This document shows, in pieces, positions 1-64,000 of a DNA stretch of 64,000 bases. The position numbers were made by a program, and so were the translations under genes. The notes beneath the pieces are model-generated. The model searched no databases. It was given only the letters and a program-made list of their open reading frames with translations, and was not told the DNA's origin. The stretch's first letter is position 1. The number at the start of each line of letters is the position of its first letter. Origin of the DNA: Apostichopus japonicus (lineage: Eukaryota; Echinodermata; Holothuroidea; Aspidochirotida; Stichopodidae); NCBI RefSeq assembly GCF_037975245.1, contig NC_092572.1, positions 7,765,501-7,829,500 of the forward strand, in the 5' to 3' direction.

Positions 1-210
1 ACTACTTTGCAGGAGGGGTTGTTCAGACAGGTGATTAATTTTATATATTTAGTAGCCTGTTGCCCTTCATTTTGTTCTACTTAAAGTTCGGGAAAAAAAT
101 TGGGCCCCTCTTAGAAATCCTGTGCACGCCACTGATTATAGATCATTTAGCTGCCGTCCTCACTTTGAGATAAATGGTAAATATTACAAATGTAATTTTT
201 AATGTCTTAC

Positions 211-280
211 CTCCAACATTCATGAATGACATTAGTAAGACCGCAACGGGAAGAATTTTCTGTTGCATCAAATCCATCAT
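211..280 (-). CDS. Signal-peptide exon of a NACHT receptor gene running off the left edge
   Basis: Reading leftwards from ATG at 280, this exon encodes 23 codons plus one base: two methionines, a short polar stretch, then a hydrophobic core (LPVAVLLMSF) ending in NVGG. It stops at a consensus donor (GGAG/GTAAGAC), so it leaves in phase 1, as Ig-receptor signal exons usually do. It matches exon 1 of the two complete NACHT receptor genes (24494-24560 and 55401-55470). The rest of this gene copy would lie to the left of base 1, so nothing can be said about whether it is intact. No in-frame ATG lies upstream before a stop, which supports this start. Confidence 0.7.
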
Positions 281-1189
281 GTTCTTGAAATATATGAAGA
301 TCACTGTGTATCTAGAAGATAACAATATATATAGTATTTAGACAATTACAAAAAAATGACTCTTCTCATTCACATAAACGTTGAACATCTATTTGATATA
401 CAAGTAGTCGTCGGGAAATAAGAACAAGGAATAGGTTCCTGTCCGAATTCTCTGTTTCAAAGTTGTAATGGCTGTTTCAAATGAACTAATGTAATAGGCC
501 GCACGTTTGTGGGTTATTGCAAAATGGAAAGTAAGTTCCCATTAATAATATTTAGTTCTAAACTCACTAAAAGATTATATCGTAACATGATGATATTCAC
601 CAGTTCTAACCCTATACCTTAACGAGTTAACGAGACTAAACATCGCTTCTTCCTAACAGGACACGGAACAAATACTCTAAATATAGAGTAAGTAAATATT
701 TCATTGAGGAAAATCCTAACGTTTTCCATGGAAAATTTGACTAGGAATTAGTTCATGCTATATGCACCATTGTGTTCTAATGCATATTGAAAACAATATC
801 ACAGTCCATGAGTCCATGTATACACCTGCTAGAAAGGCCTTAATTAAGACAAACCACCGCCGACAAAGTTGACAACGTTCAGAGTATGACCGACCTTCGT
901 GTGTCTGATGACGTAAGCCATAATGACGAACATCTAAACAAGATTCACCTACAGAAAAGGGAACAGGTACTATTGTTACTATATGAATCATTCATTAACC
1001 TAATTCCAAAACTCTTGACAAAGAGCCACTTAATAAATGATTTAACGTCTTTTATTACCTACCTATTAATGAGTAATCTGCAAAGAAAGATCATGTGATA
1101 CAAATAAGGGCCTATTTTGAGCTCCATCAATTGTCATGTTTATAAAAACAATTTATATATATATATATATATATATACCTCTCTTTCAG
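281..1189. promoter_or_regulatory. Divergent spacer between NACHT exon 1 and kinase-B remains
   Basis: About 0.9 kb separates the minus-strand NACHT start from the first plus-strand kinase-B exon. It is the likely location of the NACHT promoter. I see no convincing TATA box or initiator. The same interval at 55471-56434 is nearly identical, while the module-1 version (24561-25190) keeps only patches. No coding segment is supported here. Confidence 0.3.
1154..1177. repeat. TA microsatellite
   Basis: This is a run of 12 TA units just before the polypyrimidine tract and acceptor of the first kinase-B exon. The homologous tract at 56345-56422 has 39 units, so it has changed length between two otherwise nearly identical copies. 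Confidence 0.9.
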
Positions 1190-3156
1190 TGAATACGGAT
1201 ACCAAACCACTTTTGCAATTTGCTTTAAAACCAATACCATTGTGTTACATACGCAACGGGGAAAACAAAGATTTAAATTGTTGTGCAAAAACATTGTCAG
1301 GTAAGATAACATTCCCTTTAATCGACTCATCTAAAGTTGAGCTGTATCAAAAAACAAAAAAAAGTTTTTCGTTTCCAATGGTCAGCACAATAAAACCATC
1401 ATCGCCTAATTACATGTATAACTGTGACTCTAATGAAAAGATAATATTCCAGAGCATAACTTGCTCGTAAACTAACAACCAGCTATCAAATACATGTTCT
1501 ATTGATTTCATTTTCTAAAGGATCAGCTACAATGAACGATGCAAGATCCTCCCAGAAGCTGGCATTACCTTTCAACGCTCTTCGGGCACATTCCGGTCAT
1601 TTAATGTTACTTTGCATCTTCTTCAACGAACGTGTTTCCCCGATTCATTTTTCTTTGCCCAGGGAATTATTCAGTCACTTGCTACGTTAAAGAGGGGGAG
1701 AAGGAGCTGAAAGGGAGGGGGAGGGGATAAAAAAGGTTTTAATGTAAATACCATTGAATGATTATGTCAAGTATGTACTCCATAATGGGATAAGGTCTGA
1801 ATAACTTATTTTGGAGACCCTCGCGAAACTCGGATAAAGGGGCAAACTACATTCTTCATAAGAAAATACATGATACGAAAGGGGAGAAAGTCAAACCGAC
1901 GCCTGACCCTCCCCCACACCCTTTCCGAGCACCAACTTACACGATGAAGTATTTGTTCTAATGTTGTTTGACTGGTTAATTTATATTTTGCAGTACATTA
2001 TTTAATCTGTTACGTGCAGTCGTATTTGGGATCTTTAAGACAATCAATACTTCATACAAGGAAATATGAATATATATATATATTGATATATTTTGTATGA
2101 AATATAAGTTAAGGATTGCGTTTTTCCTTCGGGTTGAAAGGAACAACAACTGGAAATTATACTTGGATAACAAGTTTTTCAGGTGCTTAAACGAATACTT
2201 AAACGAGTACACATCCCCTCCACTAACGTATAATGGAACATTTGAGTGTCTGCGTTTCTTAAAGTTTCACTTTTCTTGTCATTGTATTACTGTTGAGTAC
2301 ACATCTTTTTGACTACGATAAAAAGCCCACAGCAGTACGTATATGAAAACACTGCTACTGGACCTCATATCCTAAACTTGTGATGTATACTAATACAAGG
2401 GTAAACGTTATTTCAAACTAACATATACACACAAAAATTGACGTGGATTAACAGAAATTGTCCCGTGCTTTGGTACAAGGAAGTTTTAAATTACATATAT
2501 TGGAGCACCACTATAAGCACCACTATAAGAACCTCACAGTAATTACTTTGTATCAAAATACCTTTACTAATTTCTATATATTCCAATATGTTATTATTTC
2601 TATATATTTCTATATATTTCCATATGACGTACGTACAATAAGACATAATTAGGTCATAATTAAGATCATGCGTTTGCTATTAAGTTGTCTAACTAAATAT
2701 ACTTATTTTTTGCTTTCGTCCTGCCTATGGTCTGTCTACCAGCGTTGTACCTGAACAATTTCTTCTCTGTTATTTGGACAGTGTTAGCGCTATGATCTAT
2801 GTCTTTTGACCGCAGCTATGACAAAGATTGAAAAACTCATGAAAAAGGAAACCTAATTCGTAACATTTATGAGGGATATATGAACAAATATTCTAAATTT
2901 ATTCGTGGGACCGAGCTCAATGAATATTAGTAGCTTTAATTTTATATAAAAGCTTGATCTGATGGAAAGGTATGTGAAGTCAGAGAATTGCGACTTTCAG
3001 TGCAACGGTTACGTTGTGATATATTATTCAAGAAATAACTTTGCTTCCTAATTACGGTAACCCATTTTGGTATTCCAAACAATGCTCATGTGACTACCTT
3101 TTAGGTTTCTTTGTGAATTGCCTAACATGTAAGTTTGCAGTTTTTCACTTCAACAG

Positions 3157-3267
3157 AAACGTCAACCAATTGCATGGATGGCTCCCGAGAAAATTTCCAT
3201 GCATGAATATTATCAAGGTAGCGATGCATGGGGATGTACCGAGCTATTATGGGAGTGTTTCCTCTAG
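3157..3267 (+). pseudogene. Kinase-B exon with APE motif, copy 0
   Basis: The exon begins after TTCAACAG in phase 0, as its kinase-A counterpart at 43382 does. The frame encodes the end of the activation loop and helix F: IAWMAPEK, a short spacer, then YYQGSDAWGCTELLWECF. This closely follows the receptor-kinase pattern WMAPE...SDVWSFGVLLWE, and the spacing from exon start to APE is the same as in kinase A. A TAG at 3265-3267 replaces the glutamine expected just before the donor. An overlapping open frame in another register is not the coding frame. Confidence 0.65.
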
Positions 3268-4108
3268 TTATAACGATACTCTAAATATCACTTTCTCGAG
3301 TATAGTAATGAATGCGGTGATTGTGTTATTTTGCTATGTAATCGATCCCCAAGTATTGTATCTCTTTCTTATATATTTTATATTTCCTCTGTTAGTTTTT
3401 TTGTTTCTGAAATCATTGCTTGTTTAATATTAACTGGTGTTGGGGAAACATACAAGATAACATAGTTCACGATTCATGTGGAAATTATGATGGGCTCTAC
3501 GGTAATAACAAAACTTCTTATAGTAGTTTAGGCGATAACCAGTATCTTCTTGATATTTAAGCGCACTCGTATTGGGACAAAGGTCAATGGCAACTGATAA
3601 CATTAAAGGTATATATTCTCATACTGAAGATCACATGCGTTAAAGCATAAAGGCTTTCTTTATATTCTCATGGGAGAGAGCAATGGGAATAAATTAACAA
3701 GATAAATGTCTAACTTGATGTTTTTATCTTTACTGAAATCCTATTTTCAAGAGTTAGCGAATCTGAGGTCGACAAACAAACCATAGTGGGCAGTATCACC
3801 CCACAACCTCTTTGTTGACCTAGAGCTGTATAGGATATATTCAATTTTTACTTTGAACATTTTGTAGATTTAAAAACGCTGGAAGAAACATTTCTTTGCC
3901 TCCTTTTGCATAACTCTACCTTGCCATTAGCGGAAAAATTAATCCTTGTAGTCTTGTACGATCTTCTGACAAGTTATTCATATCATATCTGTAATTTGAA
4001 TTAATACATGAACCAGTTAGGCAGAAAGGGGCATGTCATAGCGGTATGATTTCAAACCGATATTTATGAGGGGCAGTAAAGTGCCCGTCCTTCCACCTCA
4101 CCACCATA

Positions 4109-4123
4109 CCCCCCCCCCCCCCC
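4109..4123. repeat. Poly-C tract
   Basis: A run of 15 C in non-coding sequence. It is repeated at 59241-59255. Homopolymers like this are prone to length error in assemblies. Confidence 0.85.
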
Positions 4124-4430
4124 ACTACAACTCCATATCCTGACATCAAAACTGAATTGGCTGCAGAGTCAGCTACCCCGAAAATTGTAAAGAGCAAAAT
4201 TAAAAAGGAAGCTTCACGTAACTAAATGATGAGATTATTTATTGAACTTGGGGTTACAGATAGTTAGGGAATTTTTTACTTTTAGTCATTAGTATTACCG
4301 TTTACTTCGTAGGTATGGTATTCTGCTCTCTACTTGGCCTACCAGAAAAGGTAGCTAACTTACTTAGTATGATAGCAACTAAATAAAAAATATGGTGTCA
4401 ACATTGGAACAGGTAAGAATTGTAGGTCAT

Positions 4431-4477
4431 ACTACTACATACTACATGCATACTACATACTACATACATACTACTAC
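4431..4477. repeat. ACTACATA-type short tandem repeat
   Basis: Irregular tandem copies of ACTACATA/ACTACT fill about 47 bp. The copy at about 59563-59591 is shorter. There are no spacers and no dyad, so it is an ordinary minisatellite. Confidence 0.75.
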
Positions 4478-4945
4478 TTCATATAGGTCTAATTAGTTAA
4501 AGTATTCGGACATGAACTATGAAGGCTTTTGACAAGTATAGTGAGATTATAAATGTACCAGGAACAATATATATATGTATACCAGTGATACTATCGACGA
4601 AATGTAGAGATGCATCTTGTTTCTTTGACTTTTAGTAAGGATAAAAATTACGATAATCAGCATGTAATGCAACTGTGCTATGACATCAAGTGACTTGCAA
4701 TGCACATTAAACAGGAAACAAAGTCAACCAGAGATATGTCGTTCATTTTGAAATGTTTTTTGGGGTCAGGTTACACTTCCGGGGGCCAATTGTCAAGTTG
4801 ACTCTGGCTCTCGAAGCCTCTTACGACGACAGGTTGTTAAACATGATCGGAAATGTTGTCTTGTTTCGAAGTAAGGACGTAAACGCATATGCTCAATGTT
4901 ATCCCTCATTAAAATTACATACACTTAGATTATTTCCATATGTAG

Positions 4946-5083
4946 ACGGAACAACCACCGTTACACGCAGAAAGGAAGCAAGACACAGCCGAATCTAAGC
5001 CAGTGACCGATGTAGAAGAATCTGCCCATTCGATGTCATATTTCGTCCTCGAGTCAAAGTTACAAACACATAGTTATGTCTAG
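4946..5083 (+). other. Conserved open tail exon, copy 0
   Basis: After an acceptor (TATGTAG), 45 codons are open and end at TAG. The peptide starts TEQPPLHAERKQ, continues with DTAESKPVTDVEESAHS, and ends SYV. The module-1 copy at 28483-28620 has the same length and ending (NDYV), and the module-2 copy at 60059-60190 is open to a different stop after a 10-nt loss. Three copies open in one frame, with mostly conservative changes, suggest a real last exon, probably the C-terminal tail of kinase B. It matches no domain I know. Confidence 0.4.
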
Positions 5084-6822
5084 TTAACTATCATACATGA
5101 TCATTGCATTAAATACAATGTGACAGTTTACTACTTCAGAACGCTGCAACAATCAATCGTTCCATTAACTTGACACACTAAAGTCGTCACTTTCAGGGCC
5201 TGCCAAAGCATAGAAGTTTTCAACTGACATATCATACCACCTCGTGGTAGCTGATGTCTTGTCATGTCTCTTGCAAATTTTGCATATCATGCCCGTTTAT
5301 ATTTTCAACTAGAACTGGAGCAAGTTTAGCATACTGAACCCAAAACTGTCAATCTGCTCACCCGGATTAATATCAACATTTACTAAAGAATTTCTAAATT
5401 GGTTAAGTCTATAGGCTAGCACCTTCAGACCTCCTTATTTTTACACTAGCTGTATGCTACTTTGATTTATGCTATATCACATAAATTCACAAAAGCAATA
5501 AAGGTAAACTGTTAATATGCCAAAACAAGCATTACATTAGGTTATTTTAGCCACTTTTGTTTCGAGCGGATGAACATTAATTTCATCATGGTATGATACC
5601 TATATAAGAATAGTTCCATGCAGTGACGCAATAGGCCTACTCGTCTTAACACTAACGGCAGTGATTACAATGATAACTGCATATATCACATTTTATGCAC
5701 GGATGATTTACATGATACGTGTTAAACCGCCAGTATATTGAAATGAAATTAGAAATCCTATATGCATTAAGTAAATATTTAACATGGATACCCTGTTCAA
5801 AGTACACCCTAAAAATATAACAATGAGATTAACAATGTATGCGTGCTTCTACAACAGCAATTGTGTCAATTGCGTCTACATACTATATACTACATCCCAT
5901 TTTACACCATGTATGATTATATGACCAATGTGAGAGCCAGCCGGGAGACTCCTCTCATTTCCAACCAATAGCAAACTAGGGAAGCAGGGGAATGAGGGGG
6001 GGGGGGGGGTTAGGCATAGTCTCAGATGCCGGGGTTAGAATGTAGGCTGGAAAAACATGATGGATACTAGGAATACATGGAGATTACGAATGGGGACCAG
6101 GTGAAACATGTGGCATTTGTGCTTTCGACTCCTTGGAACTTGGAGACATACACCCATTATCCACGACTCCGCTCTTCTCCCCACTTTACCACACATATAT
6201 ATATACGCAGTTGTTTTCTCGTATGTTCCGACTCTTAGTCGAAATCACACCATAACCATAACACAAGTTAACTTATATTTTTGTAGCATATAGGTTAGAC
6301 ATATGAACCCAAAAGCTATGATGCTGAATAACCCAGGCTTAACGGTCGATAATTCAGGATTGTCGCCGATAATGCATGTTTATCTAAATTATTTTCTCTA
6401 CTGTTAATATAAATCGCTATAGGTTACTAATCCCATGTTTAGAAGTTACAATTTTGGAATGAAAATGTTTTATTGAGTGGGTAGGAAAAATTCGTTCCGT
6501 GGTCAAAACAAATTTCCTATCAAACATATCTCAGCAGATGAGACGGAAAGTTGTATGGCTGGGTGTCACTGGCATGGCAGGTATTGCAATTGGGATTCAG
6601 AAAATTATGAAAATTATGATATCTCATAAGAGGTTGTCGATTCATTTTGAGCATATCCTTGCAGTATCGTTTAACAAAACCGTCAAGACAATATGGTTTT
6701 TTAACATGATTTAAACAGTTTTTAGTCGTTAACAGTTTAGTCAATTGAAAATGTCCTGGTTCGCTTTCTCATTTGTTTAAGAAAAGATGATTCCAAAGTT
6801 TCCAGAGAGAGAAATCGAAAAA
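5084..6822. other. Non-coding spacer, module 0
   Basis: No coding segment can be supported here. It contains a poly-G tract (5996-6009), a short TA tract (6193-6204) and a remnant of the degenerate 21-bp repeat (6335-6390). At about 6391 roughly 0.9 kb is missing relative to module 2 (61535-62430). Short open frames at 6499-6744 persist in the other copy only because the DNA is nearly identical. Confidence 0.6.
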
Positions 6823-7370
6823 TTACCTTAATTTCATCAATACTTGGTTTAGATTAGGTGAAAAATGCAGCACAGTGGTAACCAAACGTTCAACGTTGTG
6901 TGAATATATTACGTTAACAGTGGCAGTAGAGCCTGGGGTTTGTGGCCCCTCCACTATCCTGTCCTTTGAAAAAGTCCCCACTTCATACATTAAAAGTGTG
7001 ACCCTCTTTGTCAATGAAAGGGATTTTTTTATGAATCTTAATGATTCTATCTTTATATGCAAATTTAGTATTACTATATTTTAGCACCATTTCGTACAAT
7101 ATAAACAAATATGACCTTTAATTTCTACGAAGTTAATATTTTCGTGTGCACTTGTTCATAAAGCAAAATCATGTAGTCACGCATTAATCATCGAATGCCA
7201 CAAACGTCTATATAACAAATATTCAGAATAGAGGCTCATTTAAGGATTTCACAACAGTTCCCTTATAACTTCCATCAAAAATATCCAAGACTTTCAACAG
7301 AGCCAGTACAGTGGATCTGTGAAGCTTCCAAATTCGCACTGTCGGTCTCCACTATACCCCTACCATGCCC
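6823..7370 (-). other. Unrecognised open segments shared by two modules
   Basis: On the minus strand, about 7370-7255 reads TVRIWKLHRSTVLALLKV followed by DGSYKGTVV, and 7062-6823 reads through VGTFSKDRIVEGPQTPGS and ends with VLMKLR just before a GTAATT donor-like sequence. Both are present at 62867-63400, where the second frame is longer. They look more protein-like than the surrounding sequence, but I do not recognise a family and the near identity of the two copies limits the test. They may be exons of an unrelated gene or part of an old mobile element. Confidence 0.25.
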
Positions 7371-7464
7371 ACCCCCCCCTCCCCAACACACACATACACA
7401 TAATCTACCAAATAGAGCTAGAAATGTAAATGCGACAAAGAAACACATATTTTTTCTTGTCTTT

Positions 7465-7640
7465 TACAACTAAGTACTACAAGGACGTGTTGTGCATGAA
7501 CAATAGTAGTATGAGTACAACGAACAATTATAATCATTAACTGGATGAGAACTGGGAGTACACTGTGAGTAATCAACGTCGCAATTGGTGTCAATGATCT
7601 AAGGTAAACGTGTTGGAAAAAAGATCAACTGATCTTTTCA
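7465..7640. repeat. Ectopic second copy of the kinase-A Ig-exon relic
   Basis: About 175 bp here repeat 8170-8350 almost base for base, including the degenerated end of the first Ig exon. The collinear site in module 2 (about 63498-63540) lacks this piece and has about 40 bp of different sequence instead. The piece was therefore copied in from its neighbour about 700 bp away. Confidence 0.75.
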
Positions 7641-8259
7641 TTTGTATAATGGAATGTTAACTACAAACATAATAATATAGTTAATCTCCTAAAGCAAACT
7701 TCATTTACTCTCCAAATTAGCGCTTTTTCCAATAACCATGGTCTTCCATCCAAATGATACGAACATTAGCGTAGCTAGGTTGGTGTCAATACCTGGGGCG
7801 CGGGTTGCAGGGGATTCGATGCGGGTTGGTGTTGGGCTTGGATGCGGTAATGTCAAACACAGGAAAGAAATAAGCGCTCATTTGCTGCATCTCAAACGGG
7901 TCCCATGTTCCTTTTGACTATGAAGGAGCCACATCCTTGTGGCTAGAGGTATCAGAAATCAAAACTTGATCATCCAAGCCCAGACAAATGGTTGGCCTTG
8001 TGTGAGTTGTATTTATACCATACTTTTATTGCTGTAATGGGGCACCATTGCTCTTTGCCACGCCACGCCACGCCACTTGCAAACCTACCTACGTTTTTGT
8101 GAAACATGATTCGAAACAACCAGTCTAAACTAGAAAACATGGAGATATACTATTTAAATTTAAGATCATGTTTACAACTAAGTACTACAAGGACGTGTTG
8201 TGCATGAACAATAGTAATATGAGTACAACGAACAATTATAATCATTAATTGGATGAGAA

Positions 8260-8386
8260 CTGGGAGTACACTGTGAGTAATCAACGTCGCAATTGGTGTC
8301 AATGATCTAAGGTAAACGTGTTGGTAAAAAGATCAACTGATCTTTTCATGTGTGGTTCATGTCCAAGATAAATTTAAAGCATGCAT
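8260..8386 (+). pseudogene. Relic of kinase-A first Ig exon, copy 1
   Basis: The sequence matches the end of the intact exon at 38185-38266. The frame reads VAIGVNDLR, stop, TCW, stop, KDQLI and then VVHVQ, against VRYTCWRKDQLI in module 2. The donor GGTAAAT has become GATAAAT. No signal-peptide exon is visible upstream. Kinase A of module 1 therefore cannot make its secreted N-terminus. Confidence 0.75.
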
Positions 8387-11300
8387 CTACTTTCAGTGGT
8401 TGTTTAACAAATGTAGCTATTTGTCATCAATAAATTTCAAATCAGCTAATCATTGATATTTATCAGGGTTTATTTAATCATGATGATGAATATTTCATTG
8501 TGCGGAAGAACTTTCAATATAAATGTATATGTTTTCCTTATTATTAATTATAGTTACACCAGCAATTGAAATTGTTGGGGAAAACGTAGTTGTAAATACG
8601 TATACTAGCAGGACATTTTCGGCTATTGAGGTTTCGGATGTAGAGATACAATGTGCTATTTTCAACACAATCCTACCGTTAAACGCGACGTGGTTACAGA
8701 ACGGAATTTATAAAAAAAAACTGAATCTTTTAATGACGTCACGAAACTAGAGATGACTAATTTGACATCAAATTTCAAGTTCAAAATTAGAGTCAATATT
8801 CAAAATTTCACATGTAAAGTTAATGGCGGATATGTAGTCCACCAAGAGAGTGAAATTTTAATTCGCATCCAAAATCCAAACTCAGATACACCACACGACA
8901 CATCAGGTAATAATGTCGTTCATTTATGACTTCCATTTAATTATAGTTTGGACTCATAACGAGATACCTCAGTGAAACGTTATTGAAGCTCGGTACAGTT
9001 TTCTTCACTTTCTCAGACAAGCAAATGCTCTATTGATTGTTCGTTCCTTAAATCAGTGGTAATTTGGATCACGAAGAGAATACTAATATCAATTGTAAAC
9101 CGGCCTTTATTATTTAAAGGAACTATGTAATTAATGAAGTGCCATTAACACAAGCAAAAAAAACTTATAAAAATCTTTTTCTTTACTCAATTACTCTATA
9201 CAGATACTGATGAAGGCAAAATTGGCGCATATTATTTTATCGTTCCAATCCTCTTCACTATATCGACCGTGACGAGTTTACTGATGTTTTATAAAGTTCA
9301 GAGTACGTAAATATATGCTATGATGGTATTGTTATTGGATTAATCTATTCATACTGACTTATGAAAACAAACTACAAAGTTTGAAACGTCACTGAAAACG
9401 TATTAATTTAATGGGGCAAACGAAGCTTCAGAAGTAGTTTGCCACAAAATTGAGACTCAATTTGTAAATTTCACGTGGCCAGTATAATATTTGGACGATT
9501 ATCAAATTGCTGAACTGTCTATTTCCTGTCGCCCTTCTTTGCAATTGTTAATCTTTCAAAGGACCTGTTAGGTAAGTTTGGAGAATGCAAGTAGCTTAGC
9601 ATTACAGCCCACATGACTGAGATTAATTTCAAAATAAAAAAAAATGTTTCAAGAGCAACCCTCTTCTGTCAATTTTGTGTAACCGAAAATAGTTAATTGT
9701 TATAAACTTACTAACAATTCAATCCGACTTCGATATCAATTCCCCTCATCTTGATAATCATTTTCAAAGTAAATTAAAACTTAGTTTCACAATAAAAATA
9801 AACATTCCTGTTGGAATTAAACAAGTCATTATTTTGAAAAGGAAGGGAAAATGTAAGGATAAATTATTTCTGCAAATTAAAAACAAAACAAACAGAAAAT
9901 AAAAAAACGAAAATAAAGATAAAACTTTAGTCCATCTTAAAAATCAGGAGCTTAACGTGACGTCCTTTTCATTTCTGTGCTGTTACAGAATAGGTACATG
10001 TGATTATATTTCACACACTGTCTTATTTTTAGGGCTTAGATCACAGAGGATGGGCACTAAAGAGAGAACAGAGTAAGTCACTTCAACTTCCTTATCTGAG
10101 CTGTAAACACATATTCAAATTAACATGAAGTTTCCTAATGAAGTTATACTCAGCTATACTAAGCTCTTATAATTTGTACAATTTGGGATTTGTGTCCAAA
10201 TTTATGCTTCTTTCTTCACAATAACAGTTACATATTTTGTCTTCATATTATCGCATTTCTAAGAATTATATTTTGTTTCCGTTTGAGGTAGCAGTATACT
10301 GAAGTTTTCATTAAACCTATTTGTAATAGTCAATATTTAGTTAATTTAATGTTATTTCAAGGGTGACAACAACATAATTTGAAACAATCAGCATACCTGT
10401 AAGTGAAGAAGTACAATATGAATCTCCAGACGATATGCATGGTTGGTGGTAAGTTTCGTTTTCCTTCTAAAACCTGCTTATTTATCAATTCCGTACGATC
10501 AGAGTTGTGGGAAGGTCGATGATAACTATAATTCATTGTAACAAAACTGAGTTGATGACTAAAAATGTTATAGTAATAAAGAATGCTTGTTAAATATGTA
10601 TTGTAACGATTAATATGCAATATTGGTAAATTCCTAATCTATACACAGAGTACGCAAGATGCTGTGGGTTTTTAATGCCGTCCCTAGACAAATAAAAGGC
10701 AATATAGGTAACGAAAACAACCAATAGTTTGACAGTTTAGATGAGCAGTGTTTAAAACTGAGGTCACTGCTTCGACTACCGTTTTATCCATAAGTTTTTT
10801 TACTCTTTTCCATTTTCTCTTGGCTTTTCAAAGAGTTCTACTTCTATGGAGACAACACTGTGTTAAATCGAGGGGACATTATACTGACGAGCTCTATACC
10901 TTGTACGGGACGAATGAAGAGATGGATAGCATCTAGGAAAGGAAAAAATAGATCGCTTATAGTAGCAAATACTTTGTGTGGTATCTTAATGTATGTTGCA
11001 TAGCTTCCTGATTACTTCACTATACTCTAACTACTGTTTAATTAAATATATACAATGCTTGCATTACCAATATACTATGTATGAAGAGATCGATGGCATC
11101 GAAATGAAAAGACAGATCCCCGTATAATAGCAAATAGGTTGTATGTTATGTAAATGTTTGTTGCATAGCTTCTTGGTTAATACAGTACACTCTAACTCTA
11201 GCAACTATGAAAAGAAACCGTTTGTTTGCAGGGCTCCTCCAGTGTATCAGAAACAGCAGCGGGTGCTATATCAGTCATGGAATCTAGATGAGTCGTCCAA

Positions 11301-12243
11301 CTTACTGCCCACTTATCTTAAACCTTGTACACTTTTCAAGCAAGACGATCAGTTTTAATGGTTTAGCAGGCTAACGACAACACATTTAAAGGTTAAAAAC
11401 AACACATTATTGGTGAACACAATAACTGAAAGGTGGAAGTGTGGGGGGGGGGGAGATTTTCCCAGGCTGGTCTGTATTTTAATGTAAAGACCAGCGGTGA
11501 ATGAAGGGTTTTATATTTTACTGAACTGAAATGGAATTCAGAGATATATATTTTGTTATTGCAGATAACTCAGCAAACGAAGACTGGCTTCATATCAGAT
11601 TGCTGGCTGAACATCTCAGACATATTCCGAAGCACAGAAATGTAGTAGAAATTGTGGCGGCTGACACAGTAAAACGTAGGCAATAAATTGCTTAAATTGT
11701 TTACATAAAATATGCACCTGTCATTGAGATTTGCCTTATCAACAATATCGTTTATTTCTTTATCTGATTCATGTTTGGAAAAATAAATGAACTTCTCGAT
11801 ATAATATATTCTTGTTCCACTTTCTATGATCCAAACACTGTAGTTCCTTACTACATTTACACGGAATACATCACAAATGGTACTTTAAGAGATGTCCTTT
11901 GTAAAGCGAAATACGACGATGTCTATTCCAAGACTATAAACATGCAGGGACTAAGTAGATCCGCTCAATCAACCGATGCCCTTCGGATTGGATCGTTTTA
12001 TTGGAACCCCTGAAGGCCTTATTCTTTCTTGAATCAATAGACGTGAGTATCAGTGTCATTTGTTATCAATCAACTTACTAAAGTAAGATGCCTATGCGAA
12101 TGGTTCTGACGTCGCCTCGAACTTCTCTCTGTTTTGTAACATATCTAACCCCAAGATTTCAGGATGAGCTATCAATGATAAAATAAGTCTTTATGAAAAG
12201 TCCTAAGCACTTAAGAACACTTTAATAAAAAATTATTTTACAG

Positions 12244-12363
12244 TGTGATCATCCTGCTATTTGTTCGAGAAAGGTTCTTTTAACACCTAACATGGTGTGC
12301 AAACTGTACGACTTCAACTTGCGATCAGCTACCAAGACAATGCTCTCAAATATCAAGTTTGAG
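12244..12363 (+). pseudogene. Catalytic-loop exon of kinase A, copy 1
   Basis: This 120-nt, phase-0 exon is open. It encodes CDHPAICSRKVLLT at the catalytic loop and KLYDFNLRS at the metal-binding site. Canonical kinases have HRD-x(4)-N and DFG here; this protein has HPA, a lysine for the asparagine, and DFN. The protein would therefore be a pseudokinase even if the gene were intact. The exon in module 2 (42500-42619) differs by one residue (KTML/KKML). Confidence 0.8.
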
Positions 12364-12479
12364 GTGAGGAAAAAACTGTTTGGTTCTTCTTTTTCTTTTT
12401 TTTTTAACTTGTGCAAAATGCAACGATTATCTGAAAGTTCTTTCAAATGAATAAAACAGTACCACAATATTTAACAAGA

Positions 12480-13110
12480 GGACAATCCATGGAATTACAG
12501 ATCTCATCACCTCCGCACAATTTAGGGCAATTTGAACTTTTACCTCCGTTGACCTTTGACCTCGATTCTTTGCACCCACATAAGTACTATTATAAAATTT
12601 ATTCTCTACATTACTTGCGGTATGATAAGCATGTGATGAAAAAAAAACGTTTTCACATCTGGCCGATGACGTTACCAATCATGTATGCATGAGTTTCGAT
12701 GGTCAGGGACATACCTACAAAGTTTGAAATTGATCAGAACTACAGTGTAGGTGGAGTCTGCGACACATTTTTTTTTTAACAATTTAGGCCAACATGACCT
12801 TTTACCTCAATTGACCCTTGACCCTGACCCAAAAAAGTGTCCTAATTTAAAATTTCTTCTCATCATTCCTTACATATCGTGGCTTTAAGTGTTGTTGACA
12901 AGCAGAAAAGTGGTAAACTAAATTTGGGGGGTTTGTTTGACCTTCGACATAAGACGCTTTCAATCTCTCAGACACGAGTTTACACCAATATACATCTAGC
13001 AAACAAATTTGTACTTGATCAGACTTGCGGTCTATGAGGAGTTTAGACACACGTTTTTCCTCACTTACTCACACTTATCCACGTACTCACATTTATGATA
13101 GTTAACAATT
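12480..13110. repeat. Intronic repeat rich in TTGACCTTTGACC
   Basis: Two related segments of about 250 bp (from about 12520 and from about 12780) share a TTTACCTC-TTGACC core, an ATTATTCTCATCATT-like middle and a region resembling GCGGTATGATAAGC. The same block occurs in the matching intron at 42770-43200. It looks like an old interspersed repeat duplicated inside the intron. The family is not identified. Confidence 0.5.
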
Positions 13111-14081
13111 TCATATCCCTAGCCATCAATTGTAGGGAGGTACGATGATGAATTTATTTATAAATGAACATGCCATTGAATATTTTCTAAGTTATCATAA
13201 CATGTTCCATACTGTGTGAATTACATGAACGTGCTCAAAATTTGTATGAAACCTTCGTCTTCCATGGTTTGCCCCGGAGACTATCTTCAAGAAACATTAT
13301 GACCCAGAAAGTGATGTTTGGTCCTTTGCCGTTTTCATCTGGGAGATATTTTCTCAAGGTAAACGTTTTCAGTATTAAATTTGAAGTATACACTTCGAAC
13401 GCAATATACATAAAGATAGCTGTATATTATACATATAATGAATGATATGTTAAGTCTAATTCTTTTTTTTTCAAATTTATTTTTAATATTAACATGAAAT
13501 GCAAATTACTGTACAGTGAGAAGCAATTAATCTACTGTAAGAACATTCATTAAAGGAAATAGTGTCTTGTAATTGTTTCTGTTTTACTCAAGGTGCTTCT
13601 CCGTTTGATGGATTAGATATTATGAAGTTTGCTGCTCAGCCTGATGCTTTACCAGTTCTTTCAAAGCTTGTTTTATGTTCAGACGCTCTGTGAGTTATGT
13701 TCTATTTAGTTGTAGGTTTGTTACTATTGGACTGTTGAATTATATTATTTATTACTGCATATGAAAAATATACTTCACATGCTAAATATCTTGTTTGGAA
13801 TTTATCATACTCTAAATATTATTTACAATTATTTATTCTTAAGAGCAAATTTTTGGATTAAAATCACGCTGGAAATACATTACGATGCATCAGCTTAATT
13901 ATTTGAATTCATACTGATATTTGCTATATAAAAGTACAACGCAAGTTTACATTCTCTGTAATATGTTTTTCAATTCAGATACGAAGTTATGACGTCTTGC
14001 TTGAAGGTGGATCCTGCAGATCGAATTAGCCTTACGGCGTTAAAGACAAAGCTATTTCAGCTAATAGAAAATATCGATTGA

Positions 14082-17000
14082 AAATTATAAGTACAATGTA
14101 CCGTTCCGAAGTTCAAGGCGCTTAGGACATAAATCCTTTTTTTTATGACAACACAGCTAGTAAAATGATGAGAGGCACATAATACATGGGACCAGATTAA
14201 ATGGATTATTCGTCTTAAAGATTTTTGGTAACATCAGCTCTGTTCCTTTTTGCATCAGGTTAGTTGTGGTAAAGGACAGTTTTATGTAAAAAAGAGTTAC
14301 TTTGTTGCTGTAAGATGTATTTTCTGTCTTCACGTTTCCTTGTTCATTACCAGCATGTTCATACATATTGAAGAAGCTAATACTATTATTTTTTTAAGTT
14401 CAGAGTAGGACTATATATCAGAAGATATGCTAAACTACAGCAACTACAGTGGTCGATATTCAGATGAGATTTACCGACCTCCGAGCTACCGCAATTTTTT
14501 TCCATATTGCTACAATATTACATAGAACACTGATATCTTACAGGCAAGAGCAGCAAAGGCTATCAAAAAAAAACTACATATGAATAAATTATACTTGTCA
14601 TTTGGTATTACCTCAAGTTGCAGCAATCTGCTTGTATCAAGTCGTTTGTACCTGTACATAAAACGTTAACACATGTCCAGTTCCCTGATCGTGTAATAAA
14701 TACATATAAGATGGAAAAATTGTAGTATTTCCGCAATTTATTCAATCAATAACAAAAATTGTTGATTATGTTAGATCAATTGTTTAAACAATTTGCACAA
14801 GACAATAATTCTGAGGAAAAAAATGTACAAAGCGCAACAATTGGCTAGTATGCAACAACTTTAATCATTGGAAATACAAAAGGTGTAACCACGTATGCCA
14901 ATCTTGTTTAACATATTATCAGGCAGAGGGGAAATTAAAATAAGCAGGCAAGAGTGTGTAAGGGGACACTTTTAAACACCGTTCTCACCCACTTTTCGTA
15001 TCTCTATTAGTTAACCTTTACGTTGAATTGAAGTAGCAATAACATTATTTTTAGTTTAATACGTAAAACACTTCTGTTCTATAAGTATAGATACATTTCG
15101 TCGGTTGCGACCGTAGTTTGCACGTTTCCGTTCTCTGGATAAATTCAGGTTTATTACGGTCTGCTTAGTTTTTAGACAGTATATGTTTGTCATATTTACA
15201 TAATAGTGATACATATTACAATAGCTGCAGCTGTGGAATTGAACCAGGCAGTTAAAAAACAGTTGAGCAAAAACTACTAAAAAGAAGACAATATTTTACC
15301 CTTTTTTTTACTTGTTATCGTGTTATCAACTCAATTGGATGAATATTAAATAGGAAATGGCGATTAAAGTTATTCGATATTTAAAATACTGATGGAATTA
15401 AGTATTAAATCACACAGTTTTCATTATTCACTATTAATGCGTATCATAAAGCAATCACTGTCGATTTTTCAAAGTTCTCGCACTTTTCGTCATTAACACA
15501 AACTATAACTGTTGTAAGCTGTGATAAAGATGAGGTTTATTTTATTGATAAATTGTATTTATATGTTAAAAAAGCTCTTAGCAGTTGTTATTCTGGTTAT
15601 CAAGTGGTAAACATGATTGATTGTTGATACATTACCGAAAATTACTGAGCTATGAGCAATGTTTATCGGCCAATAATGTAGTTTTGATAATTAATGAGTA
15701 TTTGACTTCCACTACAGAACTTTTACGTAATAAATATGCTTTAAATATAATTCTATTATGACTCTTTGATAGAATTTGGAAGTATAATTTACCCGGCTTT
15801 AAAATATATGTATATCTACGTGAAGAATTACCGATATGTAACAAGATTGAATAGATGAAACCGGAATATGCAAATATAAAGACAAAAATTACCAGGTATT
15901 CGTCAAGACGCTAAAAACTACTACAACCATTTCCATTAACGCATTAAATGTTGTTTGTTTTCTCGTGATTTGGCAAAAGTGTTTCATAGACTTCAACAGA
16001 AACAAAAACTAGTGTTAATATACCTTTAGTCAGGGCGTCAATCATGGGGGATGTAGGGGGAAACGTGCCTCACTTTTTGAAGGGTGCATGGGGCACACAA
16101 TATCGAATGTCCCCCTCCCCCAGGTATAGTGACTGACTAGGATTATCAGGCTTATAAAGATTCGTGTATCTAATAAAAGGAGCTGAAACATTGTTCTATG
16201 AGATAACTAGTTATTACTGTCCCATATGCGCACCCCCCCCCCTCCCATCCCTGTTGCAACAAAATTCTTTCATAGGCATAAACAGAAACAAAAACTAGTG
16301 TCAATATACCGTCATTCAGGACTTCATACCCAATAATGCTCTTAACATGTACGTGTTTCACCATGTTTTCATATTGGAGACATCTTTATAACAAAGTGCG
16401 TTTAGTCTCGTGTGCAAACTTCAAGAATGTTTCCGACTTTTGCTTAGGTTTCAAGTTTACTAATAATGATGAAGGCCCTCAGAAACACCCGCATATTATA
16501 AAGATAATTTAAGTCTATTTCATTTGTAATATGTGATTATTGTTGAAATATATTTTGACTGACATATCAATTCAGGGACCAAACAGTTTCAGACTTACAT
16601 ATTTTTGGATGTGAGTCCGCCCCTTGGGCCCCGCCGGGGCTGCTCCCCACATCAGGTGCCTTTACTCGGGCCCCTGGACCTCACTCGATAATGGATTTGC
16701 ACAATGGAGCTCGCAGACGCCTTCAATGTTATCCATGATCAGTCCTTTATGCCCCCTCCCCCCACTTTTCAATTAGAATTAATGCCCCTTGCTTATATTA
16801 ATGTAACCCTTGATGTGTCTTGCTTAACAGTCATCTGTTAGAATTAAAACAAAAGATCCATGCTGATTGATTTCCTTCTCACACTTAATATCAGAAGGTT
16901 CTATTAATAATACGACGGATCCACCAACAACTTATAAAGTTCATTCAAGTTTGACCTTTGGAGTGTTTCCTGTTCACAAATAATTCGAGTCGGATGACCT

Positions 17001-17629
17001 AAAATGACCTCTGCATAAACAAGATGTGCCGTGTGCTCTCTGCATTGCATCCACATTCGTAGTAGGGCATTAATGAAACATTCAATTGTGAAGTCTCCAG
17101 GATCGGTTGATTTCAAACAACTGTAGCAACGCTCACGAAGACTTCACAAACTCCGGTAGTTAAGACATTCGTTTTGAGTACATTAAATGACGCATTAAAG
17201 ACTGATTACATTTACATATCTTTTGGAAACAATTCATTTCCCCATGTTCCTTTCTTTGGGTTGAATTTTGGTACACTCATGGTAGATTGCGAAGTCGTCC
17301 CACATTGATATACTAAAACGTAGATAAGAGAGAAGTGGAATAAGTTAATACAATGAACGTAACGATTCTGCAAGAAAAAAGAACGTAAAGAAGGCCTGTT
17401 ATTAGTAGGTTATGAACAGGTCCACACATGAATACACTTAATCGTAAACCGAAAAATACTAAATGTAATGGAGAGTTAGTTTAGTACATATTTTGAAAGT
17501 TAGTAACAAACATTTCATGAAAATTGAAAAAAAGAACATTAAAATGAACCAACTTCCAACTAAATGTACACACAATTAAGTTTCTTTATCTGGTTCTTGT
17601 ATATTGTCCAAAAAATCGTATTCAGAATA
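14082..17629. other. Convergent spacer between kinase A and NACHT gene, module 1
   Basis: No coding exon can be supported. It holds one copy of a block that is duplicated in module 2 (about 14403-15460), a poly-C stretch near 16230-16248 and a GC-rich patch at 16595-16700 with GGGCCCCGCCGGGGC-type sequence. The GC-rich patch recurs at 47620-47700, so it predates the duplication. Both transcripts should end in this interval. Confidence 0.55.
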
Positions 17630-17755
17630 TCACTCACTTTTCATGTCCAATCCCGTCAAAGCTGATTCCACTTTCTGTTTGTCTTCTTCTTTTAATTCCT
17701 TCGGTACCGAACATTTTACGAACCTTCATAAGAGAATATAAAGAAATAAATATAT

Positions 17756-17786
<31 letters not shown>

Positions 17787-18050
17787 ACGAAACAAAAGTA
17801 ATAATTCATCACGATAACAAAAGATAACACTAATCACATTTCACAGATGATTATAACGAGGTATTATTAAACATTCTTACTGTATGATTTCTGGATATTT
17901 TCGAGTTGTAAGGCTGGTGATAATTGATACGAATTGGTTTTCGTTGATGTTCATTTCCAGAAATATCAGGATTTTTAATGAGGGCAGTGTTACGTCTTTT
18001 ATGAAGTCAATAGCACAATCTTCTCTAAGTGTCATTCGTCTCAGTCTTAC
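17630..18050 (-). CDS. Exons 8 and 9, C-terminus (NACHT receptor copy 1)
   Basis: Exon 18050-17881 (170 nt) encodes a leucine-rich helical stretch (VTLPSLKILIFLEMN, then SIITSLTTRKY) that may be a worn single leucine-rich repeat. Exon 17723-17630 adds FVKCSVPKELKEEDKQ and ends MKSE at a TGA. In module 2 the first part of the last exon is missing. No full LRR array follows, unlike typical vertebrate NLRs. Confidence 0.65.
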
Positions 18051-21000
18051 CTGTTGGAAGACAAGTAATTAAAAAGACGTTAACATTAAGGAACGTCATA
18101 TATGTGCACGTTGAATAACTCAAAGAACAACACAAATTCAACAATAACCATTTATCGAGGCATATCACATTAATGCGTATTTTTACAAGAAACATAAATG
18201 TAGTAAAACTAAAACAAATGACCAATCAAATTACGATACGGTTACGATATAAAGAACATCCATTAGAGTAATATGTTAAATGAATAAAATAATTACGATG
18301 GACAATCAGCCGTTTCTTAAAACAAGCTTAGGAATCATTTTTTGACAAGTTGAACATAAATTCAAAAATTAAATGAACCACATTTTGTTTTAAAATAAAT
18401 TTACAGCGTTACCACTACTTACATCGGAAGCATTGCAAGCATCGCAGAATTCTGTTAAGGCAACTCTGTGGTGTTTCCTGTCAAGATGCTGTATGTTAAT
18501 GTTCATATAGCCACCCAGTGTACCCCTTTTGTCGTACATGCTGTTTATAATTGCCTGCCTCTTCTCGAGATTACTCATTTCATAAATACAGTCGATCAAA
18601 TTGTTCCACATTTTCTGATCCTCCAAGAGAGATTTTACTGCTTTATCCAATCTAGAATGATTCATGCCGAACATAAACTGTAATAACCTAACCGTTGCTT
18701 CGTCATTACTCTTTTTTATAAATTCATCTATCCACGCCCACTCTTTATCCTTTTCTGGCACATACTGAGCAGCTAGAAATTCCTGAAAGAATTCATGATA
18801 AAACATGATTCCAGCAAAGGACGAAAAAGCCAATTCTTCTAATTGACTTCCTCCGCTTCCTACCTTCTTTGAATACTTGAGCAAACCTACGTCTAAGGCA
18901 AGTTGGGTATCTTTATCACCAAGTTTATCATTCCAATACTCGCGTTTACCCAATGAAAGGCTCATTTTGTTTTCAAATGCTATTTTACCAAGTCTAGCTT
19001 CCAGACTCTTAATATCTTCTTGAATGGACTGGTTATTAACTTTCTGCACGTATCGGGATTCCAAACAGGTAATCACTAACCTTATTATTGTTGTCAGTTT
19101 GTTAACATTCACTTCTTTATATTTCCCTGTTGGATCTAACATTCTGCATGTAATTATATGAACAATCATAATCAGCAGGAGGGGTGTTTCAGAAAAATTT
19201 TGAGAAATTTCGTTTAATTCCATACAATCAGTAACCTTGTTTGAAAGTATTTCAAAAGTATCATAGGCTTCCGGGTTCTGTCCGTCGTTTCGTGGAACAA
19301 TGTTATCTTTCTGCTCTGATTCTCCTTGCATTATCTCGTCATGAGCAGCGGGAATTAACATTTTTGTTGCATCATCCGTCACCTTGTCAGGTTTAATGTT
19401 ACTTTCATTTGCTTCATTTATGCCATCTTCTGTAAAAATGTCCTCGTCTTTTCTTTCTTCGTTTTGAAGTTTTTCCACATCAACAGTTTGGGTTTGCTCC
19501 GTTATGTCTTGTTTTCTCTCTCCCGAGGTTTGTTTATTTTCTTCGTTAACCTCATTTATGTTTTTACCATTCTTTCCCCTATTCATCGGATTTTCATACT
19601 TTACATTTTCGGCATTTTTATATCCTTCATCTGTCACCGGCTGGCTGACGGTATTTGTCGTCATCTTTGATTCGTGGATCAAGGTTAGTTGGGGTATTAC
19701 TTGTGATTTAAAGTAATATTTGCAGGTTTTATGAATATACTCATTGACTTGAGAATTACTGAAACCATTCAATTTTACCTTAGAATATGGAAGGGCAAAT
19801 GAAGCCTTCATATCATCAACTTCACGAGACGTTACCCAAACCTTGATCTTTTTAAACTTAACAGTGTTTATTTTATCATGGAGTAAATTTTCGACCGTCA
19901 GATTAGCATCATTTTCACCCTCCTCTTGAAGGAGATTGACACGTTCTTCTTTATCGTTAGTAGGATTCTCAGGAGATGTACTGGTACTAATCGTAGACAT
20001 CGATAGCTCATCAAGCCCATCCAAGAGTACTTGAAACTCAAAATTCAGAAATATTTCAACAATATCTTCCACCATCAAATCGTTTCCAACAGGCATCATT
20101 TTTTGGACAATTTCGGAAAGTATCATCGAGGGATCAACCTCTTTAAGGTGAATATATATTAGTATAGGTTCACTGGTTTGATTTTTTCTGCCAATTTTCG
20201 GAAGTTTCATTTTTGATGCCCAATCGCTAACCAAGTGTTGAGTGTAGGTTGTCTTCCCGTAACCTAAATCTGCTATGATGATCACCCGATTATTATCGTA
20301 GTTAAACTCCGGTGTAGACAGAATGTCGCTGTCGTGATGACTGACGTCACCGTTCTCGTTAGTGACGGTGCACTGGCATGTAGTGTAAAGGGCATGTATT
20401 GGTATTGGTTCACTCCATGGTAGTGGTTTGATGAAGCAAAATTTCTCGTAGTATTTCATTAGCCCTTCTACTAATGTATTTTTCCTCTCTAAAGAAAATA
20501 ATAAGCATATCAATGACTACAAAGATTGTACAACGTTGTGATTTTATTAAAAGGAATGGTTTCAATGGGCAAGAAATTTATATTTTGCATTAAAATTTGA
20601 GTATGACAGGCAGGGATGACATCAGCAATAAACATAAAACTGTTATGTTATGACCACTATATGTATGATACCTGCATTGATGATGCGCTATCTTTTGTTA
20701 AAAATAGAAAACCTCTTTCATTCATTATCATCGTGTAGCTATGAAATCTCCTTGTTGCAATAATTCAGCAGCATACTTGTTTTCTCCTATTCTAGTTTTA
20801 AAGATCGACTCGTATGTTGTTGTTTTTAGCTTTTTCACATATGTTACTGAATGTGTAAGCTATAAAGTTGTACCTCATAATGGAGACTTGTTTTTTATAA
20901 TACCCGTAATTTCTTAGGGCAGTCGCGTCAAGTCTTCTTGCATTGGAATAATAATGTTGAAGATGAACAATTATCTCATACCTTCAAGGGATTTTTTCTT

Positions 21001-24000
21001 CGGCTTCGGTTTTGGTTTTGGTTTCGTATTTGTGGTCTGTGTTTCCTGCTGTAAGAACAGATATGGAATTTATTCAAACAGATGGATAACAGGAACACAT
21101 TGTGATTAAAGACTATAAAGTAAAAGAGATATAATATCCTTCTTACCACGTATGGAACCCGAGTTGCGATCTGTGTATACGTACCTAAATAAACAAAAAT
21201 TAGAATATGATCGGTTCAATTATTGTGGCTTTGATATTTTAATGTTCGTTGTTAATATGCAAAAGAATTTAATGCAGCTTTGTAAATTGTATTATTCTTT
21301 ATATGATTATATAAGGGGATATTCAACTGTCTATACCGGCGGCTATCGCAGGAGAAGCAATGAACGGCGGTACAACACAAGCGATCTCCCAGGCGGTAGG
21401 TTGCGTGCATCCAACGATAGCGTTATATCTCGGTTCATTCATACATCAGACTCATTAAACATCAATTTTCATCTGAAAATTTTACACTTGTCTTTTGCCA
21501 ATATTTAAATGAAATATAGCCAACAATGTGTGCAAACGCTGTAAAGATGTTCTCTACTTTTATAATAGTTAACAGTCTCAAAACAAATTAGATGCAGAAG
21601 TAAAATAACATGAACAACAGAAATAGGCTATAGTGTATGTAGTACGGTGAACAACACTACAAAGTCAGCCTGGATATGTCGCAAGGTATACTATATATGC
21701 AGTTGTCATAACAACATGATATAATTTTGTATCAGGACAGGAGTAGAAGTGCACTAACAAGGTCACTATATATACACTCACTACACTCAATTGTATGAAC
21801 TGGCAGTGGCGGCAAAAGAAATAGCAAGTTTGGGGTTGGCTAGGAACAGTTGGGGGAGGGGGAGGCATTTGAAATAAAAAAAAAGATACCTGAATAAAGG
21901 GCAAATCAGGAGAAAATTTAATGGGCAAGAGCACACGTCCTACCCACCCGATCCACCATCCCACGCCTCATCCGTTACGATAATTTAAATTGATAAATAT
22001 TTGCGACTTATTTACAATGACTAGCTCAGCAAAGTTTCGAGTGAAAAACAAGACAAAACTGTAACTTGCTCTATGATTGCAACTGTACACAGTTACTGTC
22101 TGCAAGTACATGACCATCAGAAGCTGCAGCACTATTATTTAGTTCTTGTTCGCCCTTGTGGAGATTATGGAGAGCACAAAAATATGTATGAAAGTATGCT
22201 TGAAATATTCTAGCTTTCTTGAGGTCAATATTATCTGTTGTGACAACGACTCAAATCATTATTTTCTCCTATGCAGATAGTGTGCTGCATAAAAGTTTGC
22301 AGTTGCCAGAATACTTTTTGCTACATATTTGGGAGTTGAGACGATCATGGTTTTCTCTGTTGTTGGTATATTCGGATTATTGAACGAAATTAGATCATTT
22401 CAAAACACCATACTTATCCTTACCTCTTCTTCGATACAAAAAGCAAGCAAATAGGACTAATACCACGAGGACGATAACAATTCCAATAACGACAAAGGGC
22501 CAGGCGACTGGACCTTTAGGGCTACTCGTGGGTTGCATTGGAGGAGAGTCTTTGCAGGCTCCTGAAACGATATAATCAAACAACGAAGATTGTACATGTC
22601 AGGTCACGTCAGGAATTTCAATGAAGATATATCTCAATGTTTCGTGTTATCGGCCACAACTGCGATGTTATCATATACACGCTTTGAAGCTGAAGAATGA
22701 CCTCCTTCCCATACTGCTTTCTACGCTGTCGCAATTTCATTTATCATTGGCAATTCCCCTTTATACCTGATAGAAGAAAAGTCACAAATCCTGGTTCTTA
22801 CACTATTGATATAGGTTTGTTTCTCCAAAGACCTATAATTTCACTATTGCTAAGGGTATACGTTTTGCCCTAATTGTGGGTAAAACAAGGACGTGTGTTA
22901 CATTTGCTTAATTCCAAGGGGTTAACCAAATGTGTCCAAATTTACGCTTCCAAATACAAATAAGACATAACTATGTATATCACTTCGTTATGAATATTCT
23001 ACACTGTCCGTCTGGTATGTTCAAAATGTGTACGTTATTCAATTCAACTGTAAAAAACTGAGTCTTTACGAATATTACTTCTGTAAAATCAAGGAACACA
23101 TTATAAACAGTCACGGTACCTGTCTTTATCCTAACAGTGCTGGAGTAAGTATCAAGGAGAGAGAGTAATGGAAAGTCTGAAAAGGAAGCAATGCATCTGA
23201 AAGTAGCATCTGCTCCACAATCAGGTGTTGTGTATTCAATGGTTTTCTCAGTGTACCATCTGTCACCCATTTCTTTATGAGTTTGCTCTTCTTTGGTGAA
23301 GCTCACTCCAGACTGGTTAGTTACAATCCAGTCTACGTCCATCATTGGTCGAGAGCCATTCACATAGCAAGTCAATGATCCATAAGTGGTAACATTCAGT
23401 TGACAGCCAGTACAGGTAGAACCACAGGCATCAATCAGTGGGCACGGGGGATCGGGTCGACCTGTCAGGATAAATTGTTCACGATATTTACTCAGTGTTG
23501 TTGACTACTGTGAAAATTTGTATTTCAATTGATACAACATTATATTAATATCAATGGATTCAAAATGTTACAACTGCACCGCAAACTAAATAATAAATAA
23601 TAAATAATATAGAAAAGGGATGTGTTTATTACTGTAAATTAAAAGCGCCGTGTTTGATGTATCTTGTTCAAAGTTTTCAAAGTAAGCTGTCAACGTATAG
23701 CTGTTTTCATGTTGTAACTGGCTATTAATGATTCTAAGAGATCCATTGACGGTTAACTCAAATTCCCCTTTCTGGTATTCGCTGCCACCTGATATGCCAT
23801 CTACGAGTGATAACAAAGGAACGGTGCTCGTTGTTAATCCTTTGTACCAATACAAGTCGTAGTTGGAGCCTAAAACATGGCATGGAAGCTCAAACGACTT
23901 TCCCATTTCTGCAGAACACTTGGGCTGACACTGAACATTGCTTGCATCTGTTAAGAAAACATAATATTTCATATACTTTATTTACATATTAACGGAATGA

Positions 24001-24560
24001 GACTCGGTGTTTTTAAAACAAATAGTTGATATATGCTAATTCAATAGTATCTTATAGAATGCAATCGACAGTGAAGATTGATTAAACAATCGTTAATCTG
24101 TAACTTTTAAAACATGAATTTGTTCCGTTGACCGGTGAATATAGAGCACTTCTTTATTTATGCTTTTGTATATATTACTTTACACATATCATATTTTATT
24201 CAGACTATTTTCCGATTATGTCTTGAATAGCTGTTATCGTTTAAAAAACAAGCAATTGTGCAGTTTTTAGTAATATTGGAAATCACAAAGAGGCGATTGT
24301 TCAGACTGGGGTTTAAGTTTATATTCAGTAGCCTCTTTCCTTCCATCATTCTTCCCAAACAGTTCGGAAACATTGTTTTTTTTTTTCCTACTTTGAAATC
24401 CTCTTGACGCCACTGATCAGAGATCAATTGCCATGCAGTCATTACTTTGATATATATGGTAAGCATTAACAAATTAATTCTTATTTGTCTTACCTCCAAC
24501 ATATATAAATGACATTATTAGAACTAAGATCGCAACTGTCTGGTGTATCAAGTCCATCAT
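17630..24560 (-). CDS. Ig-Ig-TM-NACHT receptor, copy 1, intact
   Basis: Nine exons: 24560-24494, 23947-23633, 23461-23120, 22561-22424, 21184-21147, 21048-20982, 20488-18423, 18050-17881 and 17723-17630. All junctions are GT-AG and keep the frame, giving 1098 codons plus stop (3297 nt). Order in the protein: signal peptide (1-22), Ig-like domain (23-127), second Ig-like domain (128-241), transmembrane helix (about 262-284), basic linker with KPKPKPKPKKK (about 310-320), NACHT ATPase and winged-helix region (about 390-900), and a short C-terminus without clear leucine-rich repeats. The product should sit in the plasma membrane with Ig domains outside and NACHT in the cytosol. NACHT proteins usually act as nucleotide-driven oligomerisation switches in innate immunity; ligand and output are unknown. 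Most NLRs are cytosolic, so the Ig-TM front is unusual. Kinase A converges on it from the left. Confidence 0.8.
18423..20488 (-). CDS. Exon 7, NACHT ATPase (NACHT receptor copy 1)
   Basis: 2066 nt, one large exon of about 688 codons. Motifs in order (protein residues): Walker A ADLGYGKTT (about 395-403), Walker B LLDGLDEL (477-484), sensor-1-like WVTSRE (540-545), NGFSNSQVNEYI (563-574), ETPLLLIMI in the winged-helix region (756-764), and FYHEFFQEFLAAQY (885-898), a hallmark of NACHT proteins. A charged, glutamate- and asparagine-rich stretch of about 145 residues (593-737) interrupts the domain and looks disordered. It ends at SD before GTAAGT. The catalytic residues needed to bind and split ATP are present. 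Confidence 0.9.
20982..21184 (-). CDS. Exons 5 and 6, juxtamembrane linker (NACHT receptor copy 1)
   Basis: Two tiny exons, 21184-21147 (38 nt) and 21048-20982 (67 nt). The second encodes ETQTTNT followed by four KP pairs and KKKSLE. The matching exons of module 2 are 52044-52019 (26 nt) and 51916-51874 (43 nt) and lack the KP repeats, yet keep the frame. This is the fastest-changing part of the gene between the two copies. Confidence 0.65.
22424..22561 (-). CDS. Exon 4, stalk and transmembrane helix (NACHT receptor copy 1)
   Basis: 138 nt. A proline- and serine-rich stalk (SPPMQPTSSPKG) leads into a helix of about 22 residues (FVVIGIVIVLVVLVLFACF) followed by YRRR, a stop-transfer signal that puts the C-terminus in the cytosol. 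If the donor is not used, translation reads KDKYGVLK and then stops. That would give a short-tailed form. Confidence 0.8.
23120..23461 (-). CDS. Exon 3, second Ig domain (NACHT receptor copy 1)
   Basis: 342 nt, phase 1 to 1. It begins RPDPPCPLIDACG with a cysteine cluster (CGSTCTGC), then a classic Ig core: LTCYVNG, VDWIVTN and TFRCIASF. This domain keeps the Cys-Trp-Cys triad that the first domain lacks. The module-2 exon (54109-54450) is the same length. Confidence 0.75.
23633..23947 (-). CDS. Exon 2, V-like Ig domain (NACHT receptor copy 1)
   Basis: 315 nt, phase 1 to phase 1, one Ig domain per exon. The strand-B cysteine (ELPCHV) and strand-C tryptophan (DLYWYKG) are present. At the strand-F position, where Y-x-C is usual, the sequence is SYTLTAYF, so the canonical second cysteine is missing. 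Two extra cysteines lie at the start (VQCQPKC) and may provide another bond. The domain would be the most membrane-distal part of the receptor. Confidence 0.75.
24494..24560 (-). CDS. Exon 1, signal peptide (NACHT receptor copy 1)
   Basis: ATG at 24560 is followed at once by a second ATG. The peptide is 22 codons with a hydrophobic core (VAILVLIMSFIYVG) and leaves in phase 1 at GGAG/GTAAGAC. The same exon is found at 211-280 and 55401-55470. Confidence 0.75.
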
Positions 24561-26545
24561 GTTCTTGAAGTATCAAACGATCACTGTGTATTTAGAAGAT
24601 AACAATATATATATATATATATTATTAAGACAATTACAACAATTTACAATCATATTTAATAAACAATGACCATTTATTTATTAATGAAGTAGTCGTCGGG
24701 AAATTAGTAGAAGGATTACGTTCCTGTCCGTATTCTCTTTCCTTATTTCAAAGTTTTAATGACTGTTTCAATGAACTAATGTTATAGGCCTCAAATTTTT
24801 GAGTTACTGCAAAATTGAAAGTAAGATCTTAATAAGAATACATAGTTCTAAGCTCACAAAGATTCAAGTTATCTTCAAAAGAAAAGTCACGTGATACAGG
24901 GGCCTATACGGGGCCTATTTTAAGCTCCTTCAATTGACATGTTTAGAATATTTGTTACCAATGTGTGTCAAGCAAAATGGCGTCGGGGTTTCATTCATTT
25001 ATGATATGTTTCTTACAAGATGCAAAAACAATCGACAGTGTTTTGGTCGAATTATTATAATGTATGCAACAACAGATAAACACCAAACATTTTAGTCCAC
25101 ACATACGGTTGACTTCAATCATGTCTATTTTAATATACTTAACAAGTAGAAAAAGCGTATATAAACTGCCTCTCTTTTTAGTAAATACGCATGACGGATA
25201 CCAAACTACATTAGCAATTTGCTAAAAAACAGTAGAATATTTTAATACAGTTGCGCTACGTACACAAAAGTGGAAAACAAAGATGTAAAATGGTTTGCAA
25301 ATACATTGTCAGGTAAATTGACATACGTTTAGTTTCGTCTCAGCTAAAGTTGAGCTGTATCAACAAAAGCAAATTAGATTTTCGATATAAATGTTAAGCA
25401 CAATAAAAGCACCATCGCCTAATAACCTGTAACTGTGACTGTAAAGTGAAGCTGATATTCCAATGCCTAACTTCCTAGTAAACTGACAACCAACCATCGA
25501 AACATTTTCTATTGATTTAATTTTCTGAAGGATCAGCTACGATGAAAGGTGCACTAGAAATACTCCTAAACTCTCTTCGGGCATATTCCAGTACCAAATG
25601 TTAATTTGCATCTCCATCGACAACTAAAGTGTTTCACCAATTAGTTATTTTTTGCCCAACGAATCATTTAGTTATTTGCTGCGTTAAAGAGGGGTAGGGC
25701 GACGCCTGACCCCCCCCCCCCCACTCCCGACACACACTTCCAGAGCACCAACTTACACGATGTAGTATTTGCTTTTATGTTGTTTGATTTGTTATGAGCA
25801 GTTTTGTGGATTTGTAGAGGAAATCCTGATGACGTCCCTTGCGACGTCAACGGGCACTGGAAATTAAGACTCAATATAAGGAAGTAAGAACTGAAAGAAC
25901 TGATATATTTTGTATAAAATATGAGTAAAGGATTGCGTTTTTCCTTCGGGTCGAAAGGTACAACAACTAAAATGTCAACGTTTCAGGTGCCATCATCTGA
26001 AGTACTTACAAATATCCACATTCTCCCTCCCCTTCCCACCAGTTACGTATATTGGACCATATAAGTGCACCTGGTGTATCTGGTTTACTACGATAACAAC
26101 CCACAGCAATCGTCTTTATCAAAATACAGCTACTTGACGTCACATTACATTCTTGCGATATGTACTAATACAAGGGTAAAGCTTATGTTATACTAGCATA
26201 TCAACACATAAAGGGGTGTGGTATAACAAAAAAATTCCCTTGCTTTGGTAAAGGGAAGTTTAAGATTACTTATATTGTAACATTTCTATGTCTGCAATCT
26301 TTAAAGTTTTACTTTTCCTATCAATGTATTAATGCTGAATAAAAAAATATATATAAAAAATACCTCTGTTTCACAACAATAAGAACCTCGCAGAAATTCA
26401 TCTGCATCAACATATCCTTAATATTTTCTATATAGTTCAATATGACGTACGTAATTAATGTCACTCAGACATAATTGAAGATCATTCCTTTGTTATTCAG
26501 TTGCCTTACTCAAATATTTCTTTATGGCTTTTCGTCCTGCCTAAG

Positions 26546-26665
26546 TTCTGTCACCCAGCATTGTGCCTAAAGAAAATTCTTCTCTCTAATAGTAGACAGT
26601 TTAAGCTCTATGGTAACTGTCCTTTGACCGCAGTTATGAGAAAGGTTGAAGAACTCATGAAAAAG
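26546..26665 (+). pseudogene. Catalytic-loop exon of kinase B, copy 1, open
   Basis: Exactly 120 nt and phase 0 at both ends, like its kinase-A counterpart (42500-42619), with AG before and GTAACC after. It reads CHPALCLKKILLS at the catalytic loop and KLYGNCPLTA at the DFG position. HRD is HPA, the loop asparagine is lysine, and DFG is GNC. This shows kinase B belongs to the same pseudokinase family as kinase A. Confidence 0.7.
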
Positions 26666-28482
26666 GTAACCTTATTCGAAACATTTCTGAGGAAAATATG
26701 GAAAAAATATTGGAAATGTAGTGGTGGGACCGAGCTGAATTAAATGTAGTAGCTTAACTTTTATACTAAATCTCGATCTGATGGAAATGTATGTGAAGTC
26801 AGAGAAATGGCCGCCTTAAGTGCAAATGGTTCATGTTGGTATATCTATTGAATTTATGCTCCTGTGAGTACCATTTATTCTATTTCGTGAACTGCTTGAC
26901 ATACATAACTTTGCAGTTTCTACTTCAACAGGAACGTCCATCCATTGCTTGCATCGCTCCCTAGACAATTTCCATGCAAGAATAGTATCAAGCTAACGTT
27001 GCATGGGGATACGCCGAATCTGAAACCATTGTCTGTATAATTTTAACTTGCGGTATGCAGACTTACAAGATAAGATTACTGTATATATTAGTTTGGGCTC
27101 TACAGTATTTACAATACTTCTAATATCAGGTAAGGCGATAATCATTATCTTCTTGACATGTACACGCACTCGTATTGGGACAAAGGTCAATGGCAACTGA
27201 TAAAGTTGAAGCTATATATTATCATGCTGAAGATCACATGTGTTAAAACATAAAGGCCTTCTTTATATTATCATAGGAAGAGAAATGGGAATAAATTAAC
27301 AAGAGAAATATCTAACTTGATTTCTTTATCTTAACCGAAATTCCATTTGCAAGGGTACAACAATCACCACAATCTCGTTGTTGTCCTGGAGCTGTATAGG
27401 ATATATTACATTTTTACTTTGAACATTTTGCAGAGTTGATAAAGCTTAAGAAACATTGCGTTGCCTTCTTTTGAACAAAATCTGCCTGCCTTTAGTGAAA
27501 CCAAAAGGAACTCCTTTTACTCGTGTTCTATCTTCTCACAGATTATTCATGCCATATGTGTAATGTGAATTAATATTTGAAAATGTGGAACGAAAAGGGG
27601 CATGTCATACCGGTATGATTTAAAACCGATATTTATGAGGGGCAGTAAAGTGCCCCTCCCGTGTACCTTCCCATCATACCATTCCTTCCCACCACAACCC
27701 CATACCATGACATCATAAATGGATTCGCTGCAGAGTCAGCTACCCCGAAAACTTTAAAGAACAAAATTAAAAAGGAATCTTCACGTAATTATACGATGAC
27801 GATTTTTTATTGAACGTGGTGTTACAGATAGTTAGGGCTTTTTAGCCTACTAGTCATTAGTATTTCAGTTTTTTTTCACATGTATGGTAATATGTTATCT
27901 TCTTGGAATACCAGTAAAGGGAGCTACCTAAGTTTAGTACGATAGCAATTAATGTAATACATATGATATCAAAATAAGCACAGGTAAGAATTGTAATTGA
28001 TACTGCCACAGCTCCTTAATATAGGTCTAATTAGTTAACATGTTTAGATTTGAACTTCTCTGAAGGATTTTGGCAAATGTAGTAAGATATTAAATTTACC
28101 GGAAACGCACTATACTTACTACCAAAGAAATGCAGAGGTGCATCTTGCTTTCTTTGGCTCACCACTGGCTTTTCATTAAGGATAACGGTAAAATAAGCAA
28201 AATGAAATACACCTGTGATATGAAATCAAGAAGCTTGCAATGCAACTTTAACAGGAAAGAAAATCAACAGGAGATATCGTTAATTTTGAATGATTTGTGA
28301 GGTCAGGTAACATTTTCCTTGGCTCTTTGTCAATTTGGCTCTGGTTCTCGAAGCCTCTGACGACGACAGGATGTTATACATTATTGGAAAGTGTGTCTTG
28401 TTTCGAAGTAGTAACGTTACCACATATGGTATTTAACATCGTACGTTAAAACTACATGTACTTTGGTTATTTCCATGTATAG

Positions 28483-28620
28483 CGGGAACAACCACCGTTA
28501 CCCACCGAAAGGAACCAAGACACAGCCGAATCTAACCCAGTGACCGATGTAGAGGAATCTGCTCATTCGACGCCATGCTTCGTCCTCGAGTCAAAGTTTC
28601 AAACTAATGATTATGTCTAG
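28483..28620 (+). other. Conserved open tail exon, copy 1
   Basis: 138 nt after an AG acceptor, open in the same frame as 4946-5083: it starts REQPPLPTERNQ, continues DTAESNPVTDVEESAHS, and ends NDYV before TAG. It has the same length and same stop position as copy 0 although the surrounding sequence is clearly diverged, which argues for past selection on the protein. Confidence 0.45.
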
Positions 28621-29689
28621 TTAACCTAATCAGACATGATCATAGCATTAATTACAATGTGACAGTTTACTACAGAAACTTTAGAACGCTGCAGCGAGTA
28701 ATCGTTCTATTAACTTGGCACACTAAGCGTTCAAGGCCTGCCAAAGCCTAGACAGAAATTTTCAACTGGCAAGTCCTACAATACCACATGATAGTTTAGG
28801 TATTGTCTTGCCATGGCACTTGAAAATGTCCATATAATGACCGTTTATATTCTGAACTAGAAGATGAGCAAGCTTAGCATACTCAACCCCAACCTTTCCG
28901 TCTGCTCGTACGGAGTAATATCAACAATTAACTAAAGAATTTCGTTTGGAAAATGGTTTAGCCTATAGACTAGCATCTTCAGACCTTATTTTCACACCAG
29001 CTGTACTTTGATTTATGCTCTTTCACATGAATGCAGAAAAGCAATAATGGTTGCTGATAATATGCCATCGAGCGGATGGATATTAATCTTATCATGGCAT
29101 GGTACCTATATATATATATATATATATAAGAGTAGTTCCCTGCAATGACGCAATAGACCTACTCGTCTTAATACTTACGTTACTGATACAATGATTACTG
29201 CATATCTTACATTCTATGCAAGGATGATTTACATACTACGTGTTAAACAGCAAGTATATTGAAACGAAAGTATATATTTATCTTAGGTAACCTGTTCAAA
29301 GTACACACTAAAGATACTCGAACTCACGATTAGATTAACAATGTATGTGTGCTTATACAACAGCAATTGTTTCAATAGCGTCTGCTTACGGCTACACACC
29401 ATTTTACACCGTGTAGGCCCTATGGTGATATGATCAATTAGAGAGCCAGCCGGGAGACTCCTCTCATTTCTTACTGATTGGAAAGGAGGGAAATATGGAG
29501 GTTAGGCATAGTCCCAGGTGCCGGGGTTAGCATGTAGGCTGGACAAAATATGGAGGAAACTAGGAATACACACATATACGCAGTTGTTTTCCCGTATGTT
29601 CCGGCTCTCAGTCGCATTCACACCACAACCATTACACAAGTTAACCTATATTTGTGTAGCCTATAGGCTAGACATATGAAACCATAACT

Positions 29690-29886
29690 ATGGTAATCCA
29701 GGTTTATCGGTCGATAATCCTGAATTGTCACCGATAAACCTATATTTCAGTTGATAATTCATGTTTATATAACTTACTTTGATTAACCTGGATTTATCAA
29801 TTGAAAATCTCGAATTTTCGGTTGAGATTCCTAATTTTATTCCAGTATCTAAGTTTACTGGTCGAAAATCCTGGTTTATCAGCAAA
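29690..29886. repeat. Degenerate 21-bp tandem repeat
   Basis: About nine worn units of roughly 18-28 bp resemble GGTTTATCGGTCGATAATCC, for example at 29700 (GGTTTATCGGTCGATAATCC), about 29722 (TGAATTGTCACCGATAAACC) and 29863 (GGTCGAAAATCCTGGTTTAT). Some units appear inverted. The block recurs at about 61478-61640 in module 2 and as a stub at 6335-6390. Confidence 0.55.
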
Positions 29887-30247
29887 ATTTTCTCCATTAA
29901 TCGATTGAGTATTTTGACAGTTCGTCCTAACGACACTGGTCTATAAATAGCGCTGTCTGACCAGCTTTAGCAGTCTCTATTCCATTACAGTAAATAGGCC
30001 TATATGATCGTGCGTGCTTGATAATATTATGATTATGTTCTCGTTCCCAGTTTGCCTGTAGTTTTGCGATATAAAAAGGCAGACGCCTGCTAAGTGAAAT
30101 ATGACAAAATATACAATGCAGAAGCACTTACAGAGTTTATAATAATTGAAATCATCATGTTTCCTCTAAAAATATAACTTACCCTTTAGAAAATGGCTCC
30201 TGTGAATTCACTTGTATTCCAACACATCGTGTACGTTACAAAGTATT

Positions 30248-30262
30248 CAAAATGGCGACGAC
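30248..30262 (+). promoter_or_regulatory. YY1-like element
   Basis: The sequence TCAAAATGGCGACGACGGCG contains AAAATGGCG, a close match to the YY1 consensus, inside a short GC-richer patch. It is kept at 62041-62060 in module 2 while flanking bases differ. It could mark a promoter of an unseen transcript; no coding exon follows that I can support. Confidence 0.25.
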
Positions 30263-30659
30263 GGCGTCTTTTGACATTATTGCACAATAGGGGAATTCCG
30301 GTAGCGGTCGCACTTCTATTATCAGTAAAACAGGATCAAATTTAAGTTTGAATGTACATCAATTGACGTATCGTGTCGGGCAAGTGAAACATGTCTCGCT
30401 GAAATAAAGAATATGGTACCCACTTAGACAATGCAGTCTGTATTTTTGGTTAGGTGTCTTTTAGGAGAATTTGTAAATTCAACAATGCATAACTAATAGG
30501 CTTACGTGTTTTCTTCTTTTCTTTTCTATAAACATTTTAGACAAATATGCACATATATTGTATGTAACGTAGGCTATGATATTGTCTACCTCCATTTGTC
30601 TACCTCGTTACGCAGGCTACATTAGTTGATGCTTTTGCTGCTGCCATTCCGTAACTAAT

Positions 30660-31105
30660 TAAAAAAGGTAAAAAAAAAATACTACTAACTCGTTTACTAC
30701 CATTGAATATTATTATACTGTTATATATGATAAAAAAAATATGCTTAATAATACATGCCTTACCTTAAAAATATAATATATATTATATACTTTATATGTA
30801 GATATACTTTATAATCTATGTTATACAAAATAAATTATATATTATATTATATACTGTAATATACTATGTACTATTCACTATATACTATAATATGTAGTAT
30901 ACACTTCATAAAAAATACATAACTATATGTTTAAAATACTTTATCAAATATAATATGATATATACCTTATACGGTATTATATATATTATGTAATACAAAC
31001 ATATATTTGTATCTATTATATACATATCATTAATAATATACACTAAACAATATATGCTATACACAATACATTATATACAAAGTAATACCATATACAATTA
31101 TATAC
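30660..31105. repeat. Very AT-rich low-complexity stretch
   Basis: About 450 bp made mostly of TATATT, ATATAC and TATACT words with few G or C, at the left edge of the spacer found only once. It shows no coding potential. It marks the point near 30570 where homology to module 2 stops. Confidence 0.75.
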
Positions 31106-31108
31106 AAT

Positions 31109-31232
31109 CTACTGTTCTGTCGCTGCACCTGATCTATGGAACCGGCTACCTTCCGAAATTTGCATAATCACATGCTTTACCTCCTTAAATCACGCCTAAA
31201 AACGCATCTCTTTCACAAGCACTATGACGGTT
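31109..31232 (+). mobile_element. 3' coding end of a non-LTR retrotransposon, relic
   Basis: The frame reads SVAAPDLWNRLPSEI and, after a 1-nt shift, LKSRLKTHLFHKHY. The pattern AAP-x-LWN-x-LP-x-I followed by FK-x-LKTHLF is the usual C-terminal end of reverse-transcriptase ORFs of the CR1/L2/RTX-like non-LTR group. Only this last piece remains, consistent with 5' truncation, and it carries a frameshift. The following few hundred bases may be its 3' untranslated region. Confidence 0.65.
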
Positions 31233-34079
<2,847 letters not shown>

Positions 34080-35290
34080 ATTTACAAATTTCTGAATATA
34101 CTGAATATTTACTTTTGACTATTTACTTTTGAATACGGTAGGGAGAACGAAAATATCCTATCGTCAATTTACGAGACGTTAACCAACCCTTAAGCTTTTA
34201 ATATTGAACCATGTTTATTTTATTATCGAGTAAGTTTTTGACCGTCAGATTAACATCATATTCATTTCCCTTTTGGAGGAGATGGATATGTTCCTCTTTA
34301 TCGTTAGATGGATTTTCGTAAACATCGATAGTTCATAAAACCCATCCAGGAGTACTTGAAACTCATAATTCAGAAACATTTCGGCAATATCATTTACCAT
34401 CAAATCGATTTTAACAGGCATCATTGTCTTACAAGTTCGGAACTTATCTTCGAGTGATAAACCTTCCTAAATTAAGTATATAAATTTACTGATTATATTA
34501 TTTTGCCATCTTTCGGTGGTTTCATCTCTTTAAGCCAAACGCGGACCCAATGTTAAATGTACGATGTCTTCCCGTAACCTTAATTTGCTGTAATGAAGAC
34601 CCGATCTTTTATAGAAATTAGACTCCCGTGGAGACCATGTGAGTGTGGTACTGGCTCATCCTATGGAGCAACATTTCTCACAGTACGTTATCTATCTACT
34701 AAAAAAGAATGTTATTTTCTGAAGAAAAGTGTTAAAAATGTTAGTAACTTCTTGGTTTATACACATTATGGTGTATTAAAAGGACTGTTTCAATGGGTAT
34801 GGACTTTATATTTTGCATCTACATTTGACGATGACAGGTGGAGATGTCATCAGTACTGAACATAAAACTGTTTCGTCATGAACACTACAAGTACTATACA
34901 TACTTTTTTGAAGCAGTTGGGTAAAGTCTCTTGCTTCAGAATAGTAATGTGGAAGGAAAACATTTATACCGTACCTTCGAGAGATTTTACTTCGTGCTTT
35001 GGTTTTGGCCTTTTATTTGTGGTCTACATTTCCTGATATATCAGAACAAATATGTAATTTATTCAAATAAATGCATAAACAGGAACGCATTGTGTACAAA
35101 GACTACGCAGTAATATAGATATAATGTCCCTCTAACCATGTATGGGTTCGCAACGATGTGTGTGCTCGTATCTATATACGATAATAATATATAATACAAA
35201 ACTATGGTCGCTTCAACTTCTGTGCCGCTGTCATTATACAACTTTATTTCGTGGAGCTTTGTAAAAACATTGTTCTTTTCATATGATTAA
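34080..35290 (-). pseudogene. NACHT receptor fragment, dead third copy
   Basis: Minus-strand homology to the NACHT exon covers about 34740-34080, followed upstream by matches to the linker exon (about 35030-34965) and the small exon before it (about 35150). At the Walker A site the frame reads AN, stop, GYGKTS, and at Walker B LLDGFYELS replaces LLDGLDELS, so the second acidic residue is lost. There are further indels. The match ends at about 34080, so the C-terminal two thirds are missing. Intron patches resemble module 1 slightly more than module 2. A 1.25-kb piece (35295-36545) interrupts the homology, which resumes at 36545-36640. Confidence 0.8.
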
Positions 35291-35294
35291 ATTA

Positions 35295-35410
35295 GGGGAT
35301 AAATACGAGGGAAACAGGTCTTAAATTTGATTTGAGACCGATGATGACGTCATCGAGGAGGCTAAGCGGACCGAGGCGGACTCGATGACGTAATCAGAGT
35401 TTTTATCCCC
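35295..35410. repeat. Nested inverted repeat (foldback)
   Basis: Outer arms GGGGATAAA (35295-35303) and TTTATCCCC (35402-35410) enclose inner arms GATGACGTCATCGAG (35343-35357) and CTCGATGACGTAATC (35381-35395; one mismatch). The inner left arm itself contains the palindrome TGACGTCA, a CRE-type site. Confidence 0.7.
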
Positions 35411-36486
35411 ATTCATAAATGACCCTCACAAATGTTAGAAAACGGCATTTTTTTCGCTAATTTTTGCTGATCTGTATTTAATTCTCCTTATGCCTCCCTT
35501 GATCTTTTTCCTGAATGACGTTATAGTCACCTCATGTAAAACAGCATTTTCTTCCCACGAACATTAAGAGTGAAAAATACGAATGAAGCAGTGTCGTTTG
35601 ATCTTAAATTTTGGTAGTTTAATCAATTCAAACACTAAACAATGGAGGGAAATGAAAGTTAAATAAGAACAGATGAACAAACTTCTAAAGATAACATTTT
35701 AAAACTTTTTTAACCTACCAGGTCAAATTGCGCAATAAACAGATGCTGAGTTGTGTGTGTTCTGGAAAGTCCGTAAACGCTACAACAGTTAGGCTAGCAA
35801 CGTTGCCTGTTGCTAACATTCTTTTGAGTAAAACTCGTCTATCCCTGGTCGGTAGATGAACCGTTCAGATAAACGTTACTGGGCCTGAAAATGAGCAGTT
35901 TTGAAGAGGTTCCGAGCCCCATTGTTCGACAGGTTTGGACTTGTAGTAACCGCATTGTTATTGCGAGTCTGAAAGATCGCTAGGCCTAGTCCCTGGTCAG
36001 TCATGTCGTTACCGCTAGTAGTAGTAGTACAGCTTACGTTATTGTTAGGCTTAGCGACAAGGTTTCTTCTGTTATACTTATAGTGTCATCATTGGACGCT
36101 TTACGCTTCGGTTCGTCGTTGAAGCACCTCGATAAGGTTGCTGACATTGACTCTAGCTCAAAATTAAGCTCAAAATTAATCCCTAAGTCATTCATGTTAC
36201 TCGAAGTATTTAGCTAAATGATTTAAGAAGTACGTACAGTGTGTATTGAGACTCGGTGTGTATGAAAACATATACAGTACCACTGTTGTAGCTCATTGCA
36301 AGTAGGCTATATATACTGTACAGTATTCTTTTGCAATTTGGAACATTTCTTTGCCCTTAAAAAAATGTATAGCAACGTTACACCATGTGTTCATTTCTTT
36401 TAATTATGACTTCATGATTGCCACGGCAACAAACCAGTGTTTGTCTAACATTTCGATGCTGAAGCAATTCTCCTCTCTATACACTC

Positions 36487-36517
36487 GACCAGTCTCGAAT
36501 CGCATTCGAGACTGGTC
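36487..36517. repeat. Perfect 14-bp inverted repeat
   Basis: GACCAGTCTCGAAT at 36487-36500 and its exact reverse complement at 36504-36517, separated by CGC. It can form a tight hairpin. It lies about 30 bp from the right end of the 1.25-kb insertion. Confidence 0.85.
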
Positions 36518-36640
36518 CAGTATACAGGAAGTTGGTTTAGGCATTTATGAATAAGAGGTTAATCAACGGTCTGGGTGCGTCTATGGCAGCATAATTCATG
36601 GACGACGGTTTAACGCAAGTGATGCACGAGGCACGAGATT

Positions 36641-37212
36641 TGTACTTTATCGAATGATTTGCTATCCTTTCCAGAAATGCCAACGAAGCATTTTGTTCAT
36701 CTCCAAAACCGTTTAAAGCTGGAAGATCACGTATTAATAAGACTAGCATCATCCAATGAAACTGTTTTATCCCTTTCAGGACTGACTAGCGTTCTTAAGT
36801 TCTAGTTGAGTCTTTGAGTTTGTAAGCCAAAAAGGCTGCAGATTCAGTGCTATACTTAGTATTTTGTATTAATTTAAGGATCTACCTTTGCAATACATTG
36901 TAAGTGAGCAAAATACCTCCAGTGTTTTTGACAGCATGTAGCTAAGTATGTTGGATGTGTTATACTGAACCACACATAGCGTTACTTTAATACAGTGATA
37001 ATGAGTGTACCGCCATCTCATGCTGTTATCCATGATTGTATTAATATGTACTTATTGAATGAACTTTTAGTTTCGTATTTACTTGTACTTTTGTGGCGAT
37101 GTCCCTGGCAATATAAAGTTTGAATATCATAGTAGAGCATAATCACTTAACGCTAGAAGTCACATATCTGAATCAGTCTTTGAGCGAAGTGTGCAGAGCT
37201 TGACAGAAAAAT
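36641..37212. promoter_or_regulatory. Region upstream of kinase A, copy 2
   Basis: This 570-bp interval precedes the first ATG of kinase A and should contain its promoter. I see no clear TATA box, and no counterpart is left upstream of the module-1 copy, which has lost its first exons. No coding segment is supported. Confidence 0.3.
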
Positions 37213-37924
37213 ATGGCCGTATTGAGTAACATTCTGAACAGCGATGGTTTACCGGCAATACTAATAGGTAAGAATTTTATTTCTGAAGGTTACATACAAA
37301 CAAAATGCTATCGGTAAACAATTTGTGGCTACTAGCTTAAATAAAATAACAATAAATGAATAACAAATTACCTCTTTCTAGTTTCACAATATGGCAACTT
37401 AACATCTGATTGGCATTGTCTGTTTTGCCGAGAGAATTTGCAGTAACATGTTAAGAAACACACAACATTAACCGTATAGTTAAATAATTCAGGGTGAAGT
37501 CACTTTATTTCAGAATGTAAAAATGTTAAACGAAATGTGGTGAATTATACAGTTAGATAATCAATGAGGTTTTCTGTTTACTTATGTTTACATTTGGTAT
37601 ATCATAATCACAGAATATCAACTCGTGATATTTCTGCAGGATTCTCTGTTCCGAACATTGTAATTTGTTTTGATACTTTATATAAATTTGTGTAGGAAAA
37701 TGTAATTTAACAAACTAGCATGTCTCGATGAGAGTGGCAAAATCTACAGATGAATGACAACCTTTCTTTCTGGCTTTGAAGAACTGCAAATGAGGCTCGC
37801 TTTCAAAACCCAATTGGTTAAGGCGACTACGTGTAGAGTTGGAGACTGAAGATTTTGCACTGTTCTGTAATTTCTAACTCATTACCGTTTCAACTATATT
37901 TATTCATATTATTGTTCTTTTCAG

Positions 37925-38266
37925 TGTTTTTGAGCATTTTAGGTTCCCCAAAGAACAAGACTAATGCCGAGGCGATTACAGATTCTAAAGTGATGGCAAA
38001 ACTTTACGAAAGTATATGTCTAAAATGTCCTGTCTTGTTTTATGAGAATACAGGGTTAATATGGAGACTTGGATTTAACCAATCGTATTTATTTAGAGGT
38101 GAAGCAAGAACTTACGACAACAGGGATTTTCCTTTGACGATAAACGAGTGTGATTCGATGCACTACGCACTGGGATTACTCAACGTCGCAATTGGTATCA
38201 ATGATGTAAGGTATACGTGTTGGAGAAAGGATCAACTGATATCTTCATTTGTGGTTCATGTCCAAG
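37925..38266 (+). CDS. First Ig exon of kinase A, copy 2
   Basis: 342 nt, phase 1 to 1, joined to a 55-nt start exon (37213-37267; MAVLSN...) whose last base completes a valine. The joined N-terminus is a plausible signal peptide (LPAILIVFLSILGS). The Ig core is complete: ICLKCPV, GLIWRLG and VRYTCWRK. Several N-x-S/T sites (NQS, NKT) suit an extracellular domain. This exon is open here and ruined in module 1. Confidence 0.7.
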
Positions 38267-38602
38267 GTAAATTTCAAACATAATTTTAGTGGTTGCTAAA
38301 CAAATATAGTTTTTTTCAACAATAAATTTCAAATAAGCAAATCATTGATATTTATCAGGGTTTATTTTAATCATGATGATGACTATTTCCTTGTGCGGTA
38401 GAACTTTGAATATACATGTATAAAATTGGGCAACAATTGAGCTATATGTTAAGACATTATAACATTCTAGCTAATTCCTTACATAAATTAAAGCACTTGG
38501 TTCCTTTCCCATCAAGGACATATCTGTTCATGATAACAATAGAGTTCTAAGGGTGCCCCTCATAATTGGCACATTCCATGTTTTCCTTGTTTTTAATTAT
38601 AG

Positions 38603-38955
38603 TAACACCAACAATTGAAATTGTTGGGGAAAACGTGGTTGTGAATACGGATACTAGCAGGACACTTTCGGCTATTGAGGGTTCGGATGTTGAGATACAA
38701 TGTGCTATTTTCAACACAATTCTACCGTTAAACGTGAAGTGGTTACAGAACGGAACTTTTAACAGAACTGACACTTTTACTGACGTCACGAAACTAGAGA
38801 TGAAAAATTTGTCATCAAATTTTAAGTTCGAAATGAGAGTCAATATTCAAAATTTCACATGTAAAGTAAATGGCAGATATGTAGTCAACCAAGAGAGTGA
38901 AATTTTAATTCACATCCAAAATCCTAAGTCAATTACACCGGACGACATACATCAG
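38603..38955 (+). CDS. Second Ig exon of kinase A, copy 2
   Basis: The exon encodes an Ig domain with VEIQCAIF, VKWLQNG and NFTCKVNG. It is open throughout but is 353 nt where the phases of its neighbours require 351. Compared with module 1, two bases (AT) are added in CGACATACATCAG, so splicing to the TM exon would run into a stop. The module-1 exon is also 353 nt but has its extra two bases elsewhere, in an A run. Confidence 0.7.
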
Positions 38956-41900
38956 GTAACAATTTCGTTTATTTGTGACTTCCGTATAATTATAGTTTGG
39001 ACTCGCAACGAGAAACCTCAGTGAAACATGAAGCTCGGTACAGTTTTCTTCACTGTCTCAGACAAGCAAATGCTCTTTTTGATTGTTCGTTCCCTAAATC
39101 AGTGGTAATTTGAATCACAAAGAGAATACTAATGTCAATTGTAAACCGGCCTTTATTATTGAAAAGAACTATGTAATTAATGAAGTGCCCTTAACACAAG
39201 CCAAGAAAACTTATAGAAATCTTTTTCATTACTCATTTAATCTAAACAGATACTGATGAAGGCAAAATGGGCGTATATTATTTTATCGTACCAATCCTCT
39301 TCACTATATCGACCTTGACGAGTTTACTGATGTTTTATAAAGTTCAAAGTACGTAAAAATATGCTATGTTGGTATTGTTATACGAGTAATCTATTCTTAC
39401 TGAATTAGGAAAACAAACTACAAACTTTGAAACGTCACTGAAAGCGTATTAATATAATGGGGCAAACGAAGCTTCAGAAGTGATTTGCCACAAAATCCAC
39501 AAAATTAAGACTATATTTGTATATTTCATGTGGCCAGTATAATACTTGGAAGATCATCACATTGCTGGAGTGTCTATTCCCTGTCGCCCTTCTAGCAATT
39601 GGTTATCTTCCAAGGAGCTATGAGGTACGTTGTGAGAATGTAAGTAACTTAGCATTGAAGCCCACATGACTGAGATTAATTTTAAAATAAAAACAATGTT
39701 TCAAGAGCAACCCCCTTCTGTGAATTTTGTGTATCCGAAAATAAGTCCGATTTCGACGTGAATTCACCTCATTTTTATAAGCATTTCCAAAATGAATTAA
39801 AACTCAGTTTCTGAATAGGAAATAAAAAACCCTGTTGGAATTAAACATGTCAATAGTAAAGGGAAAAAAAGAGAGAAAGTGAAAGGATATTTTAGTTCTG
39901 CAAAATAAAAATAAAACAAACATAAAAGAAAAAGCAAACACAAAGATAAAACTTTAGCACAATTTAAAAATCAGGAGCATAACGTGATATCCTTTCCATG
40001 TCTGTGCTGTGACAGACTCACCATGCATGGTCTGTGTGATTATATTTCACACACTGTATTATTTTTTAGGGCTTAGATCGCAGAGGATGGGAACTACAGA
40101 GAGAACAAAGTAAGTCACTTCAACTTCCTTATCTGAGCAGTAAACACATATTCAAAGTTAACATGAAGTTTCCAAATGAAGTTATACTCAGTTATACTGA
40201 GCTCGTATAAGTTTTACAATTTGGTATTTGTGTCCAAATGTATGCTTCTTTCTTCACAATAACAGTTACATATTTTGTCTTAATATTATCCCATTTCTAA
40301 GAATCATATTTTCTCCGTATGAGGTATCCGCATGCTTAAGTTTTCATAAAGACCCTTTGTAATAGTCAATATTTAGTTAATTCAATATACCGCCAATTAT
40401 CTAATGTTTCTAATTCAAGCGTGACTACGACAACATTCGAAACAATCAACATACCTGTTAGTGAAGAAGTACTATATGAATCTCCAGACGATATGGCTGG
40501 TGGTAAGTTCTGTTTCCCTTGTAAAACCTGCTGATTTATCAATTCCGTGCAATCAGAGTTGTGGGGAAGGTGGATTATAATTATAATTCATTGTAAGAAA
40601 AATAAATTAATTACTAAGAAAACTATTGTAATAAAGAATGTTCGTTAAATATGTGTTGTAACTTAAAGTGTACTAGACATATCGAGGGTTGGAGAGGGGT
40701 CCAGATTCTTCAATATTAACACTCTGCAAGATATATGGGTTCAAGATAAGTCACTGTTAAGAGACGTTTATCTACAAGTTCCATGGTCATTTACCGTTAT
40801 ATGACTTCGGTAGGATATATAGGTGTACTACTGGCGGCCTTTAAACAAGTATCGAGTACTATGCAATGCTAGTAAATTCAGTCCTTGCACAGAATCATCA
40901 AAGAGACTGTTGGATTTCTTCCTTATAAATGTTAAACAAGTAAATGTTAAACTAACTCTGGAGATGAAACTGAATTTATCTTACAACCCCTTCCCTTCCT
41001 CTATATGGGTTTTTCCGAATGCAATTGGACATGTTTCTGGTTGCACAGTACACAAGGTACTGTGGGTTTTGAATACCTTCCCTAAACAAATAAAATGACA
41101 ATATAAGAAACGAAAACAACCAATAGTTGGACAGCTCAAATAAGCAGTGTTTAATCCTCATGTCACTGCTTCGACTACAGTTCTATCCATAATATGCTTT
41201 ACTCTTTTCCATGTTCTCTTTAATCTTCACAGAGTTCTACTTCTATGGAGACAACACTGTGTTAAATCGAGGTGACATTATACTGACAAGCTCTATACCT
41301 TGCACAGGACGCATGAAGAGATGGATAGCATCAACGAAAGGAAAAGATAGATCCCTCATAGTAGCAAATACTTTGTGTGGTATGTTAATGTGTGGTGCAT
41401 AGCTTCCTGATTAATTCACTATACTCTAACTACTGTTCAATTAAATATATATAATGCCTGCATTAACCATTAGACTAGGTATGAATAGAGCAATGGCATC
41501 TACGAAAGGAAAAGACAGATCCCCCTTATAGTTGCAAATAGGTTGTGTGTTATGTTAATGTTTGTTGCATAGCTTCCTGGTTAATTCAGTATACTCTAAC
41601 AACTGTTTAAGTACAAATTCTGCCTGCACTCAGCATCGGGTTTGAATATGAGAAGAAACCGGTTGTTTACAGTGCTCCTCCAGTGTATCAGAAACAGCAG
41701 CTGGTGCTATATCAATAATGAGATGGAATCTAGATGATACGTCCAAATTACTGTATGATAATTTTAGCAGCGGTGAATGAAGGGTTTATATTTTACTGAA
41801 CTGAAATGGAATCTCAGAGATATATATTGTGTTATTGCAGACAGCTCAACAAACGAAGACTGGCTTCAAATCAGATTGCTGGCTGAACATCTCAGGCATA

Positions 41901-42499
41901 TTCCGAAGCACAGAAATGTAGTAGAAATTGTGGCGGCTGATACAGTGATTGTTTAAAATAGTTGAAAACAATTATGCACATGATATCAATTATTTCTGTT
42001 TGATCAAAAATGTCATTTATTTGTTTTTATGTAATTAATTGAAACCAATTGAAATGTTTGTTATAATATATTCTTGTTCCACTTTCTATGATCAAAACAC
42101 TGTAGTTCCTTACTACATTTACACGGAATACATCACAAATGGTACTTTAAGGGATGTCCTTTGTAAAGCGAAATACGACGATGTCTATTCCAAGACACTA
42201 TACATACAAGGATTAAGTAGATCCGCTCAATCAACCGATGCCCTACGGATTGGATCATTTTTATTGGAACCTCTGAAGGCCCTATTCTTTCTTGAATCAA
42301 TTGACGTGAGTAACAGTGTCATATGTAACCAATCAACCTAAAGTAAGATGCATATGCGAATGGTTCTGACGTCGCCTCTATCTTCCAACTGTTTTGTAAC
42401 ATATCTATCCCAAAGATTGCAGGATGAGCTATCAATGAAACAATACGTATATTCTTATGAAAGCACTTAAGAACACTTAAATACAAGTTTATTTTACAG

Positions 42500-42619
42500 T
42501 GTGATCATCCTGCTATTTGTTCGAGAAAGGTTCTTTTAACACCTAACATGGTGTGCAAACTGTACGACTTCAACTTGCGATCAGCTACCAAGAAAATGCT
42601 CTCAAATATCAAGTTTGAG
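42500..42619 (+). CDS. Catalytic-loop exon of kinase A, copy 2
   Basis: 120 nt, phase 0 at both ends, good splice sites. It reads CDHPAICSRKVLLT and KLYDFNLRS, then KKMLSNIKFE. The HRD aspartate is alanine, the loop asparagine is lysine and the DFG glycine is asparagine. The first DFG aspartate is kept. This is the key evidence that kinase A is a pseudokinase. Confidence 0.8.
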
Positions 42620-44180
42620 GTGAGGAAAAAACTGTTTTGGTTTACCTTGTCTTTGTTAATTTTCGTCAAATGCAACGATGATCTAAAAGTTCTTTCAAAT
42701 GTATAAAACAGTACCACAATATTTAACTAGAGGACAATTCATGGAATTACAGATCTCATCACCTCCGCACAATTTAGGGCAATTTAAATGTTGACCTACG
42801 TTGACCTTTTGACCTCGATCCTTAACAACCACATCAATACTATTATAAAGTGTGATCACTTATTCTTTCCATAACTTGCGGTATGATAAGCATGTGAAGG
42901 CAAAACACGTTTAAGTGAATTTCACATCTGACCTATGACATCACCAACCATGCATGCACGAGTTTCGATGGTCAGGGACCTACTCAGAAAGTTTGAAAAA
43001 GATTGGAGCTACAATGTAGGAGGAGTCCGAGACACACTTTTTCTCAATTGCCCCTTCACCCTGACCCAAATGCTGTCCTATATTAACATTTATTCTCATC
43101 ATTCTTTACATATCGTGTGTTCTAATGCTGTTGACAAGCAGAACATTGGCTAATTACAATTGTTTTCTTTGTTTGACCTTTGACATCAGACGCTTTCAAT
43201 CTCGTAGGATCACGTACTCAAATTTATGATGGGTGAAGTACAATATCACATCCCCATCCATTAAATATAGGGAGATGAGATAATGAATCTATTTATATAT
43301 GAATATGCCATTGACTGTTTTATAAATTAACATAACTTTTACCTTATTGTTTTGACTACATGAACGTGTTCAAATTTGTAGGAAAACCTTCGCCTTCCAT
43401 GGTTTGCCCCGGAGACCATTTTCAAGAAACATTAGACCGCGAAAGTGATGTTTGGTCTTTTGCCGTTTTCATATGGGAGATATTTTCTCAGGGTTAACGT
43501 TTCAGTACTAAATTTGGGGTATACACTTCGAACGCAATATACATAAAGATAACTGTATATTATAAATATAATATCTATTATGTTACGTCTAATTTATGTA
43601 TTTCTCCAATTTATTTTTAATGTGAAGGTGAAATGCAAAGTACTCATATTTTTAAGAAAGGAAGTAAGAATACAAAATATTGTATTCCCCATTTTTTTAA
43701 GAGAAGCAATGAATGTACATGAGCAATGAATGTACTGTAAGAACATACATTTAATGAAATAGTGCTTGTAATTTTTTTCTGTTTTACTCAAGGTGCTTCT
43801 CCGTTTGATGGATTAGATATTATGAAGTTTGCTGCTCAGCCTGATGACTTACCAGTTCTCTCAAAGCCTGACTTATGTTCAGACTCTCTGTGAGTTATGT
43901 TCTATTTAATTGTTGGTTTGTTACTGTTGGACTGTTGAATTATATTATATATTACTGAATAGGAAAAATATAGTTCACATGCTAAAACTCAACTTTGGAT
44001 TTTATCATACTCTAAATAACGTTTACAATTATTTATTCTTAGGAGCAAATGTTGATATAGAAACCATTTCAATGTTTGGAATAAAGTCACGCTGGAAATA
44101 CATTACGATGCATCAGCTGGATTATTAGCCTTACAGCGTTGAAGACGAAGCTATTTCAGCTCATAGAAAATATGTAGTGA

Positions 44181-47100
44181 ATATTATAAGTGCAATCTAC
44201 CGTTCCGAAATTCAAGGTGCTAATTCAAGGTGATAAGGACACACATATTTTTTGGGATGGTAACGCAGTTAATAAAACAATGAGAGTATCAGAATGTATG
44301 GAACTGGATGTAATGGATTATTCGTTGGAAAGTATTTGTTAATATCAGTTCTGTTCCTTTTCCCATCAGTTTAGTTCGAGGTAAAACAAATAGTTTTGTG
44401 TACAAAGGAGGTTACTTTGTTACTGTAAGATATATTCTCTGTCTTCACGTTTCCTTGTTCATACATGTTGAAGTATATTACATTCCTTTATTGTTATTTT
44501 TTAGTTAAGATTAGGAATATATATCAGAAGATATGCTAAATACAGCAACGCTGTCTAAAAGTGGTCGAAATTCATGTGAAATTCACCCATCTCCGAGTTA
44601 CCGGAAGTTATTCCATATTGCTGCAATGTTACATGGAACACTTAAGTCATACATGCGAGCGGAACAAAGGCTATTAACAACTACATATATCAAGTTCATA
44701 CTTGTCATTTGGTATGACCCCAAGTTGCAGCAACCTGCTTGTATCAAGTTGTATGTACCAGTAAATAACAAATTATCGCATGCGCAATGACATGATCGTT
44801 TAATAAATACGTATTAGATGGAATAATTGTAGTATTTCCTCAATTTAATCAATCAATCAACCAAAACGTCGACTTAGTTAGAACATTTTTTTTAAACAGT
44901 ATATGCAAAAAACAATACTTCTTAAAAAGAAACTGTACAAATCACAATATTGTATTAACTATGAACACATGTTTAACTGCAAACAATTGTCTTGAATACA
45001 AAAGCTTAAACAATTTGACGTATATTTACGAAGCCTATCTTCTTTAACATGTTCTCATACAGAGAGGGAATTAAAATAATGACGCAAATTATGCAATTGT
45101 AATTGAAAGTTTCAAAACCGTTCTCATCACTTTATTAGTCAACTTTTACGTTGAATCGAATTTGCTATATCTATCACTTCTATTTTGATATGTAAAAAAT
45201 TTCTGTTTCACTAGTTTATATATATTTTTTCGGTTGCGAGTGTAGTTTTGCACTTTTCCGTTGTCTGGATAAATGCAAGTTATTTACGATCTGCTAAGTT
45301 TCTAGATGGTATTTTTTATTAGTTTTTTTCTTCTCCAAGTATTGATGCATTTTGCAATAGCTACAGCTGTAGAATTCAACAAGGCAGTAAAAAAAAATGA
45401 GCAAATGAAGATAATATTTTTCCTTGTATTATGTTATCAACTCGATTGATGAATGTTAAATAGGAAATGAAGATTTAATTCATTCGATATTTACAATATT
45501 GATGAAATAAAGTATTTAAACAAACAGTTTTCATTATTCACTATTAATGCGTATCATAAAGCAATCACTGTGGAATTTTTCAAAGTTCACGCACTTGTAT
45601 TCACTAACACAAACTATAACTGTTGTAAGCTGTGGTTTATGGTAGGACTATATTTCAGAAAATATGCTAAACTACCGAAACGCGGTCTAAAAGTGGTCAA
45701 ATTCAGGTGAATTAACCCATCTCCGAGCTACCGGAAGTTATTCCATACTGCTACAATATTACATGGAACACTTATGCCATACAGGCGAGCACAACAAAGG
45801 CTTAAAAAACTAGATATTAATAGTTTATACTTGGTATTTGGTATGAATTCAAGTTGTAGCAATCTGCTTGTATCAAGTCATTTGGACTTGTAAGTATAAA
45901 AGTTAACAAATGCACAAAAAAAACGTATGAGATGGAATAATTGTAGTATTTCCTCAATTTCATCGATTAATAAACAAAAATATCGACTAAGTTAGAACCT
46001 TTGTTTTAACATAATATGCAAAAAACAATAATTCTGAAAAAGAAACTGTACAAATCATAATATTGTATTAACTATGAACACATATTTAACCGCAAACAAT
46101 TGTCTAGCATGCAAAAGCTTAAACCATTTGACGTATATTCACGAAGCCGATCTTCTTGAACATATTCTCTGACAGAGAGGGAAGTAAAACAAGGACGCAA
46201 ATTATGCAATTGTAAATGGACACTTTTAAAAACCGCTCTCGTCCACTTTATTAGTTAACTCTAACGTTGAATCGAAATAGCTATATCTATCACTTTTATT
46301 TTGATCTGTAAAACACTTCTGTTTTATAAATATATATTTATATTTTCTGTTGCGAATGTAGTTTTTCACTTTTCGGTTTGCTGGATAAATTCAAGTTATA
46401 TAAGGTCTGCTAAGTTTCTAGACGGTATTTTGTATTCCTTTTTTTCCTCTCATAATAGTGATGCATATTACAATAGCTACAGCTGTAGAATTGAAAAAGG
46501 CAGTTAGAACACAGTTTAGCAAAATGAAGACAATATTTTACTTTTTATCATGTCATTAACTCGATTGGATGAATGTTAAATAGGAAATGGAGATTAAAGT
46601 TATTCGGTATTTACAACATTGATAGAATAAAATATTAAAAACACACAATTTTCATTATTCACTATATGCGTTGTTTGTTGATACACTGACGGAAATTATT
46701 GAGCAATGAGCAAAGTTTATCGGCCAATATATAGGTTTGGTAATTAACGAGTATTTGTCTTTCACTACAGAATTGTTATGTCATTAATATTCTTTAAATA
46801 TTATTCTATGATGACCCTTTGATAAAATTTTGAAATATAATTTACCCGGCTTTGAAATATATTTATATCTACGTAAAGAATTACCGTTTTTTTTAACAAG
46901 ATGAAAGAGATGATACCGTAATATGCAAATATAAAGACAAAAATTGCCAGGTATTCGACAAGACGCTAAATACAAGTTCAACCATTTCTATTAACGGATT
47001 TAATGTTGTTTGTTCTCTCGTGATTTGGCAAAAGTATTTCATCGGCTTCAACAGAAAAGGAACTAGAGTCACTATACATATAGCCAGGCGTCAATCATGG

Positions 47101-48657
47101 GGGAGGTAGAGGGACACGTGCCTCACTTTTTGAAGGGTCGGGGCATATCAAATGTCCCCCTCTCCCAAGTATAGTCACTGACTCGTGTAGGCGCTAGGAT
47201 TATGAGGCTCATAATGACTTGTGTATCTCATAAACTGATCTGAAATATTGTGCTATGAGATGACTAGTAATTAATGTCTCATTTGCGCACCCCCCCCCCA
47301 CCCCCTCGCAACAGGAGTGATGGACTTTATACCCAATAATGCTCTTCACAAGTACGTGTTACACCATGTTTTCATATTGGAGACTTATGTATAACAAGGT
47401 TTGTTTATTCTTGTGTGCAACCTTAAGAATGTTTCCGACTTTGGTTTAGGTTTCGAGTTTATTACTAATGATGAAAGCCCTTAGTAAAACCCGCATGTTA
47501 TATAGATAATTCTTACTTAATTTAAGTCTAATTTCTTTGTAATATGTGATTATTGTTGAAATATATTATGACTGACATATCAATTTAGGGACCAAACAGA
47601 TGCAAACTTACAGATTTCTGGATGTGAGTCCGCCCCTGGGCCCCCGCCGGGGCTTATCCCCTGTACCACATCAGGTGTCCTAAGTCGGGCCCTGGACCTC
47701 ACTCGATAAAGGCTTTGCACAAAGGCGCTCGCAGACGCCTGCAATGTTATCCATGTTCAGTCATTTATGCACACCTCCTACACTCCTCAATTAGGATTGG
47801 CGCCCCTGCTTATATTAATGAAACCCTTGATGATTTTAATAGCTTACAAGCCATCAGTTAGAATAAGCATAACAAAATCAATGCCGATGGACTTCCTTTT
47901 AACATTTCATATCAGAAGGTTCTCGAAATAATACGACGGATCCACCAACAACATATAAAGTTCATTCAAGTTTGTTTTGTTTTTTGAGTTTTTCTTGTTC
48001 ACATAGTAATCCGAGTCGGTTGACCTAATATGACCTTTGCATAAACATTATGCCTTGTGCTCTCTGCATTGAATCCACATTCGTAAAAGGTAATTCATGA
48101 AACATTCGCTTGTGAGGTCTCCAGGATCGGTTGATTTCAAACAACTGTAGCCACGATTACGAAGACAATACAAACTCCTTTATTTTGGAATTTCGGTTTG
48201 AGTACATTAAATGACACATAAAAGTATGATAACATTTACAAGCCTTTTGGAAAGAATTCCTTTTCCCATTTTCCTTTCTTTGGGTTGAATTTTGGTACGC
48301 TCACGGTAGCAGGCGATGTCTCCTCACAGTTATATACTAAAAACGTAGGTAACAGAGAAGCGGCAAAAGTTAATAACCTGAATGTAACGATTCTTTGCTA
48401 TAAAATATATACTACAAGAAAAAATAACTTAGAGAAGGTCTGTTATTAGTAGCGAATGAACAGGTTCATACATGAAAGCATTTCATCGTGAACCGAAAAC
48501 AAAGTAAATTTAATGGAGAGTTGTGTTAGTACATATTTTGAAAGCTAGTGAGAAACATTTCATAAAAATTGAAAAAAAAGAACCAACTTCCAATGTACAC
48601 ACAATATTGTTTCTTTATCTGGTTATTGTATGTTGTCCAAATATCGTGATCTGCACA
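44181..48657. other. Convergent spacer between kinase A and NACHT gene, module 2
   Basis: Collinear with 14082-17629 but longer because of a local duplication (44512-46675). It contains a poly-C tract near 47290 and the GC-rich patch at 47620-47700. I find no coding exon; a frame of 85 codons at 44533-44790 is not open in the sister copy. Confidence 0.55.
44512..46675. repeat. Local tandem duplication of about 1.13 kb
   Basis: The block at 44512-45640 is repeated at 45643-46675. Both begin with TTAGGAATAT/GGTAGGACTA followed by CAGAA-ATATGCTAAA, and both contain CTCCGAG-TACCGGAAGTTATTCC. Module 1 has a single copy (about 14403-15460), so this duplication came after the modules split. Confidence 0.75.
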
Positions 48658-49373
48658 TTACTCACTTTTCATGTCCAATCCCTTCAAAGCTGATTCCACT
48701 GTCTGTTTGGATTTTCCTTTTAAGAAAGTATATATAAAGAAACTAAAGTCATAATTCATCACGACAAAAAAGATAACACTAATCACATTTCACAGATGAT
48801 TTTAACGGGATATTATCAAATATTCTTACTGTAGGATTCCTGGATATTTTCGAGTTGTAAGGCTGGTGATGATTGATACGAATTGGTCTTCGTTGACGTT
48901 CATTTCCAGAAAAATCAGGAATTTTAATGAGGGTAGTGTTACGTCTTTAATGAAGTCAATAGCACACTCTCCTCTAAGTGTCATTCGTCTCGGTTTTACC
49001 TGTTGGAAGAAAAGTAATTATAAAGACGTTAACATTAAGGAATGTCATATATATCCATGTTGAATAACCCAAACAATAACACAAATTCAACAATAACCAT
49101 TTATCGAGGCATATCACATTAATGCGTATTTTTACAAGAAACATAAATGTAGTAAAGCTAACACAAATGACCAATCAAATTACGATACGGTTACGATATA
49201 AAGAACTTACATTTAGAGTAATATGTTAAATGAATAAAATAATTACGATGGGCAATCAGCCGTTTCTTAAAACGAGCTTAGGAATAATTTTTTGACAAGT
49301 TGAACATAAGATTCAAAAATTAAATGAACCACATTTTGTTTTAAAATAAATTTACAGCGTTACCACTACTTAC

Positions 49374-51439
49374 ATCGGAGGCATTGCAAGCATCGCAGAA
49401 TTCTGTTAAGGCATATCTGTGGTGTTTCTTGTCAAGATGCTGTATGTTAATGTTCATATAGCCACCCAGTGTACCCCCTTTGTCGTACATGCTGTTTATA
49501 ATTGCCTGCCTCTTCTCGAGATTACTCATTTCATAAATACAGTCGATCAAATTGTTCCACATTTTCTGTTCCTTCAAGAGTGATTTTACTGCTTTATCCA
49601 ATCTAGAATGATTCATGCCGAACATAAACTGCAATAATCTGATCGTTGCATCGTCAGTACTGTTTTTTATAAATTCATCTATCCACGCCCACTCTTTATC
49701 ACTTTCTGGCGCATACTGAGCAGCTAGAAATTCCTGAAAGAATTCATGATAAAACATGATTCCAGCATAGGACGAAAAAGCCAGTTCTTCTAATTGACTT
49801 CCTCCGCTTCCTACTTTCTTTGAATACTTGAGCAAACCTACGGCTAAGGCAAGTTGAGTATCTTTTTTACCAAGTTTATCGTTCCAATACCCGCGTTTAC
49901 CCAGTGAAAGGCTCATTTTATTTTCAAATGCTATTTTACCAAGTCTAGCTTCAAGACTCTTAATATCTTCCTGAATGGATTGGTTTTTAACTTTCTGCAC
50001 GTATCGGGATTCCAAACAGGTAATCACTAATCTTATTATTGTTGTCAGTTTGTTAACATTCACTTCTTTATATTTCCCTGTTGGATCTAACATTCTGCAT
50101 GTAATTATATGAACAATCATAATCAGCAGAAGGGGTGTTTCAGAAAAATTCTGAGAAATTTCGTTTAATTCCATACATTCAGTGACCTTCTTTGAAAGTA
50201 TTTCTAAAGTGTCATAAGCTTCCGGGTTCTGCCCGTCGTTTCGTGGAACAGTGTTATCTTTCTGCTCTGATTCTCCTTGCTTTATCTTGTGATGAGCTGC
50301 GGGAATTAACTTTTTTGTTACATCATCCGACACCTCGTCAGCTTTAGTGTTACTTTCATTTGCTTCACTATTGCCATCTTCTGTAAAAATGTCCTCGTCT
50401 TCTCTTTCTTCGTTTTGAAGTTTTTCCACATCAACAAATTGGCATTGCTCCGTTATGTCTTGTTCTTTCTCTCCCGAGATTTGTTTACTTTCTTCGTTAG
50501 AATCATTTATGTTTTCATCAATCTTTTCCCTATTCATCGGATTTTCATACTTTACATTTTCGGCATTTTTACATCCTCCATCTGTCACCGGCCGGCTGAC
50601 GGTATTTGTCGTCATCTTTGATTCGGGGATCAAGGTTAGTTGGGGTATTGCTTGTGATTTTAAGTAATATTTGCAGGTTTTATAAATATACTCATTGACT
50701 TGAGAATTCCTGAAACCATTCAATTTAACCTTTAAATATGGTAGGGCAAATGAAGCTTGCATGTCATCAACTTCACGAGACGTTATCCAAACCTTGATCT
50801 TATTAAACTTAACAGTGTTTATTTTATTATCGAGTAAATTTCCGACCGTCAGATTAGCATCATTTTCACCCTCCTCTTGAAGGAGATCGACACGTTCTTC
50901 TTTATCGTTAGTAGGATTCTCAGGAGATGTATTGGCACTAATCGTTGACATCGATAGCTCATCAAGCCCATCTAAGAGTACTTGAAACTCAAAATTCATA
51001 AATATTTCAACAATATCGTCTAAGGTCAAGTTGATTCCAACAGGCATCATATTTTTGACAAGTTCGGAAAGTATCATGGAGGGATCAACCTCTTTAAGGT
51101 GAATATATATTAGTATAGTTTTCCTGGTTTTATTCTTTTTGTCAGTTTTCGTTGGTTTCATCTTTGATACCCAATCGCTCACCACGTACTGAGTGTAGGT
51201 TGTCTTCCCGTAACCTAAATCTGCTATAATGAAGACCCGATTATTATCGAAATTAAACTCCGGTGTAGACAGAAAGTCGCTATCTTGATGACTGACGACA
51301 CCGTTGCCGTTAGTAACAGTGCACTGACATGTAGTGTAAAGGGCATGTATCGGTATTGGTTCACCCCATGGTAGCGGCTTGATGAAGCAAAATTTCTCGT
51401 AGTATCTCATTAGCCCCTCCATTAAAGTATTTCTCTTCT
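49374..51439 (-). CDS. NACHT ATPase exon (copy 2)
   Basis: 2066 nt, identical in length to module 1 and open. It keeps Walker A (ADLGYGKTT), Walker B (LLDGLDELS), WITSRE, NGFRNSQVNEYI, ETPLLL and FYHEFFQEFLAAQY. Many of the differences from module 1 fall in the acidic linker and near the N-terminus. The ATPase itself seems functional in sequence even though the upstream Ig exon is frameshifted. Confidence 0.85.
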
Positions 51440-53278
51440 CTAAAGAAAACAGTAAAAATATCAATGACTGCCAAGATTGTAAAACGTTATGACATGATGG
51501 AAAGGAATGGTTTTAAAGAGCAAGATATTTATATTTTGAATTAAAACGCTATATGTATGATATATGTATTGATGAATGTAATTCATTTCTTACATATAGA
51601 AATTACCTTCATTTATTTTCGTGTATCTATGAAATTTCCTTTTTGCAATAATACAGCAGCAAACTGGTCTTTCTCCTTTTCCAGTTTTAAAGATCGACTA
51701 GGATGTTTTTGTTTTTAGCTTATTCACACATGTTACTGAATGTGTACACATTACTTAAGTTGTACCTCATAATGGAGACTTGTGTTTTACTATATCCGTA
51801 AGTTTTTACACCAGTCGCGAAAAATCTTCTTGCTTTGGAATAATAATGTTGAAGATGAAAAATTATATCGTACCTTCGAGAGATTTTTTGTTTGGTTTTT
51901 GTTTGGTCTGCATTTCCTGATATAAGAACAGATATGAAATATATTGAAACAAATTGATAAATGGGACCACATTGTGGAAAAGAATATGAAGGTATAAAAC
52001 TATAACGTCCTTCTTACCGTGTTTTGATCCGAAGTTGTCGTATCTAAATCAACAAGAACAAAAATAATAAAATAATGGTCGGCTCAATTTTTTGTGGTTT
52101 TGATATATCAATGTCCGTCATTAATATACTTAATTATTAAATGCACCTTTGTTAAGTGCGTTGTTTCATATATGATTACATAAAGGGTTTATCAACGGTC
52201 TACCATGCTGCCAACACAGGATAATACATGAACGATGGTATCACGCATGTGATGCACGAGTCTGTAGGTCGTGTGAATCCAGCAATAGCGTTGCACCTTC
52301 GTTCATTCATACAACACACTCCATAAACATACATTTTCAATACAAATATTGCCATTTTTGTAAACTTTAAAGGAAAAATAACCAACAATGTGTCCAAACG
52401 GTACAAAGAAGTTCTCTACATTTATGATAGTTAACAGCCTCAAATCAAATTAGATGCAGAGGTAAAATAACAAGAATAACAGAAATAGGCTATAGTGTAT
52501 GTAGTGCGCTGAACAACACCACGTTATTCAATGAAGTCAGCCTGGATCTGACCCAAGGTGTACTATACATGTAGTTGCCATCACAGCATGATATAATGCT
52601 GTATCAGGACAGGAGTACAGTGCACTAACAAGGTCACAATATCTACGTTCTGAATACACTAAACTGTTTGAACTGGTAGTGGCGGCACGAGAAATCCAAA
52701 GAAAGTGTGGCAAGTTTGGGGATGGACAGTTGGGGGGGGGATATGAAATTAAAAAAGGGTACCTGAATAAAGAGCCAATCACGAGAACATTTAGGGGCTG
52801 GGGCACACGTCTTATACCTACCCAATCCCCCATCCCACGCTTCATCCGTTACGATAATTAAAATTATGAATATTTGCGATTTACAATGACTAGCTGAGCA
52901 ATGTGTCAAGAAGAAAAAGGAGAACAATCTTTAACTTTCTTTATCATTACAATTGTTACATTTACTACCTGCGAGTGCATGACCCTAAGAAGCTACAGCT
53001 CTATTAGATAGTTCTTGTTCGCCCTTGTACTGTAGCGCAAAGCTACGTATGAAAGTATGCTAGACATATTCTACTATTCATGAGATAAATATCATCTGTT
53101 GTAACACCAACTAACATCGTTCATTTCTTCATTGCATAAATTGTGTTGCATGAAAGTTTGCCAGAATATTACCTGTTACATATTTGGGAGTTGCAGCGAT
53201 AATGGTTCCCTATGTTCGTGGTATGGTCGGATTATTTAACGTTACTAGATCAATTCAAAACACCATACTTATCCTTAC

Positions 53279-53419
53279 CTCGTCTGCTGCACAAACGGCA
53301 AGCAATGAGAATGGCGCATATTACAAAAAAGAAGATTATAATTCCAATAACGACGATGAGCCATGCACTCCCTTTAGGGCTACCCGTGGGTTCCACTGAA
53401 GGAGGCTCTTTGCAAGCTT
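53279..53419 (-). CDS. Stalk and transmembrane exon (NACHT receptor copy 2)
   Basis: 141 nt, one codon longer than in module 1. After EACKEPPSVEPTGSPKGS comes a helix rich in I and F, then CRLCSRRG. Reading past the donor gives KDKYGVLN and a stop, nearly the same short tail as in module 1 (KDKYGVLK). The helix has changed far more than the stalk. Confidence 0.7.
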
Positions 53420-54108
53420 CTGAAATGACATAATTAAGACAACGAAGATTGTACACGTCAGGTTACACAATCTTGCAAGTATAAGGGTTACGGGAGAGGA
53501 ATTAAATAAAGACATATCTGAGAGCTACGCCTTTCCTGTGTTATTGGCCACAATTGCGTTGTTATCATAAACACGCTTTCAAGACCTACTACTTTGTACG
53601 CTGTCGAAATTACAATAACCCAAGGTTCTATAGTTATAGAATAATTTGCTATTTGCAAAGTAGTTAATTTATAGGTTTGAATATCCAAAGAAAAGACCTA
53701 TAATTTTAGTTTTGCTTACGGTATACGTTTTGCTCTAATTGTGGATATATAGTAATACAAAAACGTGGGTTGTATTTTATTACTGGTACAGAAGTCTTCC
53801 TTATCTGTTCCAGTTTATAGCCACTAAATACCATTAAGACATAACTATGCATAAAGCTATGCATTATGTTCATATCCTTTCGTTATGAATGTTCTACAAT
53901 GTCCGTCTGGTATGTTCCAAATGTGTTCGTAATTCAGTTACACTGTACAAAAATAAATCTTAATGAAGTTTTGTAATATACATATCACTTACGTAAACTC
54001 AACGGACAAATTATAAACTGCCAAAGATAAGCATGGGAAATGGTTCAATAAACAGCAATACATTACTAATACCATCACGAATTTGCCAGTCAGTATATAC
54101 CACCATAC

Positions 54109-54450
54109 CTGTATTAATCCTAACAGTGCTGGAGTAAGTATCAAGAAGAGAAGCAAAAGAAAAGTCTGACAAGGAAGCGATGCATCTGAAAATAGCATCT
54201 GCTCCACAATCCGGTGTTGTGTATTCAATGGTTTTCTCAGTGTACCATCTATCATCCATTTCTTTATGAGTTTGCTCTTCTTTAGTGAAGCTCATTCCAA
54301 ACTGGTTAGTCACCACCCAGTCTACGTCCATGATTGGTAGAGAGCCATTCACATAGCATGTCAATGATCCAGAAGTGGTAACGTTCAGTTGACATCCAGT
54401 AAAGGTCGAACCACATGCATCAATCAGTGGGCACGGAGGATCGGGTCGAC
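54109..54450 (-). CDS. Second Ig exon (NACHT receptor copy 2)
   Basis: 342 nt and open. LTCYVNG, VDWVVTN and IFRCIASL mark the Ig core. The cysteine cluster of module 1 (GSTCTGC) is GSTFTGC here, losing one cysteine. Confidence 0.7.
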
Positions 54451-55400
54451 CTGTCAGGACAAAATGTTAACGATACTTACTCAGTGTTGTTGACTACTGA
54501 AAAGTTGCTTTTCAATTGATACACCAATATATATATATGACTGGATTCGAAATGTTACAACTGCACCGCTAACTAAGTATTAATTTAGAAAAGGTTATGT
54601 TTATTACTGTAAATCAAGCGCCGTGTTTGAGGTATATTGTTCAAAGTTGTCAAAGTAAGCTGTCAGAGTATAGCTGCCTTCGTGTTTTAACTGGCTTTTA
54701 TTGATTCTAAGAGATCCATTGATGGTTAACTCAAATTCCCCTTTCTGGTATTCGCTGCCACCTGATATGCCATCTACGAGTGATAACAGAGGAGTGGTGC
54801 TCGCTGTTAATCCTGTGTACCAATATAAGTCGTAGTTGGAGCCTAAAACATGGCATGGAAGCTCTAACGACTTTCCCAATTCTGCAAAACACTCGGGCTG
54901 ACACTGAACACTGCTTGCGTCTGTCAAGAAAACATAATATTTGTATTTACCTGTATTTACATATAAACGGATTGAGCTGATAGTTGATATATAGAAGTAG
55001 TTGAAGTAGTTGATGAAGTAGTTGAAATATGTTGACTAGATAGTATCCTATAGAATGCAAAAGACAGTGAAGATTAATTAAACAAACGTTAATCGTTTAA
55101 AACATGGACTTTTTGCGTTTAGCGGTTAATTTGGAAGACGTTTGTTTTCATATTTTGGCATATATCAATGTGAAAATCACATATATCATTCTGACACCTT
55201 CTAGGAGGGGTTGTTCAGACTGGTGATTAATTTTATATTCAGTAGCCTGTTGCCCTTCATTTTGTTCTACTTAAAGTTCGGAAAAAAAATTGGGCCCCTC
55301 TTTGAAATCCTGTGCACGCCACTGATTATAGATCATTCAGCTGCCGTCCTCACTTTGAGATAAATCGTAATTATTACAAACGTAATTTTTAATGTCTTAC

Positions 55401-55470
55401 CTCCAACATTCATGAATGACATTAGTAAGACCGCAACGGGAAGAATTTTCTGTTGCATCAAATCCATCAT
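55401..55470 (-). CDS. Exon 1, signal peptide (NACHT receptor copy 2)
   Basis: Begins ATGATG at 55470. The peptide is identical to that at 211-280 (MMDLMQQKILPVAVLLMSF) and leaves in phase 1 at GTAAGAC. Confidence 0.7.
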
Positions 55471-56341
55471 GTTCTTGAAATACATTAAGATCACTGTGTA
55501 TCTAGAAGATAACAATATATAACGTATTTAGACAATTACAACAAATGTCTCTTCTTATACACATAAACGTTGAACATCTATTCGATATACAAGTAGTCGT
55601 CGGGAAATAAGAACAAGGAATAGGTTCCTGTCCGAATTCTCTGTTTCAAAGTTGTAATGGCTGTTTCAAATGAACTAATGTAATAGGCCGCACGTTTGTG
55701 GGTTATTGCAAAATGGAAAGTAAGTTCCCAATAATAATATTTAGTTCTAAACTCACTAAAAGATTATATCGTAACATGATGATATTCACCAGTTCTAACC
55801 ATATACCTTAACGAGTTAACGAGACTAAACATCGCTTCTTCCTAACAGGACACGGAACAAATACTCTAAATATAGAGTAAGTAAATATTTCATTAAGGAA
55901 AAATCCTAACGTTTTCCATGGAAAATTTGACTAGGAATTAGTTCATGCTATATGCGCCATTGTGTTCTAATGCATATTGCAAACAATATCACAGTCCATG
56001 AGTCCATGTATACACCTGCTAGAAAGGCCTTAATTAAGACAAACCACCGCCGACAAAGTTGACAACCCTCAGAGTATGACCGACCTTCGTGTGTCTGATG
56101 ACGTAAGCCATAATGACGAACATCTAAACAAAGATTCACCTACAGAAAAGGGTACAGGTACTATTGTTACTATATGAATCATTCATTAACCTAATTCCAA
56201 AACTCTTGACAAAGAGCCACTTAATAAATGATTTAACGTCTTTTATTACCTACCTTTTAATGAGTAATCTGCAAAGAAATATCATGTGATACAAATAAGG
56301 GCCTATTTTGAGCTCCATCAATTGTCATGTTTATAAAAACA

Positions 56342-56344
<3 letters not shown>

Positions 56345-56422
<78 letters not shown>
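56345..56422. repeat. TA microsatellite
   Basis: 39 TA units before the first kinase-B exon; the same site at 1154-1177 has 12 units. Confidence 0.95.
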
Positions 56423-56425
<3 letters not shown>

Positions 56426-56434
56426 CTCTTTCAG

Positions 56435-59400
56435 TGAATACGAATACCAAACCACTTTTGCAATTTGCTTTAAAACCAATACCATTGTGTTACATACGCA
56501 AAGGGGAAAACAATGATTTAAATTGTTGTGCAAAAACATTGTCAGGTAAGATAACATTCCCTTTAATCGACTCATCTAAAATTGAGCTGTATCAAAAAAC
56601 AAAAAAAGTTTTTCGTTTCCAATGGTCAGCACAATAAAACCATCATCGCCTAATTACATGTATAACTGTGACTCTAATGAAAAGATAATATTCCAGACTT
56701 GCTCGTAAACTAACAACCAGCTATCAAATACATGTTCTATTGATTTCATTTTCTAAAGGATCAGCTACAACGAACGATGCAAGATCCTCCCAGAAGCTGG
56801 CATTACCCTTTAACGCTCTTCGGGCACATTCCGGTAATTTAATGTTACTTTGCATCTTCTTCAACGAACGTGTTTCCCGATTCATTTTTCTTTGCCCAGG
56901 GAATTATTCAGTCATTTGCTACGTTAAAGAGGGGGAGAAGGAGGTGAATGGGAGGGGTGGGGGGGGGGGGGGATAAAAAAGGTTTTAATGTAAATACCAT
57001 TGAATGATTATGTCAAGTATGTACTCCATAATGGGATAAGGTCTGAATAATTTATTTTGGAGACCCTCACGAAACTCGGATAGACGGGCAAACTACATTC
57101 TTCATAAGACAATACATAATACGAAAGGGGGAGAAAGTCAAACCGACGTCTGACCCTCCCCCACACCCTTTCCGAGCACCAACTTGGAAATATGAATATA
57201 TATATATATATATATATATTGATATATTTTGTATGAAATATAAGTTAAGGATTGCGTTTTTCCTTCGGGTTGAAAGGAACAACTGGAAATTATACTTGGA
57301 TAACAAGTTTTTCAGGTGCTTAAACGAATACTTAAACGAATACAAATCCCCTCCACTAACGTATAATGGAACATTTGAGTGTCTGAGTTTCTTAAAGTTT
57401 CACTTTTCTTGTCATTGTATTACTGTTGAGTACACATCTTTTTGACTACGATAAAAAGCCCACAGTACGTATATATGAAAACACTGCTACTTGACCTCAT
57501 ATCCTAAACTTGTGATGTATACTAATACAAGGGTAAAAGTTATTTCAAACTAACATATACACGCAAAAATTGACGTGGATTAACGGAAATTGTCCCGTGC
57601 TTTGGTACAAGTAAGTTTTAAATTACATATATTGGAGCACCACTATAAGCACCACTATAAGAACCTCACAGTAACTACTTTGTATCAAAATACCTTTACT
57701 AATTTCTATATATTCCAATATGTTATTATTTCTATATATTTCTATATATTTCCATATGACGTACGTACAATAAGACATAATTAGGTCATAATTAAGATCA
57801 TGCGGTTGCTATTAAGTTGTCTAACTAAATATACTTATTTTTTGCTTTCGTCCTGCCTATGTTCTGTATACCAGCGTTGTACCTGAACAATTTCTTCTCT
57901 GTTATTTGGACAGTGTTAGCGCTATGATCTATGTCTTTTGACCGCAGCTATGACAAAGATTGAAAAACTCATGAAAAAGGAAACCTAATTCGTAACATTT
58001 ATGAGGGATATATGAACAAATATTCTAAATTTATGCGTGGGACCGAGCTCAATGAATATTAGTAGCTTTAATTTTATATGAAAGCTTGATCTGATGGAAA
58101 GGTATGTGAAGTCAGATAATTGCGACTTTAAGTGCAACGGTTACGTTGTGATATATTATTCAAGAAATAACTTTGCTTCCTAATTACGGTAACCCATTTT
58201 GGTATTCCAAACAATGCTCATGTGACTACCTTTTAGGTTTCTTTGTGAATTGCCTAACATGTAAGTTTGCAGTTTTTCACTTCAACAGAAACGTCAACCA
58301 ATTGCATGCATGGCTCCAGAGAAAATTTCCATTCATGAATATTATCAAGCTATCGATGCATGGGGATGTACCGAGCTATTATGGGAGTGTTTCCTCTAGT
58401 TAAAACGATACTCTAAATATCACTTTCTCGAGTATAGTAATGAATGCGGTGATTCTGATATTTTGCTATGTAATCGATTCCCAAGTATTGTATCTCTTTC
58501 TTATATAGTTTATATTTCCTCTGTTAGTTTTTTTGTTTCTGAAATCATTGCTAGTTTAATATTAACTGCTGTTGGGGAGACATACAAGATAACATAGTTA
58601 ACGATTCATGTGGAAATTATGATGGGCTCTACGGTAATAACAAAACTTCTTATAGTAGTTTAGGCGATAACCAGTATCTTCTTGATATTTAAGCGCACTC
58701 GTATTGGGACAAAGGTCAATGGCAACTGATAACATTAAAGGTATATATTCTCATACTGAAGATCACATGCGTTAAAGCATAAAGGCTTTCTTCATATTCT
58801 CATGGGAGAGAGAAATGGGAATAAATTAACAAGATAAATGTGTAACTTGATGTTTTTTCTTTACTGAAATCCCATTTTGCAAGAGTTAGCGAATCTGAGG
58901 TCGACAAACAAACCATAGTGGGCAGTATCACCCCACAACCTCTTTGTTGACCTAGAGCTGTATAGGATATATTCAATTTTTACTTTGAACATTTTGTAGA
59001 TTTAATAACGCTGGAAGAAACATTTCTTTGCCTCCTTTGCATAACTCTACCTTGCCATTAGCGGAAAAATGAAATCCTTGTAGTCTTGTACGATCTTCTG
59101 ACAAGTTATTCATATCATATCTGTAATTTGAATTAATACATGAACCAGTTAGGCAGAGAGGGGCATGTCATAGCGGTATGATTTCAAACCGATACTTATG
59201 AGGGGCAGAAAAGTGCCCGTCCTTCCACCTCACCACCATACCCCCCCCCCCCCCCACTACAACTCCATATCCTGACATCAAAACTGAATTGGCTGCAGGG
59301 TCAGCTACCCCGAAAATTGTAAAGAGCAAAATTAAAATGGAAGCTTCACGTAACTAAATGATGAGGTTATTTATTGAACTTGGGGTTACAGATAGGGATT

Positions 59401-60190
59401 TTTTTACTTTTAGTCATTAGTATTACCGTTTACTTCATAGGTATGGTATTCTGCTCTCTACTTGGCCTACCAGAAAAGGTAGCTAACTTACTTAGTATGA
59501 TAGCAACTAAATAAAAAATATGGTGTCAACATTGGAACAGGTAAGGATTGTAGGTCATACTACTACATACATACTACATACATACTACTACTTCATATAG
59601 TTCTAATTGGTTAAAGTATTCGGACATGAACTATGAAGGCTTTTGACAAGTATAGTGAGATTATAAATGTACCAGGAACAATATATATATATACCAGTGA
59701 TACTATCGACGAAATGTAGAGATGCATCTTGTTTTTTTGACTTTTAGTAAGGATAAAAATTACGATAATCAGCATGTAATGCAACTGTGCTATGACATCA
59801 AGTGACTTGCAATGCACATTAAACAGGAAACAAAAACAACCAGAGATATGTCGCTCATTTTGAAATGTTTTTTGGGGGTCAGGTTACACTTCCGCGGGCC
59901 AATTGTCAAGTTGACTCTGGCTCTCGAAGCCTCTTAAGACGACAGGTTGTTAAACATGATCGGAAATGTTGTCTTGTTTCGAAGTAAGAACGTAAACGCA
60001 TATGCTCAATGTTATCCCTCATTAAATTTATATAAACTTTGATTATTTCCATATATAGACGGAACAACCGCAATTACACGCAGAAAGGAAGCAAGACACA
60101 GCCGAATCTAAGCCAGTGACCGATGTAGAGGAATCTGCCCATTCGACGTCCTCGAGTCAAAGTAACATACACATAATTATGTCTAGTTAA
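56435..60190 (+). pseudogene. Kinase B, copy 2: broken remains
   Basis: Exons as in copy 0: 56435-56545 (CCAKTL beta-3 motif), 56759-56869 (alpha-C, HSGNLMLLCIF), about 57860-57980 (catalytic loop, same 2-nt loss and lost donor as copy 0), 58289-58399 (KRQPIACMAPEK, then AIDAWGC, LLWECFL, TAG) and 60059-60190 (tail). The invariant-type WMAPE tryptophan is cysteine and SDAW is IDAW. The lesions shared with copy 0 show that both descend from one already dead copy. A candidate alpha-G exon near 59003 has further indels. Confidence 0.6.
60059..60190 (+). other. Conserved open tail exon, copy 2
   Basis: Open for 43 codons after an AG acceptor, starting TEQPQLHAERKQ. A 10-nt loss after SAHS shifts the frame and changes the end relative to the other two copies. 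Confidence 0.35.
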
Positions 60191-61285
60191 CTAAATCAGA
60201 CATGATCAGAGTATCAATTACAAGGTGACAGTAATTACTATTTCAGAACGCTGCAGCAAGTAATCGTTCCATTAACTTGACACACTAAACTCATCACGTT
60301 CAAGGCCTGCCAAAGCATAGAAGTTTTCAACTGACATACCATACCACCTCGTGGTAGCTGATGTCTTGTCATGTCTCTTGCAAAATTTGCATATCATGAC
60401 CGTTTATATTTTCAACTAGAACTGGAGCAAGTTTAGCAAACTGAACCCAAAACTGTCCATCTGCTCACCCGGATTAATATCAACATTTAACTAAAGAATT
60501 TCTAAATTGGTTAAGTCTATAGGCTAGCATCTTCAGACCTTCATATTTTTACACTAGCTGTATGCTACTTTGATTTATGCTATTTCACATAAATTCACAA
60601 AAGCAATAATGGTAAACTGATAATATGCCAAAACAAGCATTACATAGGGTTATTTCAGCCACTTTTGTTTCGAGCGCATGAACATTAACCTTATCATGGT
60701 ATGGTACCTATATAAGAGTAGTTCCATGCAGTGACGCAATAGGCCTACTCGTCTTAACACTAACGGCAGTGATTACAATGATAACTGCACATATCACATT
60801 TTATGCACGGATGATTTACATGCTACGTGTTAAACCGCCAGTATATTGACATGAAATTAGAAATCCTATATGCATTAAGTAAATATTTAACATGGATACC
60901 CTGTTCAAAGTACACCCTAAATATATAACAATGAGATTAACAAAGTATGCGTGTTTCTACAACATCAATTGTGTCAATTGCGTCTACATACTGCTACACC
61001 CCATTTTACACCATGTATGATTATATGATCAATGTGAGAGCCAGCCGGGAGACTCCTCTCATTTCCTACTAATAGCAAACTAGGGAAGCAGGGGAATAAT
61101 GGGGATTAGGCTTTGTCTCAGATGCCGGGGTTAGAATGTAGGCTGGAAAAACATGGTGGAAACTAGGAATACATGGAGAGTACGAATGGGGACCAGGTGA
61201 AACATGTGACATTTGTGCTTTCGAATCCTTGGAACTTGGAGACATACACCCATCATCCACGACTCCGTTCTTCTCCCCACATTAC

Positions 61286-61346
<61 letters not shown>

Positions 61347-62866
61347 GCAATTGTTTTCTCGTATGTTCCGGCTCTTAGTCGAAATCACACCATAACCATT
61401 ACACAAATTAACTTATATTTTTGTAGCCTATAGGTTAGACATATAAACCCAAAAGCTATGATGCTGGATAACCCAGGCTTAATAACGGTCGATAATCCAG
61501 GATTGTCGCCGATAATGCATGTTTATCTAAATTAGTTTGATTAACCTGGATTTACAATTGAAAATCTCTAATTGTCTTTTGATATTCCAATTTTATTCTA
61601 TAATTCAGGTTTACCAGTCGAAAATCCAGGTTTATAGGCGACATTTTCTCGATCAATCGATAGAGTATTGGGCATTTGGCTTGCCATACACGTCCAAATT
61701 ATCAGTTTCGATCCCACTCCCTCCCTTTCCCAACCCGTTCGTCCTATCGGCACTTGTCTATGAATAGCGCTGTCTGACCAGCTTTAGTAGTCTCTATTGC
61801 ATTACAGTGAATAGGCCTATATGATTGTGCGTGCTTGATAATATTATGAATATGCTCGCGTTCCCAATTTGCTTTTAGCTTTGTGATATAGAAAGACAGG
61901 CGCCTGCTAAATAAAACATGACAACATATATAATGCAGAGGTTTATACAGAGTTTTATCCTTTAAAAATTAACTTACCCTGCAGAAATGGCTCCTGTGAA
62001 TTCACTTGTATTTCAGCACATCGCATACATTATAAATTATTCAAAATGGCGACGATGGCGTCTTGTGACATTTTTACACAATAGAGGAATTTCGGTTGCG
62101 GGCGCACTTCTGTTATTGGTAAAATCGGATCAAGTTGAAGTTTGAATAAACATGACTTGACTTATCGTGTCGGGTAAGTGAAACATGTCTCGCTGAAATG
62201 AAATATGTAACTTTAAAGACACTGCAGGCTGTATTTTGGTTTTGGGTCTTTTAAGAGAATATGTAACTTCAACAATGACAAATAATACGTGTTTTTTTTT
62301 AAACGTTTCTAAAAAAACGCACATATATATCTTATATATAGTATGTTGAAGATCCTATTGTTAATTTTAAAAGCCATAATATTCCACTCGCTGTTTCCAC
62401 TATCACCTCAAATATAGCCGAATCTTCTTATTTTCTCTACTGTTAATATAAATAGGTTTCTAATCCCATGTTTAGAAGTTACAATTTCGGAAATGCAAAT
62501 GTTTTATTGAGGGGGTAGGTAAAATTCGTTCCGTGGTCAAAACAAATTTCCTATCAAACATATCTCAGCAGAAGAGACGGAAAGTTGTATGGCTGGGTGT
62601 CACTGGCATGGCAGGTATCGTAATTGGGAAATTATGAGATTCAGAAAATTATGAAAATTATGATATCTCATAAGAGGTTGTCGATTCATTTTGAGCATAT
62701 CCTTGCAGTATCGTTTAACAAAACCGTCAAGACAATATGGTTTTTTAACATGATTTAAACAGTTTTTATTCGTTAACAGTTTAGTCAATTGAAAATGTCC
62801 TGGTTCGCTTTCTCATTTGTTTAAGAAAAGATGACTCAAAAGTTTCCAGAGAGAGAAATCGAAAAA
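60191..62866. other. Non-coding spacer, module 2
   Basis: No exon supported. It holds the CA/TA microsatellite at 61286-61345, the degenerate 21-bp repeat at about 61478-61640 and the YY1-like element near 62050. The stretch 61535-62430 is absent from the left-edge copy. Confidence 0.55.
61286..61345. repeat. CA then TA compound microsatellite
   Basis: About 7 CA units run into 23 TA units. The matching site at 6189-6204 is much shorter. Confidence 0.9.
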
Positions 62867-63400
62867 TTACCTTAATTTCATCAATACTTGGTTTAGATTT
62901 GGTGAAAAATGCAGCACAGTGGTAACCAAACGTTCAACGTTGTGTGAATATAATACGTTAACAGTGGCAGTAGAGCCTGGGGTTTGTGGCCCCTCCACTA
63001 TCCTGTCCTTTGAAAAAGTCCCCACTTCATACATTAAAAGTGTGACCCTCTTTGTCAATGAAAGGGATTTTTTATGAATCTTAATGATTCTATCTTTATA
63101 TGCAAATTTAGTATTACTATATTTTAGCACCATTTCGTACAATATAAACAAATATCACCTTTAATTTCTACGAATTTAATATTTTCGTGTGCACTTGTTC
63201 ATAAAGCAAAATCATGTAGTCACGCATTAAAAAAACGTCTACATAACAAATATTCAGAATAGAGGCCCATTTAAGGATTCCACAACAGTTCCCTTATAAC
63301 TTCCATCAAAAATATCCAAGACTTTCAACAGAGCCAGTACAGTGGATCTGTGAAGCTTCCAAATTCGTAACTGTCGGTCTCCACTATACACCTTCCATGT
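62867..63400 (-). other. Unrecognised open segments, module 2 copy
   Basis: Counterpart of 6823-7370. One frame (63151-62867) encodes SLTKRVTLLMYEVGTF and VEGPQTPGSTATVNV and reaches a donor-like GTAATT; another (from about 63400 down to 63254) encodes DRQLRIWKLHRSTVLALL and DGSYKGTVVESLN. No known family is recognised. Confidence 0.25.
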
Positions 63401-63401
63401 C

Positions 63402-63426
63402 CCCCCCCCCCCCACACACACACATA
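63402..63426. repeat. Poly-C plus CA short repeat
   Basis: A run of about 12 C followed by CACACACA. The left copy near 7370-7395 has a shorter, interrupted form. Confidence 0.7.
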
Positions 63427-64000
63427 CACATAATCTACCAAATAGAGCTAGAAATTTAAATGCTACAAAGAAACACATATTTTTTCTTGTCTTTTCAATA
63501 GCATAAACATGTAATGGCAGAAAATACATACATATATATAATGGAATGTTAACTACAAACATAATAATATAGTTAATCTCCTAAAGCAAACTTCATTTAC
63601 TCTCGAAATTAGCGCTTTTTCCAATAACCATGGTCTTCCATCCAAATGATACGAACATTAGCGTAGCTAGGTTGGTGTCAATACCTGGGGCCCGGGTTGC
63701 AGGGGTGTCGGTGCGGGTTGGTGTTGGGCTTGGATGCGGTAATTTCAAACACAGGAAAGAAATAACCGCTCATTTGCTGCATCTCAAACGGGTCCCATGT
63801 TCTCTTTGACTATGAAGGAGCCACATCCTTGCGGCTAGAGGTATCAGAAATCAAAACTTGATCATCCAAGCCCAGACCAATGGTTGGCTTTGTGTGAGTT
63901 GTCTTTGTACCATACTTTTATTGCTGTAATGGGGCACCATTGCTCTTTGCTACGCCACTGATAAAAACCTATCTACGTTTTTGTGAAACATGATTCGAAA

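Follow-up and report, generated by a model that had tools for sequence, protein, structure and literature searches.

NLRs are usually described as LRR sensors in the cytosol. The closest described counterpart of the gene analysed here is AjNLRC4 (MN607598) of Apostichopus japonicus, in which Ig, TM and NACHT follow each other in this order with neither LRR nor CARD; the protein was reported to be located at the plasma membrane, to bind microbes through its Ig part and to dimerise (PMC8699970, PMC11932488). AjNLR-new (PIK48001.1; 1197 aa), from the same species, likewise holds Ig, TM and NACHT in a single protein of a size similar to that of the protein described below, but its topology was reported to be inverted (JBC 2026, PMC13133943), whereas the present protein carries signs of Ig outside and NACHT inside. 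Among the 53 NLRs of Chiridota heheva, six possess "other domains, including V-set", and thereby combine, like the present gene, a V-set with a NACHT in a single protein of a holothurian; the word transmembrane is absent from the accessible text of that report (PMC8913654). From these C. heheva proteins, as far as they are described in the accessible text, it can be inferred that the combination is probably old in Holothuroidea. The anthozoan TM-NLRs, which were recognised by the presence of NACHT together with one or more LRRs, are similar in being NLRs with N-terminal TM helices (3–5 TMs); in contrast to the two Ig domains found here, the accessible part of their description mentions no Ig on them (PMC5094078).

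Described here are the exon structure, domains, one-TM topology signals, tandem cluster and mosaicism of a gene on C12 (copy A) that lies in the window, i.e. the whole 64-kb stretch of A. japonicus DNA that was analysed. By gene model, it is predicted to carry in one frame the same Ig-TM-NACHT order as AjNLRC4 of the same species. The novelty of an Ig-NACHT membrane receptor, implied in the preliminary description, is not borne out, since Ig-TM-NACHT has been in print for A. japonicus since 2021 (AjNLRC4, PLoS Pathog). New as far as the literature searched are the 13-copy cluster, the Ig linkage of NACHT places, the three Ig1 classes with recombination, and a primer mismatch.

Comparison with the AjNLRC4 locus

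The locus of AjNLRC4 is C16:4.497–4.503 Mb, as against C12 for the window gene, and a possible signal-peptide exon is readable there. The extracellular part of AjNLRC4 comprises 482 aa versus about 260 in the window protein, and its NACHT exon, judged by eye, is without the long charged insert of the window gene. Two TMs have been claimed for AjNLRC4; the comparable stretch of the window protein (ETPLLL) is under the TM threshold and was rejected as a second TM, its hydropathy peak being 1.53 versus 3.56 for the TM helix. No Pfam Ig model matched two AjNLRC4 ectodomain exons at E 0.01. The AjNLRC4 NACHT exon is absent among the listed matches of the window NACHT, as are its Ig exons among the listed Ig matches; an indirect link is given by the Ig queries of both genes, which match some of the same places, e.g. 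C12:24.776 and 25.163 Mb. Furthermore, both primers printed for the NACHT fragment in the published AjNLRC4 work fit a ZZ-finger gene on C14 exactly, and not the AjNLRC4 locus. The mismatch touches a published mechanism, and the NACHT–actin step therefore needs rechecking.

Exon structure, domains and topology signs of the window protein

Nine minus-strand exons, rebuilt from genomic DNA between 24560 and 17629, assemble into a frame of 1098 aa plus stop. The start phases of exons 1–9 (0,1,1,1,1,0,1,0,2) match, all eight introns are GT..AG and there is no internal stop, so that the unbroken nine-exon frame of 1098 codons claimed earlier was confirmed as a gene model. The order of the encoded parts is signal peptide, V-set Ig, weaker second Ig, one TM helix, basic linker and NACHT ATPase. 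Exon 1 (24494..24560) holds the start codon and signal peptide, and its counterpart in the tandem paralogue, gene B, is identical at 49 of 67 aligned bases. Exon 2 (23633..23947) encodes the V-set Ig1, recognised by Pfam at residues 33–122 above the cut-off (E 4.1e-7), and exon 3 (23120..23461) encodes a C-type Ig2 that is under the Pfam cut-offs (C1-set E 0.006); a PDB match to the V-C1 part of RAGE (E 2.5e-4) takes in the last part of Ig1 and the greater part of Ig2. The stalk and the TM helix are found in exon 4 (22424..22561), which ends in RRR, followed by a short linker, predicted to be cytosolic, in exon 5 (21147..21184) and a lysine/proline-rich linker in exon 6 (20982..21048). Exon 7 (18423..20488) encodes NACHT (residues 391–577, E 4.4e-8, above the Pfam cut-off), then 177 aa with many charged residues and then a possible HD2 part (NLRC4_HD2, E 0.012, under the cut-off). 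The motifs GYGKT, LLDGLDEL, TSRE and FFQEFLAAQY are all present, as had been stated, and Walker A (ADLGYGKT) and Walker B (LLDGLDEL) are kept in 14/14 loci. Thus the signal peptide, two Ig exons, TM and full NACHT of the preliminary description were found again by Pfam and hydropathy, Ig2 being the weaker part. No death-fold effector domain was matched at the N-terminus by Pfam at E up to 1, the V-set being there instead. NCBIfam gave no matches, and a profile of the NACHT exon, searched against the PDB, gave a single chance match (E 0.27).

Only two segments of the window protein rise above the hydropathy threshold, the signal peptide (residues 1–27) and the TM (255–289, peak 3.56). Net charge is +3 in the 25 residues preceding the TM and +11 in the 60 residues past it. 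N-glycosylation sequons number four before and seven beyond the TM and are therefore a weak topology sign. An inverted arrangement, with NACHT facing out and Ig facing in, has been claimed for AjNLR-new, for which surface binding by the NACHT fragment and a prediction of two TMs were reported (PMC13133943). For the window protein it is very unlikely: the earliest hydrophobic segment starts at residue 1 and is a signal peptide, and a single TM is followed by RRR and the lysine-rich linker with its net charge of +11. Of the earlier claim of a surface receptor, the part that stands is a type I membrane protein with Ig out and NACHT in, on sequence signs and on the published precedent of AjNLRC4; its implied novelty does not.

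The C-terminal part is encoded by exon 8 (17881..18050), a conserved segment that is LRR-like by eye only, and exon 9 (17629..17723), which includes the stop. The claimed lack of an LRR array agrees with the domain searches: no LRR was matched by Pfam in the whole window protein at E up to 1, nor in exons 8–9 at E up to 10 (where filters remove most weak matches), nor in the PDB by an 8-copy profile of these two exons. A model-recognisable LRR remnant in exon 8 was accordingly rejected. The Pfam scan of window frames covered 10 frames outside the two genes, among 44 stop-to-stop frames. By Blast, exon 8 was matched in 8/8 and exon 9 in 7/8 of the other copies compared, exon 9 only partly in copy B. 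The 8 aligned copies all retain GTGAGT where exon 9 ends, a sequence that would allow a further splice to a further 3' exon. The same receptor could then have a transcript running past exon 9 into more exons, perhaps repeats, and the statement that LRRs are lacking would be wrong; the LRR-like look of exon 8 speaks for this too. Such an extension is nevertheless improbable, because in the 8 copies an in-frame stop (TGA or TAA, alignment read by eye) directly follows GTGAGT, exons 8–9 gave no LRR match, and the two minus-strand frames scanned, among other frames downstream of exon 9, held none.

Tandem copies, Ig linkage and Ig1 classes

The window gene is part of a tandem cluster of 13 copies over about 0.6 Mb. 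Each of the 13 loci repeats the succession Ig1, Ig2, NACHT on one strand, 12 of them within 12 kb; Ig1 was matched 13 times, and Ig2 12 times whole and once split. Over its first 271 residues the NACHT exon shares 77–86% identity with the 12 other cluster genes, and the TM exon was found in all seven copies fetched from these 12. In a test of 16 loci, by a strict TM rule fixed after a looser first run, the TM exon was detected at 12 in sense and at none in antisense, AjNLRC4 being among the four failing loci.

Gene B is found at 48830..55470 (minus strand), with exons 3–8 open over 928 aa without a stop. Its exon 2 is shorter by 2 bases, so that exons 2 and 3 are out of frame, and the front part of its exon 9 fails to align. 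Between A and B, exons 2, 3, 7 and 8 are 91–93% identical, seven of the eight introns 74–87% and intron 7 96%; exons 1, 4, 5 and 6 are conserved no better than introns. Exon 1 of a third copy lies at 211..280 (minus strand), its body being left of the window with NACHT at C12:7753943, and a remnant of a NACHT of this family, now decayed, is present at 34072..35145 (minus strand; three pieces, 74–81% DNA identity, 3 stops in one piece). The tRNA and Rfam scans of the 64-kb window gave no matches. Against this background copy A might be silent or dying, intact by chance amid broken relatives, as the defects of gene B, a stop in one other cluster copy, a short frame in another and the A/B dN/dS of 0.75 in Ig1 would suggest. 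We consider this unlikely, since the nine exons and every splice site of the window gene are intact and A/B dN/dS is 0.26 in Ig2 and 0.48 in NACHT.

Genome-wide, the Ig queries of the window gene gave a same-strand upstream match at 91/181 NACHT places among the matches listed; the corresponding controls were 8.9 on average (maximum 16) for shifted positions, 6 downstream and 0 on the opposite strand. Adding two AjNLRC4 exon queries raised the Ig-linked places to 107/181 among the matches listed, and these two alone gave 61 upstream, 0 downstream and 0 opposite (shifted mean 2.1, maximum 6). The count used 110/124 rows of the NACHT match list, second pieces and stop-rich fragments being left out, 149/150 rows of one Ig match list and the remaining lists whole. 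The window gene appears to belong to a very large family. These counts also bear on the possibility that Ig-TM and NACHT are encoded by two neighbouring genes whose joined frame is a coincidence: four introns of 98 to 1239 bases separate Ig2 from NACHT, and the gene model rests on genomic DNA. It is very improbable, given the agreement of phases across eight introns, the Ig linkage of 107/181 listed NACHT places in the same order and strand versus 0–6 in the downstream and opposite controls, and the publication of AjNLRC4 with the same order from A. japonicus; a chance fusion of Ig-TM with NACHT was rejected on the same grounds.

The Ig1 exon falls into three classes, class I being 38–47% identical to the others, over a conserved Ig2–NACHT chassis. 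On the NACHT tree, the Ig1 classes were rejected as clades (dlnL 503, AU p 7e-6), and this conflict between the Ig1 and NACHT trees shows recombination; the NACHT and Ig2 trees and the pooled Ig2 count were made without G7944, which has a broken frame. Positive selection on the whole Ig1 within classes was rejected, pN/pS being 0.38–0.59 and not clearly above the 0.51–0.58 of NACHT, for which G7754 and G7944 contributed only partial frames.

Proposed receptor and its family

We conclude, with a probability of about 0.74, that the window gene is an intact A. japonicus gene whose product is an immune receptor with type I membrane topology, a member of a large germline family with Ig1 exons recombined relative to the Ig2-TM-NACHT chassis. 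The two extracellular Ig domains, with the outer V-set Ig1 as the variable part, would bind a microbial or other surface ligand, and the single TM helix would anchor the receptor. When the ectodomains cluster, the NACHT ATPases in the cytosol would come into contact, and the signal would be sent by their nucleotide-dependent assembly; by analogy with AjNLRC4, the output may be phagocytosis or lytic death. That the Ig domains control a NACHT switch, as was suggested in the preliminary description, is a reasonable inference. Against the model stand Ig2, with its sub-threshold Pfam score, the two AjNLRC4 ectodomain exons that matched no Pfam Ig model, the TM test with its four failing loci, the lack of a positive-selection signal within Ig1 classes and the mapping of the printed primers to another gene, and against its topology the opposite one reported for AjNLR-new (PMC13133943).

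It is proposed tentatively, at somewhat under even odds, that most NLR-type genes of A. japonicus, apart from a single cluster close to the end of a chromosome, have become surface Ig receptors whose outer V-set exons have been recombined over a homogenised Ig2-TM-NACHT chassis. This would amount to a germline-encoded, diversified repertoire based on Ig in an invertebrate, with signalling left to a NACHT switch. A route to varied specificity without lymphocytes is suggested by the mosaic of Ig1 exons, and the 13-copy cluster offers a compact system for asking whether the swap of one Ig exon alters recognition by a NACHT receptor. With about a hundred of the listed NACHT places Ig-linked, the NLRs of A. 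japonicus may work mainly by Ig sensing at the cell surface.

Anatomy and tandem copies of the Ig-TM-NACHT gene

Rebuilding of the minus-strand gene at 24560-17629 of the window (gene A) gave nine exons, eight GT–AG introns with agreeing phases and a product of 1098 residues, its stop codon ending at 17629; the nine-exon, 1098-codon open frame of the preliminary description was thereby confirmed, and every sequence motif named there is present. The domains claimed, two Ig and a NACHT, were recovered in part: NACHT in exon 7 (E 4.4e-8) and the outer V-set domain Ig1 in exon 2 (E 4.1e-7) lie above the Pfam cut-offs, but Ig2 in exon 3 is weaker than Ig1 and stays under its cut-off (C1-set, E 0.006). 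In a PDB search the V–C1 part of RAGE (E 2.5e-4) aligned with the end of Ig1 and the greater part of Ig2. Neither an LRR nor a death-fold domain was found with Pfam at E up to 1, in agreement with the proposed absence of an LRR array. Hydropathy indicates a signal peptide and a single TM helix followed by a basic linker. The NACHT exon (18423-20488, minus strand) holds a charged-rich stretch of 177 residues (37 D/E, 20 K/R) that, judged by eye, is lacking in AjNLRC4, the published A. japonicus Ig-TM-NACHT receptor.

A TM exon, defined by phase 1-1, a hydropathy of 2.5 or more and two basic residues after it, was detected in the sense direction at 12 of 16 loci (one covered only partly) and in antisense at 0/16; 7/7 cluster copies and 5/8 distant loci passed. 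The AjNLRC4 locus fails this test, its helix being visible only on looser terms.

The window is a piece of a tandem array, its first 8 kb being 94–97% identical to 55–64 kb. The second copy of gene A, gene B (48.8–55.5 kb), is open over exons 3–8 (928 residues); its exon 2 is shorter by two bases, so that exons 2 and 3 are out of frame at their junction, and the front part of exon 9 does not align with gene A. Exons 2, 3, 7 and 8 of the two genes are 91–93% identical and 7/8 introns 74–87%, exons 1, 4, 5 and 6 being conserved no better than introns. A third copy starts at 280 and continues beyond the window edge, and a decayed NACHT piece lies at 34.1–35.1 kb. Over 7.55–8.14 Mb of the contig (C12), 13 copies on a single strand were found among the matches listed, 77–100% identical over 271 NACHT residues, and among these 13 reading frames at least two show damage or are short.

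Two plus-strand open frames also lie in the window, one (37837-38280) Ig-like by eye and the other (38566-39021) with a weak Ig match under the cut-off (Ig_3, E 1.5e-4); they perhaps belong to another Ig gene, which faces the other way from the NACHT genes. Near 8.5–9.0 kb the second of these frames recurs in a copy that no single open frame spans. A simple repeat of about 220 bases (32054-32273) aligns with itself both in direct orientation and as its reverse complement.

Ig1 classes within the cluster

Pairwise identities of the cluster copies are 78–95% in Ig2 and 73–95% in NACHT, apart from one NACHT pair of partial, damaged frames at 64%. Ig1 falls into classes I (n=6, including genes A and B), II (n=4) and III (n=3), with 38–47% identity of class I to II and III and 54–61% between II and III. 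A related locus at 13.23 Mb shares 36–46% (Ig1), 34–38% (Ig2) and 42–47% (NACHT) with the cluster, its Ig1 being about as distant as the cluster classes are from each other.

The clearest case is the gene pair at 7.628 and 7.729 Mb, whose members are 95% identical in NACHT (dS 0.019), 84% in Ig2 and 38% in Ig1 (dS about 2). At the DNA level a 3.5-kb NACHT block including introns is 93.7% identical, the exon 8–9 region 85% and the part that follows Ig2 and holds the TM exon 74%; for Ig1 a DNA match is absent. With one broken copy excluded, the Ig1 classes were rejected as clades on the NACHT tree (dlnL 503, AU p 7e-6) and weakly on the Ig2 tree (p 0.03), a conflict that we attribute to recombination or gene conversion among copies. 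Within classes, pN/pS was 0.38–0.59 for Ig1, 0.32–0.72 for Ig2 and 0.51–0.58 for NACHT, this crude count giving no sign of positive selection within Ig1 classes.

Linkage of Ig and NACHT exons across the genome

The assembly was searched with the NACHT, Ig1 and Ig2 of gene A, two AjNLRC4 ectodomain exons and Pfam NACHT, a NACHT place being taken as linked if the same strand had an Ig match in the 12 kb upstream of it. Only the best candidates of each search were kept, so that some places were missed and all counts hold among the matches listed. Merging left 181 NACHT places, 91 of them linked by the gene A Ig queries, as against 6 with a downstream match, 0 on the opposite strand and a mean of 8.9 (maximum 16) in 200 draws of shifted positions. 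With the AjNLRC4 exons alone, 61 places had an upstream match and none had one downstream or on the opposite strand (mean 2.1 and maximum 6 for shifted positions), and all four Ig queries together linked 107/181. Pfam-NACHT places alone were linked in 40/106 cases in the first count, with the gene A Ig queries. A few links will be due to chance. The linked places are exon matches on the same strand, short of gene models, and since stops interrupt the majority of the AjNLRC4-exon matches on C7, some may be non-working genes.

The 35 NACHT places listed beyond 25.7 Mb of C12 form a further NLR-type cluster of a different kind on the contig of the window; 0/35 were linked, as against 107/146 elsewhere. 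Ig exon matches are also dense at C16:5.1–6.1 Mb, C15:11.2–11.7 Mb and C9:24.4–24.6 Mb; these tracts contain none of the 181 NACHT places listed and are possibly large Ig-only families.

Relation to AjNLRC4 and proposed function

AjNLRC4 was reported in 2021 to be a receptor of the membrane that carries Ig-like and Ig domains on its outer side and NACHT on its inner side, lacks LRR and CARD, binds microbes through its Ig part, dimerises and promotes phagocytosis (PMC8699970). Binding of its Ig part to caspase-1, with cleavage of MLKL and lytic cell death as the outcome, was reported in 2025 (PMC11932488), and a reversed topology of AjNLR-new in 2026 (PMC13133943). Other papers mention NLRs with a V-set domain for Chiridota heheva, the domain reportedly not being found in sea urchin NLRs (PMC8913654), TM-bearing NLRs of sea anemones (PMC5094078) and expanded A. 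japonicus families including NLR/CARD-type proteins (PMC13228809). In the open-access literature, outside which most subscription papers lie, we found neither a count of Ig-linked NACHT genes in A. japonicus nor a report of Ig exon swapping among them.

Gene A (C12) and AjNLRC4 are separate loci, the latter being placed at C16:4.497–4.499 Mb by primers EX-F and EX-R (1/25 mismatch each) and qF and qR (0), with a NACHT exon downstream of the primer sites (E 3.7e-18) and a hydrophobic exon between. At E 0.01, two AjNLRC4 ectodomain exons gave no match to any Pfam Ig model. The locus also has an additional Ig-like open frame (L040:2350-3060), which carries the published qPCR primers, so that AjNLRC4 may exceed gene A in Ig units.

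The AjNLRC4-IN primers, as printed, are for the NACHT fragment. Each has one exact assembly match, at C14:1474164 and C14:1477150 (stretches L087 and L088), the two sites facing one another about 3 kb apart. A ZZ zinc finger (E 5.7e-12) is encoded just upstream of the former, and the gene is presumably p62/sequestosome-like. Against 8.5 kb at the AjNLRC4 locus the same primers had 10–11/25 mismatches at best, and the printed siRNA, with 4/19 mismatches, did not match. A table error is a possible explanation, and the assembly presumably comes from another animal than the AjNLRC4 work. Because the primers match C14 and not the AjNLRC4 locus, the published NACHT–actin step is given little weight for now.

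The gene model shows the anatomy at the level of sequence, and the product of gene A is most likely a receptor of the cell surface; surface location and binding were reported for AjNLRC4. The gene A product is proposed to behave as a fusion of an NLR with an Ig receptor: the variable Ig1 together with Ig2 would bind ligand, the ectodomains would then cluster, the NACHT parts would assemble with nucleotide, and the signal may lead to phagocytosis or lytic death; NACHT assembly and the output of gene A are what we infer. LRRs, the mark of a bona fide NLR, were sought in gene A with Pfam and not found, so that by this criterion its product falls outside the bona fide NLRs. The Ig-TM-NACHT observation is true and of a kind already known; what is added here for A. 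japonicus is the tandem cluster, the genome-wide linkage of Ig and NACHT, the mosaic of Ig1 and the primer discrepancy.
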